NCBI GenBank assembly: GCA_023248635.1
Contig: JAHFED010000003.1
Location: 124,001 to 188,000, forward strand
Reading direction: 5' to 3'
Source of the DNA: Myxococcales bacterium
GTDB taxonomy: Bacteria; Myxococcota; UBA727; VGSZ01
DNA length: 64,000 nt
Under the pieces are notes generated by a model that had not been told where the DNA came from, searched no databases, and saw only the letters and a program-made list of their open reading frames with translations. Made by a program: the position numbers and the translations under genes. How positions within the stretch are numbered: position 1 is the stretch's first letter; each line of letters starts with the position of its first letter. Shown one piece after another: positions 1-64,000 of the stretch.

Positions 1-341
1 ACGGGCGGCGACGACGGCGGCGGCGACGACGACGGCGCTCCGACGCTCACTTGCACCCAGCGCTCGACGCGGCCGTCCACCGACACCGGTGGGCCCACCG
101 CGAGCACCTCGAGCGGGCGCGCGATCTCCAGGGTCGCGAGCACGGCCGCGTTGCGATCGGCGGACACGCGCAGGTTCGCTGCGTCGATGCCTACAAAGAG
201 GCGATCCCCGATGGCGATGGGCGACAGCGACGTCGACTCCGCGGTCGGCCAGCGGATGCTCGATTCGTAGCGCAACGTGGCCGGCGCCGGCGACGTCGTC
301 ACCGCTGGCAAGGCGAAGGACAAGGCCAGCACCAGGTTCAT
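1..341 (-). CDS. Partial secreted protein, SH3-like region
   Basis: The reading frame starts at an ATG whose first bases overlap the stop of the upstream cytochrome gene (ATGA) and runs off the window edge, so only about 113 residues are seen. The first 15 or so residues (MNLVLALSFALPAV) look like a short signal peptide. Further on, the run LRVSADRNAAVLATLEI followed by RPLEVLAVGP and RWVQVSV resembles a bacterial SH3 (SH3_3-type) fold, often found in cell-wall or periplasmic proteins. The last visible part is a Ser/Pro tract. It is the third cistron after the rplL terminator and is translationally coupled to the cytochrome gene. Function is otherwise unknown. Confidence 0.6.
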   Translation of the reverse strand, partial: MNLVLALSFALPAVTTSPAPATLRYESSIRWPTAESTSLSPIAIGDRLFVGIDAANLRVSADRNAAVLATLEIARPLEVLAVGPPVSVDGRVERWVQVSVGAPSSSPPPSSPP

Positions 342-1303
342 CGCGGCACCTCGAGAGGGATCTGCAACAGGGGGACGACGACGTCTTCGCGGGCCAAGTG
401 AGACTCGAGCCCGGTCTCTGCCAGACGCAAGCTCACGTCGACGACTGCCCCCGGCAGCAGGGGCCCCAAAGGAAGAGGCAGCTGCAGGGTACGCAAGCCG
501 TCGACGGGAATGCGCGTGTCGATGTTGTCTGCTCCCGTCGTCGACAGCCAGCGACCCAGGGTCTGGTGCACGAGCACGCGCTCGCACGAGGGGTCAGCGC
601 ACACCCGCACCAACAGACGGCGAAAGGGATCACCGGTCGGAATGGCGTGCCCAGCGTCTCGCGCCGACAAATGGACCTGCACCATCGCACCATCGACGCC
701 ATCGACGACGGCGGCGTCCACTGCAAAGGCCGAGCGCACGAAGGCGGCGTCGCGGGCCCCCAGGAAGCGGTGACTGGCGTTTTGCATGTGACACGTGCGG
801 CACGAGCGCCCCTCCGCCGCTGCGTCGCTGTGCCGCCATTCTTCGATGGTATCTTGCGCCCGCACGTCGCTGTGCGGACGTTCGCCGACCTGCCAGGCGT
901 CGACAGCCCCAAGGCCCAGCAGCGGCACCTCGTGACAGGTGGCGCACAGGCGCTCGTCGCCCATCGCTTCATCCTGGGCGATCGGATGGGCGAGGCGCGC
1001 CAGCAGCCCCGGCTCACGCGCGCTGCGCAGACCCGCCCCTGAGCGGTGGCAGGACAAGCAAGTGACGCCGTCGTTCGGGGCCGCCGCATCGGGCCCGTGG
1101 CAACTCAGGCACCACGGCGCGCGTCGGCGCGCGAAGCTCACTTCAAACGCTGCACGCATTGACGAGAGCGCGTGACCCGAGCTCTCCCACTGGGTGTGCT
1201 CGCGCTCGTGACAACGCGCGCACGACGCCGGAGTCCGCAACGACGACGACGACGTGCAGCCGAGCAAGAGCAGCAGGCAGAGAACCAGTGGCACTGCAGC
1301 CAC
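338..1303 (-). CDS. Multihaem c-type cytochrome lipoprotein
   Basis: This 321-residue protein begins with a hydrophobic signal ending in a lipobox (LLLLGC near residue 16), so it should be an outer-membrane or periplasmic lipoprotein. Five CxxCH haem-binding motifs follow: CARCH, CLSCH, CLSCH, CATCH and CRTCH, all in the first 60 percent. The C-terminal part (about 190-321) has no haem motif and looks like a beta-rich domain. Its likely role is extracytoplasmic electron transfer; the partner is unknown. The start is a GTG about 36 bp beyond the terminator of the rplJ-rplL unit. It overlaps the next gene by 4 bp, so the two are probably an operon. The specific cytochrome family is not identified. 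Confidence 0.8.
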   Translation of the reverse strand: MAAVPLVLCLLLLLGCTSSSSLRTPASCARCHEREHTQWESSGHALSSMRAAFEVSFARRRAPWCLSCHGPDAAAPNDGVTCLSCHRSGAGLRSAREPGLLARLAHPIAQDEAMGDERLCATCHEVPLLGLGAVDAWQVGERPHSDVRAQDTIEEWRHSDAAAEGRSCRTCHMQNASHRFLGARDAAFVRSAFAVDAAVVDGVDGAMVQVHLSARDAGHAIPTGDPFRRLLVRVCADPSCERVLVHQTLGRWLSTTGADNIDTRIPVDGLRTLQLPLPLGPLLPGAVVDVSLRLAETGLESHLAREDVVVPLLQIPLEVPR

Positions 1304-1338
1304 CGTAGCGCAGGTCTGTTGGAATCAGATACAACGAC

Positions 1339-1360
1339 AAAAAAAACGGCCTTACGGCCG
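1339..1360 (-). terminator. Intrinsic terminator after rplL
   Basis: Read on the minus strand, CGGCC-GTAA-GGCCG is followed directly by eight T residues. It lies 60 bp past the rplL stop and before the cytochrome gene, so it should end the rplJ-rplL transcript. Confidence 0.85.
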
Positions 1361-1378
1361 CTTCTTTGTTGCTCAAAT

Positions 1379-1404
1379 CCTCAAGATGCATGCGCATCTT
1401 GAGG
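1379..1404. repeat. Perfect 11-bp inverted repeat
   Basis: CCTCAAGATGC, a 4-nt ATGC loop, then GCATCTTGAGG. It lies between the rplL stop and the terminator. The AAGATGC/GCATCTT arms make it a relative of the AAGACGC/GCGTCTT palindrome family found elsewhere in the window. It may protect the 3' end of the rplL mRNA. Confidence 0.75.
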
Positions 1405-1419
1405 ATCAAGACGATCAGC

Positions 1420-1797
<378 letters not shown>

Positions 1798-1883
1798 GTG
1801 TGTCTCCAAGTTTATCGCGTGTTTTGCACGCGAATCAGGGGATAAGAAAACGAGAACTACCGTAGCAAAAAGAGTCGGTACGA

Positions 1884-1940
1884 TTCAAGACGCGCCAGCG
1901 TCTTGAACATCCAAACTTCAAGACGCGCCAGCGTCTTGAA
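1884..1940. repeat. Two palindromic repeats in the rplJ-rplL gap
   Basis: Two identical copies (1884-1907 and 1917-1940) of the palindrome TTCAAGACGC-GCCA-GCGTCTTGAA lie 33 bp apart in direct orientation. Each can form a 10-bp stem with a 4-nt loop. They lie within the rplJL transcript and could cause processing or attenuation between the two genes, which would fit the need for more L7/L12 than L10. That role is inferred. Confidence 0.85.
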
Positions 1941-1964
1941 CATCCAAACTTCAAAAGGGAGGGC

Positions 1965-2495
1965 TCAGGCCGCCTTCTTCGCGTCGTCGTCGTGCTTTGC
2001 CTGCAGCACGCCCACCAGGTGTTGGGCCGGAGCGTTGATCTGGGCGAGCATCTTGGCGGTGACGCCGTTGATGGTGCCCAGGAGTTGCGCCCGCAGCTCA
2101 GGCAGAGAGGGCATCGTGGCCAGGGCCTTGACGCCGTCTTCGCTGAGGCGGTTGCCGCCCTGGAAGCCTGCCTTGATCTTGAATTTTTCAAGGCCTTTCT
2201 TGAATTCGGCGATGGCCTTGGCGGGCGCGACAGGGTCGGTCTTGTGCCAGGCAATGGCGGTGACTTCGCGGAAGTCATTGGCCATCACACTCAACGGCGT
2301 CCCCTCGGTGGCCTTCTTCGCCAGGGTGTTCTTCACGACGCGGTAGTTGACTCCCGCGTCGTGCAGCTTCCTGCGAAGGGCGTCCACCTCGGCGGCGTTC
2401 AGACCCTGCACGCTCGTCAAGACCAGCGCGGCGACGTCTTTGAATTCGGTTTTCAGGAAGGCGAGTTGCTCTTCCTTGGTCGCGCGATCGGTCAT
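1965..2495 (-). CDS. rplJ: 50S ribosomal protein L10
   Basis: This 176-residue protein is the base of the ribosomal stalk, binding 23S rRNA and L7/L12 dimers. The order is typical: N-terminal rRNA-binding domain with TDRATKEEQLAFLKTEF, the RVVKNTLAKKA motif, the central FREVTAIAWHKTDPVAPAK stretch, and a C-terminal helix (AQHLVGVLQAKHDDDAKKAA) for L7/L12 docking. The frame is open further upstream, but the ATG at 2495 has an AGGAG 6 nt before it and gives the family-typical N-terminus. rplK and rplA are not upstream; the next gene encodes a membrane protein. Confidence 0.97.
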   Translation of the reverse strand: MTDRATKEEQLAFLKTEFKDVAALVLTSVQGLNAAEVDALRRKLHDAGVNYRVVKNTLAKKATEGTPLSVMANDFREVTAIAWHKTDPVAPAKAIAEFKKGLEKFKIKAGFQGGNRLSEDGVKALATMPSLPELRAQLLGTINGVTAKMLAQINAPAQHLVGVLQAKHDDDAKKAA

Positions 2496-2896
2496 GCGAG
2501 CTCCTACGTGACGGTTGGCGTCTGAAACCCACGGCTTCGTCGTCGACGAAGACCACCGGGGCGCTGCCGCAGGGGAACCTGCAACAGTGACCAAGGCCGC
2601 GAGCCAGAGGCGCTTGCGTCGAGGTCATCCAGACTTGAGCCGAGCTCGGTCACGGTGCCCTTCCGATGTCCGTCTGCGACATCCGTCGGCGCGATCCGCT
2701 TTCCGCCTCGTCTCGGCCGGCTGGACCAGGGGCCCATTTCAGCGTTCGCCCTCAGAGAAGCTCTGGGGAGGAGCGCACCGACTGTCTCAGACGGGCAGGC
2801 ACCGGAGATCCCGAGGGATCGACCGCGTGCCTCCTTCGCTGCTGCGTCTAGGAGACGACGTCGCCGACCGCAAGGGCCATCTTCGGTGTTTGACGC
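2496..2896 (-). promoter_or_regulatory. Long 5' leader of rplJ
   Basis: About 400 bp without a convincing gene lie upstream of rplJ. In many bacteria this region holds the L10 autoregulatory leader. On the minus strand a small hairpin (GATGTC-GCAGACG-GACATC, 2665-2683) with a purine-rich loop is visible, and the AGGAG of rplJ is at the 3' end. I could not match the L10-leader consensus with certainty, so the regulatory assignment rests mainly on position. Confidence 0.35.
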
Positions 2897-2953
2897 TCAA
2901 GACGCGCCAGCGTCTTGAACCATCAGAACTTCAAGACGCTGGCGCGTCTTGAA
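2897..2953. repeat. Head-to-head pair of palindromic repeats
   Basis: Two copies of the AAGACGC/GCGTCTT palindrome, with loop GCCA at 2897-2919 and loop TGGC at 2930-2953, so they lie in opposite orientation. The second copy reaches into the upstream gene and supplies the last codons (FQDAPAS) and stop codon of the membrane protein encoded at 2931-3488. Confidence 0.85.
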
Positions 2954-3488
2954 AGGCGCGCGCCACGGCGAGCAGGGGACCAAAGCCGGCGACGACGCCG
3001 ACGACGGCTCCGACGGCGGATCCCACGCCCGTCACGGGGCAGAGCAACATGCCGACGGTGCCGCAGACCAAGGCGGCAGCGGCGAAATCCAGGCGGTGCC
3101 GGCGCAAACGCGAAAACGCGAGCCCGGCGACGACGCCGACGGCGGCTGCTGCGGCCGCGCAGCCGAGCCCGCACCACGAGAAACACAGCCCGCCGCCGCA
3201 CAGGCAGCGCGCCGACACCAGGGGACCGATGAGCAAGGGAACCATGGCGACGACGACGCCGGCCAGGGCTCCCTGCATCCCGGCCCCCGAGCGCCAACCT
3301 GCGAAGGCGGTGGCGGCGACCAGCACCAGGCCCAGCGAGAGGGCTGCCGTTGCCGGAGCACCCGCGTGACAGGCCAAGGGCGCAAAGGGGACGACGGCGA
3401 GAGCGCGGGGCAAGCTCCAGGCGAGGCGGCCGCGCTCGTAGGCCGAGAGAAAAGGGGCCAGGGGCGGTGACGACGTGGGATCAGCCAT
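2931..3488 (-). CDS. Cys-rich multi-spanning membrane protein
   Basis: This 185-residue protein has a short cytoplasmic-type N-terminus (about 1-25), then four to five hydrophobic segments. Between two of them lies a cysteine cluster (C95, C97, C102, C106 and C110, SARCLCGGGLCFSWCGLGC), with three more Cys elsewhere. The ATG overlaps the sigma-factor stop, so the two are translationally coupled. That position suggests a membrane partner of the sigma factor, perhaps an anti-sigma or metal/redox sensor. No known anti-sigma domain can be recognised, so this is inference. The last seven codons come from an invading palindromic repeat. Confidence 0.6.
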   Translation of the reverse strand: MADPTSSPPLAPFLSAYERGRLAWSLPRALAVVPFAPLACHAGAPATAALSLGLVLVAATAFAGWRSGAGMQGALAGVVVAMVPLLIGPLVSARCLCGGGLCFSWCGLGCAAAAAAVGVVAGLAFSRLRRHRLDFAAAALVCGTVGMLLCPVTGVGSAVGAVVGVVAGFGPLLAVARAFQDAPAS

Positions 3489-4017
3489 GGGGCTCTCCGC
3501 GGACCGAACGGGACGTGACGAGGGCGCGCAGGCGATCGAGGGCCCGTTGCCGTCGTTTTCGCAACGTGGGGTAGCCAGCAGCGCCGCCGTCGAGCAGGGC
3601 GCGCAGCGTTTGCTGATCGTGATCGTCGAGGTCGACGAAGGCGCGGGCCACGCGGGTGACGTCTTCAGCGCGCACCAAGTCGCCCAGCACGTCTGCCGAC
3701 GAGAGCAGGTCGTCGTCGAGGGGCACCAGGCGGGCGCGCGCGCGCTTCTTGCGCAGGGTGCGGCATTCCCACGTGACGAGGGCCAGGGCCCACCCGAGTC
3801 CCGAACGCGAGGCGTCGAAGGCGGCCACCTCCCCAAAGAGGCGCAGCAGCGCGCTCTGGGCGGCGTCGTTGGCGTCGGCGTCGTCGTGGAGCTGGCTGCG
3901 GGCGAGGGCCAGGCAGGCAGGCCAGAGGGCGTTGAACACGGGACGAGCGGCGGCGCGCTCACCCTCTTTCAGGCGAGCTAGATCGTCTTGCAGGGTGCGG
4001 CGCGCCGCCGGATCCAA
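3481..4017 (-). CDS. ECF-like RNA polymerase sigma factor
   Basis: About 178 residues with the two-domain layout of extracytoplasmic-function sigma factors. A region-2-like helix bundle (FNALWPACLALARSQLHDD, SALLRLFGEV, GWALALVTWECRTLRKKR) is followed by a region-4-like C-terminus (LDDHDQQTLRALLDG, YPTLRKRRQRALDRLR). A promoter -10-binding role is expected, but the regions are divergent. The start is uncertain: a TTG at 4017 begins 7 nt after the stop of the Cys-rich peptide gene, and a GTG about 50 nt earlier would overlap that gene. It sits between the secreted Cys-rich peptide and the Cys-rich membrane protein, all on one strand. Confidence 0.65.
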   Translation of the reverse strand: MDPAARRTLQDDLARLKEGERAAARPVFNALWPACLALARSQLHDDADANDAAQSALLRLFGEVAAFDASRSGLGWALALVTWECRTLRKKRARARLVPLDDDLLSSADVLGDLVRAEDVTRVARAFVDLDDHDQQTLRALLDGGAAGYPTLRKRRQRALDRLRALVTSRSVRGEPHG

Positions 4018-4024
4018 AGGTCGC

Positions 4025-4147
4025 TCAGCCGCAGTCGCAGGCGCCGCAGGGGCAAGACGACCCACAGAAGCAACCCAGAGCGTCGGCGCCAGCAGCAAAG
4101 GCCGGGACGGCGACGATGAGAGACAAGAGCAGGGCACGCAGTTTCAT
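4025..4147 (-). CDS. Secreted Cys-rich 40-residue peptide
   Basis: This small gene encodes a clear signal peptide (MKLRALLLSLIVAVPAFA) followed by a tail of about 20 residues. The last 15 contain six cysteines (C26, C28, C32, C34, C37, C39 in CFCGSSCPCGACDCG). Such spacing suggests metal binding or a network of disulfides. A GGAG lies 10 nt before the ATG. It is the first gene of a unit with the sigma factor and the Cys-rich membrane protein. I do not recognise a named family. It could be a metallothionein-like periplasmic peptide or the target of the sigma factor. Confidence 0.6.
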   Translation of the reverse strand: MKLRALLLSLIVAVPAFAAGADALGCFCGSSCPCGACDCG

Positions 4148-4261
4148 GGGTGGTGTTCTCCTTCTGGCCTCTTCTGGGCGCAAGGGGCGCGATCGTGACC
4201 CGCCGGATCCAGATTGCGGCCGAAAACCCGCCATGGCGTCCAAGCGTGCCAACAATCGGTG

Positions 4262-5575
4262 ATGCGCATGCCCGCGGCGGTCCCAGTCTGCTTGGTGTTC
4301 CTGCTCTCGGCCTGCGATCTCGGGGCCGTGGCCCTCGGCGACGACGACGTCGACCAACGTTTGCTGAGCGAGAGTCCCGCTGCCCTCCATCTGGTGGATG
4401 CACTGGAGGGTGGGGGCGAGCTCACCTTTGCCCAGCTCTTCGAGCGCGGCGAAGGCCTGACGTTTGCGAACCGGCCCGATCCCAGCGCCCTGCTCACGGC
4501 CACCAACGTCCTTGACGACGCGCGCGATCGCGCCGGCCGCGTTCCCCTCACCCTGCTCACCCTCAACATCGGACTGCTCGATCTCAAAGTGCTCGGCTTC
4601 ATCCCCTATGCCCGCACGCCGGATCTCGACCAGAGGCGCCAGGTCGTCGCCGGCCGCATCTTTTCCCGCGCCGACGACGTCGTCTTGTTGCAGGAGCTCT
4701 GGCTCGAGCCCGACATCGAAGAGTTCGTGCGCACCGGTGAAGACTTCGGCTACCGAGGCTTCTTTCCCCACGATCGCAGCACCCACGTCGACGGCCTGGC
4801 CATCTTCGTCAAGGAAAGCGTGATCAGCGGGGGCACCACTCCGAGCGTCAGGGGCGGCACCTACGCCTCCCAAGACACCAAGGAGTATTTCCCCGGCCCG
4901 GGCATCCAGCGCAGCTGGATGTCACTGCGATTCATTCACCCTGATGTCGGTCCGGTCACGCTCTTCGATACTCATCTCCAATCGTTTCCAGAGCACTGGC
5001 TGGGGCGCATGAAACAGGGCCGCGAGCTGGGAATCATCATGCGTCAAGTCCTCGATGACGAAGAAACTGCCGACGACCTCATCTTGTTGGGTGGCGATCT
5101 GAACGCGGCGCCCTACTACACAAAAGCGACCTGGACCATTCCAGATGGGAGCGTGCAGGATCGCTGGTTTCACAATACGTTGTTACAGCCAGTTCTGGCG
5201 AGCTATGCCGATCTGGTCGACCTGGCCATCATGGGGCGCCCCGCCAGAGACGCCCTCGCCGACGTGGCCCTCGGCGATACCGTGGTCAACGACGCCACCA
5301 CGGCTCTCGACATCCCCGGGGCCAGCCCCGATTGGTGCGCGACGACGCCGACGACCACCTTCACCAACACGGACTGCAACTCCTTGTCCTTCGAGCAGTA
5401 CGCCGGCACCGAATACCCCGCACGCGTCGATCACCTCCTGGCCCACGATCCCAATGGGCGCATCGTCGTCGCCAAGAGTGAGCTGGTGTTCACCAAGCCC
5501 GAGCCCTTCGGTGGCGTCGTCGTCGAGACGTCGGATCACTACGGCGTCGCCGCGGAGATCTTCGTTTCGCGCTGA
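4262..5575 (+). CDS. EEP-fold lipoprotein (endonuclease/phosphodiesterase family)
   Basis: A 437-residue lipoprotein: the signal peptide ends in the lipobox LLSAC near residue 17. The rest matches the endonuclease/exonuclease/phosphatase (DNase I-like) fold: LTLNIG at the first strand, VVLLQELW (metal-binding Glu), TLFDTHLQS, LLGGDLNA (catalytic Asp/Asn) and the C-terminal SDHYGVAAE (catalytic Asp-His). A VDHLLAHDP strand precedes the last motif. Family members cleave phosphodiesters in DNA, inositol phosphates or sphingomyelin; the substrate cannot be told. The protein should face the periplasm or cell surface. It is transcribed away from the sigma-factor operon and converges with the PQQ-propeller gene. 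Confidence 0.8.
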   Translation: MRMPAAVPVCLVFLLSACDLGAVALGDDDVDQRLLSESPAALHLVDALEGGGELTFAQLFERGEGLTFANRPDPSALLTATNVLDDARDRAGRVPLTLLTLNIGLLDLKVLGFIPYARTPDLDQRRQVVAGRIFSRADDVVLLQELWLEPDIEEFVRTGEDFGYRGFFPHDRSTHVDGLAIFVKESVISGGTTPSVRGGTYASQDTKEYFPGPGIQRSWMSLRFIHPDVGPVTLFDTHLQSFPEHWLGRMKQGRELGIIMRQVLDDEETADDLILLGGDLNAAPYYTKATWTIPDGSVQDRWFHNTLLQPVLASYADLVDLAIMGRPARDALADVALGDTVVNDATTALDIPGASPDWCATTPTTTFTNTDCNSLSFEQYAGTEYPARVDHLLAHDPNGRIVVAKSELVFTKPEPFGGVVVETSDHYGVAAEIFVSR

Positions 5576-5594
5576 GCTCGGCTGAGGTCCGGCT

Positions 5595-6779
5595 TCAGCG
5601 GAGTGCGACGAGGCCGTCGTACATGGGGACAAACAAGGTGCCGTCGGCGATGGCCACGCTGCCCCTCGCCTTGAAGCCGATGGGCCTGCCTCGGATGATG
5701 TCCTCGGGCCGAAGCCTCCACAGCAGCTTCCCCTCTTGGACGGCGACGGCGACGACGTCTTTGATGATCGCGTAAATCACGCCGGCGGCCACGACCATCG
5801 CACCGTCGGATTGGAGCGCGGTGGCCGTCTCTGCACACACCCATTGGCGCTGACCGGTCGCTGCGTTGAGGGCGTGCAGCGCGTCGTTGCCGTCGCGCAC
5901 AAACAGCTGGCCGTTCGCGGCAGCAATCGGAGCCAGTCGATTCAGCCCCGCGGTCTCCTCACCGAAGTGGCTTTTCCAGACGACCTCGCCCGTCGTCTGC
6001 TCGAACGCGATCACCGTATCGAATTCATCCGGCTCAGCTCCCCGCGCAAGCACCAGACCGCCGGCGAGCACCGGTCCGACGCCGCCACCCGACACCTTCT
6101 GCTGCCAGAGCGTGCGCTTGCCGTCGGCTGCTTCGACAGCGATGAGTGCGTCGTCGGTGGTCACAAAGAGGACGCCACCGGCGAAAGCGATCGGGGCGGT
6201 GACCTCGCTGTTGACGACGCAGGTCCAGCGCTTTCGCCCTTTGACAAGATCGACAGCGTTCACGGCGTTCTTGCTCGCAACGTAGGCCACTCCGTCGTTG
6301 ATCAGCGGCGAGCCCTGGATCTTGCTGGCCTTCCAGAGCCAGCGTTGAACGCCGGTCTGCTGGTCCAGCGCGAACATTCCATCCTTGCTGCAGGCGCAGA
6401 CGACGCCGTCGGCAACCGCAGCCTGTCCCAGGGGCCACGATTGCGATGGGGAGGTCTTGTGTTGCCAGATCTTCTCGCCCGTCTTTGCGTCGACGGCAGC
6501 GAGATGCGCCCCGGTGCCCCCGGTGACCAGGCCGCCAGCTTCCACCGGAAACCCGCCCCACTCGTCGCCTGAGATCTCGACGTCGCTGCTCCTCCACACC
6601 AGCTTGGGCTTGAGTCGAGGGCCTTCACCGTCGAGCGCGCCGGCGCGACCGTGTCCCCGCCAAATGGTCGCAGCCGCGACCGGGGTCAGACGTTGGGCGA
6701 GTGGCACCGTGGCGTCGCTGCTCGACCTCGTCGAAACGCGTTTTCGAGCTCGTACCGCCTGTTTTTCTGTCGGCATCAT
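5595..6779 (-). CDS. PQQ-like beta-propeller repeat protein
   Basis: About 394 residues made mostly of PQQ/pyrrolo-quinoline-type propeller repeats. The pattern AVDAKTGEKIWQ recurs as ALDQQTGVQRWLW, AVDLVKGRKRWT, AFEQTTGEVVWK, ALNAATGQRQWV and AVQEGKLLWR, giving about seven blades. These repeats are known from BamB-like scaffolds and from quinoprotein dehydrogenases. No catalytic Glu/Asp set of a dehydrogenase is obvious, so it is likely a binding scaffold. No signal peptide is visible in the first 50 residues. The start is taken at the ATG at 6779, since a GATACT box lies exactly 6 nt upstream; the frame is open 19 codons further. Confidence 0.75.
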   Translation of the reverse strand: MMPTEKQAVRARKRVSTRSSSDATVPLAQRLTPVAAATIWRGHGRAGALDGEGPRLKPKLVWRSSDVEISGDEWGGFPVEAGGLVTGGTGAHLAAVDAKTGEKIWQHKTSPSQSWPLGQAAVADGVVCACSKDGMFALDQQTGVQRWLWKASKIQGSPLINDGVAYVASKNAVNAVDLVKGRKRWTCVVNSEVTAPIAFAGGVLFVTTDDALIAVEAADGKRTLWQQKVSGGGVGPVLAGGLVLARGAEPDEFDTVIAFEQTTGEVVWKSHFGEETAGLNRLAPIAAANGQLFVRDGNDALHALNAATGQRQWVCAETATALQSDGAMVVAAGVIYAIIKDVVAVAVQEGKLLWRLRPEDIIRGRPIGFKARGSVAIADGTLFVPMYDGLVALR

Positions 6780-6785
6780 GCGCGC

Positions 6786-6791
6786 AGTATC
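6786..6791 (-). promoter_or_regulatory. Putative leaderless -10 box
   Basis: GATACT on the minus strand, 6 nt before the ATG of the propeller gene. It fits the recurrent box-to-start spacing seen at many genes here. No clear -35 was found. Confidence 0.35.
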
Positions 6792-6919
6792 GAGACGCGA
6801 CCCAAGCGCGTCCACGGCTGCCTCCGGACTCCGCATCCGCCCGGCGGCGGAGAACAGCTGTCACACCCACCCGATGACGACCAGTAGCTGAAATGCCAGC
6901 ACCTGGGCGGGGGTACGCG

Positions 6920-8725
6920 ATGCCGCAGTACGACGTCGTCATCAAAGGTGGCCTGGTGTTCGATGGCCGGGGCGACGCTCCGCTGCGCGCCGACGTCGGC
7001 ATCAAGGACGGCGTCGTCGTCGAGGTCGCGCCGGGACTGAGCAGCGAGGCGGCCGACGTCGTCGACGCTGCCGAGCGCTGGGTCATGCCGGGCTTCATCG
7101 ATTTGCACACGCACTACGACGCCGAGATCGAGGTGGCGTCGGGCCTGTCCGAGAGCGTGCGCCACGGCGTCACCACCGTCGTCGTCGGATCGTGCTCGCT
7201 CTCGATGGCCTTGGGATCGCCCGATGACCTGGCCGACATGTTCTGTCGCGTCGAGGCCATCCCCGATCGCCTGGTGCGGCCGCTGCTGCGCCAGCTCAAG
7301 ACGTGGAACGATCAGCCGGGCTACCTCGACCACCTCGACACCCTGCCCCTGGGGCCCAACGTCGCCGCCTTCTCGGGCCACTCCGCGCTGCGCGCCCACG
7401 TCATGGGGTTGTCCCGCAGCGTGACCCCGGGCGAGTCACCGTCGTCGTCGGAGCTCGCACAGATCGAGGCCCTGGTCGAACAGGCCGTCGACGTCGGCTA
7501 CCTCGGCGTGTCGATTCAGACCCTGCCCTGGGACAAGATGGGCGGCAGCGCCGACTACCGATCGCGGCCCTTGCCCTCGACCTTCGGCAGCTGGAGCGAA
7601 TACCGGCGCATCACCAAGATCCTTCGACGACGCGGCGCCATCCTGCAGGGCGTTCCCAATGTGTCGACCAAGGTCAATGTCTTGCTTTTCCTGCTCGAGA
7701 GCGTGGGGCTCTTTCGAAAGACGTTGAAAACCACCGTCATCTCGATGATGGAACCGCGTTCGAGCCCGGGAATTCACCGTCTTATTGGCGCGGTCTCTCG
7801 CTTCTTTCATCGCTTTCTCAAGGCGGACTTTCGCTGGCAGGCGCTGCCCAACGTGTTCGATCTGTGGGCCGACGGCATCGACCTCGTCGTCTTCGAGGAA
7901 TTCGGGGCCGGCACCGCGGCTTTGCATGTGCAGGACGCCGTCGCGCGCGGGCAGTTGCTGCGCGATCCGATGTATCGCAAACGCTTTCGCAAGGAGTGGA
8001 CCAGCCGTCTTCTTCCCAAGGCCTTTCACCGCGATTTCAACCAAAGCAAAATCTTGGCCTGCCCGGATCCAAGCGTCGTCGGCCGGAGCTTCGCCGACGT
8101 GGGGGCGGCGCGCGGCGTCGATGGCGTCGACGCGTTCCTCGACCTCGTCAGCGAGCATGGCGATGCCGTGCGTTGGTACACGGTCATGTGCAACGAGCAG
8201 GTGTCGTCGGTTCAAGAGATCGTGAGTCACCCCGACGTCCTGCTGGGCTTCTCCGACGCCGGCGCCCACCTCCGGCAGATGTCCCACTACAACTTTCCGC
8301 TGCGCCTCTTGAAGCTGGTTCGCGACGCCGAGCAGCGGGGCCAGCCCTTCATGTCCGTCGAACGGGCGGTGCACCGGCTCACGGGCGAGATCGGCGCGTG
8401 GCTCGGCCTCGATGCCGGGACCCTGCAGGTCGGCAAGCGCGCTGACGTCGTCGTCGTCGACCCCCGCTTCCTCGATGCCCGTCTCGATGAGGTGTCAGAG
8501 GTGCCCATCCAGAATTTCGGCGACGATGCCTTTCGCCGGCTGGTGCGCCGCAACGACGACGCCGTCCCCGCGGTCTTCATCGGTGGCATCCGCGCGGTGG
8601 AAAGCGGTTGCCCCGTCGCGGCCCTCGGCCGGGTCCCCATGGGTCGGTTGCTGCGGGCCAGCACGACGACGACGACGACCAAGCCAGCCCCAGCGCTGGG
8701 CACGTCCTTGCCCCACGCGGCCTGA
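6920..8725 (+). CDS. N-acyl-D-amino-acid deacylase-like amidohydrolase
   Basis: A 601-residue protein of the amidohydrolase superfamily, D-aminoacylase branch. The N-terminal composite beta domain (YDVVIKGGLVFDGRG) leads to the first metal-binding motif DLHTHYDAE. A GHSALRAHVMG block and the C-terminal SDAGAHLRQ (catalytic Asp) follow, then IGAWLGLDAGTLQVGKRADVVVVD, the typical return to the small beta domain. Enzymes of this family hydrolyse N-acyl-D-amino acids or related amides in the cytoplasm; substrate specificity is not readable. The ATG at 6920 follows a GGCGGGGG purine run and gives the usual MxxYDVVIKGG start; the frame is open 9 codons earlier. Confidence 0.8.
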   Translation: MPQYDVVIKGGLVFDGRGDAPLRADVGIKDGVVVEVAPGLSSEAADVVDAAERWVMPGFIDLHTHYDAEIEVASGLSESVRHGVTTVVVGSCSLSMALGSPDDLADMFCRVEAIPDRLVRPLLRQLKTWNDQPGYLDHLDTLPLGPNVAAFSGHSALRAHVMGLSRSVTPGESPSSSELAQIEALVEQAVDVGYLGVSIQTLPWDKMGGSADYRSRPLPSTFGSWSEYRRITKILRRRGAILQGVPNVSTKVNVLLFLLESVGLFRKTLKTTVISMMEPRSSPGIHRLIGAVSRFFHRFLKADFRWQALPNVFDLWADGIDLVVFEEFGAGTAALHVQDAVARGQLLRDPMYRKRFRKEWTSRLLPKAFHRDFNQSKILACPDPSVVGRSFADVGAARGVDGVDAFLDLVSEHGDAVRWYTVMCNEQVSSVQEIVSHPDVLLGFSDAGAHLRQMSHYNFPLRLLKLVRDAEQRGQPFMSVERAVHRLTGEIGAWLGLDAGTLQVGKRADVVVVDPRFLDARLDEVSEVPIQNFGDDAFRRLVRRNDDAVPAVFIGGIRAVESGCPVAALGRVPMGRLLRASTTTTTTKPAPALGTSLPHAA

Positions 8726-8758
8726 CGCGGACTGCATTGCCGAGGTTGCGGGGCGCGG

Positions 8759-8764
8759 TTAGCT
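8759..8764 (+). promoter_or_regulatory. Putative leaderless -10 box
   Basis: TTAGCT, 7 nt before the ATG at 8772. A TTGCCG lies 16 bp upstream and could serve as -35. No Shine-Dalgarno is present before this gene. Confidence 0.4.
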
Positions 8765-8771
8765 CTTCAGC

Positions 8772-9518
8772 ATGTTCGCCATTGCTGCAGCTGTCGTTGC
8801 CGGTCTCTTGGCCGGTGGGCTTGTGAGCCTCGCCTTCACCTGGTGGGCAGGTATCCTGCCGGCCGTCGTCGTCGGCGTCGCTGCTTACGTGCTCTTGGTC
8901 TTTCGCGTGAACAAGCAGGTGCAGCTCGCCATGGGCGGGGTGATGCAAGCCGTGCAGAAGCGCGACGTCGACGGCGCCATCTCGATGTTGCAGGCGGTGC
9001 AGCTGCGCTTTGGCCCTTGGGCTCCCTTTCTCGGGAGTCAGATCGATGGGCAGATCGGCGCCATCCACTTCATGAAGAAGGAGTTCGACAAGGCCCGGCC
9101 CCGCCTCGAGCGCGCTTTCATTCGCGGATGGGACTCCAAGCTGATGCTCGCGATCTTGCTCTCGGGCGCCCTCGATCCAAAGAAGCTGAAGAAGCAGGAG
9201 CTGACCCTGGCCCCCGTCGACGAGCTGATGGAGAAGGTCGTGCGCTTTTCGCCCAAGCAAGGCCTGCTGTGGTCGACGTGGGCCTGGCTGCACTGGACCA
9301 ATGGCGACACCCCTCGGGCCCTGCAGATCCTCTCCCGCGGCAAAGAGAAGCTCGCCGACAGCGACGTGCATCTGGGGGGCAACCTGCTGGCCCTGCAGAA
9401 CGAAAAGAAGATGAAGATGAAGGGCTACGGCGAAACCTGGTACGCCCTGCACCTCGAGCAGCACCCCATGCTGATGGAGCAGAAGCGCGGCGGTCAGGTG
9501 CGCTTCGCCCGACGCTGA
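8772..9518 (+). CDS. Membrane-anchored TPR-like protein
   Basis: A 248-residue protein of unknown function. Two adjacent hydrophobic segments (about 1-22 and 25-45) form a hairpin anchor. The rest is soluble and helical: VMQAVQKRDVDGAISMLQ, GAIHFMKKEFDKARPRLERAF and LHWTNGDTPRALQILSRG have the size and Ala/Gly spacing of TPR-type helix pairs. It likely scaffolds protein contacts at the inner membrane. It converges with the NUDIX gene with no gap, both stops being adjacent at 9518/9519. Confidence 0.65.
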   Translation: MFAIAAAVVAGLLAGGLVSLAFTWWAGILPAVVVGVAAYVLLVFRVNKQVQLAMGGVMQAVQKRDVDGAISMLQAVQLRFGPWAPFLGSQIDGQIGAIHFMKKEFDKARPRLERAFIRGWDSKLMLAILLSGALDPKKLKKQELTLAPVDELMEKVVRFSPKQGLLWSTWAWLHWTNGDTPRALQILSRGKEKLADSDVHLGGNLLALQNEKKMKMKGYGETWYALHLEQHPMLMEQKRGGQVRFARR

Positions 9519-10385
9519 TCAGCCGTGGAACACGTGGCTGCGGGCGATCTTGCCCTTGGCGTTGACGACGTAGAGCTCGGCGACGACGAGATCGGGCTCG
9601 CCGGGCACCTTGCGCAAATACTCCAGCACCACGCTGTCGCCGTCGGCGGTGACGCGGCGTTCTTCGTAGCGCAGCTGCGGACGCCTTTCGAAAGACTCGC
9701 GCCACCAGGTGCTCAAAGCCGCCTTGCCGCGGATCTCGCCACAGGTCTCGGGCTGCCAGTCGCGCAGCTTGGGAGACACATGGATGGCGTCGTCGGTGTA
9801 GAGCGCGAGCAGGCCGTCGAGGTCCCGGGCATTGAAGCGCGCCAACCAGGCTCGGGCCGTGCCCACCAGCGCCGACCGTCCACCCACCAAAGCCCGCAGC
9901 GTCAGATCGCGAACGTTGACGGGGCATTCCAAGACGGCGACGGCAGCGGCGTCGACGAAGACGTAGTCGTCGAATTCGTCGTTGGGACGGATGGGCGCTT
10001 CTTCGCTCACGTCGACATCGGCGATGAAGCAGAAATTCTGGTGCAGGCCTTTGGATCCCGCGAGGTGCTCCTCATAAGCAAAGAGACCGGCGGGCGCGCC
10101 ATCGACGGCGTCGTCGGGGAGAGTGAAGGTGCCTTCGAGACCCGTTTCCTCGCGCAGCTCGCGGCGGGCGGCGTCGAGGGGGCTCTCGTTGCCGGCGGGG
10201 GAAAGCTCGGTGCCCCCCTCGATCTCGCCGCCGACCGGCAGCCAGGTACCGAGGCGCTTGTGGCGAATGAGCAGCACCTTGCCGGCGTGCGGTCCTCGGG
10301 TGCAGCGCGCAAAGACCGAGACGGAAAAAGCACGGCGACCAGGTGCTGGAGGGGGAGTAGCGCTCATCGCAGCAGTGTCGTCCAT
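9519..10385 (-). CDS. NUDIX hydrolase fused to SnoaL-like domain
   Basis: A 288-residue two-domain protein. Residues of about 18-165 form a NUDIX domain: KVLLIRHKRLGTWLPVGGEI, then AARRELREETGLEG, the core of the catalytic box that binds Mg2+ and cleaves nucleoside-diphosphate-linked compounds. The box has a small insertion (GGTELSPAGNE) before it. Residues 172-288 form an NTF2/SnoaL-like fold (WLARFNARDLDGLLALYTDDAIHVSPKL, then WWRESFERRP and SVVLEYLRK). The second domain may bind or process a small ligand. A second in-frame ATG lies six codons in. It is transcribed away from the graspetide operon, and no functional link to it is evident. Confidence 0.8.
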   Translation of the reverse strand: MDDTAAMSATPPPAPGRRAFSVSVFARCTRGPHAGKVLLIRHKRLGTWLPVGGEIEGGTELSPAGNESPLDAARRELREETGLEGTFTLPDDAVDGAPAGLFAYEEHLAGSKGLHQNFCFIADVDVSEEAPIRPNDEFDDYVFVDAAAVAVLECPVNVRDLTLRALVGGRSALVGTARAWLARFNARDLDGLLALYTDDAIHVSPKLRDWQPETCGEIRGKAALSTWWRESFERRPQLRYEERRVTADGDSVVLEYLRKVPGEPDLVVAELYVVNAKGKIARSHVFHG

Positions 10386-10603
10386 GGCGCGGCGGCGGAC
10401 AACGCAAGCGCTCCGTCGACGTAGACCGCGCCGCGATGAGCCTGGATGCCGCTCTGGTGCGCGATCTCGTGCAGGGATCGTGTTGGAATACGCGCCCTCT
10501 CCTCGCTGCCCGGTCTTGACGCTGCCCGGTCTTGACGCTGCCGCAGCGCTCTCGGAGACGAAGGGGTTTGTGCACCCTCGAATGTTGCGTGGTATCGCCG
10601 AGC

Positions 10604-11521
10604 ATGGCGATTGAACGGCTGGCGCTCGTCGTCGTTGCGGTCTTGCTCGCCACCGGTGCGGCGCTGCTGATCGCCAGCGGGAGCCTGGTCGGGTTGAGCT
10701 CCTCTTCGCCGGCGGGCCCGATCCCTGCGCATCCCGGGGCTGGCGCTGCCGGGGAGCAGGTGAGTGAAACCTGGCTCGGCGTGCTGGTTGCTCCCGAAGC
10801 CGTCGACGTCACGCCGCGCTCGGATGTGCGGGTGCAGCGCATGGAAGTCGCTCTGGGTGAGCACGTCTCGGCTGGCCAACGCCTTGCGACCCTCGATCTC
10901 CGAGATCTGCAGCGCCAAGCCTCGAAGGTCGGCGCCGCCGTCGTCACCGCCGAAGCCGAGCAGCGCACCGCCGAAGCCGAGCTGCTGGAACAACGCGAGC
11001 GCCACGAGCGCCTGAAGTCCCTGCTGCCCCATGTTCCCGCTGCCGACGTCGTCGCTGCCGGCAACCGCGAGAGCGTGCTCGCCGCCCGCGTCGAGACTGC
11101 GGTGGCTGCTGTGGCCGAGCGCCGCGCCGCCGTCGACGAATTGGCCTCGCTGCTTGCGGCGGCCGAGCTCCGCGCCCCCTTCGACGGCGTCGTCGCTGTG
11201 CGCATGGCCGATGCGGGGGCACTGGTTGGTCCCGGACATCCACTGGCGCGCATTCTCAAGACCGGCGCGCTGCGGGTGCGCATGGCCCTGCCCCAAGGTG
11301 ACGCAGCCCTGGTGCATGTCGGTGACGTCGTCGCCGTCGACGTCGGGGGAGTGGCCCCGCTGAGCGGCGTGATCGACGCACTCTCGCCAGAGATCGACGA
11401 TTCGGCGCGCATGGTCTTCGCCGAAGCCCGTCTCGAGCCGACGGCGTCGACGCTGCCGGCTGGTGCCGTCGCCCGCATTTCTCGCCCAGCGCCGACCAGC
11501 CGCCGTGGAGCCCCGCAGTGA
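10604..11521 (+). CDS. HlyD-type periplasmic adaptor (first)
   Basis: A 305-residue membrane-fusion protein. One N-terminal transmembrane helix (about 5-28) is followed by a biotinyl-lipoyl half-domain (VRVQRMEVALGEHVSAGQRLATLD), a coiled-coil hairpin (about 90-175, rich in Ala/Glu/Arg) and the second half (AELRAPFDGVVAVRMADAGALVGPG). Such adaptors bridge an inner-membrane transporter to an outer-membrane channel. It is the first gene of the graspetide operon and overlaps the second adaptor by GTGA. The ATG at 10604 is chosen because it immediately precedes the membrane helix. No TolC-type gene is near. Confidence 0.8.
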   Translation: MAIERLALVVVAVLLATGAALLIASGSLVGLSSSSPAGPIPAHPGAGAAGEQVSETWLGVLVAPEAVDVTPRSDVRVQRMEVALGEHVSAGQRLATLDLRDLQRQASKVGAAVVTAEAEQRTAEAELLEQRERHERLKSLLPHVPAADVVAAGNRESVLAARVETAVAAVAERRAAVDELASLLAAAELRAPFDGVVAVRMADAGALVGPGHPLARILKTGALRVRMALPQGDAALVHVGDVVAVDVGGVAPLSGVIDALSPEIDDSARMVFAEARLEPTASTLPAGAVARISRPAPTSRRGAPQ

Positions 11522-12441
11522 CCGAGGTGCCGCTCTTTCGCGCGGAGGCGGTGCGCCACCACGAGCGTGAGCGTGGCGGCGACATGCTGCGCTTGTCGCC
11601 GGCCTGGATCTCACACTCCTACCGGGGTCTGGTGCTGGCCCTTGGCGCGGCCTTCGTCTTCTCGCTGGTCGCCGAGCTCGACGAGCACGCCCGTGGCCCC
11701 GTCGTCGTCCGCGTGACCGACGGGGCTCTGGTCACCGCCGTCGCTGCTGGCACGGTGCGCGTGGTTCAAGCGACGCCCGGCTCCCGCACCGAGGCCGGGG
11801 ATGCGTTGGTGCGTTTCAACGACGACGAAGAAAGGGCCGATCTCGTGCGCCTGACCCACGAGTTCGAGCTGCAACTCGCGAAACTCCTGGTCGATCCGCG
11901 CGATCAAACAGCCCGCGCCGCCGTCGTCGGCCTGCGCGCCGATCGGGAACGCGCTCTGGCCCGCATCGATGCCCGCGTCGTCAGGGCCCCCCGCGCCGGC
12001 GTCGTGCGCGACGTGCGCATCCGTCCAGGACAGCGCCTCGAAGCGGGCGACGCCGTCCTCACCGTCGTCGGCGATGATGCGCGCTTCACTTTGGCGGCCT
12101 TTCTCCCCGGGCATGCGCGCCCGCTGATCGCGCCTGGCGACAAATTGGTGGTCGAGCTCGAGGGCTACCGCGAACACCGAGCAGCCTTCGTCGTCGAAAG
12201 CGTCGGCGACGAGCTCATCGGGCCCACCGAGGTGCGCCGCTATTTGGGCCCCGAGATCGGCGACGCCGTCCCCGTCGTCGGACCGGTGGTCATCGTGACC
12301 GCATCCATCGGCGCCGGCACCTTCCTCGTCGACGGCCGCAGCATCGGCTACCACGACGGCATGTTGGGCTACGCCGACGTCGCCACCCGTCGAGAGCGAC
12401 TGCTCTTCGCGCTGGTGCCAGGTTTGCGAGGCCTGTTTTGA
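11518..12441 (+). CDS. HlyD-type periplasmic adaptor (second)
   Basis: A 307-residue HlyD-family protein starting at a GTG that overlaps the previous stop. One transmembrane helix (about 38-58, LVLALGAAFVFSLVAEL) is followed by a split lipoyl domain (AAGTVRVVQATPGSRTEAGD and VVRAPRAGVVRDVRIRPGQR), a short coiled coil and a beta-barrel part. The arrangement matches adaptors paired with peptidase-containing ABC exporters. Having two different adaptors suggests a heteromeric assembly with the downstream transporter. It overlaps the transporter start by TTGA, so the three export genes are translationally coupled. Confidence 0.82.
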   Translation: MTEVPLFRAEAVRHHERERGGDMLRLSPAWISHSYRGLVLALGAAFVFSLVAELDEHARGPVVVRVTDGALVTAVAAGTVRVVQATPGSRTEAGDALVRFNDDEERADLVRLTHEFELQLAKLLVDPRDQTARAAVVGLRADRERALARIDARVVRAPRAGVVRDVRIRPGQRLEAGDAVLTVVGDDARFTLAAFLPGHARPLIAPGDKLVVELEGYREHRAAFVVESVGDELIGPTEVRRYLGPEIGDAVPVVGPVVIVTASIGAGTFLVDGRSIGYHDGMLGYADVATRRERLLFALVPGLRGLF

Positions 12442-14699
12442 GCCGTGCCAACGGCTCGGACATCAATGCTGTGACGACGACGACGACGACGAAGACGTTG
12501 GCGGAGCGCTTTCCGGCTTTGGCGCGTCTCGGGATTTTCTCGGGCCATCGCGTGCCGGTGGTGTTGCAGCTCGAAGACGCCGATTGCGCCGCGGCGTGCC
12601 TCGCCATGGTGCTTGGGATCTATGGCCGGCACGTGCCCTTGCGCGAGGTCCGCGACGCCGCCGCCCCCGGACGGGATGGACACACCGCCCGCGTTCTCCT
12701 CGAGGCCGGTCACGTCTTTGGCCTGCGGGGGCGGGCCGCCCGCGTCGATCTGGATGCCCTGCCTTTCCTGCAAGCCGGCACGATCTTGCACTGGAACATG
12801 AGCCACTTCGTCGTCTTCGAGCGCAGCCGCAAAGGTGCCGTCGACGTCGTCGATCCTGCGGTGGGTCGCATCAGCCTTCCGCTCGAGGACTTCAAGCGCG
12901 CCTTTACCGGCGTCGTGCTCCTCTTTGAACCAGGCGAGGGCTTCGCCGCGCGCACCAAAGGCGCCTCCGCCGTCGCGCGTCACCTGCGCGTGGTGCTGGC
13001 CCACTCCGATCTCGTGACCCGCATCGTCGTCACCAGCCTCGCGCTGCAGCTGCTGGGTCTCGCCTTTCCTCTCATCACCGCCACCATCGTTGATCGCGTG
13101 GTGCCACGCGCCGACCTCCCTTTGCTCAGCGTGGTGGGTGCCGGCGTGTGCGCCGTCGTCGCCTTCGTGTTGCTGGGATCGCTGGTGCGCTCGCACTTGC
13201 TCTTGCACCTGCGCGTGCGGCTCGAGGCGACGTTGACGACGACGCTGGTGGAGCATCTGCTTGGCCTCCCCTACGCGTATTTTCTGCACCGCTCGGCGGG
13301 CGATCTGCTGGCGCGCCTCTCGAGCCTCGCGGTGGTGAGAGAGACCCTGACCGGTGCCACCGTCGGCGCCTTGCTCGATGGCGTTCTCGTCGCCCTCTAC
13401 GCCATCGCGCTCGTCGTGTTTGGCAAGGCCATCGGCGTCGCTGCCGTCGTGCTCGGGCTGCTGCAAGTAGGCGTCATCGTGTTCACGGCACGCCGACGGC
13501 GCGAGCTGCTGGCCGAGGCTCTGGCCCTGCAAGCACGGGCGGCCGGGATGCAGGTGGAGATGATCACCGGCGTGCAGACCCTCAAGGCCATCGCCGCCGA
13601 AGGGCGGGTGATCGCGCGCTGGGCCGACGCCTTCGTCGACGTCCTGAATGCCGGCTTGGTGCGCGGGCGCCTCGAGGCGGCGTCGGATGCCTTGTTGGCG
13701 GCCCTGCGCGTGGCCTCACCGCTCGCAGTGTTGGCGCTGGGCGCGTTGGCCGTCGTCAATGGCGAGCTCTCGCTGGGATCGATGTTGGGCCTGTCGGCGC
13801 TGGCCGGGGCCTTCTTTGGTCCCCTGGCGAACCTCGTCGGGGTCGCCGCCCAGTTGCAGATGCTGCAGAGCTACGTCGCCCGCATCGACGACGTGCTCGA
13901 TCATCCCCTCGAGGGCACCGGCGAACGGCGGCCGGCTCCGACGCTGACGGGCGCCATCGCCGTCGACGACGTCTCCTTCCGCTATGGCGCCGCCGGATCG
14001 CTGGTCTTGCAACACGTGTGCGTCGAGATCCCCGCGGGATCTTTCGTCGCCATCGTCGGCCGCTCGGGGGCTGGCAAGTCCACACTCGCTCAGCTCTTGC
14101 TTGGGCTGCACGAGCCGAGCGCAGGCCGGGTCACCTTCGACGGCGTCGACGTCGCCACCGTCGAGCTCCGCTCCTTGCGCCGCCAGCTCGGCGTGGTGCC
14201 CGAAGACCCGGGGCTCTTCGCCGGCACCATCCGCGACAACATCACCTTGGCCGCGCCCGACGCCACCCTCGACGACGTCGTCGACGCCGCCCGGCGGGCT
14301 GCGATCTTGGACGAGATCCTGGCCATGCCCCTCGGCCTCGACACGCTGGTGGGCGACCGCGGAGCCCGTTTGTCGGGGGGTCAACGCCAACGCGTGGCTC
14401 TGGCCCGCGCGCTGCTGGCTCGACCGGCAGTGCTGCTGCTCGATGAGGCCACCAGTGCACTCGACGCCGCCACGGAGGCCGCCGTGCAGGCGAATCTGGC
14501 CGCGTTGCGCTGTACCCGCGTGGTCATCGCCCACCGGCTGTCGACAGTGACCCAGGCCGATCTGATCCTGGTGCTGGAGGGGGGTCAGCTCATCGAACGC
14601 GGCACCCACCAAGAGCTGCTGGCCGTGGGCGGCGCTTACGCCCGTCTGGTGGCAGCGCAGCTGGGCTCGGCTGTGACCGGCACACCGAAAGCGCTTTGA
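12438..14699 (+). CDS. C39-peptidase-containing ABC exporter (PCAT)
   Basis: A 753-residue bifunctional exporter. Residues 30-155 form a peptidase C39 domain: Gln44, Cys50 in EDADCAAAC, His123 in NMSHFVV and Asp139 in VVDP make a full catalytic set. A six-helix ABC transmembrane domain follows (about 185-470). The nucleotide-binding domain has Walker A GRSGAGKST, signature LSGGQ and Walker B LLLDEATS. Such proteins cut the leader after a double-Gly-type site and export the peptide. The start is a TTG overlapping the previous stop. The next gene encodes a peptide with a matching ELDEVVGA site, so this is very probably its dedicated protease and exporter. Confidence 0.92.
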   Translation: MSRANGSDINAVTTTTTTKTLAERFPALARLGIFSGHRVPVVLQLEDADCAAACLAMVLGIYGRHVPLREVRDAAAPGRDGHTARVLLEAGHVFGLRGRAARVDLDALPFLQAGTILHWNMSHFVVFERSRKGAVDVVDPAVGRISLPLEDFKRAFTGVVLLFEPGEGFAARTKGASAVARHLRVVLAHSDLVTRIVVTSLALQLLGLAFPLITATIVDRVVPRADLPLLSVVGAGVCAVVAFVLLGSLVRSHLLLHLRVRLEATLTTTLVEHLLGLPYAYFLHRSAGDLLARLSSLAVVRETLTGATVGALLDGVLVALYAIALVVFGKAIGVAAVVLGLLQVGVIVFTARRRRELLAEALALQARAAGMQVEMITGVQTLKAIAAEGRVIARWADAFVDVLNAGLVRGRLEAASDALLAALRVASPLAVLALGALAVVNGELSLGSMLGLSALAGAFFGPLANLVGVAAQLQMLQSYVARIDDVLDHPLEGTGERRPAPTLTGAIAVDDVSFRYGAAGSLVLQHVCVEIPAGSFVAIVGRSGAGKSTLAQLLLGLHEPSAGRVTFDGVDVATVELRSLRRQLGVVPEDPGLFAGTIRDNITLAAPDATLDDVVDAARRAAILDEILAMPLGLDTLVGDRGARLSGGQRQRVALARALLARPAVLLLDEATSALDAATEAAVQANLAALRCTRVVIAHRLSTVTQADLILVLEGGQLIERGTHQELLAVGGAYARLVAAQLGSAVTGTPKAL

Positions 14700-14752
14700 C
14701 AGGCCCCGGACCCAATGCGACAGGTGCGGCCCGCTACCCAAGGGAGAGACTC

Positions 14753-14932
14753 ATGAGCAACGACAACAACGAAAAGCCCGCGCTGCCCTTCTTCGCCCGC
14801 TTCCTCGAAGGCCAAGAGCTCGATGAAGTCGTCGGCGCCAGAGGTGCCCGCACCTTGAAATACCCCTCCGACGCCGACGAAGCCGTAACGATGAAGTATC
14901 CGTCCGACGACGACGAAACGATCAAGCAATAG
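14753..14932 (+). CDS. Two-core graspetide (microviridin-type) precursor
   Basis: A 59-residue RiPP precursor with GGGAGAG before its ATG. The leader carries PFFARFLE (residues 12-19), the helix that microviridin ATP-grasp ligases bind, then ELDEVVGA (22-29), a double-Gly-type C39 cleavage site. The core has two repeats, TLKYPSDADE (34-43) and TMKYPSDDDE (46-55). Each holds the microviridin T-x-K-Y-P-S-D motif. In microviridins Thr and Ser form esters with acidic residues and Lys forms an amide; position 9 is Asp here instead of the usual Glu. Export gene upstream and two ligases downstream, 9 bp away, support the role. The product may be a protease inhibitor, as for known microviridins. Confidence 0.93.
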   Translation: MSNDNNEKPALPFFARFLEGQELDEVVGARGARTLKYPSDADEAVTMKYPSDDDETIKQ

Positions 14933-14941
14933 TGGCGTTCG

Positions 14942-15907
14942 ATGAGCGGGACCGTTCTCCTGCTCACGCACACCGGTGATTTCTTCACCATCGATCGCGT
15001 TGCGGCCGCACTCCAACAGCTGGGGGCGCGGCCGTTTCGTTTGGACACCGACCGTTTCCCCGCGAGCTTGGGCTTGTCCCACCGCTCGGGTTCGGGGGCG
15101 AGCCTGGTGCGGCGCGACGGCGGCGATGAGCTGGTCCTTGAGGACGTTTCGGCGGTCTGGGTGCGGCACATCTGGCAGCCCAGTCTCGATCCCGCGCTCG
15201 ACCCGCGATTCGTCGAGCACAGCCTGCGCGAGACCTACGCCGCCTTCACGGGGCTGCTCGATGCGCTGCACGGCGCCTCCTGGATCGACAGACCAGTCGT
15301 TGCCAGCGCCGCCGAGGACAAAGCGCGCCAGCTCCGACTCGCAAAAGACGCAGGCCTCGCGATCCCACGGACTCTGCTGAGCAACGATCCCGTCGCCGTG
15401 CGCGCCTTCGCCGCCGAGATTGCGGCGCCCATCGTCTGCAAGCTCCTGCGTCCCCTATCGGTCAGCATGGGTCGCAGCGGGGCCTTCGTCGGCACCAACC
15501 TCCTGCGCCCCGAGGACCTCGCCGACCTCGAGGGCCTGCGCCACTGTCCCATGCTCTTTCAAGAGCGCATCGAGAAAGAACGTGAGCTTCGCATCGTCTT
15601 CGTCGACGGCGACGTCTTCTGTGGTTCCCTTTTTGCGCCCCCCGGTTCGAAGGGGGGCGTCGATTGGCGCCTCGCCGAGCCGGGTGAGCTGGCCTGGCGA
15701 AAAGACAGCGTCCCCGACGACGTCGCCGCCGGCATCGGCGCTTTGATGGCACGGCTGGGGCTGCGCTTTGGGGCCCTCGATGTCATTCGCGAACCGGGGG
15801 GCCGGCACGTGTTCCTCGAGGTGAACCCCGGGGGCGAGTGGGGCATGCTCGAACGCGACCTTGGCCTCCCCATTTCGCTCGCCATCGCGCGCGCGCTGCT
15901 TCGGTGA
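14942..15907 (+). CDS. Graspetide ATP-grasp ligase (MvdC/MdnB-like)
   Basis: A 321-residue ATP-grasp enzyme that should form macrocyclic ester or amide links in the precursor. The N-terminal part (GTVLLLTHTGDFFTIDRVAAAL, then RPFRLDTDRFP and VWVRHIWQP) is the substrate-binding region seen in MvdC/MvdD-type ligases. The ATP-grasp part has IVCKLLRPLSVS (ATP-binding Lys), MLFQERIEKERELRIVFVDG, and the metal-binding FLEVNPGGEWGML near the end. It begins 9 bp after the precursor stop. Assignment to the MvdC (lactam) side rather than MvdD is by gene order and is tentative. Confidence 0.85.
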   Translation: MSGTVLLLTHTGDFFTIDRVAAALQQLGARPFRLDTDRFPASLGLSHRSGSGASLVRRDGGDELVLEDVSAVWVRHIWQPSLDPALDPRFVEHSLRETYAAFTGLLDALHGASWIDRPVVASAAEDKARQLRLAKDAGLAIPRTLLSNDPVAVRAFAAEIAAPIVCKLLRPLSVSMGRSGAFVGTNLLRPEDLADLEGLRHCPMLFQERIEKERELRIVFVDGDVFCGSLFAPPGSKGGVDWRLAEPGELAWRKDSVPDDVAAGIGALMARLGLRFGALDVIREPGGRHVFLEVNPGGEWGMLERDLGLPISLAIARALLR

Positions 15908-15913
15908 AGCGAC

Positions 15914-16879
15914 ATGCAAGTTCTCTTGGTCACAAAGAGCGACGACAACGAAAGCGTGCCTCTCGTTGCAGGCGCGCTGCGAGCCCGTGGCGCAGATCCG
16001 GTGCGCCTGGACACCGATCGTTTTCCCACCGAAGTGAAGCTCGCGCTGACCTGCTCCCGCGACGCCGAAGCCACGCACCTGATCATCGACGGCCGCACCA
16101 TCGACCTCGCCGACGTCGGCAGCGTCTGGTGGAGGAGGTTGAACGTCGCCGGCCGCCTGCCCCCCTCTGTGCCCGCGCCCCTGCGCGCGCCGAGCGTGCT
16201 CGAATCGCAGGCCAGTCTCTATGGTGCGCTGCAATCCCACCGCGGTCGCTTCATTGACCGACCAACGACCATCCGCGCCGCCGAGGTCAAAGCGCGGCAG
16301 ATGCAAGAGGCCCGCAAGCTCGGTCTCGACGTTCCCCGCACCCTCACCACCAACGACGCCGACGCCGTCCGCGCTTTTGCCAAAGACATCCCGCAGGGCC
16401 TGATCGTGAAGATGCTGTCGTCGTTCGCCGTGCACGAAGACGGCCTCGAAAAAGTGGTCTTCACCAACGAAGTCAGCGCCAGCGACCTCGGCGACCTCAG
16501 CGGCTTGCACCTCTGCCCGATGACTTTTCAGGAGAAGCTCGAAAAACAGGTCGAGCTGCGCGCCACCGTCGTCGGCAACCGCGTCTTCGTCGCCGCCGTC
16601 GATTCTCAAGCGAGTGAACGCGCCCGCCTCGATTGGCGCCGCGATGGCCGGGCTCTCGTCAAGTCCTGGAAACCCGTCGAGCTGCCCAAAGACGTCGAAG
16701 CCAAGCTCGTTGCCCTGGTCGCAGGCTTCGGCCTGACCTACAGCGCCGCGGATTTCATTCTCACGCCCGATGGACGCTGCGTGTTCCTCGAGTCGAACCC
16801 CGCGGGCGAATGGTTCTGGCTGCAGCTCTACGCCGGCCTGCCCATTGCCGACGCCCTCGCCGACGCCCTCGTCAGCTGA
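15914..16879 (+). CDS. Graspetide ATP-grasp ligase (MvdD/MdnC-like)
   Basis: A 321-residue paralogue of the preceding ligase, 6 bp downstream. Features are VRLDTDRFP and SVWWRRL in the N-terminal domain, LIVKMLSSFAVHEDG at the ATP-binding Lys, CPMTFQEKLEKQVELRATVV, SERARLDWRR and the metal-binding VFLESNPAGEW. The TFQE...ELR.TVVG...VFVAAVDSQ...LDWRR pattern resembles MvdD/MdnC, the enzyme that makes the two ester bonds in microviridins. It is the last gene of the cluster and converges with miaB, overlapping its 3' end by 8 bp. No acetyltransferase gene (mdnD) is present. Confidence 0.87.
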   Translation: MQVLLVTKSDDNESVPLVAGALRARGADPVRLDTDRFPTEVKLALTCSRDAEATHLIIDGRTIDLADVGSVWWRRLNVAGRLPPSVPAPLRAPSVLESQASLYGALQSHRGRFIDRPTTIRAAEVKARQMQEARKLGLDVPRTLTTNDADAVRAFAKDIPQGLIVKMLSSFAVHEDGLEKVVFTNEVSASDLGDLSGLHLCPMTFQEKLEKQVELRATVVGNRVFVAAVDSQASERARLDWRRDGRALVKSWKPVELPKDVEAKLVALVAGFGLTYSAADFILTPDGRCVFLESNPAGEWFWLQLYAGLPIADALADALVS

Positions 16880-18389
16880 TCGTCGCCGACAACGACAGCG
16901 GCGTCGCCTTCGTGATTGTGACCTTCGCGAGCGTGCCGACCAAAGACGCCGGGCCGTCGAAGGACACGATGTGATCGCCGCGCGTGCGGGCCGTGAGCCG
17001 GGCGGTGCCGTCGTCGCGGATCTGCCGGGGCTTGCGACCCAGGGGATACAAGACGGTACCGTCGTCGTCACGGGGAGCGCTGTCTTGCTCCTTGGGATCG
17101 ACCTTGGCCGCACCTTCGACCAGCACTTGGATGCTCTTGCCGATCAAGGCCTGGTGGTGCTCGAGGGCAATCTCTTGCTGCACAGCGAGCATGCGTTGGT
17201 TGCGCTCGCGCTTCTTGGCTTCGCTGACGTCGTCGGCGTCGCGGTTGGCAGCCACTGTGTTGGGCCGCTGTGAGTACTTGAAGACGTAGACCGCTTTGTA
17301 GCGGACCTCGCGCAGCAGGGAGATCGAGGCCTCGAAGTCGTCGTCGCTCTCGCTGGGGTAGCCCACGATCATGTCGCCGACGATGGCGATGTCGGGCATG
17401 CGTTGACGTGCACGGTGAATGAGCTCGAGATAGGTCGATCGGGTGTATCCCCGGTTCATCAGTTTCAGCATGCGGTCGCTGCCCGATTGAGCCGGGATGT
17501 GCAGGAAACCGCAGATGCGCGACGACGACGCCATCACGTCGAGGGCTTCGTCGGTGAAGTCCCGCGGGTAGCTGGTGAGAAAGCGCAGGCGTGGCAGCGC
17601 GGGAACTTCGTCGTGCACCCGCTTTAACAGCTGTGCAAAGGACGTCTCACCATGCAAGTAGTGATTGATGGTCTGACCGAGCAAAGTCACTTCGACAGCA
17701 CCGGCGTCGACCAGTTTTTTCACTTCGTCGACGATGGCGTCGGGGGGCCGGTGCACCTCGGGTCCGCGCGTGAAGGGCACCACGCAGAAGGAGCAGAACT
17801 TGTTGCAGCCGCGCGTGATGCGCACGTAGGCCTGGGTGTGCGACGCGACCTCGTCGACGAGGCGGCCTTGATCGAGGGCTTCGAGGCGATCCATGGCGGC
17901 GTCGAGGGTCCGGGCGCGGCGGCTGGTGTGGCCCGAGAGCGCGACATGGCGATCGCCGAGCCCCTGGGCGCGCTCGTGATCGATCTGCTCGAGCAGCGCG
18001 GGCAGACGATCGAGCTCGGAGGGTCCGACGACGACGTCGAGGTGCTTGAGCTTCTGGCTCAGCTCGTTGCCCACGCGTTCGGCCATGCAACCCAAGACGC
18101 CAACGACGAGATCGGGGCGCAGCTTCTTTTGCTTCTGCATGACGCCGAGGCGCGAGAGCACCTTTTGCTCGCTCAAGGCCCGCACCGCGCAGGTGTTGTA
18201 AAGGACGATGTCGGCGTCGGCGTCGCTCTTCACGAAGGAGTAGCCGAGGGTCAGCAGTTGGTCGCGCACCAGCTCGCTGTCGAGGATGTTCATCTGGCAG
18301 CCGAAGGTCTCGAGGAAGACTCTCTTCTTCGGGGCCTTCGCGACGACGTCGACGTTTTCGCTGTCCAGGATGCGCAGGGACGTGGCCAT
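16872..18389 (-). CDS. miaB: tRNA-2-methylthio-N6-dimethylallyladenosine synthase
   Basis: A 505-residue radical-SAM methylthiotransferase acting on adenosine-37 of tRNA. The N-terminal methylthiotransferase domain has the three auxiliary-cluster cysteines (ETFGCQMN, YNTCAVR, VLGCMAER). The radical-SAM core has CNKFCSFC (C-x3-C-x2-C) and then FLHIPAQSGSDRML and VGDMIVGYPSESDDDF. A C-terminal TRAM domain starts near residue 410. The order and motifs are those of MiaB rather than RimO or MtaB. The ATG at 18389 gives a normal N-terminus with a short extension. A small gene with a strong ribosome site lies 53 bp upstream on the same strand. Confidence 0.95.
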   Translation of the reverse strand: MATSLRILDSENVDVVAKAPKKRVFLETFGCQMNILDSELVRDQLLTLGYSFVKSDADADIVLYNTCAVRALSEQKVLSRLGVMQKQKKLRPDLVVGVLGCMAERVGNELSQKLKHLDVVVGPSELDRLPALLEQIDHERAQGLGDRHVALSGHTSRRARTLDAAMDRLEALDQGRLVDEVASHTQAYVRITRGCNKFCSFCVVPFTRGPEVHRPPDAIVDEVKKLVDAGAVEVTLLGQTINHYLHGETSFAQLLKRVHDEVPALPRLRFLTSYPRDFTDEALDVMASSSRICGFLHIPAQSGSDRMLKLMNRGYTRSTYLELIHRARQRMPDIAIVGDMIVGYPSESDDDFEASISLLREVRYKAVYVFKYSQRPNTVAANRDADDVSEAKKRERNQRMLAVQQEIALEHHQALIGKSIQVLVEGAAKVDPKEQDSAPRDDDGTVLYPLGRKPRQIRDDGTARLTARTRGDHIVSFDGPASLVGTLAKVTITKATPLSLSATIS

Positions 18390-18442
18390 GCCCGAGGCTA
18401 ACGGCCTGCTCGGTGGGGGCAATGACCCCGTTGGCGGCCGGG

Positions 18443-18589
18443 CTAACGCGGCAGGGGATCGCCTGGGAGCACGTCGGCGAAGAGGGCGTCGCAGATGGCG
18501 TCGATCTCGGCCATCTCGTACAGGTCTTCGAGCAGCGCCAGCTCGCGGTCGTTGAAGGCGACGTGTTGGGGCAGAAGGGATGCAGCCAT
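18443..18589 (-). CDS. Small acidic protein upstream of miaB
   Basis: This 48-codon gene begins at an ATG with GGAGG 8 nt upstream (GGAGGTCCCCACATG), one of the best ribosome sites in the window. The product is acidic and helical, with NDRELALLEDLYEMAEIDAI as its centre and no signal peptide. It sits 53 bp before miaB on the same strand and may be co-transcribed with it. No family is recognised. The good ribosome site and regular helix pattern argue that it is real, but its conservation is unknown. Confidence 0.5.
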   Translation of the reverse strand: MAASLLPQHVAFNDRELALLEDLYEMAEIDAICDALFADVLPGDPLPR

Positions 18590-18617
18590 GTGGGGACCTC
18601 CGGTTCACGTTGTGATG

Positions 18618-18641
18618 TTCGAGGCGCTGGCGCGCCTTGAA
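18618..18641. repeat. Degenerate palindromic repeat
   Basis: TTCGAGGCGC-TGGC-GCGCCTTGAA, a variant of the AAGACGC/GCGTCTT family with GG for GA in the arms and one arm mismatch. It lies in the divergent gap between the small gene and the flavoprotein gene. Confidence 0.6.
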
Positions 18642-18711
18642 ACGGTCGCCCGCCGGCTCCCGCTGGGTCCAGTTTTCGACCAGCGCAGCACGCTGATTTC
18701 TCGTGGTCGAC

Positions 18712-19902
18712 ATGGACGCTGACGTCGTCGTCGCTGGCGGCGGCCTTGCGGGTGCTGCAACTGCGATCGCGCTGCGGACCCGCGGTCTCTCGGTGATCGT
18801 CTGCGACAAGGCGAGCTTCCCGCGGGAGAAAGCGTGCGGCGAAGGGCTTCTCCCGCACGGACTCGAGTTGCTGCAGGAGCTTGGCATTGGTGACGTCGTC
18901 GACGACTGCGGCGGCCGGCCTTTTTCCGGCATCCTCTACCACTGCCAGGGGGTCATCGCGCGCGGCGACTTCGAAGGCGGACAACACGGGCGGGGACTGC
19001 GCCGACGCGAGCTCGATGCTGCCGTGCGCGCGCGCGCTGCTGCTCGGGGTGTGCAGCTGGTGCAGGGAAACGTCAGCGCCGTCGACGTCGACGACACCGG
19101 CGCTTCACTGCGGCTCTCGGATGGGCAGATGCTGCGCGGGCGCTTCGTCGTTGGTGCTGATGGTCCACGGTCCGTGATTCGGCATGGGCTGGGGCTCGAC
19201 GGCGGCGCGCCCACCTCGGGCCGCTATGCGCTGCGCCAGCACTTCCGTTTGCGCGTGGGTGCTGCCGTCCCCGATCGCGTCGAGGTGCACGTCGGCGACG
19301 GCCATGAGCTCTACGTGACACCCGTGGCTGACGACGTCGTCGGCGTGGCCGCGCTCTGCGAAAAGCGCGTGATGGGTGCTGGCGAGGGGAAGCCCGCCGA
19401 TCGTTTGTGGTCGTTGATCGCGCGCTGTGTGCCGCTGGCCCAGCGCCTTGAGGGCTGTGCTCCCGACGGCGCGGCTCTCACGTGCGGACCCTTGCGGGTC
19501 AAGAGCAGAGGCGTGTGGCGCGGGCGCTGCGTGCTGGTGGGCGACGCGGCTGGCTATGTCGACGCCATCACCGGCGAGGGCATGAGCTTGGCGCTGAAAA
19601 CCGCGATGTTGGCCGCTGACGCCATCGCCGACGTCGTCGCTGGGGGTTCGTTGAGCAGGTGCTTCGAGCGTTACCGCCAGCGGCGCATGCAGGCCTTTCG
19701 CGACCACGCGATCCTGACGCTCGGATTGGTGGAGCTCGCGCGCCATCCCGTCTTCGCCAAGCGCACCATCGCGCGTCTGGCGCGGGATCCGGCGCTCTTC
19801 ACGCGTCTGCTCGCCGTCAACAACGGCACGCGCCCGCTGCTCTCTTTGGGGCTCGGCGATTTGGCGAAGCTGGCGCTGGGATCGTCGATGGCTAGGGCTT
19901 GA
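18712..19902 (+). CDS. FAD-dependent oxidoreductase (geranylgeranyl-reductase-like)
   Basis: A 396-residue flavoprotein. The N-terminal Rossmann motif VVVAGGGLAGAATAIAL binds the FAD ADP part, followed by CDKASFPREKACGEGLLP, the signature region of the geranylgeranyl-reductase/halogenase branch. FVVGADGPRSVIR and GDAAGYVDAITGEGMSLAL complete the FAD-binding set (GD motif). Members reduce isoprenoid chains or hydroxylate small molecules; the substrate is not clear. The ATG at 18712 is preferred over a GTG three codons earlier. It overlaps the 3' end of the NHL lipoprotein gene by 11 bp (convergent). Confidence 0.8.
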   Translation: MDADVVVAGGGLAGAATAIALRTRGLSVIVCDKASFPREKACGEGLLPHGLELLQELGIGDVVDDCGGRPFSGILYHCQGVIARGDFEGGQHGRGLRRRELDAAVRARAAARGVQLVQGNVSAVDVDDTGASLRLSDGQMLRGRFVVGADGPRSVIRHGLGLDGGAPTSGRYALRQHFRLRVGAAVPDRVEVHVGDGHELYVTPVADDVVGVAALCEKRVMGAGEGKPADRLWSLIARCVPLAQRLEGCAPDGAALTCGPLRVKSRGVWRGRCVLVGDAAGYVDAITGEGMSLALKTAMLAADAIADVVAGGSLSRCFERYRQRRMQAFRDHAILTLGLVELARHPVFAKRTIARLARDPALFTRLLAVNNGTRPLLSLGLGDLAKLALGSSMARA

Positions 19903-21883
19903 CGATCTGCACCGTGGTGTCGCCGGCGATCACCAGATCGGTGCCGACGACGACGACGTCTTGGGGATTGAGGATGGGGGCTCCTTCCAAGCTCACACGC
20001 GAGCCCGCGGGAAGAGCGCCGGACAAGAGGGGGTCGCCGACGACGAAGCGGGAGGAAAGGTCAGCCACGTCGACTCGACGGATCACCTGGCCGCCAGTTT
20101 CGGCGACGTAGAGCACGTCGAGCCCGCCTTCGACGGCGGCGTGCAAGCTCGAGGGAAAAGACAAGAGCGCAACCGTTGCGTCGCCGTCGATGGAGCCCTG
20201 AAAACCCGCGGTGCCCAACACCACGCTCACAGCACCAGTGACGACGTCGACGCGATCGATGGTCTGGTTTTCGTTTTCACTGACGAAGACGTCGCCGCCA
20301 ACGATGGCGACACCAATGGGAAAGAGCAGGCCAGAGCAGACCAAGCGCACGCTGCCGTCGTCGAGGTCGATCTCGCTGAGCGTGCCCGGCGTCGACGAGA
20401 TCACGTAGAGCAGGCCGTTTTCCTCGTCGAGGGCGACCTCCCAGGGATCGTCGACCGCTGCCACCGTCGCCATGGTGCCGGCGACGAGATCGAGCTTCTT
20501 GATGCTGTCGGCTCCATTGGCGGCGACGTAGAGGGTGGTGCCGGCAGCGTCGAGGGCCAGGCCGGCGGGGAAGTCGAGCTCGGCCACGGCGAAGGCGCCG
20601 TCGACGTCGCCATCGCGCTCGGGTCCGCCGATCAGGGTGCTGGTGGCGCCATCGACGAGGTCGACGCGGCGGATGGCGTGGTTGATCGAATCGCTGACCA
20701 ACACGCTGGTGCCTGAGAGCTCGCTGACGATCGACGCTGGCAGGGCGAAGCGCGCATCGATGCCGGCGCCGTCGACGTAACCCACCGGGCGCTGTGGTCC
20801 GGTCAGTCGCCTGAGCTCGGCACCGTCGAATTCGAAGAGCGCGCCCTGGTTGTCGGCCATGACGACGACGTCACCAGCTGCCCCGCTGCGGGTGGCGAAG
20901 GGCGCAAAGAAGCCCGGGCTGTCGGTGACGACGGTCGTCACGGTGGCGGCCAGCAGATCCAGCACGCGCAGGCGCCCGTCGAAGCCGCCGAAGACCAGGG
21001 TGCTCTGGTTCAAGAGCGCGAGCCCCTGGGGTGCATCGAGAGTGGCGCTGGCCGCGGATCCGTCGTCGCTGCCCGCGTTGCCGGTGCCGGCGATGGTGTC
21101 GATGAAGCCCGAGGTGGTGTCGACGGTGACCAGCACATTGTCGAAAGTGGCGGCGACATAGAGCGTGCCTGAGGCTGCATCCAGGGCCATGGAGCCTGGG
21201 CCATCGAGGGCATTGGTGAGAGTGAAGACGTTGTCGCCGTCGACGTCGACGACGCGGATGGAATTGTTGATGCGATCGGCAACGTAGATGAGGCCCCGAT
21301 CGGCATCGATCTCGAGGTCGTGAAAGAGGAAGCCGAAGCGCGCGGCCGCGAGCTTGCCTCCTTTGTCGCCGGGAGAATCACAGTCACCCGAGACCGTGGT
21401 CGTCTGGCCGGTGACGGGGTCGAGGTGGCGCAAACAGGGGCCGTCGCCGAACCACACCGTTTGGTCGCGGGGATCGACCACCAACCCGCGCGGCCCACCC
21501 AGGCGCACCTCGTCGCAGGCGCCGTCGACCGCACCGACGTCGAGGGGAACGCCGACCAGCGTCGTGCTCACATTGTTTTCGTCGATCTTGCGCAACGTGC
21601 CGTTGAAGATGTCGCTGATCACCAGCTCTGCACCCGAAACCCCGATGCCGCCGACGCCGTTGAAGCGAGCAGAGCTGCCGTCGACGAAGCCGGTGGCCGA
21701 ATCTCCCGCCAGCACGATCAACACGCCGCGCTCCGCCGACGACGGCGCTGGCCCCAGGGTGCGCGGAGCACAGGGCCCCGCCACTTCGCCTTCGCCTTCC
21801 CCTGCCCCTTCGGCCGGCACCAGGGGACATCCGACCAAGACGACGACGAGGGGCATGACCACGACCGTGAGGGCGTTGCGCAT
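19892..21883 (-). CDS. NHL-repeat beta-propeller lipoprotein
   Basis: A 663-residue lipoprotein with a lipobox (VVVLVGC near residue 19) and a short Gly/Glu linker (GAGEGEGEVAG). The body is built from NHL-type repeats: GPRGLVVDPRDQTVWFGD, GSMALDAASGTLYVAA, FPAGLALDAAGTTLYVAANG and PWEVALDEENGLLYVIS, each followed by an aspartate-rich turn such as VDVDGDN. About ten to twelve blades suggest two propellers. Surface proteins of this type usually bind ligands or partners. A GGGGA lies upstream of the ATG at 21883; the frame is open to 21931. It follows polX by 44 bp and may share its transcript. Confidence 0.78.
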   Translation of the reverse strand: MRNALTVVVMPLVVVLVGCPLVPAEGAGEGEGEVAGPCAPRTLGPAPSSAERGVLIVLAGDSATGFVDGSSARFNGVGGIGVSGAELVISDIFNGTLRKIDENNVSTTLVGVPLDVGAVDGACDEVRLGGPRGLVVDPRDQTVWFGDGPCLRHLDPVTGQTTTVSGDCDSPGDKGGKLAAARFGFLFHDLEIDADRGLIYVADRINNSIRVVDVDGDNVFTLTNALDGPGSMALDAASGTLYVAATFDNVLVTVDTTSGFIDTIAGTGNAGSDDGSAASATLDAPQGLALLNQSTLVFGGFDGRLRVLDLLAATVTTVVTDSPGFFAPFATRSGAAGDVVVMADNQGALFEFDGAELRRLTGPQRPVGYVDGAGIDARFALPASIVSELSGTSVLVSDSINHAIRRVDLVDGATSTLIGGPERDGDVDGAFAVAELDFPAGLALDAAGTTLYVAANGADSIKKLDLVAGTMATVAAVDDPWEVALDEENGLLYVISSTPGTLSEIDLDDGSVRLVCSGLLFPIGVAIVGGDVFVSENENQTIDRVDVVTGAVSVVLGTAGFQGSIDGDATVALLSFPSSLHAAVEGGLDVLYVAETGGQVIRRVDVADLSSRFVVGDPLLSGALPAGSRVSLEGAPILNPQDVVVVGTDLVIAGDTTVQIVKP

Positions 21884-21927
21884 ACTTTGGGTGTCCCCTG
21901 CTTTGCGTGCTCCGTAAACGGCATCGC

Positions 21928-23922
21928 TCACACGAGCAGAGCGAAGGCCTTTTGCAGGGCATTGGGCCCATCGTGCTCCAGCGCGCGTCGCAGCTCGTCG
22001 TCGACGTCACCATGCAGGAATCCCTCGAGGCGAGCGCGCAACGCCTTGGACAACGGGCGCGTGTTCAACAATTCCACCAGCGGATCGACTGGGCGATCCG
22101 GCGACGGCGCAGCCTCGGTGACGGTGGAGGTGCGGGACCGCGCTCGCCCCGGTCGGCGCTCACCCAGCCAGGCGTCGACGTCGGCGGCGCTGCGGCTGTT
22201 GAGCACCAGCGCGGGTTCGATCCACCCGCGCCGGGCCTGCCACACGGCGTGCTGCAACAGCCCGGTCTCTGACACCGTGGTCGCAGCGGAGCTCAGCGAG
22301 AGCAGCGCGCCGGCGGCGCGATCCGCGCGACAACCGCGGGCGGAGAGATCGAGGCGCTGGGGATCCCCGCTGACCTCGACGGCGACGTGCTCCCGCGCCG
22401 CGCTCAACAGCACCGGGTGCAGGTCGAGGTCGGCGCCGTCTTGCACCAACAACCGCCGTCCGGTGGGCCGGGCGAGCACGTCCAGCGCCCCCGACGACAC
22501 GGCCTTCAGCAAACGCGCGGTCTGCGCCGCCTTGGCGAGATCGAAGACTGAGAGCAGGGGCTGAGCACAGCCAACGACGACGTCGACGGCGGCGCGCAGG
22601 GTGGCAGGGACTTGCACCCCTCCCGCCTTGTCGATCAAGACCTCGACGCCGCAAAAGACGCGGAGCTGCAGGCGATCTTCCAGCGCGCGGGCCTGGCGGA
22701 CGAAGGCGGCGACGTCGTCGACTTCGTGCAGGGGGCGGATCCAGGTTCCGTAGGCGTGGCCCCGCGCCTTCGAGGCAGCCAGCAAATCCGCGGCTTCGGC
22801 GGCGGAGCGGGCTCGCAACCCAAGGTCACCGCGCAAGTCCGACAGCTCGACGAGCCGGGGCAAGCGGCCAGCGTCGGCGGCGTCGATCTCGCCGTCGCCC
22901 TCGCGCAATTCGGGGACGATCAGCGGCAGGCCCACAGCGGCAAAGAGGTCGCCTTCGACGGTGCCGGGGGTGATGCGCCGCGCGATCTTGCGGTTCTCGT
23001 CGCCGTGGTTACGCCCAAAGAGCTTGCGCTCCCACACGCCGTGTTCGCTCACCGCGAGCTTCCTTTGGTTGGCCCGCAGCCGCACCTGGATGTTGTGCTG
23101 CTTGCTGCCCGTGAAGTAGTGAAGCCCCGCACCGAAGCTCTCGACGACGACGATGCGCAGATCGGCCTGCATCGCCCCCCGCCCCGGCACACCCTCGAGC
23201 ACCACGCTGGCCCGCGACTCACCGGCCAAGAGCACCTCTTTCACGCCGGGGAAGGCCAAGAAGCGCTGCACGCAAGGGGCGGGGCGGGCCGTCGCCACCA
23301 GCACATCCAGATCGCCCACGGTCTCTTTTCGTCGTCGGGCGCTGCCGGTTTGCTCGACCCGCACCACCGCGGGGTCTTCCTTGAGCCAATCCACCAAACG
23401 AGCGCCGAGCAGGAGGGCGTCGCGCAACAGGAGGCGCGGCGGTGGACCGATCTTGAGCTCGTCGAGGTGGCTGATCACCCGGTCGACGGTCTTGTCGCCG
23501 ACGCCGGGCAGGGCGCGCAGCAGGCCGTTGCGCGCCACCCACTCCAGCTGCTCGCGGTTGCTGACGCCGAGCATCTCGAAGGCGAGGCGCGCGTGGCGCG
23601 GCCCCATGCCTCGTACGTGCAACACCTCACGCAGCCCCGTCGGCAGACGCTGCAGGAGCTTCTGGTGATCGGCGCAGGTGCCGGTCTGCAAGATCTGCTG
23701 AATGCGCTCCACCGAGCCGGCGCCGATGCCGCGGATCGACGTCAAACGGTTGAGCAAGAGCAGCTCGCCCACCGGCGTCGTGAGCTCCTCGAGGATGCGC
23801 GCCGTCGTGCGAAAGGCGCGCGAGCGGTAGAGATCGCCCCCGGCAATGGCGAGGAGCTCTCCCATCTCCAGGAACACAGCAGCGACGTCGGCGTTGTCCA
23901 CGGCTCGCTGTTCTTGTTGCAT
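21928..23922 (-). CDS. polX: PolX-family DNA polymerase with degenerate PHP domain
   Basis: A 664-residue family X polymerase used in base-excision repair. The N-terminal helix-hairpin-helix region (RAFRTTARILEEL, NRLTSIRGIGAGS, RALPGVGDKTVD) is followed by the palm with GSARRRKETVGDLDVLV, whose DxD pair and later Asp (MQADLRIVV) are intact. The C-terminal third aligns to the PHP exonuclease domain by its framework (GVEVLI, ARPTGRRLL, VAVEVSGDPQRLDLS) but its metal ligands are replaced: the usual D-x-H-x-H reads SDLRGDLGLRA and the D-H pair is missing. The polymerase should work while the 3'-5' exonuclease is probably lost. The start at 23922 is set by domain length. Confidence 0.85.
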   Translation of the reverse strand: MQQEQRAVDNADVAAVFLEMGELLAIAGGDLYRSRAFRTTARILEELTTPVGELLLLNRLTSIRGIGAGSVERIQQILQTGTCADHQKLLQRLPTGLREVLHVRGMGPRHARLAFEMLGVSNREQLEWVARNGLLRALPGVGDKTVDRVISHLDELKIGPPPRLLLRDALLLGARLVDWLKEDPAVVRVEQTGSARRRKETVGDLDVLVATARPAPCVQRFLAFPGVKEVLLAGESRASVVLEGVPGRGAMQADLRIVVVESFGAGLHYFTGSKQHNIQVRLRANQRKLAVSEHGVWERKLFGRNHGDENRKIARRITPGTVEGDLFAAVGLPLIVPELREGDGEIDAADAGRLPRLVELSDLRGDLGLRARSAAEAADLLAASKARGHAYGTWIRPLHEVDDVAAFVRQARALEDRLQLRVFCGVEVLIDKAGGVQVPATLRAAVDVVVGCAQPLLSVFDLAKAAQTARLLKAVSSGALDVLARPTGRRLLVQDGADLDLHPVLLSAAREHVAVEVSGDPQRLDLSARGCRADRAAGALLSLSSAATTVSETGLLQHAVWQARRGWIEPALVLNSRSAADVDAWLGERRPGRARSRTSTVTEAAPSPDRPVDPLVELLNTRPLSKALRARLEGFLHGDVDDELRRALEHDGPNALQKAFALLV

Positions 23923-23955
23923 CCGAGGGGCGCCGCCGCGACTTCTCACCCGCGG

Positions 23956-23961
23956 TAGGCT
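23956..23961 (+). promoter_or_regulatory. Putative leaderless -10 box
   Basis: TAGGCT, 9 nt before the ATG at 23971. No Shine-Dalgarno is present. It is one of the clearest copies of the recurrent box. Confidence 0.4.
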
Positions 23962-23970
23962 GCGCCCGCC

Positions 23971-25014
23971 ATGAGTGTGGTGCTCTTTCCGAATTTCGGC
24001 GGCGAAGAGGGCGACCCCCCTCCCACCGACGGCGGCCGCCCCTCCTCTCGGGCCGCGCCAACGGCCCAGGCATTGGTACTGCGCCACCTGGCCCAGGCCT
24101 GGACCGAGATCTTCTCACCAACAAGCGCCTTCGGCGACGTCGACGACGCTGGCGCTTTGCTGGTGGCGTGGCTCAACACCCGCCGCGCCGCCGACCAGGC
24201 CCAGCGCCTGCGCTGCTCCCTCTTTGGCAGCCCTCCCGACATCGTCGACATCGTGCACGACAAAGCCTTCTGCGCCGACGTCGTCGCCCGCCACCAGCTC
24301 TTGCCTGCCGAGGTGCTCGAGACCCTCAAGGTGATCGATCCCGCCGACCTCGACGTCGACGCCCTGGCCAAAGCGATTCTGCCCCCGCGCTGGCTGAAAA
24401 ACTCCCGTTTTGGCTACGCGTTCAAACCGCGCTTTGGATCCTCCGGGCGAGGACGGGTGGACTCGCGCCGTCCCCAAAGCGAGTGGGCACAGGCCCTGCC
24501 CCGGCTGCGGGCCCGCGGCGGCGTCGTCGTCGAACCCTGGTTCAACCGGGTCGTCGATCTCTCGGCCATCTGGCGCATTCATGACGACGGCCGCATCGCT
24601 TTGCTTGGCACCACCACTGCCCTGGTGTCCCCCAGCGGCGTGTGGGGTGCGGCGGAAATGATCATCGACGACGACGGCATCCCCCGCTCGGTGGGCCGCA
24701 GTCCTGCACCGGGTCAGCAGGGCCATGCCATCTCGGTCTGGGAGCGGCAGCTGGTGGACGAGAGCTTCTTCGTCGTCGAGGCCGCCGCCAGCGCTGGCTA
24801 TCGCGGGCCCTGCGGCGTCGACGCCTTTGTTTTCAAGGGCCCCACGGGCATGCCCCTGTTGCGGCTCGTGGAGCTCAACGCGCGCTTTACCGCCGGTTTG
24901 GTGGCAGTGGCCCTGGCCCTGGCCAGCAAGCAACGGCAGCCCGGAAGCGTCCTGATCTTCCAGCCGTCGACGTCGCCAATACTGTTTTCGCGTTCGGCGC
25001 CAGCTTCGGAGTAA
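23971..25014 (+). CDS. ATP-grasp-like protein of unknown substrate
   Basis: A 347-residue protein. Its C-terminal two-thirds fit the ATP-grasp fold: YAFKPRFGSSGRGRV (ATP-binding Lys and Gly loop), RGGVVVEPWFNRVVDLS (hinge), GPCGVDAFVFKG and the metal-binding LVELNARFTAG. The first 110 residues are less clear and hold SLFGSPPDIVDIVHDKAF. ATP-grasp enzymes join a carboxylate to an amine or thiol; nothing fixes the substrate. It is divergently transcribed from polX (48 bp between starts) and precedes the ROK kinase by 23 bp, so the two may be an operon. It is more distant from the two graspetide ligases than they are from each other. Confidence 0.7.
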   Translation: MSVVLFPNFGGEEGDPPPTDGGRPSSRAAPTAQALVLRHLAQAWTEIFSPTSAFGDVDDAGALLVAWLNTRRAADQAQRLRCSLFGSPPDIVDIVHDKAFCADVVARHQLLPAEVLETLKVIDPADLDVDALAKAILPPRWLKNSRFGYAFKPRFGSSGRGRVDSRRPQSEWAQALPRLRARGGVVVEPWFNRVVDLSAIWRIHDDGRIALLGTTTALVSPSGVWGAAEMIIDDDGIPRSVGRSPAPGQQGHAISVWERQLVDESFFVVEAAASAGYRGPCGVDAFVFKGPTGMPLLRLVELNARFTAGLVAVALALASKQRQPGSVLIFQPSTSPILFSRSAPASE

Positions 25015-25037
25015 GGTGCGCGACCTCGGAGATCACC

Positions 25038-25796
25038 ATGGCAACCAGCAAAGAATCCAAAGCGAAGCACGACGGCCCCTTCACCCTCGCCATCGACATT
25101 GGCGGCACAGGTCTCAAGGCCTCCGTGCTCGACAAGAAGGGGGCGATGACGACGGAGCGCGCCCGCATCGAGACCCCCCAACCCTGCAACCCCAAGCTCC
25201 TCGTCGACACCCTCGCCGCGCTGATGAAGCAGCTGACCGATCAAGGTCAGAGCTGGGAGCGCATCTCGGTGGGCTTCCCGGGTCTCATCCGCCACGGCGT
25301 CATCATCACGGCCCCCAACCTCGGCACCAAAGCCTTCGCCGGCTTCGACCTCGCTGCGGCCCTGTCCAAGCGCCTCGGCGCTCCGGTCCGCGCCGTCAAC
25401 GACGCGGACATGCAGGGTTTGGCGGCGATCACGGGCAAGGGCGTCGAGATGGTGTGCACCCTGGGCACCGGCTTCGGCACCGCACTCTTCAGCGACGGTC
25501 GCCTCCAGACCCACCTGGAGATCGCGCACCTGCCTTTCCGCAAGGGCGAGACCTACGACATGCAGCTCGGTGACCGGGCCCGCAAAGAAGTCGGCACCAA
25601 GAAGTGGCTCAAGCGCGTCGACGAAGCCGTCACCAACATGCACACGCTGACCTGCTTCGATCGCCTCTTCATCGGCGGCGGCAATGCCAAGCACCTCGAC
25701 GCCGGCGCACTGCCCAAGCACATCAGCCTCGTCGACAACGCTGCCGGCATGCTCGGTGGCATCAAGCTCTGGGACGACCTGCTCGAAGACGTCTGA
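25038..25796 (+). CDS. ROK-family kinase, polyphosphate-glucokinase-like
   Basis: A 252-residue kinase of the hexokinase/Hsp70 superfamily. LAIDIGGTGLKASVLD is the phosphate-1 loop, VGFPGLI the second strand, VNDADMQGLA carries the catalytic Asp, and CTLGTGFGTALFSDG is the phosphate-2 loop. The ROK zinc-binding Cys cluster is absent, as in polyphosphate glucokinases, which phosphorylate glucose from polyP or ATP. The GRLQTHLEIAHLPF region fits their substrate loop. GGAG lies before the ATG at 25038, although the frame is open far upstream. A terminator follows the gene. Confidence 0.78.
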   Translation: MATSKESKAKHDGPFTLAIDIGGTGLKASVLDKKGAMTTERARIETPQPCNPKLLVDTLAALMKQLTDQGQSWERISVGFPGLIRHGVIITAPNLGTKAFAGFDLAAALSKRLGAPVRAVNDADMQGLAAITGKGVEMVCTLGTGFGTALFSDGRLQTHLEIAHLPFRKGETYDMQLGDRARKEVGTKKWLKRVDEAVTNMHTLTCFDRLFIGGGNAKHLDAGALPKHISLVDNAAGMLGGIKLWDDLLEDV

Positions 25797-25813
25797 CGTC
25801 TCGCGCGCCCCGA

Positions 25814-25845
25814 CGCAGCGCACCACCGGGCGCGCTGCGCTTTTT
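25814..25845 (+). terminator. Intrinsic terminator after ROK kinase
   Basis: CGCAGCGC (25814-25821) pairs with GCGCTGCG (25832-25839) across a 10-nt loop, followed by C and five T residues, 18 bp after the stop. Confidence 0.75.
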
Positions 25846-25868
25846 GGTGTTTTGGCTGCTGAGATGGC

Positions 25869-26055
25869 GCTGGCGCGTCTTGAAGTGCTGACGGTTCAAG
25901 CCGCTGGCGCGTCTTGAAGTGCTGACGGTTCAAGCCGCTGGCGCGTCTTGAAGTGCTGACGGTTCAAGCCGCTGGCGCATCTTGAAGTGCTGACGGGTCA
26001 AGCCGCTGGCGCATCTTGAAGTGCTGAGGGTTCAAGCCGCTGGCGCATCTTGAAC
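25869..26055. repeat. Six-copy 34-bp tandem array of the palindrome
   Basis: Copies begin at 25869, 25903, 25937, 25971, 26005 and 26039, exactly 34 bp apart. Each unit contains GCTGGCGCGTCTTGAA (CAT for CGT in the last three), then AGTGCTGACGG, then TTCAAGCC, so adjacent units form the AAGcCGC/GCGTCTT palindrome. There are no unique spacers. It lies between the ROK terminator and the yceI-like gene. Confidence 0.9.
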
Positions 26056-26108
26056 AGGGCGACAACTAGAACCGTCTCACCGCTGGGTCTTGTCATAGGA
26101 GCTTGTCG

Positions 26109-26828
26109 ATGTCGAAGCCGCTGCTGGTCGCTGCCCCCCTCGCCCTGCTGGCGGCCCTGGTGGCCTTTGCAGGCGCACCACCCGCCCCACCCCAAGCCGA
26201 GCCACCAGCGCCGGCCGCCACCCCGCCGGTTGCCACCGACGCCCTTCCCCCCGCCGGTCTGCGTACCTTCGTCATCGACGCCAAGAAGAGCGCCATCGTC
26301 ATCCAGGTGTTCAAAGATGGCGCCGCTGCGGCCCTGGCCCACGACCACGTCGTCGAAGCGCGCGAGTTCGCCGGCACCATCAGCGCCGACGCTGCCGATC
26401 CGTCGACGGCCAAGGTCGAGGTCACCGCTCAGACGGCTTCCTTCGTCAACGACGAGGGGAAGCTCCGCACCAAATACGGGCTCGACGGTGAAATTTCCGA
26501 CAAGGATCGCAAGGCCGTCGAAGAGAACATGAAGAGCAAGGATCAGCTCGACGTGAAGGGCTTTCCCACGGTGAAATTCACGTCGACGTCGGTGACCAAG
26601 GCCGCCGACGGCAAGCTCACGTTGGCGGGCAAGCTCACCCTGCACGGCGTCACCAAGGACATCACCATGCCTCTCGACGTCAAGCTCAGCGACGTCGTCA
26701 CCGGCAACGCCTCCTTTCGGGTCAAGACCAGCGACTACGGGATCAAGCCCTACTCGGCCCTGCTGGGTGCTGTGAAGAACAAGGACGAGATCGTCCTGCA
26801 CCTCCACCTCGTGGGACTCCCCCAATAG
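26109..26828 (+). CDS. Secreted YceI-family lipocalin-like protein
   Basis: A 239-residue protein with a signal peptide (about 1-23) and a Pro/Ala-rich linker (24-50). The rest is a YceI domain: RTFVIDAKKSAIVIQVFKDG, ALAHDHVVEAREFAGTI, VTAQTASFVNDEGKLR, FPTVKFTSTSVTKAADGKLTLAGKLTLHGVTKDITMPL and FRVKTSDYGIKPYSA. YceI proteins form a beta-barrel binding polyisoprenoids or similar lipids in the periplasm. AGGAG lies 7 nt before the ATG at 26109; an upstream TTG two codons earlier is less likely. Regulation is unknown, though the tandem repeat array ends about 50 bp upstream. Confidence 0.85.
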   Translation: MSKPLLVAAPLALLAALVAFAGAPPAPPQAEPPAPAATPPVATDALPPAGLRTFVIDAKKSAIVIQVFKDGAAAALAHDHVVEAREFAGTISADAADPSTAKVEVTAQTASFVNDEGKLRTKYGLDGEISDKDRKAVEENMKSKDQLDVKGFPTVKFTSTSVTKAADGKLTLAGKLTLHGVTKDITMPLDVKLSDVVTGNASFRVKTSDYGIKPYSALLGAVKNKDEIVLHLHLVGLPQ

Positions 26829-26934
26829 AGCGCCGCGCAGGCGCCACCGACTCGAAGCACTGTCGGTTGGTCGCCTCGGGTGACGGCGGAAGCCGGCCGA
26901 TGACAAAGACCTGCGCAGGGGACCGTGAACTCAG

Positions 26935-26940
26935 TACGCT
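26935..26940 (+). promoter_or_regulatory. Putative leaderless -10 box
   Basis: TACGCT, 6 nt before the GTG at 26947, supporting that start for ptsI. Confidence 0.35.
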
Positions 26941-26946
26941 CCCCGC

Positions 26947-28713
26947 GTGGGTTCGACGGCGCCGATGTCGGGTGAGCATGTGTTGCATGGCTTGGGAGTG
27001 GCGCCTGGCGTGGCCACGGGCCGCGTGCACCTCATCGATCGCCGTCGAAAAAAATACCCCAAGCGCCGCGTCAGCGCCGACGTCGTCGATGCTGAAGTGC
27101 TCCGGCTCGAGAGCGCCTGGCAGGAGGCGCGCGAGCTCCTGCTCTCTTTGAAGGAAAAGGCGGGCGAGCACAGCGCCATTCTCGAGGCCCATCTGTTGAT
27201 GTTGGAAGATCCCCTGCTCATCGACGGGGCCAAGAAGCACATCCTCGACGATCGCAAATGCGCCGAGTGGGCCATCCGCGCGACGGTGACCGAGATCCGC
27301 ACGCGCTTCGAGGCCCTCGACAACGCCTACTTCCGGGAGAGGCGCAGCGACGTCGATTTCGTCGGCGACCGCCTGCTGGATGCCCTCGGCGGCGATCCGG
27401 CGTCGGGGGGCTTGGCTGCCGAGGTCATCCCCGACGACGCCATCATCGTGGCCCACGAGCTCTCGCCGGGCGACGCCATCGCTCTCGCACGCCGAAAGGT
27501 GCGCGGCTTCGTCACCGAGGTGGGCGGCGCCACCAGCCACACCGCCATCCTGGCGCGCGCTCTCGAGATCCCCGCCGTCATCGCTTGCAAGGGCGTGCTC
27601 GATCGCGCGGCCTCTGGCGAGGAGATCCTCGTCGACGGTTTGCGCGGCGAGGTGGTGTTGTCGCCGTCGCCGGCGGCGCACGCTCGCTTCCAGACCTTTC
27701 AGAGCATTCACAATGCCCGCCAGAGCGATCTGCGCGCCGACGAAGGCCTGCCCGGCGAGACGCCCGACGGGCGCCGGGTGGAATTGCTCGCCAACGTCGA
27801 AGTCCCCGACGAAGTCCCCGCCGCCGTCGCCCGCGGAGCTGGAGGGGTGGGGCTGTACCGCAGCGAGTTCCTCTTCCTGAACCGCAGTGAGGTGCCGAAC
27901 GTCGACGAGCACGAGCAGGCCTACGACGCCATTCTGAGCGCCCTCGACGGACGGCCCGCCACGCTGCGCACCTTCGATCTCGGTTCCGACAAGCTCTCGG
28001 CGGCCATTCGCGCGCCGCGGGAGCAAAACCCTGCGCTCGGCCTGCGGGGCGTGCGCCTGGGCCTCGCGCGTCTGCCGGCGTTGCGGGCCCAGCTGCGGGG
28101 CATGGTGCGCTCGCTGTCTCGTCGACGACACGGCCAGATCCTCTTGCCGATGATCGGCAGCGTCGAAGAAGTGCTCGCCGTGCGTGCGCTCTTGCGTGAA
28201 GAGATGGACACGCTGCACGACGAAGGCGTCGACGTGTGGCGGCAGATCCCGGTCGGGGTGATGATCGAGCTGCCCGCGGCGGTGTGGATCGCCGACGCCC
28301 TCGCCGAGGTCGCCGACTTCTTCTCCGTCGGCACCAACGATCTCATTCAGTACATGCTGGCCATCGATCGCGGCAACGAGCACGTCGCCCACCTCTACCA
28401 ACCCTTGCACCCTGCGGTGTTGCGCGCCCTGCGCCACGTCGTCGAAGCCGGCCACCACGCGGGCAAGAGCGTCAGCCTCTGCGGCGAGATGGCCGCTGAC
28501 CCTTCCTTCGCCCCCGTCGTCCTCGGTCTGGGTTTTGATTCCCTGTCGATGCCGGTGGCCTCGCTGCGCGCGGTGAAGCACGTGATCCGTCGCTTCCGCT
28601 ACGACGACGCCCAAAAACTCGTACAGCAGTGCCTGGCAGCGTCGACGTCTGCCGCGGTGCAGAAGCTCGTGCGCAAAGAGCTGATCCTGCGCGGCCTGTA
28701 CGAAGCGGACTGA
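26947..28713 (+). CDS. ptsI: PTS enzyme I (PEP-protein phosphotransferase)
   Basis: A 588-residue enzyme that transfers phosphate from phosphoenolpyruvate to HPr. The N-terminal domain includes GLGVAPGVATGRVHL, and the phosphorylated His198 sits in EVGGATSHTAILARALEIPAV. The C-terminal PEP-binding barrel has GVGLYRSEFLFL, RTFDLGSDK, NPALGLRGVRL, GVMIELPAAVWIAD, FFSVGTNDLIQYMLAIDR and the active-site Cys region VSLCGEMAADP. GTG at 26947 has a TAnnnT box 6 nt upstream; ATG at 26965 is an alternative. No ptsH or sugar permease is nearby, so a regulatory or nitrogen-PTS role is possible. Its stop codon begins a dispersed repeat element. Confidence 0.92.
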   Translation: MGSTAPMSGEHVLHGLGVAPGVATGRVHLIDRRRKKYPKRRVSADVVDAEVLRLESAWQEARELLLSLKEKAGEHSAILEAHLLMLEDPLLIDGAKKHILDDRKCAEWAIRATVTEIRTRFEALDNAYFRERRSDVDFVGDRLLDALGGDPASGGLAAEVIPDDAIIVAHELSPGDAIALARRKVRGFVTEVGGATSHTAILARALEIPAVIACKGVLDRAASGEEILVDGLRGEVVLSPSPAAHARFQTFQSIHNARQSDLRADEGLPGETPDGRRVELLANVEVPDEVPAAVARGAGGVGLYRSEFLFLNRSEVPNVDEHEQAYDAILSALDGRPATLRTFDLGSDKLSAAIRAPREQNPALGLRGVRLGLARLPALRAQLRGMVRSLSRRRHGQILLPMIGSVEEVLAVRALLREEMDTLHDEGVDVWRQIPVGVMIELPAAVWIADALAEVADFFSVGTNDLIQYMLAIDRGNEHVAHLYQPLHPAVLRALRHVVEAGHHAGKSVSLCGEMAADPSFAPVVLGLGFDSLSMPVASLRAVKHVIRRFRYDDAQKLVQQCLAASTSAAVQKLVRKELILRGLYEAD

Positions 28714-28920
28714 TCCCCGATCTCGCTGAACTTCGACCGCGGACCGGTCTCGTTCATCTCCGTCGGGGATGCCCTTCTGGGAGGTCTGGTGCAGACCTCC
28801 CCCCGCGCCGGCGGAGCCGGACGCGGGGCCCCCCACCAACTCCGCGGGCGCGCTTCACGCGCATCATCCCGCGTCTTCCCATCTCGGAACGCGGTCGAAC
28901 ATCAAGCGGACGCGGGATGA
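28711..28920 (+). repeat. Structured dispersed element, copy A
   Basis: About 210 bp, nearly identical over large parts to the minus strand of 59375-59593. It can fold into four hairpins: ATCCCCGA/TCGGGGAT (28713-28770, with nested TGAAC/GTTCA and GACCG/CGGTC); GGGAGGTCT/AGACCTCCC (28779-28801); CCCCGCG-CCGGC/GCCGG-CGCGGGG (28801-28828); and TCATCCCGCGTC/GACGCGGGATGA (28864-28920). It begins at the ptsI stop and ends just before the moeA stop, so it lies between convergent genes. It could be a MITE-like element, a bidirectional terminator or a structured RNA. Confidence 0.85.
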
Positions 28921-28930
28921 GTGCTCATCA

Positions 28931-30169
28931 TCAGAGCGGAATGACGTCGACGACGGCCCCTGGTTCGATGCGCTCGGCGTCTTTGGGCAAACAAGCCAGG
29001 GCGTTGGCGTCGGCGAGCCCCGACATCTGACCAGAACCCTGGCGCTCGAGCAGACGCAACCGGCCAGCGGTCAGGCGCGCGCGCGCAAAGAAACGCAGCC
29101 CCCTCTTCTTCAAGAAGGGCTGATCGTCGTCGAGGATGGCCGTCGTCGTCGTCGGCAATACGTCCTGCCTTCCCGCCAGCGCGTGCAACAACGGCAAGCC
29201 GAAGAGGGTGAAGGTGACGAGAGCGCTGACGGGATTGCCCGGCAGCCCCAGCACCAGCACCGGCCGTCGTCGGTGCTGGGGCGATAGGGAGCCGAAGGCC
29301 AAGGGCTTGCCGGGGCGCATCGCGATCTGCCAGACGTGCAAGGTCGCGCCGAGCTGCACGAGAGCGGGTCGCACGAAGTCGTGGGATCCCACCGACACCC
29401 CGCCAATGGTGACAAGGACGTCGACGTCGTCGACGTCCATGCGCGCCACGTGGTCCGCCAGGGTGTCCTTGGCGATGCCGAGCATGCGGACCTCGGCCCC
29501 CCCCGCGCGGGCGGCAGCGGCGATGGCCCAGGCGTTGGAGTTGACGATGACGTTGTCGTCGGAACCATCGGCTTCGCCGATTTCGCGCAGCTCATCTCCC
29601 GAGGCCAACACCGCAACGATGGGGCGGCGAACCACCTCGACGCTGGTGTGCCCGGCCGAGAGCAAGAGGTTCAAGCGGGCCGGCGTGACGACGTCGCCGA
29701 CCCGGCCCACCACCGCCCCGCTGGCGACGTCTTCACCCCGCGGCCGCACGTGCTCCCCGACCAGGGGGATGTGGTCGATGACAACCTTGCCCTCCGCCGC
29801 TTCCCCGGCGCGGCATTGCTCCCGCATGACGACGGCATCGACTCCCGCGGGGATGGGCGCCCCTGTGGTGATCGCAACCGCCTCGCCGGCGCCGATGGGG
29901 GTGGAGCTGCCATGACCGGCCAACGACTGAGCGACGATCCGCAACTGCGTCCCCACGGCGACCACGTCAGCGGAGCGCACGCCGTAGCCATCCATCGCGC
30001 TGTTGGTGAAGGGCGGGAGCGCACGACGGCTGTGCACGACGGTGGCCAGTGCCCGCGGACGTGGATCAAGCGCGAGATCGGTGAGGGCCACGCGCTCCAA
30101 CGAGAGCGGATGCGCCGCCGCCAGCATGCGAGCGCGGGCGTCGTCGACGTCGAGGAGCTCGCTGCTCAT
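28931..30169 (-). CDS. moeA: Molybdopterin molybdenumtransferase MoeA
   Basis: A 412-residue MoeA/gephyrin-family enzyme that inserts molybdate into adenylylated molybdopterin. LPPFTNSAMDGYGVRSADV is the typical N-terminal motif, ITTGAPIPAGVDAVVMRE and EHVRPRGEDV follow, and the MoCF-binding domain has VLASGDEL, NSNAWAIAAAARAGGAEV, VTIGGVSVGSHDFV, IAMRPGKPLAFG and VLGLPGNPVSALVTF. The C-terminal domain IV is complete. AAAGGG precedes the ATG, which overlaps the stop of the upstream gene by ATGA. The two form an operon with the metallophosphatase/cytochrome gene, although a functional link is not obvious. Confidence 0.94.
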   Translation of the reverse strand: MSSELLDVDDARARMLAAAHPLSLERVALTDLALDPRPRALATVVHSRRALPPFTNSAMDGYGVRSADVVAVGTQLRIVAQSLAGHGSSTPIGAGEAVAITTGAPIPAGVDAVVMREQCRAGEAAEGKVVIDHIPLVGEHVRPRGEDVASGAVVGRVGDVVTPARLNLLLSAGHTSVEVVRRPIVAVLASGDELREIGEADGSDDNVIVNSNAWAIAAAARAGGAEVRMLGIAKDTLADHVARMDVDDVDVLVTIGGVSVGSHDFVRPALVQLGATLHVWQIAMRPGKPLAFGSLSPQHRRRPVLVLGLPGNPVSALVTFTLFGLPLLHALAGRQDVLPTTTTAILDDDQPFLKKRGLRFFARARLTAGRLRLLERQGSGQMSGLADANALACLPKDAERIEPGAVVDVIPL

Positions 30170-31776
30170 GGACCCTTTCTCCGCTGGTGGCCGGGCCCAA
30201 GGATCTTGAGCAAGCGTTGCTCGTAGATGAAGCTGGCCGCGCTCTCGATGTGGGGCGGGAGATGACAGCCGCGACACACGACCTCGTCGACGACGCGGTG
30301 GATCTGGCTGGCGTCGCCGCTCTGAGCGTGCAGCGATCCCGGGCCGTGGCAGCTCTCGCATTGCACACCGGTGAGATCTTTGTCGACGAGCAAGGTGGTG
30401 GTGCAGGCGCCGCCGGCGACGTCGAAGCCGGCGGAATGGCAGCCCACACACGAGCGATCTTTCTCGCGTCCCGCGCTCACCAAGGTCGGCCAGGCCTGGC
30501 TGTGACCCGATCGGTGGGTGATCTTCTTGCCCTCTTTGGTGGTGGCGACGACATCGACGAGGGCCTGTTGCCAGGTGTCGAAGGCGGCGGCGTGGCAGGC
30601 CTTGCAGGTGGCGGCGCCGACGAAAGAGGGCGCCCCTGCTGCTGGCTCGGGGCAGGTCACGCCTTGCTCACAGTGGCCGACCAGCGAGGGAATGGAGCGC
30701 TCGTAGTAGGCGAGCTCTCGCTGGGCCTGGGCCTCTTCGTTCATGCCGCGCTGCAAAGGGATGGCCTGCACCACCACCGCCGGGCCGGTGACGACGTCGC
30801 TTTCGCCGTCGAGGCCCGCACGCTCCTGCGCGAAGACATCGCGGCGCTGCTGCTGGAATTGCTTTTTCTCCCCGTCGGGGAGGGCCGCCAGCAATCGCTC
30901 GAGCTCGAGCAGGCGCACATCGAGCAGCTTCTTGCGGGCCTCGATGCTGGCCTGATCGTGCAGACGCAGCGGCGCGCCCTTGGTGCGTCCCTGAAGGTGC
31001 AGCGTGACCAAGCCCGCGTACTGGGACTGCCAACCCGCCGAGACGACGACGGCGCTACCAACCTGTTGGGGAGCCAGCGGCGCCTCGGGCGGACGGCCGA
31101 CGATGACGACGTCGACGCCGGACCAGGTTGCGGCCCGCACCAGAGCCTCTTTGAAGCTCATCTGGGCCAAGACGATGACCGCGTCGTGCACAGTGGCGCC
31201 CACCGCCTTGGGCACCAACGCAGGGTCGTCTTTGTCGTCGGTGCCGACGACCAGGAGCTTCGACCCTCCGCGCTCGACGAGCTGCGCTTGGCCGTGCTCC
31301 AGCGAAGGGATCCCATGCTTGCGCAAGAGCCCGTCGCGAAAGGGCGCCCCGCGGACGTCGTCGAGGGGCCCCCGCGTCGTCGCCACCAGCCCAGCGCGGG
31401 CGTAAGTCGACACCAGGAGCTCGGTGCGGGCCTCAGCCTGGCAGCGATCAACCGCGCCGTCGTCGCTCAGTTTTTCAAAGAGGAGATCCCCCGCATCGAC
31501 GACGACCACGCGGCCGCCGAAAGCCCGCTGCGCGTCGTCGATGAGGGCCTTGAAGCGGGCGATGCCGCCGAGGGGATCACCGGTGCAGCCGCAGGGCTCG
31601 ACGTAGCCCTGCACCCCCGCGGTGTAGAGCAGGGCGATGCCCGTCGCGGTGGCTGCAAAGGGGGCGGACTCCATCTTCGTCGTCATCGTCGTCGGGCTGG
31701 GCTCGATGGCCTGGGGGATCGGGCGCGCGCACGCCGCCGACAAAAACAGCAAACAGGAAAGAGCAGAAGCCCGCAC
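30166..31776 (-). CDS. Metallophosphatase-multihaem cytochrome lipoprotein
   Basis: A 536-residue protein. The signal peptide ends in a lipobox (LFLSAAC, Cys16). Residues of about 45-260 resemble a 5'-nucleotidase/metallophosphatase domain (LLYTAGVQGYVEPCGC, RVVVVDAGDLLFE, VVIVGRPPEAP), although the classic D-x-H and N-H-D/E motifs are weak. A helical coiled linker (about 285-330) leads to a C-terminal domain with four CxxCH haem sites (CKACH, CVGCH, CESCH, CRGCH) and the HRSGHSQAW stretch found in periplasmic multihaem proteins. It should be anchored outside the cytoplasm. It shares a 20-bp divergent promoter region with the HD-ThiE gene. Confidence 0.78.
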   Translation of the reverse strand: MRASALSCLLFLSAACARPIPQAIEPSPTTMTTKMESAPFAATATGIALLYTAGVQGYVEPCGCTGDPLGGIARFKALIDDAQRAFGGRVVVVDAGDLLFEKLSDDGAVDRCQAEARTELLVSTYARAGLVATTRGPLDDVRGAPFRDGLLRKHGIPSLEHGQAQLVERGGSKLLVVGTDDKDDPALVPKAVGATVHDAVIVLAQMSFKEALVRAATWSGVDVVIVGRPPEAPLAPQQVGSAVVVSAGWQSQYAGLVTLHLQGRTKGAPLRLHDQASIEARKKLLDVRLLELERLLAALPDGEKKQFQQQRRDVFAQERAGLDGESDVVTGPAVVVQAIPLQRGMNEEAQAQRELAYYERSIPSLVGHCEQGVTCPEPAAGAPSFVGAATCKACHAAAFDTWQQALVDVVATTKEGKKITHRSGHSQAWPTLVSAGREKDRSCVGCHSAGFDVAGGACTTTLLVDKDLTGVQCESCHGPGSLHAQSGDASQIHRVVDEVVCRGCHLPPHIESAASFIYEQRLLKILGPGHQRRKGP

Positions 31777-31782
31777 CCCCTG

Positions 31783-31790
31783 GCTATAGT
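31783..31790. promoter_or_regulatory. Putative bidirectional leaderless promoter
   Basis: Only 20 bp separate the GTG at 31776 (minus) from the GTG at 31797 (plus). The overlap GCTATAGT gives TATAGT on the plus strand and TATAGC on the minus strand, each 6 nt from its start codon. One shared TATA-like core could thus serve both genes, leaving no room for ribosome sites. No -35 is clear on either side. Confidence 0.45.
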
Positions 31791-31796
31791 CCGTTT

Positions 31797-32972
31797 GTGA
31801 GCCTCGTCGAAGAAGCCGATCGCATCGCCGTCGACGCCCACGCGGGCCAGACCCGACGCCACGGCGCGCCCTATGTGTCCCATCCGCGGGCGGTGGCCAG
31901 CATCGTCGACGACATGGCCTTTGCCTGCGAGCTGGCCATCGACGACGCCGTGCGGGCCACCGCCCTGCTGCACGACGTGCTCGAAGACTGTCCCCGCTAC
32001 AGCGCCTCTCTGCTCGCCGAGCGCTGCGGCAAAGACGTCGCCGCCGCCGTCACCGACCTGACGAAGACGGGCAAGGGCGAGAGCGCCACCGCGGCGTACT
32101 ACCAGCGACTCCACCAAGCCCCGACGACGACGAAGCTGGTGAAGATCTGCGACCGGCTGCACAACCTCTCCGAGCTGCACAAGCAACCCGACGGCAAGAA
32201 GGTGCGCAGCTACGTCGACGAAACCCTGGGGCACGTTCGACCGCTCGCCCTTGAGCTGCACGCGGGGTTGGTGGCCGCCGTCGACGACGCCATTGACAAT
32301 GCCAGGGCCAACCAGGGCCTCGAGACGTCGGCGCAGCCTGACAGCGGGCTCTACGCCATCGTGTCGCCGTCGGCGTCGCTGCTCCTGCGGGTGCAGGCCC
32401 TGCTCGATGGCGGCATCGCGCGGTTGCAGTTGCGCGTGAAAGGCGACCTCGACGACCGCGCTTGGCTCGCTCTCGCCCAAGAGGTGCAAGCCAAGTGCGC
32501 AGCTCGACAGGTCGCCTTCGTCATCAACGACCGCGCGGATTTGGCCTTCGCCGCCGACTGTGGCGTGCACCTCGGCGACCGCGATCTCCCCTCCTCTTGT
32601 GCTCGGCGTCTGCTGGGTCGCTCCGCGCTGGTGGGCGCCTCGACCCACGACCTCGAACAGCTGCGGGGCGCCGACGTCGACGGCAATGCCTGCCACCTGG
32701 CGCTGGGACCCGTGTGGCTCTCGTCGACGAAGCAGACCCACCCGACCGTGGGCGTCGACGTGCTGCGGCAGGCGTGCGCGACCACCAGCCGCCCCATCGT
32801 TGCCATCGGCGGCATCGACACACCTGCCCGCGCGGCAGAAGCAGCCCGGGCCGGCGCCGCCTTCGTCGCCGTCCTAAAAGCCTTGAGCTCCGACGACGTC
32901 GACAGCGTTCATGGCCTCGCCCGGCGCTTCGCCCTCTCCTTCGCCGCGGGGCGCGCGACCGGCGCACCGTGA
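31797..32972 (+). CDS. thiE: SpoT-like HD hydrolase fused to thiamine-phosphate synthase
   Basis: A 391-residue fusion. Residues 1-165 resemble the HD hydrolase of RelA/SpoT and MESH1 proteins: HAGQTRRHGAPYVSHPRAVA, ALLHDVLEDC (HD pair) and LVKICDRLHNLSELHK. Residues of about 185-385 are a ThiE/TenI-type barrel: VAFVINDRADLAFAADCGVHLGDRDLP, LVGASTHDLEQL, ALGPVWLSSTKQTHPTVGVD and PIVAIGGIDTPARAAEA, carrying the pyrophosphate- and thiazole-binding residues of thiamine-phosphate synthase. The start GTG is 6 nt from a TATAGT box. It overlaps the next gene by GTGA. Joining possible alarmone hydrolysis to thiamine synthesis is unusual. Each domain is well supported; the joint function is inference. 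Confidence 0.83.
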   Translation: MSLVEEADRIAVDAHAGQTRRHGAPYVSHPRAVASIVDDMAFACELAIDDAVRATALLHDVLEDCPRYSASLLAERCGKDVAAAVTDLTKTGKGESATAAYYQRLHQAPTTTKLVKICDRLHNLSELHKQPDGKKVRSYVDETLGHVRPLALELHAGLVAAVDDAIDNARANQGLETSAQPDSGLYAIVSPSASLLLRVQALLDGGIARLQLRVKGDLDDRAWLALAQEVQAKCAARQVAFVINDRADLAFAADCGVHLGDRDLPSSCARRLLGRSALVGASTHDLEQLRGADVDGNACHLALGPVWLSSTKQTHPTVGVDVLRQACATTSRPIVAIGGIDTPARAAEAARAGAAFVAVLKALSSDDVDSVHGLARRFALSFAAGRATGAP

Positions 32973-33688
32973 GCCGACGTCCGCTGGTGCTCTTGCCCCC
33001 CGATCTCGATGTCAGAGAGACCAGGCGCGGACCCCTGGGCCTGCTGGTCACCCAACGGCCCTACACCAGCCGCATCCTTGAAGCGGGCGGTCTGCCGCTG
33101 GTGATGCCCCCGGTCGACGACGACGGCCTCGATCAGCTGGTGGCGCTCGCCGACGCCCTGGTCTTGCCTGGGGGCGGCTTCGACATCGCGCCCCACCACT
33201 ACGGGGAAGAGCAGCTGCCCACCTGTGGCGAGCTCAAGCCCGAACGCACCGACCTCGAGTGGGGGCTGCTGGTGCGCGCCGAGCGCAAGGGCATTCCCGT
33301 TCTCGGCGTGTGCGGCGGCATGCAGTTGATGAACGTCGTCCGCGGCGGCGCGCTCTTTCAAGACATCCCCTCCCAAGCCCCGTCCCATCTGGTGCACAGC
33401 CAAGAAGGATCCAAGCGCCTGCCCTGCCACGTCGTCGACATCATCGCTGACACCCAACTGGCCGGCCTGGTCGGACCCGGGCCCCTGCCGGTGAACTCCA
33501 CCCACCACCAGGGGGTGAAGCGACTCGGCGTCTCCCTGCGGGCATCGGCGACGGCGACCGACGGCCTCATCGAGGGGCTCGAAGACCCCAGCAAGGACTT
33601 CTTCGTCGGCGTGCAATGGCACCCGGAGAGCATGGACGAAGAGCCCCACCGCGCCATCTACCGCGCCCTCATCGACGCCTGCCGCTGA
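32969..33688 (+). CDS. Class I glutamine-amidotransferase-like hydrolase (peptidase C26)
   Basis: A 239-residue protein of the gamma-glutamyl-GABA hydrolase type (PuuD-like). LVTQRPYTSRILEAGGLPLVMPPVDD and LVLPGGGFDIAPHHYG are the N-terminal framework; the nucleophile Cys lies in VLGVCGGMQLMNVVRGG, and the His/Glu pair in GVQWHPES. STHHQGVKRLG is also typical. Members cleave gamma-glutamyl bonds of small molecules in the cytoplasm. The GTG start overlaps the HD-ThiE stop, so the two are co-translated. The 320 bp after it contain no gene. Confidence 0.85.
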   Translation: MSRRPLVLLPPDLDVRETRRGPLGLLVTQRPYTSRILEAGGLPLVMPPVDDDGLDQLVALADALVLPGGGFDIAPHHYGEEQLPTCGELKPERTDLEWGLLVRAERKGIPVLGVCGGMQLMNVVRGGALFQDIPSQAPSHLVHSQEGSKRLPCHVVDIIADTQLAGLVGPGPLPVNSTHHQGVKRLGVSLRASATATDGLIEGLEDPSKDFFVGVQWHPESMDEEPHRAIYRALIDACR

Positions 33689-34007
33689 GCCGGCGCACGG
33701 GTCTTCGGGTGCCGCGACGGCCCTGATCTTTGGGCGATGGACGGGCGGACAGGTGGCCGATCCCACCGACAGCGACGTCAAAATGATGCTGGCTCTGAAA
33801 CTCCTCGGTGTGACGCGAGACACTCCGGGAAGGAGGCTGCGGCCGGCCCTACGATGAAAGTTGTGATTCACGTCGCAATCTCAGACCTGCTTTGTCCAGA
33901 TTTTCCCACTTCAGACGCAGCGCGTTGATGGTTCAAGAGGCGCCAGCGTCTCGAACATCAACGCTTCACCGTTCAGGACGCAGCGTCTTGGACCCGAGGT
34001 AGCAGCG
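33689..34007. other. Intergenic region with degenerate palindromes
   Basis: This 319-bp gap has no convincing gene. Near its end are two degenerate members of the palindrome family: TTCAAGAGGC-GCCA-GCGTCTCGAA (33932-33955) and a shortened copy at 33972-33992. The promoter of the first minor-pilin module probably lies here, but no box stands out. Confidence 0.6.
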
Positions 34008-34520
34008 ATGCAAGTGCAGCCCGGCGCCCCCCCTCGCGGCACACCGCGGGCCTTCACCTTGATCGAGCTGATGATCGTCGTGGCCATCGTCGGCATCGGA
34101 GCGACCCTCGGCCTCGCCTCCCTCTCCCCCATCGCTGCCGACGTGCGCTTGCACGGGGCCGCGCGCGGCACTGCTGCCCTCATCCGCGGTGCCCGGGTGC
34201 ACGCCCTGACCCACCACGCGCGGGTGCGGGTGATGGTGTCGGGGACGACCATCTCTTTGGAGGCCTGTCCGGCGAAATTTGGCTCGCCCAACGCCTGCGC
34301 CCGGAACACGAACTTCGTCACCCTGCCCAACCAATCCGTCGTTCTCAGCAGTGCCGACGCGCGGTCCGTCACGCTCAGCAGCTCGCCCTTCAACGCCGTG
34401 GTCTTTGGCGCCAGCGGGCTCCCCGAGGGCGCCGCCGCGCTGGCCGAGTATGTGTTCAGCAACAGCAACAGGACGCGCAAGGTGCAGGTGACACCGGGCG
34501 GGGAGGTTCGCGTCCCATGA
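34008..34520 (+). CDS. GspH/FimT-like minor pilin (module 1)
   Basis: A 170-residue type II/IV pseudopilin. A short basic leader (MQVQPGAPPRGTPRA) precedes FTLIELMIVVAIVGIGATLGLAS, the prepilin N-terminus with the conserved Glu at +5. After cleavage by a prepilin peptidase, the helix anchors the subunit in the inner membrane. The body follows the GspH/FimT pattern (ARGTAALIRGARVHALTHHARVRVMV). One Cys pair (EACPAKFGSPNACARN) could form a disulfide. A GAGG precedes the ATG. It is the first of four genes in a minor-pilin operon; the next gene overlaps by 4 bp. Confidence 0.85.
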   Translation: MQVQPGAPPRGTPRAFTLIELMIVVAIVGIGATLGLASLSPIAADVRLHGAARGTAALIRGARVHALTHHARVRVMVSGTTISLEACPAKFGSPNACARNTNFVTLPNQSVVLSSADARSVTLSSSPFNAVVFGASGLPEGAAALAEYVFSNSNRTRKVQVTPGGEVRVP

Positions 34521-34999
34521 GCAGAGCAAAGAGCCCCAATACGACGACGAAGCGCGCTTTCTCCTTGATCGAGACCATGGTCTCGGCGGCGCTGGTGGGC
34601 ATCCTCGGCTCCGGCGCGTTGAGCCTGGCCTCCCATGTCTTTTCGCGCGGAGCCGATGAGCGTCAGCGCGCCTTGGCGACGGCGGATGCGACGGCCACCA
34701 TCGATCGCATCTCCCAGCTCGTCAGCGTTGCGGCTCCTCATGGGGGTGCTCCCCGTTTCTGCGAGCTGCTGGCGACGACCGGTGGTCCCCTCGAAGGCGG
34801 CGCCGCACCCACGGGAACGTGCCCCGAGCGCAGCTCGAGCAACATCCCGGTCGCCGGCACGCGCTTGAAGCGGGCGGTGACGATCCTCAGCAGCAACTTC
34901 GGCGGCTCCGGTGCCTATGTGGTGACCGTCACCGTGACCGGGCCGAGCTTGGCAAAGCCCGTTGTCTTGACGTCGATGCTGGCCATCGGAGGCAGCTGA
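34517..34999 (+). CDS. PilV-like minor pilin (module 1)
   Basis: A 160-residue pseudopilin: basic leader (MSRAKSPNTTTKRA), then FSLIETMVSAALVGILGSGAL with Glu at +5. The head is small and has a Cys pair (CELL...CPERS). It resembles PilV/GspI in size and place. It overlaps the GspH-like gene by ATGA. Two hairpins without T-tracts follow (34988-35006 and 35028-35049). The next gene starts 90 bp later. Confidence 0.8.
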   Translation: MSRAKSPNTTTKRAFSLIETMVSAALVGILGSGALSLASHVFSRGADERQRALATADATATIDRISQLVSVAAPHGGAPRFCELLATTGGPLEGGAAPTGTCPERSSSNIPVAGTRLKRAVTILSSNFGGSGAYVVTVTVTGPSLAKPVVLTSMLAIGGS

Positions 35000-35027
35000 T
35001 GCCTCCGCCGAACCCCCGTCGCCGCAA

Positions 35028-35049
35028 TTCATCGCCGCTAGGCGATGAA
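35028..35049. repeat. 9-bp hairpin between minor-pilin genes
   Basis: TTCATCGCC-GCTA-GGCGATGAA, a perfect stem without a following T-tract, in the 90-bp gap between the PilV-like and PilW-like genes. It could modulate expression or stability within the operon. Confidence 0.6.
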
Positions 35050-35089
35050 CCTGTAGACAATTCACCGAAAAGACCAAGCCAGGCGACGC

Positions 35090-36277
35090 ATGAACCATTT
35101 TGATCGCGGGGTTCATGTGCGGCTTCGTCGGGCTTTCACGCTCATCGAGGTCATGGTCGCCTCGTCGATGGGGCTGGTGATCGTGCTCGCCGCGACTTCC
35201 ATCGCGACGTCGATGGTGCGAGCAGCTCGCGTTGCCGCCGACGGACAAGCGCTGACCACCCGCGCCCAGATCGCCCGCGGCTTGATCTTGCCGGCGCTGC
35301 AAAGCATCGGCGACGGATGGCAGGTCGACGACATCATCAACGGAGCTTTCGCCAGCCCCAGCAGCAGCGGGGCCATGGGTGAGGGCTATGCCGTGCCGTC
35401 GACGAACCTCGGCAGCGGTCGCAAGCTGTTTCCACTGATCATCAGCGACGGCGGACCAGCGGCACCCGACAGCCTGCGCGCTGTGATTCCTCGGGGCGGC
35501 AGCTTGGAGCCGGTGCAGATCAATTCGCGCGGGGGCGGTGCGGCTTTGCCCACAGGGTGCACCACGACGTTGACCACCTTCGACGTCGTCGGAGCGACCA
35601 CGCAGGCCTGGGAGATCAACGACCTCGTGTTGGTGAGCCAGACCAACGCCGTAACGGTCGCCCGGGTCACCGCCTCCTTCCCGGCGTCAACCTCGACGAC
35701 GACCCGGCTCTTGAGCCTCGACATGGGCGCCGCCGCCGATCTGCAGTTCAACGACGGCGGTCGGACGGGCTGCGATGCCGCCACCTCGCTCTTTCAGGCG
35801 CGCGTGTTTCCGATCAGCGTCATCGATCTGCGGCTCAACGCTGGCTCGCTGGAGATCGCCGAGAGCCGCTCCTCGACGACGGTGGCGAGCCCGGAGTATG
35901 TGCCGGCCTTGGAGCGTGTCGACGACCTGCAGTTTCGTCTCGAGATCGCGCGCTTCCCGGTCGACGGCGGAGTGGGGTCAGCGACGATGTGCACCTGCAA
36001 CACGGCCGCCATTCTCGACGCCGAAACCGTTCCCATTGCCGCGCCCAACTGCAGCTGTAGCGGCACCCAACGGCTCAACCTCAACGGCAGCCTCGGCCCG
36101 GCGCTGCGCATCGTTGGGATCCAGGTGGGCGTGCTCATCCGCGGAGACACCCAGCGCAACCGGCCGGCGACGGCGCAGAAGGGGCTGTTCAACCGTACCT
36201 CCAACCTCGCCAACGATGCCTTCGTACGCCACGCAGCGACCTTCTATGTGGGGCTCCCCAATGCACATGCATTTTGA
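35090..36277 (+). CDS. PilW-like minor pilin (module 1)
   Basis: A 395-residue pseudopilin. Leader MNHFDRGVHVRLRRA is followed by FTLIEVMVASSMGLVIVLAATSIA, with Glu at +5. The large head has paired Cys residues (CTTTL...CDAAT; MCTCNTA; NCSCSG) and a C-terminal VGIQVGVLIRG strand. The size and order fit PilW or GspJ, the third minor pilin of the initiation complex. It is followed by a 189-bp gap with no gene before the giant fourth gene. Confidence 0.8.
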   Translation: MNHFDRGVHVRLRRAFTLIEVMVASSMGLVIVLAATSIATSMVRAARVAADGQALTTRAQIARGLILPALQSIGDGWQVDDIINGAFASPSSSGAMGEGYAVPSTNLGSGRKLFPLIISDGGPAAPDSLRAVIPRGGSLEPVQINSRGGGAALPTGCTTTLTTFDVVGATTQAWEINDLVLVSQTNAVTVARVTASFPASTSTTTRLLSLDMGAAADLQFNDGGRTGCDAATSLFQARVFPISVIDLRLNAGSLEIAESRSSTTVASPEYVPALERVDDLQFRLEIARFPVDGGVGSATMCTCNTAAILDAETVPIAAPNCSCSGTQRLNLNGSLGPALRIVGIQVGVLIRGDTQRNRPATAQKGLFNRTSNLANDAFVRHAATFYVGLPNAHAF

Positions 36278-36466
36278 GCCTGACGCACCAGATCAATCGC
36301 TGTGTTGGTCACGCCCACGCACTGCGAAGGCCGACGCGGCCGTCCTCTCGAGCACAGACGCCGTCGCGGAAGCAGACGCTGAGGTTTGATGGTCCACGGC
36401 GCGGGCGCGTCTTGACCGGCAGCGGCAGCAACGAGCAGGTCGCGATCTTCCTATTGGAGGCGTGCA

Positions 36467-39400
36467 ATGCACACCCGGCTTCCCGCGCATGATTCGGTCT
36501 CGAGGCCCCGGCTGTCGAGCTTGGCGGGCACGCGCGCGTTCACCCTGCTGGCGGTGCTGATCATCGGGATCATCGTGGCCGCCGGCGCTGCCGGCCTGGT
36601 GCTCTCAGCCCGTGAAAGCGCCCATGCCGCCAGCGACGACGGACGCAGCGCCCAAGCTTGGGGAGTCGCGATGGCGGGGTTGACCTGGGCCCAGGGCCAC
36701 CTGAACGACAACAGCGGGAAGGCTGCGTTGTCGGCAGCGGCCGGCGGGACCACCACGCTGGCCGCCGGGATGAACTTGCATCCCTTCGATCCCAACGATG
36801 CCTTCGCGGGCATCGCTGTGGGTCCTCCGGCGAGCGGGCAGAGCAACGCGAACTGGCAGGCGTTCGACAAAGGCCACTTTGGCCTGATCGGCGCCCGCGA
36901 TCCCCTGTCGGAGTCGTCGATCGTGGTCCGATCCGTGGGTCGGGTGGGCGGTGCGCAGGTCGTGCTCGAAACCAATCTCACAATGAATATTCTTAAATCT
37001 CTACCCGCCGCACTCACCGCCTGCTTTTCTGGCGATCAGCAAGTCATATTTGCGGACGAGGAATCTCCCTACGACTACTATGGAAACATGCGCTTTGATG
37101 GCAACGGCGGCCTCCCCATTGGCATGAGCGCCGACCACAATCGCTTCAACGGGCTCACGCGTCTCAGTCACAACTCCGGCGCCGCGCCGCCGGATCGAAC
37201 GCCCTCAGACCCCATCGCGGGCTACCCCTCGGGGCTGCGATGGCGAGGCACCCAGAGCCTGCGGTTGCTGGGCAGTACGTCGGGAACCTTCCCTGCCTCA
37301 CAGGGTGGCGAGCCTCTGGCAGCCTCCATTCCCGGCGTCGCAGCCGCGGTGAGCACCTTGTTCGGGGGCACCCCAGCCAACAACATGCGCTACGACAACA
37401 TCGGCCCACTCGGCGGCTGGTCCGGCAATGCCTACTTGGCCAACGACCCCCGACTCGCCTACTTCATGAATCTCTCCAGTGCCCCCGAGACCGGGCTCGG
37501 CCTCAACTTTGGCGGCTACGTCGACGGCGAACAGCGCAGGATGGGGTGCGCGACCGGACCGGGCTGTGGAGTCGCCGACGCGCGACGCGGCCTGCCCCTC
37601 ATCGCCTACCGCGGAACGCCCGAGATGATCCCCGCCGACTCCAACGCCGGCTTCTTGGGCGAAGAAGACTGGGGAGTGACGAGCTTCTCTCACGACGACG
37701 ACGACGCCCGGTCGCGCAAGGGCTTCTATGGCTGCTGCAACCACAGTGGCGACGATGTTTCCTTCAACGAGGCGTCGAGGGCCTGCCTGCTCGGCATCCA
37801 GAACGAGTCCCCGCAGCCCAGCTGGAGAAGCGACGGCGTCAACCACAGCGGGCGTGCCTGGGGCTTCATCCAGTCCATCCTGCGTCATTGCACCGGCAGC
37901 GGAGACTCCATCGATCCGACGACGGGCTCTCCCTGGCTGACGACCACCAACGCCAACGGCGTCAAGTGCGCGCCCGCCTTCGAGTACCTCGAGAACGTGG
38001 CCGCATGTCTGATCATCCCGCGCAACTTCACGGAACGCGTGACCACGCGCGGCGCCAGTGTTCTCCGCCCCTCGGGGATGCCGAGCGAGGCCTTTGGTGG
38101 CGACAACGATCCCTCCAACGACTTCGCCGGCTGCCACCCGGGTTGCTTGATCGCCAGCGACGCCGACGCCTCTTCCACCGCCGAGACCCCCTATCGCTCT
38201 TCCTGCATCAACCTCGACGCCCTCCGGGTCACGTCCTACGGGCCCGACATCCAGACCGCCATGCGACCGGCGAGCTGGCGCCCGGTGCCTCCGGTGCTTC
38301 CCGCCCCCAACGACACGGCCCCGATGGGATCCCTGGTGCCCCGCTACGCCGTGAACTGGATGAAATACGCTGCCAGCACGCCGACGGCCCGGACCGAATT
38401 TCCGGGGCTGACACTGCCCTTCGACCCCGGCCCGCCGCCTGACTACTCGAGCTCCGACACCACCGCCCTGACCGGCGGCGGTACTGCAGCCGGGGACAAA
38501 GCCATGGACAAGTTCGGCAACGTGATTCGCTCTCCCGGCATGGTGAGCGAGCGGGGCAACCCCAGTCTCATCACGCGCCTCGACATGACCGACCGCGGCC
38601 CGCTGGGGACCTGCCAGCAAAACTGCTTGGCCTATGGCTACGGCAAGGATCGCACCTACGGCGAGCACAACAACCAAGGCATCCGGGGTACCGCCGCCAA
38701 TCCCGACGCGTGCTTGGCGCGGGTGCCCAAGGAGCCCAACGGCACCGCCACCGTGCACTGCAACCTCGACTACGACCGCGACGGCATCCTCGACCGCAAG
38801 AGCTACGCGATCGCGTCGTCGTACCGGGAAGAATGCGCCGATCCCCACGACGGCGTCGCCTGGGCCCCGGCTTTCAACATTTCGTCGACGAACACAGCCC
38901 TCAGCGGGGCGGGCTGCCGCAACGCGCTCCCCAACGACGCAGCCAACGCGCCGCCGCCGACGACGTTGACGCCCTTCTGCGATCAGGGAGGGCTGACGGC
39001 CCTGCAAACCGCCACGACCTCACTCAGCGTCGGCGCCACCGCGCTGTCGACGACCAACCTCGCGATCACCAACCGGCTCCAAGACCGAGCGAATTGGCTG
39101 GGCGGCGCCAAATGCCACATGGGCTCGACGCAGTACACGACCGCTTCGGGGGGCAACGTCAACGACAACCTCCACCCCCACCCAGATACGATGGCGAGTC
39201 TCCCGCCGGCCGACGTCGATGCCTTTGGACATCCCGACTATTGGATCGAGGACGAATGCCCCGACCCCGCCGTGTACACGCTGAACGCGAGCGCTGGCGT
39301 CAACGTCGGGAAGGTGTGCGGATGCGGTGTCTTGATCGTCCGCGACACGGGGCTGAGGTTCGTCAACGGCAGCCATTTCCTCTGGCGGGGCCTCATCGTG

Positions 39401-39688
39401 TGGCAGCTCAGCAACGCCTGGCAGGTCGCCCACCCCAACGGCGCCGACGTAGCCCTCAACGTCGCCACCGAGGGGGTCTCCACCTTCGCCGTCGAAGGCG
39501 GGGTCCTGCTCACCGGCGATGCGGACTTCAAGCTCACCATCAACCACAAGGGCGACAGTCAGGATGCCACCGTGAGCAACGACGAAGGCCGCTTCTTCAA
39601 GCAGCTGTGGCGACAGAACCCTGCTGCCCTCGCGCAGGTGCTGGGCAGCTCCACTTCCGCGCTCAAGGCGGTGCGGCGCGTGCGCTGA
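36467..39688 (+). CDS. Giant PilX/GspK-like pilin tip protein (module 1)
   Basis: A 1073-residue protein with a strong GGAGG before its ATG. A 23-residue leader precedes FTLLAVLIIGIIVAAGAAGLVL, a prepilin helix in which the usual Glu+5 is Ala. Loss of this Glu is known for GspK, which sits at the pseudopilus tip. The head, over 1000 residues, is far larger than normal PilX/GspK (about 200-330). It holds many Cys residues, a DYDRDGILD Ca-binding-like loop near residue 767, and no recognisable enzyme motif. It ends the first minor-pilin operon. It may act as a tip adhesin. Confidence 0.78.
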   Translation: MHTRLPAHDSVSRPRLSSLAGTRAFTLLAVLIIGIIVAAGAAGLVLSARESAHAASDDGRSAQAWGVAMAGLTWAQGHLNDNSGKAALSAAAGGTTTLAAGMNLHPFDPNDAFAGIAVGPPASGQSNANWQAFDKGHFGLIGARDPLSESSIVVRSVGRVGGAQVVLETNLTMNILKSLPAALTACFSGDQQVIFADEESPYDYYGNMRFDGNGGLPIGMSADHNRFNGLTRLSHNSGAAPPDRTPSDPIAGYPSGLRWRGTQSLRLLGSTSGTFPASQGGEPLAASIPGVAAAVSTLFGGTPANNMRYDNIGPLGGWSGNAYLANDPRLAYFMNLSSAPETGLGLNFGGYVDGEQRRMGCATGPGCGVADARRGLPLIAYRGTPEMIPADSNAGFLGEEDWGVTSFSHDDDDARSRKGFYGCCNHSGDDVSFNEASRACLLGIQNESPQPSWRSDGVNHSGRAWGFIQSILRHCTGSGDSIDPTTGSPWLTTTNANGVKCAPAFEYLENVAACLIIPRNFTERVTTRGASVLRPSGMPSEAFGGDNDPSNDFAGCHPGCLIASDADASSTAETPYRSSCINLDALRVTSYGPDIQTAMRPASWRPVPPVLPAPNDTAPMGSLVPRYAVNWMKYAASTPTARTEFPGLTLPFDPGPPPDYSSSDTTALTGGGTAAGDKAMDKFGNVIRSPGMVSERGNPSLITRLDMTDRGPLGTCQQNCLAYGYGKDRTYGEHNNQGIRGTAANPDACLARVPKEPNGTATVHCNLDYDRDGILDRKSYAIASSYREECADPHDGVAWAPAFNISSTNTALSGAGCRNALPNDAANAPPPTTLTPFCDQGGLTALQTATTSLSVGATALSTTNLAITNRLQDRANWLGGAKCHMGSTQYTTASGGNVNDNLHPHPDTMASLPPADVDAFGHPDYWIEDECPDPAVYTLNASAGVNVGKVCGCGVLIVRDTGLRFVNGSHFLWRGLIVWQLSNAWQVAHPNGADVALNVATEGVSTFAVEGGVLLTGDADFKLTINHKGDSQDATVSNDEGRFFKQLWRQNPAALAQVLGSSTSALKAVRRVR

Positions 39689-39763
39689 CTTGAGGAACGC
39701 ATCGGGTGATCGCCCGAGCCCACACGGGCCCCCATCTGGCTTGCTGTCGGTCATACTTTGTCC

Positions 39764-42700
39764 ATGGTTCTCTTGCGATTCGTCGTCGTCGTCGTCGTCG
39801 TGGCCGGGGGACTGGCTTGTTCTCCCGCCCTGGTCGGACCACCCGCCGCCACAGCGTGTTCCTCCAGCCAACCCTGCTCCGCACCCGAGGTCTGCGCCGA
39901 CGGCAACTGCGTGCAGCCCTGCACGCAGGGCAGCTGCACCAGTGGCTTGTGCGAGGAATCCTCGGGCCGGTGCGTCGAGTGCCGCGAGGACGTCGACTGC
40001 GGCGCCGCGCGGGTCTGCAACACCTTCACCAACCTGTGCACGACGCCGACGACGGGCTGCACGTCCGACGACGAATGCGACACCGGCGCCCGCTGCGACA
40101 CCATCAAGGCCAGCTGCGTGGAATGCCTCGACAGCCTCGACTGCGCCGACGGCTTCAGCTGCGACCAGCTCACGCGCACCTGTGCCGCTCAGCAGGGCTG
40201 CATCAATGACGGCGACTGCGACAACGACGTCTGCGAGCCCACGCAGCACCTTTGCGTGCAGTGTTTTCTGCCCGCGCACTGTCCCTCGGGGGAGTGCGAC
40301 ACCGTCACGTCCACCTGTCTGGCCACCTGCGACGACGACGACGACACCGAGCCCAATGAGGGAGCACAAGCGGCGACGTTGGCGTCGGGCGCCGAGCACA
40401 GCGGCTCGATCTGTCCCGGCGACGTCGACGAATTCCTGTTTCAAGGCTCAGGCAGCGTCGACGCCGTCCTCACCGTCGATGGCGGTCGCCTGGCCCTCCA
40501 GCTCAAAGACGACGCCGGCGCGGTGTTGAGCTCGGGTGCTGCGGCGCTTTCGATCGATGGCTTGGCGCAGGGGACCTACCGTCTGGTGGTCCGCGGCCTC
40601 GATGACGACGTCGAAGCCGACTACCTGCTCAAGCTCACCGTCGCTCCCGACGTCGCCTGTGTCGAGCTCGACGCCGAAGACAACGACTCCAGCGGCAGTG
40701 CCCTCGACATTCCCAGTTCCGGCGCCCTGCGCTCGGGCTCCATCTGCGACGGCGACGTGGACTTCTGGACCTTCGACGCCGACGTCGGCGACGACGTCAC
40801 TGTGAGCGTCACGCCGGGAGATGGCTCGGGCGTGGTCAGCATCGACGTGCTCGATGGCAACACCATCTTGGCTTCGGGAGCAGCGGGCAGCGACGCCGTC
40901 GTCGACAACGCTCCCGGGGCTGCGCTCTTTGTGCGGGTGCAGGCCAGCGACGGCGACGTCGGCTACTCCTTGCGAGTCACCACCGCCGCCGCACCCCCGC
41001 AGTGCATTCAGCAGGACGCCGAGCCCAACGACACCGAAGCGCAGGCGCGTCCTCTGACACCAGACACGACCCAGAGCGGGCAGATCTGTGCTGCTGACAT
41101 CGATCAATGGCGCTTCACGGCCAACGCCCTCGACGACGCCACTGTCACCCTCACGGGCAGCAACGTGCGGGCGCGCCTGCTCGACAGCGATGGTGCAGTG
41201 GTCGGCGAAGGCACCACGAGCTTCACCGCCGTCGACGTCGACGCCGGCAACCTGCGGGTGGAGGTGAGCGGGGCGTCGTCGTCGGTGGAGGCTGCCTACA
41301 CAGTGCGCGTGACGCTGAGCCCTGAACCCGCACCCGATCCCTGCGTCGAAGGCGGCCTGGAGCCCGACAGCCGCTCGACCCCGCGCGCCCTCGCCGCCGA
41401 CGGCACCCCGGCGTCGGGGCGCGTGTGCACCACCGAGTCCGACTTCTTCGGATTCACGGTCCCCGCGGGGAACACGCGCACCGTTGGGGTGAGCGCGCGC
41501 TTCACCGACGCCGACGGCGACCTCGACCTGCGCCTGCTCGACGTCACCGGCGCGACCATCACATCGTCGGCGGGAGTGACCGACGAAGAGCTGATCATTC
41601 GCGACCTGGCACCCGGCGACTACGTCGTCGAGATCTTTGGGTTCGCCGGCGCGGTCAACACCTACAGCGTGTCGGCGACGATCGTGACCTGCACCGAAGA
41701 CGCCTTCGAGCCCAACGACAGCGCCGACAAGGCCTTCCCCGCCAGCGCTCGCAGCTTTTCGGCCACCCGCTGCCCGCAAAACGACGACTTTTACGGCGTG
41801 CGCTTGGAGACCGGCGACGCCCTCGATGCCTCCCTCACCGGCGCCGGCCTCACCATGCAGCTGGTGTCGTCGACGGGAACGGTTCTGCAGGGCGACGTCG
41901 TCGACGGCCTCGACCGCCGCTTGCAAGTCTCCGCGCTCCCCGCGGGTCGCTACGGGTTGCGCGTCACGGGGAGCGCTCTCAATGCGGTGAGCTACACCCT
42001 CGCACCGACCATCACCGCCGATCCCGCCCGCTGCGTCGACGACAGCGCTGAGCCCAACAACGCGAGCACCACCAATTTTCTCCTCGACAGCGCCGCCCTC
42101 GCCGACGGCAGCTACGAGCTCTCGGGGCTGACGATGTGCGAGAGCAGCAACGACTTCTTCGCCGTCGACGTCGCCGGGGCCAAGAGCCTGCGCGCGTTCT
42201 TGGTGCACGATCTCAGCGCCGATCTCGACGTCGAGGTGCTCGAGCAACGGGGCACCAGCGGCCTCTACCGCAGCCTCGGCAGCGCCGTCTCCTTGGCGGG
42301 CTTCCTCGACGAGGTCGCCGGTCAGATGAACGTGGGCGGGCGCGTCGTCGTCCGCGTCGCCGAGTTCGGCACCATGCCTGCCGCCGGCCTGCCCTATACG
42401 CTGGGGCTCGAGGTGGGCGACCCCCAAAACGCCGCCTGCGTCGACGACCGCTTCGACACCTGGACCAGCACCGAGGACGACGGCGCCACACTCGTCTTTC
42501 GCACCCACAACAACGACGCCAGCACCGACGTCGACATCGGCGACACCGTGCACACCGCCCCCATTGATCTCTCCCCGCCCGAGACCCTGGGCCAGCTGCG
42601 CATTTGCCCCGACAACAGCGACTTCTTCAAGGTGCAGGTGGCCGCCAACCAGCGCCTCGCCGTCGACGTCGTCTACGTCCACGACGACGACGCCGACATC

Positions 42701-42880
42701 GATCTCCAGGTGTTCGAGCAGGGCAGCGCCACCGCCCTGGATTGCCCGACCCTGCAGTGCGACGGCGTCGACGGCAACGAGCACTTCGACGTCACGCCGA
42801 CGACGGCCACGACCTACTTCATCGAGGTCTTCGGCTTCGCCGGCAGCAGCAACCGCTACAATTTGACGGTGTCGAACTGA
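39764..42880 (+). CDS. Cys-rich, PPC-repeat surface lipoprotein
   Basis: A 1038-residue lipoprotein; the signal peptide (poly-Val core) ends at the lipobox GGLAC (Cys19). Residues of about 25-190 carry tandem Cys-rich EGF/EB-like modules (for example CREDVDCGAARVC, CTSDDECDTGARC, CLDSLDCADGFSC). About seven pre-peptidase C-terminal (PPC)-like beta domains follow, each opened by an EPND-type motif (TEPNEGAQAATL, AEPNDTEAQA, FEPNDSADKA, AEPNNASTTN). Such proteins are displayed on the cell surface. It sits exactly between the two convergent minor-pilin modules. No protease domain is attached. Confidence 0.8.
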   Translation: MVLLRFVVVVVVVAGGLACSPALVGPPAATACSSSQPCSAPEVCADGNCVQPCTQGSCTSGLCEESSGRCVECREDVDCGAARVCNTFTNLCTTPTTGCTSDDECDTGARCDTIKASCVECLDSLDCADGFSCDQLTRTCAAQQGCINDGDCDNDVCEPTQHLCVQCFLPAHCPSGECDTVTSTCLATCDDDDDTEPNEGAQAATLASGAEHSGSICPGDVDEFLFQGSGSVDAVLTVDGGRLALQLKDDAGAVLSSGAAALSIDGLAQGTYRLVVRGLDDDVEADYLLKLTVAPDVACVELDAEDNDSSGSALDIPSSGALRSGSICDGDVDFWTFDADVGDDVTVSVTPGDGSGVVSIDVLDGNTILASGAAGSDAVVDNAPGAALFVRVQASDGDVGYSLRVTTAAAPPQCIQQDAEPNDTEAQARPLTPDTTQSGQICAADIDQWRFTANALDDATVTLTGSNVRARLLDSDGAVVGEGTTSFTAVDVDAGNLRVEVSGASSSVEAAYTVRVTLSPEPAPDPCVEGGLEPDSRSTPRALAADGTPASGRVCTTESDFFGFTVPAGNTRTVGVSARFTDADGDLDLRLLDVTGATITSSAGVTDEELIIRDLAPGDYVVEIFGFAGAVNTYSVSATIVTCTEDAFEPNDSADKAFPASARSFSATRCPQNDDFYGVRLETGDALDASLTGAGLTMQLVSSTGTVLQGDVVDGLDRRLQVSALPAGRYGLRVTGSALNAVSYTLAPTITADPARCVDDSAEPNNASTTNFLLDSAALADGSYELSGLTMCESSNDFFAVDVAGAKSLRAFLVHDLSADLDVEVLEQRGTSGLYRSLGSAVSLAGFLDEVAGQMNVGGRVVVRVAEFGTMPAAGLPYTLGLEVGDPQNAACVDDRFDTWTSTEDDGATLVFRTHNNDASTDVDIGDTVHTAPIDLSPPETLGQLRICPDNSDFFKVQVAANQRLAVDVVYVHDDDADIDLQVFEQGSATALDCPTLQCDGVDGNEHFDVTPTTATTYFIEVFGFAGSSNRYNLTVSN

Positions 42881-42895
42881 GCCCCAGCGACGTCG

Positions 42896-45800
42896 TCAGT
42901 AGGAGCCTTCGCTGGCGATGCCCGAGGTGACCCGGGTGCCGAAGATGCCAGTGCCGTTGTTGTTGATCACCGTGTCCGACAGGATCACGATGCTGCCTTC
43001 GGACACCAGCTGCCCATTGATGATGCCGCCGGTGTTGATGAAGACGTTGCCAGGCGTGCCATCGACCTTCGACCCGGCCAACGCCGAGCCAAAAACCTTC
43101 GCACCGTTCTTCAGACAGATGTCGCCGTTGGAGATCAGGTTGCCGACGATGGTCGAGGAAGCCTCCATGCAGATGCCCTTCTGACAGCTCACGCCTTCGC
43201 CGCCCTCACAGAGGCTCACACCGTTCATCACTCTCCCTGCGGTTTCGGCTGCGCTGTTGAAGGCGATCAGGTCGCCGATGTTGCACCTGTTCGCCACGCC
43301 GTCGTTGATCTCGATGTTGGCGCACTGCATGTCGCCGATGAACACGGCGCCGCTGTCGACCCAACAGCCCCCGCCGGCGCGGACGACGAAGCCGTCGGCG
43401 AGGTCGCGGTTGGCGGCCGTACAAGGCTCAGTCGTCGCCGCGGCGAAACTCGAGCAGTCGCTCCACACACCGCAGATGCGGGTGTTCAAATCGATATCCG
43501 CGACGCCTTGGGCGATGACGGTGTGCTTCACGAAAGAAGGCGCCGGGCATCCTGTGCCCCAGTCCGTCTTGACGTGGAACCGCCCGGTCTTGGCGGTGCT
43601 CGTCAGCGACTGCACCTGGTTCTCAAAGACCAGGATCGATGGGCTGAAAAAATCGCTCGTGCACATCGGCAGCTGCTCGAAATGGAAGTGCTCATCGCTC
43701 ACCGCACCCCAGCCCGACGTGACCCCGTCGCCTGCGCCGCTCCCCAGAACATCGCGCGAGGGCTCGGCGACGTCGCAGTTGGGGCAAGCGCCACAGAGTG
43801 AATTCCAGCTCATGCCGAGCTTGTGCACGGTGCCGACGTCGGTCAGGGCTGGGGTGTCGCCGCTGACAAAGTCCCCTTGCCGGGTCACGAAATGGGTCGC
43901 GTCTACGACGGTCGCGACGGTGTAGCGGCCGTCGTAGACGGGCGCCCCTGGGGTGCCGGTGCCGGCGATCTCAATCAGGTCATCCACCGCGAGCCCGTGG
44001 TTGCTGCTGGTCGTCACCGAGATGGGGTCCGTGGGGTCGCCGTCGTCGTCGTCGATGGCACTGATGGCCACTGCTGCCGCGGCATTGCCCGCGGGGGTGT
44101 CGTTGTTGTTGGGAACGTCGGCTGCTGGTGGATCTCCCCAGATCGCGGCGATGTTCGGTACCCGCTCGAGCTCTTTGGGCGCGAACGCCTCGTTCACTCC
44201 GGTGTTCAGGAGATTGCTGTCCTCGCGCAGGTCCATTTCCCGGATGAAGTTGGCGCCGGTCGCAACCCCGTTGACGGCGGCCTGGTTGGTGGGGGTCGTG
44301 TCCTCTTCGCTGGTGACAAAGTTGTTGGCGTCGACGACGACTGCAACGCTGTACGTGCCGCTGAAAGCGCCCGCGCGGATGACAATTCGGTCGCCGGAGA
44401 GCAGGCCATGGCCATTGGCCTGGACAGCCAAGGTGTCTCCGGCCGAAATCGGAGAGTGCGGTGACGCAGCCTGGGTTCCGCTGTTGTCATCAATATTCTG
44501 GATGGCGACTTGGCCCGCCAATGGGATCCCGAAGTTGTGGACGCCATCGTTCAAATAGTCCTGTTGTAGAATCTGCCCGAAGGTGGTGGAATTTATTTTG
44601 GTAGCGGATGTCGTGACGCGATCGACGAGCTTCCAACAGGGCGTGAGATCGTCGGGATCCAGTATGGGGCACGTCACGATTGGCCCCGTGGTCTCGTTTC
44701 CACCATCCCATTTGCAGGGGCGCTTCAACACCGCTTTGCCATCAACGAGATAGGTCGTTCCTGCGCCCGTGATGCAGTTGTGGGTCACGACATTGGCATC
44801 GGGGCAATCCCTGAGGCTCAGGCCCGCGACGGTGCAACCCTGGGCGTCGTCGTCGGTGTGATCCCAGACGAAGATCTCGCCCGTTTCTCCTGGGCTGTTC
44901 ATGAGCGCCCCGACGTCGTTGACGACGTCAGGATCGTTGGGATTGATGTCCCAGGTAAAGTCAGTGCTTTTCAATCGAAAATAGAACTCGCAGATGCCGT
45001 TGTTGCCGAGGGTTTGCGGATTGCGCGGATCTTCGAAGCCGGAGAGCTCAAGCCAATTCACCGGCGTCGGAACGTCGACGTTGACCACCGGCGCCGTCGA
45101 CAATGTGGTGTCTGAACCGGGCAGGCAGGGCAGCACGGGGTCGACCTCCGAGCATTGGTGGGTGGCAAAGTTCCCTGGGGCGCAATCCACCGGCGATTCG
45201 ACGTCGGGGATGACATCGGTATGCGCAGTGTCACCGCAGGCGCACACCTTCGTCTCGTCGCCCGGGGGCAGGTAGGTGAGCGTGTTGCCCTGGAACCCAC
45301 CCTGGCCACAGATGGCGATGTCCGACTGCACCTTGAGGGCTTCGTGGGCCACGACGCCGGGCGCGCCGCCAGCACCGATGAACACCTTCGTCGTCGCGCG
45401 CCCCCGGGCCCGACCGTAGGCGTCTTCGGGAGGCGTGGCGGCGGCGACGGGAAAGATACCGATGGCGGTGATGAAGATGCCGAAGTCCCGATCGCGAAAG
45501 GAGACGTCGACGCCGCCGAGGTCCAGGGCGTGCCCTTCGATGCCCTGGGGATCGGCGCCCGAGCCCACGCGAGCGTCGTCGGTGTTGTCGTCGAAGCGCA
45601 GCAGACAGGCGCCGCCGTCCATGCTCACGAAGCGATAGTGGTGCAGCGCCCGCCGGAGCCCGCTCTGCCCCGACTCGGCTGCTGGCACATGAACGATGGA
45701 GCCGCCAAACGACGCCAAGGGAACGAAGTCGTCGTCGAAGTCGGCGGCCGTACCGGTGTGCGAGTTGCCGAGGGGATCGAGCACGAGGTCGAAGTCGGCG

Positions 45801-46024
45801 GGGTGTTGTTCGTTCCGCAGTTGATCGAGGTACATGCGCCCGCGCTGGAAGCAGTGGTCCATGATGGCCCGGGCCTTCACTTGATCGCTGTCGCGCAGGG
45901 TCGCGAGCTGCTGGCTCTGCACGACGACGAGCTGACCGACGACGGCGGCGGTCAGCGCCACCACCACCAGCAACACCATGATCATGATGAAGCCACGCGG
46001 GTCGCGGGTCCGAGGCAAGCTCAT
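42896..46024 (-). CDS. Giant PilX/GspK-like pilin tip protein (module 2)
   Basis: A 1042-residue protein. Leader MSLPRTRDPRG precedes FIMIMVLLVVVALTAAVVGQLVV, a prepilin-type helix with Met where Glu+5 would be. The head is very large and Cys-rich. Two internal repeats of about 50 residues (ANGHGLLSGDRIVIRAGAFSGTYSVAVVVDANNFV and its partner near SSNHGLAVDDLIEI) resemble the FCCH-type beta module found in phage and adhesin proteins. The C-terminal 150 residues are a beta-solenoid-like run (VFGSALAGSKVDGTPGNVFI). It is the last gene of the second module and converges with the PPC lipoprotein (15 bp apart). Confidence 0.75.
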   Translation of the reverse strand: MSLPRTRDPRGFIMIMVLLVVVALTAAVVGQLVVVQSQQLATLRDSDQVKARAIMDHCFQRGRMYLDQLRNEQHPADFDLVLDPLGNSHTGTAADFDDDFVPLASFGGSIVHVPAAESGQSGLRRALHHYRFVSMDGGACLLRFDDNTDDARVGSGADPQGIEGHALDLGGVDVSFRDRDFGIFITAIGIFPVAAATPPEDAYGRARGRATTKVFIGAGGAPGVVAHEALKVQSDIAICGQGGFQGNTLTYLPPGDETKVCACGDTAHTDVIPDVESPVDCAPGNFATHQCSEVDPVLPCLPGSDTTLSTAPVVNVDVPTPVNWLELSGFEDPRNPQTLGNNGICEFYFRLKSTDFTWDINPNDPDVVNDVGALMNSPGETGEIFVWDHTDDDAQGCTVAGLSLRDCPDANVVTHNCITGAGTTYLVDGKAVLKRPCKWDGGNETTGPIVTCPILDPDDLTPCWKLVDRVTTSATKINSTTFGQILQQDYLNDGVHNFGIPLAGQVAIQNIDDNSGTQAASPHSPISAGDTLAVQANGHGLLSGDRIVIRAGAFSGTYSVAVVVDANNFVTSEEDTTPTNQAAVNGVATGANFIREMDLREDSNLLNTGVNEAFAPKELERVPNIAAIWGDPPAADVPNNNDTPAGNAAAAVAISAIDDDDGDPTDPISVTTSSNHGLAVDDLIEIAGTGTPGAPVYDGRYTVATVVDATHFVTRQGDFVSGDTPALTDVGTVHKLGMSWNSLCGACPNCDVAEPSRDVLGSGAGDGVTSGWGAVSDEHFHFEQLPMCTSDFFSPSILVFENQVQSLTSTAKTGRFHVKTDWGTGCPAPSFVKHTVIAQGVADIDLNTRICGVWSDCSSFAAATTEPCTAANRDLADGFVVRAGGGCWVDSGAVFIGDMQCANIEINDGVANRCNIGDLIAFNSAAETAGRVMNGVSLCEGGEGVSCQKGICMEASSTIVGNLISNGDICLKNGAKVFGSALAGSKVDGTPGNVFINTGGIINGQLVSEGSIVILSDTVINNNGTGIFGTRVTSGIASEGSY

Positions 46025-46065
46025 GGGTCCATCCTTGGCATCGACTCTCGGGGCGCGGTGGTTGA

Positions 46066-47241
46066 TCAGAAGGCCATGCTGAGGAAGGTGCCGCCGACGA
46101 CCTCGTGCTTGACGTCTTGGCCGTTGACGAGCTTGCTGAGCACCATCGTGTATTCGATGCGCCGCACGGACTTCTTCTTGGCCGCGGTGTTGATGGCCGT
46201 GACCGCTGCGTCGGCGGCGTCGAAGTAGGAAAAGACCAGGCTGTCGACGTCGCGGGCCACGATTTCGAAGGCCGCCATGCCCTCGAAGGGCGCAGCGCAA
46301 GGCCCAGCACCCGCAGTCGTCGCCGTCGCCAAGGGCCACAGCGCGTCCTCGGGATCCGGAGCGCCCCAACACTGAATGCGCTCCACGGTGCGGGCCCCGG
46401 CGTTGAAGCGGTAAAAGATGCGATCGAGGGTGGTGACCCAGCCCTGCCCCGACCCGGCGTTGGGCAGCGAGTTGCCGTCGTTGTTGGTCCACTCGGCGGG
46501 GAAGGTGTTGCCCGTGTCGACGACGAAGAGGCCATTTTTCCCGTGGCTGTGAACCGTCAGCGTCGCCTGGTTCGTCGCCGAGAACCACTGCTTGTTGCCG
46601 GCCACCACTTGAAAGGGTTCGGCGTCGCGCAAGCGCTTCAGGCCCCACGGACAAGTGCGATCGGGAGCCTGGGCCGCAGCGAGGGTGTTGCAGCCGTTTT
46701 CGCCGGGAAAAAACACGCTCGCATCGCCGGTCTGGCACCCCGCGGGGTCGCTGGGGATGCAGGCTCCGTTGTTCTCGTTGTGCCAGCTGACATGGCGGTC
46801 GTTCTCGCTGGCGGCTGGTCGATCATCGAGCAAGCCGAAGGTGTTGAAGTTGGCGTCGGGCCTCGGAAAATCGCCCAAGATGCCCACTTCGTCTGGAGAC
46901 GCCACCAAGAGCACGTGCGTGAATTGATCGGCGGCGCCAGTGACGACGTTGACGCCGCTGGGCACCCCCAGGCCGGCGAGTGCGAGCTCCTGGCGCATCT
47001 GCTGGTTCAAGATGGCGCCGGCGTTGGCGAGCTCGGAGCGTACGCGCGTCTTTCGGCCGGTCTTGTTGGCTTCGACGAGGGTGTCGATCAAGATGGTCAG
47101 CAACACCGCCGCGATGGCCATGGCGACCATGACCTCGAGCAAGCTCATGCCGGACCCGCTTCTTGATTCGGCGCGGCCGCTTCCGCTTTGGGAAGCCGAC
47201 AGGGCCGCCCGAGCGGAGCGGAGATCACTGCGCTCACTCAT
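46066..47241 (-). CDS. PilW/GspJ-like minor pilin (module 2)
   Basis: A 391-residue pseudopilin. A longer basic leader (about 31 residues) precedes MSLLEVMVAMAIAAVLLTILIDTL, with Glu at +5 and Met at +1 in place of Phe. The head has several Cys residues (NGACIPSDPAGCQTGD, NGCNTLA, RTCPWG) and ends in RRIEYTMVLSKLVNG. It is the third gene of module 2, overlapping the PilV-like gene by 8 bp, and is about the same length as its module-1 counterpart (395). Confidence 0.8.
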   Translation of the reverse strand: MSERSDLRSARAALSASQSGSGRAESRSGSGMSLLEVMVAMAIAAVLLTILIDTLVEANKTGRKTRVRSELANAGAILNQQMRQELALAGLGVPSGVNVVTGAADQFTHVLLVASPDEVGILGDFPRPDANFNTFGLLDDRPAASENDRHVSWHNENNGACIPSDPAGCQTGDASVFFPGENGCNTLAAAQAPDRTCPWGLKRLRDAEPFQVVAGNKQWFSATNQATLTVHSHGKNGLFVVDTGNTFPAEWTNNDGNSLPNAGSGQGWVTTLDRIFYRFNAGARTVERIQCWGAPDPEDALWPLATATTAGAGPCAAPFEGMAAFEIVARDVDSLVFSYFDAADAAVTAINTAAKKKSVRRIEYTMVLSKLVNGQDVKHEVVGGTFLSMAF

Positions 47242-47620
47242 AGAGCCTCAGCGCTGCCGTATAGGTGCGCGTGATCGAGCCTTCGGGGCGGGTGACGGTG
47301 ACGGTGACGTCCTTGAACGCCGTCGTCTGCGTGCCGAACAGGGTCTCGCTGCCGTCGACGACGACGGTCTGGCGGGTGTAGGTGCCCTGGAGCCCGGTGA
47401 CGGGGGCGCTGGCGACGTCGGCGACGTTGCCGAATCCTTTGGAGCGCGCGCGTTCGATGCCCTGAGCGACCAATCCCTGCGCGGTGATGTCGCGGGCCGC
47501 GCCGATGGATTTCACCCGGGCGTCGCCGAGCTGCACCAGCAGCGCCGTCACCGCGATGCCCGTGATGACCCCGGCCATGGTCACTTCGAGGAGGAGGTAA
47601 CCCCGGCGACGCACGCTCAT
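47234..47620 (-). CDS. PilV-like minor pilin (module 2)
   Basis: A 128-residue pseudopilin beginning MSVRRRG, then YLLLEVTMAGVITGIAVTALLVQ, with Glu at +5 and Tyr at +1. The small head has TVVVDGSETLFGTQTTAFKDVTVTVTRPEG and is mostly beta. It lies between the GspH-like and PilW-like genes; its start overlaps the previous stop by ATGA. Confidence 0.8.
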   Translation of the reverse strand: MSVRRRGYLLLEVTMAGVITGIAVTALLVQLGDARVKSIGAARDITAQGLVAQGIERARSKGFGNVADVASAPVTGLQGTYTRQTVVVDGSETLFGTQTTAFKDVTVTVTRPEGSITRTYTAALRLYE

Positions 47621-48237
47621 GGACACGCCAAGGTGTTGGCAAACCCAGGGGGGCGCTCGCCCAGCTTGAGCGTGCAGATGGGTCCGGCGGCGTCGATGAG
47701 CACCCGCACGTCGTTGGGCGCGTCGAGGCTCGGGTGGGCAATGACCAAGACCACGTCGTCGTCGTTGAGGGTCTCGTCGGCGGAAAAGACCCGTCCCGAG
47801 GGGCGAAAGCGGACTTCGCCAGGGGTCTCTGCGGAGTCGGGAGCGAACTCGATGGTGAGCGCCGGGACGTCTTGAATCTGGCGGGCGAACTCGATCCACA
47901 AGGGTTGGGTGTCGACGATGAGCGGCGCCGACGGGTTCTCGCAGTCGAAGCTGTTGAGGCGTTCGGCGACGACGATGGCGGGATTGGTCGCCGACGCGAT
48001 GCGCAGGCGCACGCAGCGCCGTTCGACCATGGCCGCCAGCCGGGCCTGGGTCGCGAAGCCGCCCAGCGCGTGCCCCGCCGCCCGCAGCGCCTCGATGCGC
48101 ACCGCTGGCAAGAGGTTCGGCACCGCCAGCGCAGCAATGATGCCGAGGATGGCGACGACGACCATCATCTCCAACAGGGAGAAGCCACGGCGTCTCGCAC
48201 TCCGCTCCCGCCAACGTCTGGGCCAGCGACAGGTCAT
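47617..48237 (-). CDS. GspH/FimT-like minor pilin (module 2)
   Basis: A 206-residue pseudopilin. The basic leader MTCRWPRRWRERSARRRG precedes FSLLEMMVVVAILGIIAALAVPN, with Glu at +5. The body fits GspH/FimT (AGHALGGFATQARLAAMVERRCVRLRI) and ends with a Cys pair (PICTLKL...LACP). GAGG precedes the ATG at 48237; the frame is open 36 codons further. It is the first gene of module 2. Confidence 0.85.
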   Translation of the reverse strand: MTCRWPRRWRERSARRRGFSLLEMMVVVAILGIIAALAVPNLLPAVRIEALRAAGHALGGFATQARLAAMVERRCVRLRIASATNPAIVVAERLNSFDCENPSAPLIVDTQPLWIEFARQIQDVPALTIEFAPDSAETPGEVRFRPSGRVFSADETLNDDDVVLVIAHPSLDAPNDVRVLIDAAGPICTLKLGERPPGFANTLACP

Positions 48238-48351
48238 CCGCACCTCAACGGGGCCAGGATACATCTCCGGTGCGGCCGACGATGCTCTCGGGCGATCGTG
48301 CCGATCCGGGGCACCCGCTGACGACGACGACGTGGTGCGTCGCATCGGGGC

Positions 48352-48900
48352 TCAGCAACGGTGGCGGCGCCGTAGCAACAGCAGCAGTGGTGCCAGACCG
48401 GCCAGCGGTGACGACGTCGACGATGCGCAACCGACCGATCCCGCCGCGCTCTCGCCGTCGCCCAGCACCAGGTCGGCGCACTGGAAGTAAGTGTTGTTGT
48501 CGTTGGCCTCGCCCGTCGTCATCACCTGGATCAGCTGCAGCGTGCAGTTGGTGCACTCAATGTCAGGAAGTGTGACCGCTGCGTCCCAACGGAAGCCGCC
48601 GTCGTTTGGGGGATCGTCCTGCTCGTACAAAACGTTGGCGTCGAAGTCGTCGCGGTCGGCGCCGTCGTCGTCGAAGGCCACGCGAAAGCTGCCCGTGTGA
48701 TCGATGGTCTCGGTCCAGGCCATGGGGATGGTCTCGCCCGGCTGGAAACGATGGAAGTTGCCGGTGCGCCCGTCGTTGCCGCCCCCGCGTCCGCAGACCG
48801 CACCCTTCATGTCGTCGTAGCGGCGCCGCGGCTCCTCGAGTTGCACATGGGCCTGGGCTGCGGTGGCCAGGAAGAGGAAGAGAGCCAAGATCGCGCGCAT
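48352..48900 (-). CDS. SCE4755-type LPMO-like secreted protein
   Basis: A 182-residue secreted protein. The signal peptide ends AQA, leaving His18 as the mature N-terminus (HVQLEEPRRR). A second His lies in NFHRFQPGE, so a histidine-brace copper site is possible, as in lytic polysaccharide monooxygenases. Several Cys residues (AVCGRG, IECTNCTLQ, YFQCADL) suggest disulfides. The C-terminus (VGCASSTSSPLAGLAPLLLLLRRRHRC) has the Cys, hydrophobic helix and Arg cluster of a MYXO-CTERM-like sorting signal. It matches the Sorangium SCE4755 family, named polysaccharide-monooxygenase-like. TAGCAT 6 nt before the start suggests a leaderless mRNA. Confidence 0.8.
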   Translation of the reverse strand: MRAILALFLFLATAAQAHVQLEEPRRRYDDMKGAVCGRGGGNDGRTGNFHRFQPGETIPMAWTETIDHTGSFRVAFDDDGADRDDFDANVLYEQDDPPNDGGFRWDAAVTLPDIECTNCTLQLIQVMTTGEANDNNTYFQCADLVLGDGESAAGSVGCASSTSSPLAGLAPLLLLLRRRHRC

Positions 48901-48906
48901 CGCCTG

Positions 48907-48912
48907 ATGCTA
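48907..48912 (-). promoter_or_regulatory. Putative leaderless -10 box
   Basis: TAGCAT on the minus strand, 6 nt before the LPMO-like start codon. Confidence 0.4.
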
Positions 48913-48969
48913 GCGCGCAGAAGAAGGTGCTGCCTTTGAGCCGCGCAGGGGCGCGTGCCAAGAACCTGC

Positions 48970-50118
48970 ATGAGCGCGATCCGTCCCTTTCAGCACACCC
49001 CCTCGAGCCCCGTCGTCTTCGGCGCCGGTTGCTCCGCTGGCATCGTCGACAAGACCTTGTTGAAACGAGCCTCGAAGATCCTGGTTGTCACCGACCGGGG
49101 CGTCGTCGCCGCCGGCTTGCTCGATCCCATCGTAAAGGCTCTGGGCGACCGGCTGCACCCCGCCATTGACGACGCGGTGGTGCCCGACGGCGACTGCGCC
49201 CACGTCGACGTCGTCGCTGCCCGGGCCAAGGCTGCGGGGGTCGATGCCGTGCTCGCGCTGGGGGGCGGCAGCGTCATGGACTCGGCCAAAGGCATTTGCA
49301 TGGCCATGGCCAAAGGCGTGCCGGTGAGCACCCTCGAGGGGGTCGCGACCCTGCGCACCAAGCTCGCGCCGCTGGTGTGCGTGCCGACGACGACCGGGAC
49401 GGGCTCTGAGGCGACCCAGTTCGCCGTGCTGATGGATCGGCAGGCCGGAAAAAAGCGCATCTACGTCGACCAGAATCTCGTGCCGGCGTTGGCGCTGCTG
49501 GATCCCGCGCTGGTCGTTGGACTGCCTGCGTCGGTCACCTGCGCCACCGCCGTCGACGCCCTCACCCATGCGCTCGAGGCCCTGGCCAGCAAGATGCGCA
49601 ATCCGCTGGCGACGGCCCAGGCGCTCGAAGCGGTGCGTTTGCTCATCCCAAGCGGTGCCCTGGCGCGCAGCCTGGCCAAGCCCGACGACGTCGACGCCCG
49701 CGGTGATTGCATGGTGGCAGCCCACCTCGCGGGTCGGGCGGTGTCGTCGGCGATGCTGGGGGCTTGCCATGCCCTGGCCCACGTGTTGGGCGCGCGCTGC
49801 GCTGTGCCCCACGGGGTCGCCAACGGCCTCTTTTTGGTGCCGGTGCTCAGGCACAACGCGAGCAAGTCCATCGGGGCCTACCAACGCCTGGCCCAGACAG
49901 TGAACGCGGTCGACGTCGACGGAGCCATCGCCGTCGTCGACGAATTCGTGCATGGGGTTGCCGGCATTCCCCGCCGCCTGCGCGACGTCGCCCCTGGCCT
50001 GGCGCAGGAGGAGCTGCCCCTGCTCGCGAAGGCGGCCTTCGTCGATCCCGACCTGCCCACCAACCCCGCGGTCCTCGACGAAGCAGGCCTGCTCACCATC
50101 CTGCGCCAACGGTGGTAG
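48970..50118 (+). CDS. Iron-containing alcohol dehydrogenase
   Basis: A 382-residue group III (iron-dependent) dehydrogenase. The NAD-binding half has AVLALGGGSVMDSAKGI and PTTTGTGSEATQFAV. The metal-binding half carries the Asp and His ligands in DCMVAAHLAGRA, GACHALAHVLGA and CAVPHG. The enzymes oxidise alcohols or reduce aldehydes with NAD(P). The ATG at 48970 is preferred over a start five codons upstream. It is divergent from the LPMO-like gene, and a small hypothetical gene starts 9 bp downstream. Confidence 0.9.
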   Translation: MSAIRPFQHTPSSPVVFGAGCSAGIVDKTLLKRASKILVVTDRGVVAAGLLDPIVKALGDRLHPAIDDAVVPDGDCAHVDVVAARAKAAGVDAVLALGGGSVMDSAKGICMAMAKGVPVSTLEGVATLRTKLAPLVCVPTTTGTGSEATQFAVLMDRQAGKKRIYVDQNLVPALALLDPALVVGLPASVTCATAVDALTHALEALASKMRNPLATAQALEAVRLLIPSGALARSLAKPDDVDARGDCMVAAHLAGRAVSSAMLGACHALAHVLGARCAVPHGVANGLFLVPVLRHNASKSIGAYQRLAQTVNAVDVDGAIAVVDEFVHGVAGIPRRLRDVAPGLAQEELPLLAKAAFVDPDLPTNPAVLDEAGLLTILRQRW

Positions 50119-50127
50119 GAGCCCGAC

Positions 50128-50463
50128 ATGGCAACAGAGCACGTCTGGGTCGAGGTCGAGGTGCAAAAAGGCACGCTGGTCAGCGTGTACCGCGGGCGTC
50201 TCGACGCCAAGGACCTCGAGCGCTGGTGCGCCGGCGAGCTCACCCAGGGGGCCATCCCGCTGCACGACATCTATTGGTCCTACGACGACGGCGACGGCAA
50301 CGAAGGCTGGGTCGTCGTCGGTGCCACGCCAGGACCCTATGCGTCGGCGTCGGGCTACGCCTTGCTGCGGGTCGACCTGATCCTCGTCATCTTGCCCCTG
50401 CGCGACGGCAGTGAACGCGAGACCCACCGTCTGCGTCCGCGCCATGCCGGACCCGACGCCTGA
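50128..50463 (+). CDS. Hypothetical 111-residue protein
   Basis: A small soluble protein of unknown function, rich in beta strands: VWVEVEVQKGTLVSVYRGR, YWSYDDGDGNEGWVVVGA and VDLILVILPLRDGS. No signal peptide, membrane helix or known motif is seen. It follows the alcohol dehydrogenase by 9 bp with a GGAG before its ATG, so the two are probably co-transcribed. Confidence 0.6.
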   Translation: MATEHVWVEVEVQKGTLVSVYRGRLDAKDLERWCAGELTQGAIPLHDIYWSYDDGDGNEGWVVVGATPGPYASASGYALLRVDLILVILPLRDGSERETHRLRPRHAGPDA

Positions 50464-50465
50464 GC

Positions 50466-50489
50466 TTCAAGACGCGCGAGCGTCTTGAA
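50466..50489. repeat. Palindromic repeat between convergent genes
   Basis: TTCAAGACGC-GCGA-GCGTCTTGAA in the 37-bp gap between the convergent genes ending at 50463 and 50501. It could act as a terminator for both, although T-tracts are lacking. Confidence 0.85.
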
Positions 50490-50500
50490 CCAGCAGAGCT

Positions 50501-51097
50501 TCATTTCGGCAGTCGCGCCGCCAACGCCTTGAGCCGTTGCACCGGCAGAGCATCGATCAGACCCCCGCCCAGCCGCCGGACCGCAATGGCAATGACGTCG
50601 TTGTCGTCGTCGAGAATGGGTGCGCCCCGCGGGAGCGGCAACATCACCCGCCAGCGATCGGGAGCCTGATGCTCGACGCCGCCCAACATCCCCTGCACCC
50701 CAGCCTCGGCGCGGGCGAGCCCCACCAACCAGCGCGTGGGCCGTTGCCGAGACGAAATGCCCAAGGCGGCGACGTCGACGGCCTCCTTCACCTGCACGAG
50801 GGCCAGACCATCAGCGTCGACGACGACGACGACGCCGGCCTCGACCTTGTCGGCGGACACGAGCACTGCGTCGCCCACGTGGGCCCCGGGAAGCAGCGTG
50901 CACAAGAGCCCCGTCGAAGAGACAAAGAAACCCTGGCTGCTTTCAGGCCGATCTGCTCCAGCGACGGCGACGACGACGACGGCGCCAGCGTAGCGGCGGG
51001 CAACCTCCTGCGGCTGGGGCATGCGCGCCTGCGCCCTCGTGTCCGGCGCCCCAGCTGCGAGTGCGACGACGACGACGAGCGCCGCACCGAGCTTCAC
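50501..51097 (-). CDS. Secreted degenerate trypsin-like protein
   Basis: A 198-residue protein with a signal peptide (VKLGAALVVVVALAAGAPDTRAQA). The rest follows the trypsin/HtrA beta-barrel layout: GFFVSSTGLLCTLLPGAHVGDAVLVSA, VVDADGLALVQVKEAVDVAALG and a final GAPILDDDNDVIAIAV strand. The catalytic pieces are not kept: the usual GNSGGP is PRGAPILDD, and the His motif TxxHVV reads LLPGAHVG. It is probably a pseudoprotease binding partner. The GTG start overlaps the response-regulator stop, so the two are translationally coupled. Confidence 0.6.
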   Translation of the reverse strand: MKLGAALVVVVALAAGAPDTRAQARMPQPQEVARRYAGAVVVVAVAGADRPESSQGFFVSSTGLLCTLLPGAHVGDAVLVSADKVEAGVVVVVDADGLALVQVKEAVDVAALGISSRQRPTRWLVGLARAEAGVQGMLGGVEHQAPDRWRVMLPLPRGAPILDDDNDVIAIAVRRLGGGLIDALPVQRLKALAARLPK

Positions 51098-51819
51098 AGG
51101 TCGATGATGCCCTGGCGGATGCCCTCGGTGACCGCCTCGACGCGGTTGGTGACGTCGAGCTTTTGGTAGATGTGCTCGAGGTGGGTGCGGATGGTGGCCT
51201 TCGACAGGCCCAGCACGCGGGCGGCTTCGTTGTTGCTCAAACCCTTGGCAATGATTTGCAGGCACTCAAGCTCACGCTCGGTGAGAGCGCGGCGGCCCGA
51301 CGGCGGCGGTGGCGCTCCGGATCGACGTTCCTTCTCGGCTTCCTCTTCGCTCTTGAGCGCGCCCGGCGCCGGCTTTCCCTGCTCGGGCATGCGAAAATGG
51401 CGCAGCAGGGATCGCGCAAGGCTCGGCTGGATGACGCTGCCCCCCTGTCGCACTTCCTTGATGCTCTCGACGATGCGCTCGGCCTCGGCCCCCTTCAGGA
51501 TGTAGCCCGCCGCACCCGCTTTGATGGCTTCGACGACTTTGTCCTCCTCGTCGAAGATGGTGAAGATCAAGATCTCCACCGCCGGCGTGCGCTTCTTCAC
51601 CTCGCGTGTGACGTCGATGCCCGACATCTGCGGCAAGCCGAGATCGCAGAGGATGACGTCGGGGGGCTGGGGCAGCTTGGCGAGCTCTTCGAGGGCTTCT
51701 TCGCCGGAAAGCGCAGTGCCGACGATCTCGATTTCAGAAAAGGACTCCAGCAGCTTCAGCTGGTTTTTGAGAATCTTGGGCTGGTCCTCGACGACGAACA
51801 GACGGATGCGCTCGGTCAT
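51094..51819 (-). CDS. NarL/FixJ-type response regulator
   Basis: A 241-residue two-component regulator. The receiver domain (2-120) has LFVVEDQ, the phosphoacceptor in DVILCDLGLPQMSG, and the conserved Thr and Lys (ILIFTIFDEED, AAGYILKGA). An acidic/Pro-rich linker (about 150-175) leads to a LuxR-type HTH (LTERELECLQIIAKGLSNNEAARVLGLSKATIRTHLEHIYQKL). It should bind DNA as a dimer once phosphorylated. No kinase gene is adjacent. Its stop overlaps the pseudoprotease start, and it lies 94 bp downstream of the TPR/AIM24-like gene. Confidence 0.9.
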   Translation of the reverse strand: MTERIRLFVVEDQPKILKNQLKLLESFSEIEIVGTALSGEEALEELAKLPQPPDVILCDLGLPQMSGIDVTREVKKRTPAVEILIFTIFDEEDKVVEAIKAGAAGYILKGAEAERIVESIKEVRQGGSVIQPSLARSLLRHFRMPEQGKPAPGALKSEEEAEKERRSGAPPPPSGRRALTERELECLQIIAKGLSNNEAARVLGLSKATIRTHLEHIYQKLDVTNRVEAVTEGIRQGIIDL

Positions 51820-51913
51820 TCCGCCAGCATCGGCCAAAGGTACCCGCGCGCGCAACCTCGTCGATGCAGCAGGCAGAAGGGCGCTTTCGCCACAGCGCGC
51901 CTCAGCCGCCCGT

Positions 51914-53545
51914 TCACGTCGTAAGGACGAGGCCCGTGCCTTCGAAGCGCACGATGGGCACGCGGCGCGCGCTCTCGGGCAGGCCCGGCAGCGGCGCGCG
52001 GTAAGGCACCAGCGGGCCGCTCCACCCCACAAGGCGGGTTGCGTGCACGAGGGCGGGAGCGTCGGGTTTGACCTGCAAGGTGACGACGGGCTTGCGGGCC
52101 GCGAGCACAACGCGGCCGGAGCCCCGCAGGTGCACGATGTCGAGGTCCTTGTCGGCTTCGGAGGGCAAACGCCCGTTCTCCCACACCAGGCCGGCGGAGA
52201 AGCCGACGACGCCGCTCTCCACGAGGTAGATCTCCTCGGTGGTGAGCACCAAGGCCGTGGGCACCTGCTCGCCCAGGGCCAGCAATGCAAAGCCACTTCC
52301 CATCAGAGCGACGACGGCGGCGTCGACGCCGCCAAAGAGGGAGTCCGTCCGCTTGCCGCGGTAGCGCCGGTTGACCACTTCGATTTCGAAAGCGCCCGAG
52401 AGACCCGCCAGCAAATCGGTGCGGACGTAGCCGACCTCGCTGATGGGCAAAACGAGGTGTCCATCGGGTGTGCGTGAAAGAGCTCGGCCGTCGACGGCGC
52501 GGGCGGGAAGGTCAGCGAGGGCGGTCTCGGGAACCACGCCTGCCGCCGACTCCTTCTCCAACGCCTTGGCGGCGGCCTCGGGCGCTGCAGGTGCCCCAGG
52601 GCCGGAAGAAACGAACCCTTTGTCGACAGGCCGCTCGGCGCTCTGCGGCACGGGTGCGGCACCCTTGTCGGCGACCTCGACGGTGAAGCCCATCGAAGCC
52701 GCCCGCGCGTTGTCGGCCCGGGCCTTGGCCGGTGGCTCCGGACCCCGTTGCAACGTGGCGGCTGCTGCCGCCGTCAGTGCCGCCGCCTCGGTCTGCTTCT
52801 GTGACGACGTCGACGGCGGCGGGGGGGGCGTCGGTGGCGCGGGCCGCGGGGGCGGTGCCGAAGGCGGCGCCGAAGGCGGGTTCACCGTCGCCATCTGCAA
52901 GGTGCGGGTGGCAGAGGGTGGATGCGGCGTCGTCGACGTCGCAGCAGCCATCGGAGGCGTCGTCGGCGCCGTCGTCGACGCTGCTCGCATCGCTGCTGGT
53001 CCGGGGGCGGCGCTGGCTGGAGCTGGAGAGATGCCCATGGCCGCGAGGTTTGGAATGGGAAAGGTGCCGGTCATGGTCGGCTGGTAGGTGCGGATCTCGT
53101 CGGCGCGCTTCTTGTTGCCCGCGCGCTCGTAGAAGTCGGCGGCGCGGGCGAGGTGCCCCTTCTTCTCGAGGACCAGGCCCATGTAGCTGGCGGCGCGCGG
53201 GTGATCCGGGTTCAGCTCGAGCACGCGTTCGAGCTCGGTGTGGGCGTCTTCGAGCTTGGCCTGCTTCAGGTAGACCATCGCGAGGTTCAAGCGCAGCGAA
53301 GGCTCGATGGGATTGGCATGCACGAGGTCATTGAAGATTTGCTTGGCGCGATCGAGGGCTCCGAGTCGAAAGAGGGAGAGGCCCAGCAGGTTCAGGGCCT
53401 GTTCGTTGTTGGCGTTGATGAGCAGGGCGCGCTCGAAATGGACGCGTGCTTCGTCGACGCGGCCGGCCTGCAGGTGCTCGGAGCCTTCGGTCAGGAGGTA
53501 GTAGAACTCCTCTTCTTTCGACTTGTCGGGGTTGGTTTCGGCCAT
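51914..53545 (-). CDS. TPR protein with AIM24-like C-terminal domain
   Basis: A 543-residue protein. Residues of about 8-145 contain four TPR units (LQAGRVDEARVHFERALLINANNEQALNLLGL, LGALDRAKQIFNDLV and two more). A long low-complexity Pro/Ala/Thr linker (about 165-345) follows. The C-terminal beta-rich domain (370-543, VNRRYRGKRTDSLFGG, LVLTTEEIYLVESGVVGFSAGLVWENGRL, IVHLRGSGRVVLAARK) resembles AIM24/DUF124. No signal peptide is seen. It may scaffold a complex. The ATG at 53545 follows GAGGCGAG; the frame is open further upstream. Confidence 0.72.
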   Translation of the reverse strand: MAETNPDKSKEEEFYYLLTEGSEHLQAGRVDEARVHFERALLINANNEQALNLLGLSLFRLGALDRAKQIFNDLVHANPIEPSLRLNLAMVYLKQAKLEDAHTELERVLELNPDHPRAASYMGLVLEKKGHLARAADFYERAGNKKRADEIRTYQPTMTGTFPIPNLAAMGISPAPASAAPGPAAMRAASTTAPTTPPMAAATSTTPHPPSATRTLQMATVNPPSAPPSAPPPRPAPPTPPPPPSTSSQKQTEAAALTAAAAATLQRGPEPPAKARADNARAASMGFTVEVADKGAAPVPQSAERPVDKGFVSSGPGAPAAPEAAAKALEKESAAGVVPETALADLPARAVDGRALSRTPDGHLVLPISEVGYVRTDLLAGLSGAFEIEVVNRRYRGKRTDSLFGGVDAAVVALMGSGFALLALGEQVPTALVLTTEEIYLVESGVVGFSAGLVWENGRLPSEADKDLDIVHLRGSGRVVLAARKPVVTLQVKPDAPALVHATRLVGWSGPLVPYRAPLPGLPESARRVPIVRFEGTGLVLTT

Positions 53546-53778
53546 CGCTGCTCGCCTCGCTTCTCTGCGCCGGCAGCCTAATCCGGGTGCAAGCGCGCTC
53601 CAAACTACCCGCCACCCCGCGCGTCTTGCACCGGCCGAGCCCTTTCGTCGACGACGACAGGTGGCCATCGACGCGGCCACAGCGACTGGAACCCAGCCCG
53701 CCGAATCCATGACCTCGAGGGTCCTGAGCAAACACCGAGAGCCCATCGGTGCTAGACAACGCCGCGAAGGAGTCCAGC

Positions 53779-54300
53779 ATGGCCAACCCGACCGCTACTT
53801 TCGACACCTCCCTCGGCAGCTTCACGGCGGAGATCTTCCTCGACAAGATGCCGATCACGTCGAAGAACTTCCTCGATCTGGCGAAGTCCGGCTTCTACGA
53901 TGGACTTCATTTTCACCGAATTATCAAGAATTTCATGATTCAGTTTGGCTGCCCGAACTCCAAGGATCCCAACAGCCCCAAGGCCGGGACCGGCGGGCCA
54001 CCGCACGGCACCATCCAGGACGAGCACCGCGAAGATGCCAAGTTCTCCAACGAGCCGGGCACGCTGGCCATGGCGAACACCGGTCGTCCCAACTCCGGCG
54101 GCTCGCAATTTTTCATCAATACGGTCCACAACAGCTACTTGGATTGGTTTACACCAGGTCCATCGAAGCATCCCGTGTTCGGCAAGATCACCGCGGGGAT
54201 GGACATCGTCAAGCTCTGCGACATGACGCCGACGACGAAGCCTGCCGATCGTCCGGTCACGCCGGTTCGCGTCAACAAGATCACCGTGAATGGGTATTGA
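53779..54300 (+). CDS. Cyclophilin-type peptidyl-prolyl isomerase
   Basis: A 173-residue cytoplasmic cyclophilin that speeds cis-trans isomerisation of prolyl bonds. [42 protein letters not shown] (active-site Arg), [19 protein letters not shown] (Gln/Phe of the active site) and [14 protein letters not shown] are all present. AAGGAG lies 7 nt before the ATG at 53779. A second cyclophilin, a lipoprotein, follows directly. Confidence 0.92.
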
Positions 54301-54301
54301 A

Positions 54302-55063
<762 letters not shown>

Positions 55064-55087
55064 GAAACCGCAAACCGAAGTCAGAAG

Positions 55088-55115
55088 ACGGCGGCTTCGG
55101 CTGCCGTTTTTTTTT
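55088..55115 (+). terminator. Intrinsic terminator after the cyclophilins
   Basis: ACGGCGGC-TTCG-GCTGCCGT with a single internal mismatch, followed by nine T residues, 24 bp past the stop. Confidence 0.88.
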
Positions 55116-55208
55116 GTGCACGGCAAGACGACGAAGGCGACGACTCTGCGGCTCAGAGTCTCCAGCAGCCGCAGGCTGGCAAGCAGGTGCACCAAAGCGA
55201 CGACGCTG

Positions 55209-55214
55209 TAGGCT
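55209..55214 (+). promoter_or_regulatory. Putative leaderless -10 box
   Basis: TAGGCT, 5 nt before the ATG at 55220, after the cyclophilin terminator. It could start the lipid-transport operon. Confidence 0.4.
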
Positions 55215-55219
55215 GCCGC

Positions 55220-56020
55220 ATGCTCGCTTTGCTGCGCTGGCCGGGCGCAACCACCTTTTCTTTCTTCGCCGCCCTCGGGCGGGTGGTGGCCTTTTTTGCC
55301 CAGGCCACCGTCGGCGCCTTGCGAGAACGCGGCGGGCTGGCAGCGGCGTCGCAGCAGGCGTTGTCGTTGACGGCGCGCTGCGCGTTACCGGTGGTGCTGG
55401 TGGTCGGACCCATCGGCGCCATGCTGGCCATGCAGTCCCTGACCCTGCTGCGCGGCTTCGGTACCGAACGCCAACTCGCCCCCCTCGCCGTCGCCGTCAT
55501 CGTGCGGGAGATCGCCCCCGGCTTCGCCGCCGTCGTCGTCGCCATGCAGGGGGGGGCCTCCATTGCTGCCGAGCTGGCGGCCATGAGGTTGGCCGAGGAG
55601 CTCGACGCCCTCGACGGCATGGGGCTCGATTCGCGGGGCCTGGTGGCCGGTCCGCGCATCCTGGGGGCCGCCTTCGCTGCACCCATTCTCAACGCCCTGG
55701 CCATCGTCACCAGCGTCGCCGGGGCCTACGGCATGGCCGTGTTGGTGTTGGGGGTGCCGCGCACTCTTTTTCTCGAGACCATGCTCAACGGTCTGACACC
55801 TCTGGATGTGTGGCTCTCCGAGGCCAAGACCGTCATCTTCGGCATGGGCCTTGGTGCCATCTGCGCGTCGGCGGGCTTTCACAGCGAGCGCACGACCACC
55901 GGCGTGGGCAGGGCCGCCAACGGCGCCGTCGTCACCAGCGTCGTCTTCGTGCTGGTCTGCAACTACGTCTTGAACACAGCCATCTTCGGGCTCAGCGGCG
56001 GAGCGGTGGCCCTGTCGTGA
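55220..56020 (+). CDS. mlaE: MlaE-family lipid permease (first)
   Basis: A 266-residue inner-membrane permease with five to six hydrophobic segments. LVVGPIGAMLAMQSLTLLRGFG, VIVREIAPGFAAVVVAMQGGASIAAELAAMRLAEELDALDGMGLDSRG (the conserved coupling helix with EL.AM) and IFGMGLGAICASAGFHSE mark the MlaE/YrbE family, which moves lipids with an ATPase and an MCE protein. The next gene is a second, different MlaE, overlapping by GTGA. Confidence 0.85.
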   Translation: MLALLRWPGATTFSFFAALGRVVAFFAQATVGALRERGGLAAASQQALSLTARCALPVVLVVGPIGAMLAMQSLTLLRGFGTERQLAPLAVAVIVREIAPGFAAVVVAMQGGASIAAELAAMRLAEELDALDGMGLDSRGLVAGPRILGAAFAAPILNALAIVTSVAGAYGMAVLVLGVPRTLFLETMLNGLTPLDVWLSEAKTVIFGMGLGAICASAGFHSERTTTGVGRAANGAVVTSVVFVLVCNYVLNTAIFGLSGGAVALS

Positions 56021-56766
56021 TCCCCCAGGTCCTGCTCCCGTTGATGTTGCCGGCCTTCGCTTTGCGGGCGACGGCAGCGATTCTGCGCGGGCCGCCGCTC
56101 AAAGACACCGTGCTGCTGGTGAGCCGGGTGATCCTGCGCTCCCTCCCCGTCGTCGTCATCATCTGCTTCTTCTGCGGGGCCATGCTCACGGTGCAGGCGG
56201 CGGCCTCGTTGGCTCCTTTCGGAGCGCTGCGCATGAGCGGGCTCATCGTCGGCTTCGGCGGCGTGCGCGAGGTCTTTCCCCTGCTCGCCGGAGGAGCGCT
56301 GGCGTCGCGGACTGGTGCCGAAATCGCCAGCCAACTGCAGGCCATGAGAGTGACCCGCCAAGTCGAAGCCCTCGAGATGATGGGCCTCGATCCGCTGGTG
56401 CTGTTGGTGGCGCCCCGCCTCATCGCCTGCGTGGTCGCCGGGCCCGTGTGCGTGTTCGCGGCGATGGTCAGCGGGTTGGTCGGGGGTCAGGTCATCGGAC
56501 AATTCCAACTGGGCATCGATCGCTCGGCGATGTGGGCAACGCTCTTGTCGGCCGTGGGCGTCGGCGACCTCGTCGTCGGCCTCATCAAGGGCGTGGTGCT
56601 CGGCTTCGTCGTCGGCGTCGTCGCCTGCTACGAGGGCTCCATCGTGGCCGAAGGCGGGGCCCGCGGCGTCGGAGCAGCCGCCAACCGCGCCGTCGTGCGC
56701 GGCATGGTGCTGGTCTGCTTGTCGTGCCTCGGCTTGTCGGCCTTGATCTACGGGCGTTTCTTGTGA
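56017..56766 (+). CDS. MlaE-family lipid permease (second)
   Basis: A 249-residue MlaE/YrbE permease beginning at a GTG overlapping the previous stop. LPVVVIICFFCGAMLTVQAA, FPLLAGGALASRTGAEIASQLQAMRVTRQVEALEMMGLDP (coupling helix) and VVGLIKGVVLGFVVGVVACYEG are conserved. It differs clearly from the first copy, so a heterodimeric pore, as in mycobacterial yrbEA/yrbEB, is likely. It overlaps the ATPase gene by GTGA. Confidence 0.85.
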   Translation: MIPQVLLPLMLPAFALRATAAILRGPPLKDTVLLVSRVILRSLPVVVIICFFCGAMLTVQAAASLAPFGALRMSGLIVGFGGVREVFPLLAGGALASRTGAEIASQLQAMRVTRQVEALEMMGLDPLVLLVAPRLIACVVAGPVCVFAAMVSGLVGGQVIGQFQLGIDRSAMWATLLSAVGVGDLVVGLIKGVVLGFVVGVVACYEGSIVAEGGARGVGAAANRAVVRGMVLVCLSCLGLSALIYGRFL

Positions 56767-57527
56767 CAGTTGCGAACGAGCAGAGCGCGCAGACCCCAGC
56801 CATCGAGCTGCGCGCGGTCACCAAGCGCTTCGGACCTCGCGCCGTCGTCGATGACGTCACTTTGTCCATTCAGCGGGGGCGCACCACGGTCATCCTCGGG
56901 CCCTCAGGCACCGGCAAGAGCACCCTGCTGCGCCTCGCCACCGGCCTGCTCGAGCCCGAAGCGGGCAGCGTGCACACCCTGGGCGTCGATGTCTTTGGCG
57001 CCAAGAAACACGAGCTCCTGCGGCTGCGACGTCGCATGGGCATGCTCTTTCAAGACAACGCACTCTTTGGCTCACTCAGCGTCTTCGACAACGTCGCTTT
57101 CCCTCTGCGCCGCGTGCAACGCACCGCCGAGCCCGAAGTGCGCCGCCGCGTCGACGAGCTTTTGCAGCTGGTGGGCTTGCCCGAGCTGGGGGACCGCTTG
57201 CCCGACCGGCTCTCAGGAGGACAACGCAAGCGCGTGGCTCTGGCGCGAGCCATGGCTCTGTCGCCGGAGTTGGTGCTCTTTGACGAACCCACCAGCGGCC
57301 TCGATCCCCAGACCAGCGCCAGCATCGATCAGCTGATCAAAGACACCCAGACCCGCCTCGGCCTCACCTTCGTCGTCATCACCCACGACATCGAGAGCGC
57401 GGGCATCATCGCCGACGACGCCGGCCTGCTGCTCGATGGCAAGGTGCACCTCTTTGGCCCGCGGGCCACGGTTTGGGCCTCGCAGGATCCGCGGGTCAGA
57501 GCGTTCCTCGAGCGCCGGGCAGGTTGA
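56763..57527 (+). CDS. mlaF: Mla-type ABC ATPase
   Basis: A 254-residue ATPase driving the MlaE permeases. Walker A GPSGTGKST, Q-loop MGMLFQDNALFGSLSVFDNVAFPL, signature LSGGQ (in DRLSGGQRKRVALARAMALSP), Walker B LVLFDEPTSGLDP and the switch His (VITHD) are all present. GTG start overlapping the permease stop. The next gene is the MCE protein, 70 bp downstream. Confidence 0.9.
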   Translation: MTVANEQSAQTPAIELRAVTKRFGPRAVVDDVTLSIQRGRTTVILGPSGTGKSTLLRLATGLLEPEAGSVHTLGVDVFGAKKHELLRLRRRMGMLFQDNALFGSLSVFDNVAFPLRRVQRTAEPEVRRRVDELLQLVGLPELGDRLPDRLSGGQRKRVALARAMALSPELVLFDEPTSGLDPQTSASIDQLIKDTQTRLGLTFVVITHDIESAGIIADDAGLLLDGKVHLFGPRATVWASQDPRVRAFLERRAG

Positions 57528-57597
57528 CGGCGTTCTAGACCGCGCCCTTGCGTCGACATAGACCAGAGAGTGGCCCCGCGCCCGAGGCAGCGAAACG

Positions 57598-58599
57598 ATG
57601 GAGAGCGGCAACTGGAAAGCCGAAGCCCTGTTGGGCGCCGTCGTCAGCGGCGTCATCGCCGTCTTTGTGTGGCTGACCTTTTCCCTGGGCGGCGGAGCTC
57701 CAACCGGCTCACTGCCCTACGTGCTGATGTTCGACTCGGCCCTGGGACTGTCCGTCGACAACGCCGTCGCCGTCGCAGGCGTGAAGGTCGGCGCCGTCGA
57801 TGACATCTCGGTCGATGGTCGGCGCGCGCGCGTCACGGTGCTCATCGCGCCCAACGTCGTCGTCTTCGCCGATGCCCGCGCCGCCGTTCGCGGCAAGACA
57901 CTGCTGGGCGAGAAGTATGTCGATCTCGATCCTGGCCATCCAGGCCTTGCAACCCTGGCCCCGGGGTCGACGGTCGAGAACAACGAGCCCACCGTCGAGA
58001 TCGACCAGGTCATTCGCGACGTCAGCGTGCTGGTCACGCGCCTCAACAACATCACGCCGCCCCTCGAGAGCGCCATCGCGCGCATCGACGACGCTCTCAA
58101 GGATCAAGACGGTCGCGCCCTCGCCAACGAGTTGGTTGGCACCCTGCAAGACGTGCGGACGCTGGTGCGCGAGACCAACAAGGTGGTGAAAAGCTCCGGC
58201 GACGACGTCCGCGTGGTGCTGGGCATGGCCCGGGAGAAGGGGCCGAGCCTGATCGAGCGGCTGGAGTCGGCGTCGGGCCGCGTCGACAAGCTCCTCGCCG
58301 CCGTCGACCCCAAGGTCATCGAAGCCGCTGCCAACCGCGTCGGGCCGGCCGTCGAGAACATCGACCGCATCACCGGCGACATGAAGCTGGCCATGGGCGA
58401 CGTCAAAGACGCCGCCAAGCGCCTCGACGGCGTGCTCTCGCGCGTCGACAACGCCCTCAAGCGCCTCGACGCCATCAACGAGACCTCGGTGCGCGAGTTC
58501 CTCCAGGTGCAGGGCGTGCGGGTGAATTTGATCCCCGACGCGGCCGTCACCAACCGCATCAAGAAGCTGCGCGAAGAGAGCGTGCCGCTGCCGGACTGA
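57598..58599 (+). CDS. mlaD: MCE-domain lipid-transport protein
   Basis: A 333-residue protein with one N-terminal transmembrane helix (about 9-30) followed by an MCE domain (YVLMFDSALGLSVDNAVAVAGVKVGAVDDI, RVTVLIAPNV, AVRGKTLLGEKYVDLDPG). A long helical tail (about 130-330, many heptad repeats) could form the tunnel or needle that carries lipids across the periplasm, as in PqiB/YebT or Mce proteins. It completes the Mla-type operon with two permeases and the ATPase. No outer-membrane MlaA or MlaC gene is nearby. Confidence 0.87.
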   Translation: MESGNWKAEALLGAVVSGVIAVFVWLTFSLGGGAPTGSLPYVLMFDSALGLSVDNAVAVAGVKVGAVDDISVDGRRARVTVLIAPNVVVFADARAAVRGKTLLGEKYVDLDPGHPGLATLAPGSTVENNEPTVEIDQVIRDVSVLVTRLNNITPPLESAIARIDDALKDQDGRALANELVGTLQDVRTLVRETNKVVKSSGDDVRVVLGMAREKGPSLIERLESASGRVDKLLAAVDPKVIEAAANRVGPAVENIDRITGDMKLAMGDVKDAAKRLDGVLSRVDNALKRLDAINETSVREFLQVQGVRVNLIPDAAVTNRIKKLREESVPLPD

Positions 58600-58609
58600 C
58601 CGCTGCCTT

Positions 58610-59227
58610 CTATTCGAGGTCGGCGAGGTCTTCGGCGAGGTAGCTCAGAATCACCTCGTCAAGGCTCTTTTCCGAAATCAAATCCTCACCAAAGATCGTG
58701 GTCGGTTTTTGAGCCGCTCCCGAGACCGGAGCATCGTGCTGCGTCGTCGACTGCGCAGCGGGTTCGGCCGTGGGCCCAGCTTGGGGGGCCGGGACCCGGT
58801 TCGGCGCGGACGTCGAGCCGATGTCACGGGCAGGCTGCGCGAAGTCGGCGGCGGGTTTGGCCTGGCTGGGCATGCCCTTGAAGGCGTTGTCGCCCGCCAT
58901 CGACGACGTCGCCGGCGACACCGCCGTGAAGTTCATCGGCGCGGGGCCATCGAGGTGGTAGGCCGGCGCCGACTCGACAGTGTCAAACACTCCGTTCACC
59001 AGATTCCGCAGCATCTGCTTGTGTTGCTCTTCCATCATCGAGCGAACGGTTTTTTCGTAATCCGGCTGGCCAACCAGGTCGGAATACTGCGTCTTCTTCG
59101 ACGACAGGATGTTCCCGCCGACGAACAAGTGCGTGATGATGTGCGGGTTCTTGGGTCCGGAGTCTTCAGTCTGGATGTGAAAAATCCGACCCTTGTGCTT
59201 AATATTATGGTTGAAACCCGGGATCAT
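58610..59227 (-). CDS. Conserved deltaproteobacterial hypothetical protein
   Basis: A 205-residue protein. The first 75 residues (MIPGFNHNIKHKGRIFHIQTEDSG, ITHLFVGGNILSSKKTQYSDLV, VRSMMEEQHKQMLRNLV) are of a type I have seen in hypothetical proteins of Deltaproteobacteria. The centre is a low-complexity Pro/Ala/Ser region, and the end (LDEVILSYLAEDLADLE) is a conserved-looking helix. Function unknown; no membrane segment. The ATG at 59227 is chosen over a GTG 10 codons upstream. It converges with the MCE gene (10 bp apart). Confidence 0.72.
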   Translation of the reverse strand: MIPGFNHNIKHKGRIFHIQTEDSGPKNPHIITHLFVGGNILSSKKTQYSDLVGQPDYEKTVRSMMEEQHKQMLRNLVNGVFDTVESAPAYHLDGPAPMNFTAVSPATSSMAGDNAFKGMPSQAKPAADFAQPARDIGSTSAPNRVPAPQAGPTAEPAAQSTTQHDAPVSGAAQKPTTIFGEDLISEKSLDEVILSYLAEDLADLE

Positions 59228-59374
59228 CCGTCGACCACAATCCTCGATGACAGGCACTCGGCCGCCCGCGTGAGGGCAGAAAAATTGGCCGTTCCGAGGG
59301 CAAGGAATTCACCCGCAGCGGCAATACCACCCGGTCGTCGACGCCCGCAAGGAATGCCATCTCTGGCGTGTCTC

Positions 59375-59593
59375 AATCCCGCGTCCGCTTGATGTTCGAC
59401 CGCGTTCCGAGATGGGAAAGACGCGGGATGATGCGCGTGAAGCGCGCCCGCGGAACGCGGAGTTGGAGGCCCCGCGTCCGGGGGGGGGGGTCTGCACCCG
59501 CTGCACCAGCTGCACCAGACCTCCCAGAAGAGCATCCCCGACGGCGATGAACGAGACCGCTCCGCGGTCGAAGTTCAGCGAGATCGGGGATCA
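59375..59593 (-). repeat. Structured dispersed element, copy B
   Basis: About 219 bp, nearly identical on the minus strand to 28711-28920. Shared parts are the first hairpin with nested stems and the last third. The middle differs: the hairpin with loop GGTGC is replaced by a CAGCTGGTGCAG-type repeat, and a run of ten or more C/G residues is present. It lies in the 632-bp gap between the gene ending at 59227 and the lipid kinase. Reading frames across it are probably not real. Confidence 0.85.
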
Positions 59594-59847
59594 TCACCCA
59601 GACGGAGCAAGGCCTGGCGGCCGGGGCAACGCCGCCCATCGCGAGCCACGCGCTGGGCTGCGTAGCGGATGACGCAGTGCTGCACTGGCTTGACGCCCGG
59701 ATGCGTCGGGGCGCCACCCGGTGGTGGCTGCTGTTTCGCCGGGCCCGACGCAGAGCATCACGTGAACTCTGGCGTGCAACCTGTTGATCTTCTGGGACTT
59801 TTTTGCGGCGCAGGGCTTTTTGACCTGTCGCTGGCCCGGGCCGTGCG
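59594..59847. other. Intergenic region without a gene
   Basis: About 250 bp between the dispersed element and the lipid-kinase promoter box. I see no convincing gene or RNA. Short open frames exist on both strands but have no ribosome site or recognisable domain. Confidence 0.5.
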
Positions 59848-59853
59848 TAGAAC
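59848..59853 (+). promoter_or_regulatory. Putative leaderless -10 box
   Basis: TAGAAC, 6 nt before the ATG at 59860. Confidence 0.35.
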
Positions 59854-59859
59854 AGGGCC

Positions 59860-60975
59860 ATGACGACGAGCATCGCCACGCTGCCTGCGCCTCGACCCTT
59901 CGCGCACCGCTCTGCTTTTTTGCTGAACAAGAACGCCCGGGCCGTCACCGACAGCCTGGTCGAGCGCCTCGCCGCCATTGTTCCCGCCGGCGACCTTTTC
60001 CTCTCTCGCACGCTGGAAGACGCCACGGTGTTTGCCCGCGCCATCGCGCGGCGTGGCTACAGCGAGGTCTTCCTCGGCGGCGGCGACGGCACGCTGGTCA
60101 CGACGATGAACCTGCTGCGCCAGCACACGCGCCACGAAGGCTTGCCCATGCCCAAGGTGGGCGTGCTCAAGCTCGGCACCGGCAACGCCATGGCCCGTGC
60201 CCTGGGAGCCCTCTCACCCCTCGTCGATGCCAGCCACATCTTGCAGCGGGGGGCGTCTGAGACCCGCGCTGTCGACTTCGTCGAAACCGACGACGGCCTG
60301 CTCACCCCTTTTGCCGGCATGGGCTACGACGGCGCTGTCCTCAACGACTACATGTGGCTCAAGAGGAGGGCCCACAACTCGCCCATCACCCGGGCCCTGG
60401 CCGAATCCGTCGGCGGCTATCTCGGCGCCATGCTGCTCAAGAGCGTGCCCGAGGAGCTCAAGTCGCCGCCGACGAACCTGCGCATTGGCTCCTCGCACGA
60501 CGCCATCTTCATGCGCCCCGGCGTCAATGGAGCGCCCGACGAAGAGGTCGTCGTCCCCGCGGGAACGCCCTTGTTCGAGGGACGTGCGGGCACGGTCTGC
60601 GTCGGATCGATCCCCTTCTTCGGCTTCGGCTTCACCATGTTCCCCTTCGCGATGACCAAGCCCGGATACGTGCAGGTCCGCGTCGTCGGCGCTCCCCTGC
60701 CCGCCATCTTGGCCAACCTCTATCCCAAGGTGTGGAAGGGATCGTGGCGCCATCCCAAGTTGCTCGACTTCCTGGTGAAGGACGTCGAAGTGCAGAGCGA
60801 CCGGCCCTTGCCCTACCAAATCGGTGGCGACGCCGGCGGCCGCCAGACCAACTTGAAGTTCAAGGTTTCCCAGCAGCCCGTGATGATGACTTCCTTGGGC
60901 GAGCGCCTGGTGCCTGCGGGCCACACCGTCGTGCAGTTCGGACCCGCGCGCATGCTGCTGCGCCTGCCCCGCTGA
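59860..60975 (+). CDS. Diacylglycerol-kinase-family lipid kinase
   Basis: A 371-residue protein of the DAGK/LCB kinase family. AFLLNKNARAV opens the catalytic domain; the ATP-binding GGGDGTLVTTMNLL and GVLKLGTGNAMARALGA follow, and TPFAGMGYDGAVLNDY lies in the middle. The C-terminal beta domain closes with YQIGGDAGG, typical of these kinases. It phosphorylates a lipid such as diacylglycerol or a long-chain base. It is monocistronic, with a TAnnnT box 6 nt before its ATG. Confidence 0.85.
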   Translation: MTTSIATLPAPRPFAHRSAFLLNKNARAVTDSLVERLAAIVPAGDLFLSRTLEDATVFARAIARRGYSEVFLGGGDGTLVTTMNLLRQHTRHEGLPMPKVGVLKLGTGNAMARALGALSPLVDASHILQRGASETRAVDFVETDDGLLTPFAGMGYDGAVLNDYMWLKRRAHNSPITRALAESVGGYLGAMLLKSVPEELKSPPTNLRIGSSHDAIFMRPGVNGAPDEEVVVPAGTPLFEGRAGTVCVGSIPFFGFGFTMFPFAMTKPGYVQVRVVGAPLPAILANLYPKVWKGSWRHPKLLDFLVKDVEVQSDRPLPYQIGGDAGGRQTNLKFKVSQQPVMMTSLGERLVPAGHTVVQFGPARMLLRLPR

Positions 60976-61004
60976 TCGGGCCTGACGTTCACGGGCGGCA
61001 AGGT

Positions 61005-61010
61005 TAGGCT
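61005..61010 (+). promoter_or_regulatory. Putative leaderless -10 box
   Basis: TAGGCT, 5 nt before the GTG at 61016. A CTGACG lies 17 bp upstream as a possible -35. Confidence 0.45.
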
Positions 61011-61015
61011 CGGCC

Positions 61016-61309
61016 GTGGCCACGCTCATCGTCGACGACTGCATCAACTGTGGGGCCTGTGAGCCCGCGTGTCCCAACCAGGCCATCAAGGCCGGCGAGG
61101 CCATGTTCGTCATCGATCCCCGGCGTTGCACCGAGTGCGTGGGCTTTTACGAGCGTGAGCAGTGCGCCTCGGTGTGCCCCACCGATGCTTGCCTGCCCGA
61201 TCCCGATCGCGTCGAAGAAGAACCCGTGCTGATCGGGCGCGCGCGCCGGCTGCATCCCAAGAAGGACTTCGGCGTGCAGTTCCCCTCCCGCTTCCGCGCC
61301 GGATCCTGA
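61016..61309 (+). CDS. Two-cluster [4Fe-4S] ferredoxin (YfhL-like)
   Basis: A 97-residue ferredoxin. The first cluster motif is CINCGACEPACP and the second CTECVGFYEREQCASVCP, in which the six extra residues between cysteines mark the Allochromatium/YfhL type. The C-terminal tail (KKDFGVQFPSRFRAGS) is extra. It transfers electrons in the cytoplasm; the partner is unknown. GTG start with a TAGGCT box 5 nt before it. Confidence 0.9.
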   Translation: MATLIVDDCINCGACEPACPNQAIKAGEAMFVIDPRRCTECVGFYEREQCASVCPTDACLPDPDRVEEEPVLIGRARRLHPKKDFGVQFPSRFRAGS

Positions 61310-61335
61310 TTTCTGCGCTCTGGCAGCTGGTGGGA

Positions 61336-61341
61336 TAACAG
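61336..61341 (+). promoter_or_regulatory. Putative leaderless -10 box
   Basis: TAACAG, 5 nt before the ATG at 61347. A weaker fit to the recurrent box. Confidence 0.25.
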
Positions 61342-61346
61342 GGCCC

Positions 61347-61967
61347 ATGTCCAGAGGCCGCTTCTACGTCGTCGAAGGTGCTGATGGCGTCGGCTCCAGC
61401 ACGCAGTGCGTCAAGCTGGTCGAGCGTCTGACGAGGTCGAAGCGCACGGTGCACCTCACCGCCGAACCCTCGAGCGGACCCATCGGCAAAGTGATCCGCC
61501 TGCTGCTGGGAGGCGACCGCTCGCGCCAGGCCATTCACCGCGAGCTGGCCCTGCTCTTTGCCGCCGATCGCCTCGATCATGTGGCCAGAGAGATCGAGCC
61601 CCGGCTGCACGAAGGCATCGACGTCGTCAGCGATCGCTATGTGCTCTCGAGCCTCGTGTATCAGTCCCTCGATCTGCCCATCGAATGGGTGCGCGAGCTC
61701 AACAAGCATGCGCCCCCCGCCGACGCCACCGTGCTCATCTCCCTGCCCCTCGACGACGCCTGGACGCGCTTGGAGCAACGCATCGCCGAGGGCACGCCCC
61801 GCGAGGTCTTCGATGTGCGCACGACCCAAAGTCGCATCCACGCCGAGTACGGCCGGCTCGCGCGGCGCATGAACGGCGCCATCGTCGTCGACGGCGTGGG
61901 CAGTCCTGATGTCGTCGCTGCCCGGGTCGAGGACGCTCTGCGGGCCACCAACTGCTGGCCGCGGTGA
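61347..61967 (+). CDS. tmk: Thymidylate kinase with atypical P-loop
   Basis: A 206-residue protein of the dTMP kinase family, which phosphorylates dTMP to dTDP. FYVVEGADGVGSSTQCVKLVERL is the P-loop region, VHLTAEPSSGPIGKVIRLLL, the DRY motif SDRYVLSSLVYQSLDLP and the lid region FDVRTTQSRIHAEYGRLAR follow. The usual Walker A GxGKST reads GVGSST, so Ser17 replaces the lysine that binds ATP phosphates. Either another residue takes its place or activity is reduced. The folP start overlaps its stop by GTGA. Confidence 0.85.
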   Translation: MSRGRFYVVEGADGVGSSTQCVKLVERLTRSKRTVHLTAEPSSGPIGKVIRLLLGGDRSRQAIHRELALLFAADRLDHVAREIEPRLHEGIDVVSDRYVLSSLVYQSLDLPIEWVRELNKHAPPADATVLISLPLDDAWTRLEQRIAEGTPREVFDVRTTQSRIHAEYGRLARRMNGAIVVDGVGSPDVVAARVEDALRATNCWPR

Positions 61968-62800
61968 GGACCCCACTGCACTGCGGGGATCGCAGCCTGC
62001 TGCTGGGCTCGCGCACCTTCGTGATGGGCATCGTGAACGTCACGCCGGACTCCTTCTCCGACGGCGGCGCCTTCATGCTGGCTGCTGACGCCGTCGATCA
62101 TGGCCTGCGCTTGCTCGCGGAGGGCGCTGATGTGCTCGACATCGGCGGAGAGTCCACCAGGCCCGGGGCCGACGCCGTCGACGTCGACGTCGAGCTGCAG
62201 CGGGTCTTGCCCGTGATCGAAGGGCTCGCGGCGCGCGGGGTGAAAAACATCTCCATCGACACCCGCCACGCCGTCGTAGCTGGCGCCGCCCTCGCTGCGG
62301 GTGCCGCGTGGATCAACGACGTTTCCGCCCTCGACGACGACGGCATGATCGAGGTCGCGCGCGCTGCTCAAGCCCTGGTCTTGATGCACTGGCGCAAGGC
62401 GCCCGGCGATCACCTGCAAGATCACGTCGCCTACGACGACGTCGTCGCTGAGGTGGGATCCTTCCTCAGGTCCCGGGTCGCTCGGGCCTGCGCCGGGGGC
62501 ATCGAGGCCGCCCGCATCGTCGTCGACCCTGGCCTGGGCTTTGGCAAAGGCGTCGACGACAACCTGCAGCTGCTGGCCCACGCACGGGCCTTTGCGGGCC
62601 TCGGCGGGGTGTTGGTGGGGGCCTCGCGCAAACGCTTTCTGGGCGTGCTGGCCGGCCGGACCGGGGCCCGCGACCGCGACGACGCCTCGGTGGGCGCAGC
62701 CTGTGCGGCGGCCTGGGCCGGGGCCGACCTCGTGCGGGTGCACGCCGTGCGCGCCACCGTCGATGCGCTCAAAGTCGTCGACGCCGTGCTGCGCAGCTGA
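61964..62800 (+). CDS. folP: Dihydropteroate synthase
   Basis: A 278-residue TIM-barrel enzyme joining pterin pyrophosphate to p-aminobenzoate in folate synthesis. Motifs are FVMGIVNVTPDSFSDGG, ADVLDIGGESTRPGA, SIDTRHAVVA, WINDVSALDDDGM, LVLMHWRKAPGDH, IVVDPGLGFGKG, GASRKRF and VRVHAVRATVDALKV. The GTG start overlaps the tmk stop, so the two nucleotide/folate-linked genes form an operon. An inverted repeat (62820-62860) follows but has no T-tract. Confidence 0.95.
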   Translation: MRTPLHCGDRSLLLGSRTFVMGIVNVTPDSFSDGGAFMLAADAVDHGLRLLAEGADVLDIGGESTRPGADAVDVDVELQRVLPVIEGLAARGVKNISIDTRHAVVAGAALAAGAAWINDVSALDDDGMIEVARAAQALVLMHWRKAPGDHLQDHVAYDDVVAEVGSFLRSRVARACAGGIEAARIVVDPGLGFGKGVDDNLQLLAHARAFAGLGGVLVGASRKRFLGVLAGRTGARDRDDASVGAACAAAWAGADLVRVHAVRATVDALKVVDAVLRS

Positions 62801-62910
62801 TCCATTGGTCGCTCCGGGTCGCTTCTCACTGACGCGGAAGCGAGCAGTCACAGAGAAGCGCCCCTGCGCCACTCCGGCTGATCCCCCTACGAACTTCAGG
62901 CCGACGGCAT

Positions 62911-62916
62911 TAGGCC
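62911..62916 (+). promoter_or_regulatory. Putative leaderless -10 box
   Basis: TAGGCC, 6 nt before the ATG at 62923. Confidence 0.35.
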
Positions 62917-62922
62917 GGGACC

Positions 62923-63606
62923 ATGGCCAACGGCGAGACCGACTACGAGCGCTACATTCGCACGACGGAGCTGCTCGCGCTGCAGAAGAAGACGACGTCG
63001 TTGGCCAATCCTGACGAGCTGTTTTTTCAGTGCATCCACCAATCGATGGAGCTCTGGTTCAAGGTCGCCGCCTTCGAGATTGAAAAGATCGCGCGCTTCA
63101 TCGACGGCGACGACTTCGAACGCGCCAGCTGGCATCTGCGCCGCACCGCCATGATGCTCGACCACGTCGGCGAGGGCTTGCCCATCCTCGAGACCCTGGC
63201 ACCCGCCGACTACCACGAGATTCGGCTGGCCCTCGGCCGTGGATCGGGCCAGGACAGCCCAGGGTTCAACGTCCTGCTCGAGGAGCTGCCCCGCCTGTGG
63301 GCGCCCTTCGAACGGGCGCTCGAGCGCCACCAGCTCGAGCTGCTCGCCATCTGGAAGACCCCCCACGCCGACAAGCACCAGGCGCTCTTTCGCCTCGCCC
63401 AGGGCTACCTGCAGCTCGACGAAGCTTTTCAGCGCTTCCGCTACGACCACCTCCAACTCGCGCGCCGGGAAATCGGTCTCGCGGTGAAGTCCCTCAAGGG
63501 CGTCCCCGCGCGCAACCTGGAGCAGGGTGTATTGAAGCCGACGTATCCGGCACTTTGGACCGTCATTGAAGAGCTCACGATCTCAACCAACCCCGTCTAC
63601 GGCTAA
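62923..63606 (+). CDS. Short tryptophan 2,3-dioxygenase-like protein
   Basis: A 227-residue protein matching the haem-dependent tryptophan 2,3-dioxygenase fold: YERYIRTTELLALQKK, PDELFFQCIHQSMELWFK (substrate-pocket residues), RLALGRGSGQDSPGF (Arg/Ser of the active site) and FRYDHLQLARREIG with the likely proximal haem His. The usual GTGGSxG substrate loop after this helix is missing; LKGVPARNLEQGVLKPTYPALW is found instead. True TDOs are about 260-290 residues. It may be a divergent dioxygenase or a relative with another substrate. No kynurenine-pathway gene is adjacent. Confidence 0.75.
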   Translation: MANGETDYERYIRTTELLALQKKTTSLANPDELFFQCIHQSMELWFKVAAFEIEKIARFIDGDDFERASWHLRRTAMMLDHVGEGLPILETLAPADYHEIRLALGRGSGQDSPGFNVLLEELPRLWAPFERALERHQLELLAIWKTPHADKHQALFRLAQGYLQLDEAFQRFRYDHLQLARREIGLAVKSLKGVPARNLEQGVLKPTYPALWTVIEELTISTNPVYG

Positions 63607-63641
63607 CGGCGGCAGCCCGCTGCTCCGCTGCCTATTTTTCG

Positions 63642-63821
63642 ATGAAGAAAAAGCCGAAACGACGCAAGAAAAAGAAGCCGAAGAAGAAGGCGAAGTCGCG
63701 GCGTGCTCGGGTCAAGGTGCACAAAGGTCCCTTTCAGATCGAGCTGCCCCTGCAGTTGCCCCTCTTTCCGCTGACGTCGTCGGCTCCCCCAAGGGGCGAA
63801 GAACTCGCGAGGCCGGCGTGA
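63642..63821 (+). CDS. Lys/Arg-rich 59-residue protein
   Basis: A small gene starting 35 bp after the dioxygenase-like stop. The first 25 residues are almost all Lys and Arg (MKKKPKRRKKKKPKKKAKSR); the rest holds VKVHKGPFQIELPLQLPLFPL and ends in RGEELARPA. Such basic tails bind nucleic acid or acidic partners. No Shine-Dalgarno is evident. Codon choice in the basic part is unlike neighbours (AAG/AAA-rich), yet the frame stays open to a normal stop. It could be a chance frame. Confidence 0.4.
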   Translation: MKKKPKRRKKKKPKKKAKSRRARVKVHKGPFQIELPLQLPLFPLTSSAPPRGEELARPA

Positions 63822-63828
63822 GGGCCGG

Positions 63829-63834
63829 TAGCCT
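63829..63834 (+). promoter_or_regulatory. Putative leaderless -10 box
   Basis: TAGCCT, 6 nt before the GTG at 63841. Confidence 0.4.
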
Positions 63835-63840
63835 GAGGAC

Positions 63841-64000
63841 GTGACCATCGAGGCCCGCTCTCTGGATTTGTGCGCCGTCGGCCTCGGCCAGGCCGGCGGT
63901 TGGTTGGCCGCAGAGTGGCGTCGTCGTGGCTACCGGGCCCTGGTCTTGAACACCGCCAAGAGCGATCTGCGTGGGCTCTCGGGCAAACAAGCCGGGGTCG
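63841..64000 (+). CDS. FtsZ/tubulin-like protein, N-terminal fragment
   Basis: The window ends 53 codons into this frame. The visible part, LCAVGLGQAGGWLAAEWRRRGYRALVLNTAKSDL, resembles the first strand and GxGxGG-type loop of FtsZ/tubulin-superfamily proteins (IGxGQxGGN...NTDxxDL). The GTG start has a TAGCCT box 6 nt upstream. With so little sequence, another Rossmann-like nucleotide-binding protein is possible. Confidence 0.45.
   Translation, partial: MTIEARSLDLCAVGLGQAGGWLAAEWRRRGYRALVLNTAKSDLRGLSGKQAGV

Follow-up and report, generated by a model that had tools for sequence, protein, structure and literature searches.

The question raised by this locus is whether a microviridin-type precursor whose leader carries both a docking motif for ATP-grasp ligases and a C39 cleavage site, followed by two cores, departs from the known systems or belongs to one of them. 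The precursor, MSNDNNEKPALPFFARFLEGQELDEVVGARGARTLKYPSDADEAVTMKYPSDDDETIKQ, is encoded in a 64,000-nucleotide stretch of DNA from a Myxococcales bacterium, referred to here as the window. The locus is very likely an intact class II microviridin (graspetide) cluster, with docking, ring closure and C39 cleavage and export proceeding as proposed below, and its product is probably a protease inhibitor.

The precursor gene sits in a tight six-gene directon on the + strand, in the order HlyD, HlyD, C39-ABC transporter, precursor, MvdC-like ligase and MvdD-like ligase (Table 1). Both junctions among the first three genes are 4-base overlaps, and the subsequent gaps measure 53, 9 and 6 bases; the directon region showed no sigma-70-like promoter. 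An earlier, sequence-only reading had assumed a PCAT and ligases as neighbours, and family scores verify a C39 ABC transporter upstream of the precursor and two MvdC/MvdD-type ATP-grasp ligases downstream. The peptidase-containing ABC transporter (PCAT), the listed TTG start of which is uncertain in its exact position, comprises a C39 domain (aa 39-166), a membrane domain (196-463) and an ATPase (524-673). Among solved structures, 6mpz, a double-Gly protease domain, is the closest match to the C39 domain, in which Gln44, Cys50, His123 and Asp139 occupy the aligned catalytic motifs.

Table 1 Features of the microviridin-type cluster, with positions in the window.
Feature	Position	Strand	Basis
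HlyD-family periplasmic adaptor, 329 aa, first directon gene	10532..11521	+	PF13437, PF16576; TIGR01730 above cut-off
Second HlyD-family adaptor, 307 aa, 4-nt overlap with the first	11518..12441	+	PF13437 52.3 bits
Peptidase-containing ABC transporter (PCAT)	12438..14699	+	PF03412 103 bits, PF00664, PF00005
Microviridin-type precursor, 59 aa	14753..14932	+	NF033738 53.1 bits, PF12559 47.3 bits
PFFARFLE docking motif for ATP-grasp ligases, aa 12-19	14786..14809	+	Residue conservation; role from PMC7823629
C39 double-Gly-type signal LEGQELDEVVGA, aa 18-29	14804..14839	+	Strict -12/-7/-4/-2/-1 pattern
Core 1 TLKYPSDADE, aa 34-43	14852..14881	+	Matches TX1KYPSDX2(D/E)(E/D)
Core 2 TMKYPSDDDE, aa 46-55	14888..14917	+	Matches TX1KYPSDX2(D/E)(E/D)
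MvdC-like ATP-grasp ligase, predicted lactam former Lys3-Glu10	14942..15907	+	TIGR04185
MvdD-like ATP-grasp ligase, predicted double lactone former	15914..16879	+	TIGR04184; 5ig9

All parts of the cluster and the conserved motifs are present. The precursor scores above the curated cut-offs of both NCBIfam NF033738 (cut-off 26 bits) and Pfam PF12559 (cut-off 21 bits). In the docking motif, to which a docking role for the ATP-grasp ligases has been assigned (PMC7823629), P-F-F-A-R and the following-but-one Leu are invariant across 17 aligned precursors. The C39 signal fits a strict double-Gly pattern, defined as hydrophobic residues at -12, -7 and -4 followed by G[G/A/S], which 186 of 20,000 shuffled leaders (~1%) also fit. 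Beyond this low rate, 16 related precursors keep the pattern with identical spacing, so a chance occurrence is unlikely. Where aligned relatives have GG, the window precursor has GA, and the predicted C39 cut falls after Ala29. Both leader motifs recognised in the sequence-only reading are thus verified, except that ELDEVVGA does not follow PFFARFLE at once, as had been stated: GQ separates them.

The same reading took the co-occurrence of a docking motif and a C39 site to be unusual, a view for which single-core class I leaders had served as the reference. Most class I precursors have no double-Gly motif, whereas class II microviridins feature multi-core precursors, double-Gly motifs and C39 transporters (PMC13039773, PMC7823629). 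The combination of a two-core precursor, a double-Gly site and a C39 transporter is already published as class II, and the claimed novelty is unsupported. Family membership is indicated in the window by the PFFARFL-type motif (aa 12-18), two consensus cores and adjacent MvdC- and MvdD-like ligases; class II features are the two cores per leader, the double-Gly-type motif in its GA variant and the cluster-encoded C39 transporter. For comparison, relatives were collected as loci found via the MvdD-like ligase (mostly cyanobacteria, with Sorangium, Planctomycetes and others) and via the precursor, which yielded 73 precursors besides that of the window. C39 domains were counted near at least 10 of 66 sources with a single query sequence and near at least 14 with a profile, both numbers being lower bounds set by the 6-kb flanks.

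A C39 cut at VVGA is not the sole conceivable fate of this leader. Another protease could remove it, with the PCAT serving a different substrate or acting in export only; this is an unlikely reading. It draws on the Ala at -1, on the class I leader being cut by the protease NosP and not by a C39 domain (PMC13039773), and on the scarcity of adjacent PCAT genes among those relatives in family f13, of the window's phylum, that carry the same motif. Against it stand the strict C39 pattern, kept at a fixed spacing, and the gene order, with the sole C39 domain detected in the genome encoded one gene upstream. A PF03412 search of the genome, which is 96.7% complete, returned this domain alone, and an NF033738 search returned the window precursor alone; in two species of the same genus, the same searches found neither a C39 domain nor a precursor. 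For a different graspetide transporter, in vitro cleavage of its precursor after GG by the C39 domain has been reported (PMC13039773). Cleavage by the directon's own PCAT remains the preferred reading. Of the earlier proposal that maturation and export are linked through the PCAT, the link itself is strengthened by the two motifs in one leader and the single C39 domain in the same directon, while the idea that the combination is unusual falls, class II having it.

Assignment of the ligases rests on relative score and gene order, since both fall below the NCBI equivalog cut-offs. The MvdC-like ligase scores 369 bits with TIGR04185 (cut-off 425) against 248 with TIGR04184, and the MvdD-like ligase scores 379 bits with TIGR04184 (cut-off 475) against 268 with TIGR04185. 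The closest solved relative of the latter is MdnC (5ig9), aligned end to end (E 3e-84). Residues 191, 192 and 195 of MdnC are reported to hold the Arg of PFFARFL (PMC7823629); at these three helix-binding sites, the window enzyme has Ser for Glu191, keeps Asp192 and has Asp for Asn195, changes that are common among relatives. Two lactones and one lactam per core would be expected by analogy with characterised relatives. A bicyclic, marinostatin-like product, with two lactones only and an MvdC-like enzyme inactive on these cores, appears still less probable than the alternative on cleavage: the sub-cut-off TIGR04185 score and the restriction of the cited AMdnA work to lactones leave room for it, but an MvdC-type gene is kept beside the MvdD-type gene, both here and in most f13 relatives, and both cores retain Lys3 and an acidic residue at position 10.

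The two cores, closely spaced by an AV linker, both have Asp at position 9 and no aromatic residue at position 8, as had been noted from the sequence. The well-known single-core microviridins carry Glu at position 9, yet that Asp-9 cores are degenerate and fail to form the second lactone is hardly credible, given Asp at this position in 111 of 205 relative cores (Glu in 93) and in 35 of the 40 cores of the 19 f13 precursors, and given the effect of mutation D95A on AMdnA. In that protein, AMdnC forms two lactones on the cores, core 3 using Asp95 at position 9, and D95A removes just the second lactone of core 3 (PMC5934393). The published core consensus, TX1KYPSDX2(D/E)(E/D), permits Asp at 9 and leaves position 8 free (PMC5934393), and position 8 is aromatic in only 1 of the 205 relative cores. 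The description of the cores as variant is therefore withdrawn, and the two residues are rejected as marks of variant cores.

A real but small peculiarity of the window precursor, as judged from the leader sequence, is its compact spacing. Between the end of PFFAR.L and the last residue of the Gly doublet, that residue included, the count is 11 in the window precursor and in all 16 f13 precursors that fit the strict pattern. Cyanobacterial class II leaders have 18-19 residues, in 62 of the 71 other precursors first read under a relaxed rule (a Gly doublet plus a hydrophobic residue at -4) and in 37 under the strict rule. With a spacing of 11, the last Leu of PFFARFL (Leu18) coincides with position -12 of the C39 signal, LEGQELDEVVGA. 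The f13 compact-leader precursors (e.g., L089, L090 and L093) share PFFARLLEAQELEQAAGG and mostly carry a pair of Asp-9 cores; 16 otherwise diverged precursors keep the docking motif, the C39 signal and the cores. The compact-leader f13 precursors differ from that of the window in having Gly at -1 (GG) in all cases, and in mostly lacking a PCAT within 8 kb, from which it follows that the compact leader needs no adjacent PCAT. In the MvdD tree, the window groups with cyanobacteria (97/92) on a long branch, and the MvdC tree leaves its placement unresolved; a clade of window and f13 is not rejected by the ligase trees (p-AU 0.227 and 0.148). The trees fit shared descent of the compact leader with f13 as well as its absence.

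Leaders vary further among relatives. Three of the 19 f13 precursors lack the strict double-Gly pattern. L088, L097 and L112 (genus g60), in f13, feature PFFARLLEGQ or PFFARLLESQ and no double-Gly motif, so their leader protease must differ; same-genus relatives have the motif. The Sorangium group has yet another type of leader (PFFARFLE.Q...RTGVKAG). In the compact-leader clusters L120 and L121 (G130 and G127), a 606-aa open frame downstream of the MvdD-like gene contains a divergent C39-like domain; these clusters also have an additional ATP-grasp gene, the third and a divergent one, and a full PCAT ~9 kb away from the precursor. Viral contigs gave no relative of either the precursor or the MvdC-like ligase, and plasmids yielded distant ligases only (best 51%, Nostoc).

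By analogy with characterised relatives, maturation may be outlined as follows. The PFFARFL helix would dock on and activate the MvdD-like ligase first, which would close the Thr1-Asp7 and then the Ser6-Asp9 lactone in each core; the MvdC-like ligase, docked and activated in the same way, would then link Lys3 to Glu10 as a lactam. Next, cleavage after Gly28-Ala29 by the PCAT's C39 domain would be coupled to export, in which the PCAT would work with both HlyD adaptors and with a TolC-like porin whose gene lies elsewhere to release RGAR-core1-AV-core2-TIKQ. Such an outer-membrane partner is plausible, as the TolC-type family PF02321 has 17 matches elsewhere in the genome. The exported peptide would probably inhibit serine proteases.

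The compact leader suggests a further, rather doubtful idea. A low-confidence AlphaFold model (mean pLDDT 61), used for helix extent only, places one helix at aa 13-27 of the precursor, spanning the docking motif and the C39 signal. Since Leu18 is common to both motifs, ligase docking and C39 recognition may exclude each other, which may order maturation before export. In the window precursor and its compact-leader relatives, docking helix and C39 signal might thus form one helix, with a bound ligase delaying cleavage until the rings are closed. If true, no checkpoint of this kind would operate in the long-spacer leaders of cyanobacteria; the short leader makes competition between ligase and PCAT for one helix a testable question.

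Repeats were observed elsewhere in the window. A 34-nt tandem array with a palindrome-like unit, TTCAAGCCGCTGGCGCGTCTTGAA, occupies positions 25868-26054, and related copies of the unit are scattered at 1885-1954, 2869-2953 and 50467-50503. Near-identical inverted repeats at 28711-28918 and 59376-59593, ~30 kb apart (96-100% identity over 40-84 nt pieces), may be copies of an intergenic or mobile element. Among the related loci, L092/L006 (G005), L095 (G186), L103 (G183), L105 (G181) and L108 (G154) encode very long precursors of the microviridin type, in which a single frame holds 10-13 or more TXK[YAF]PSD cores, a mixture of KYPSD and KAPSD, with Gly-rich linkers between them; the cited literature describes up to five cores. 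At the loci checked (L134 and L136), MvdC- and MvdD-like genes directly follow such precursors.

The class II cluster in the window is clean and compact, comes from outside the cyanobacteria and includes the sole C39 domain found in its genome, which would make it convenient for reconstituting ring closure, leader cleavage and export together. Class I systems (Microcystis, Planktothrix, Nostoc) share with it the PFFARFL docking motif, the ligase pair and the KYPSD core, but have a single core, mostly no double-Gly motif and no cluster-encoded leader peptidase (PMC13039773). Class II systems (AMdnA/AMdnC, Anabaena PCC 7120 and relatives) share the PFFARFL leader, the double-Gly site, several TXKYPSDX(D/E)(E/D) cores, the MvdC and MvdD ligases and, often nearby, a C39 transporter. 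Compared with these class II systems, the window precursor is 7-8 residues shorter between PFFARFL and the doublet, has GA instead of GG, and links its cores by AV.
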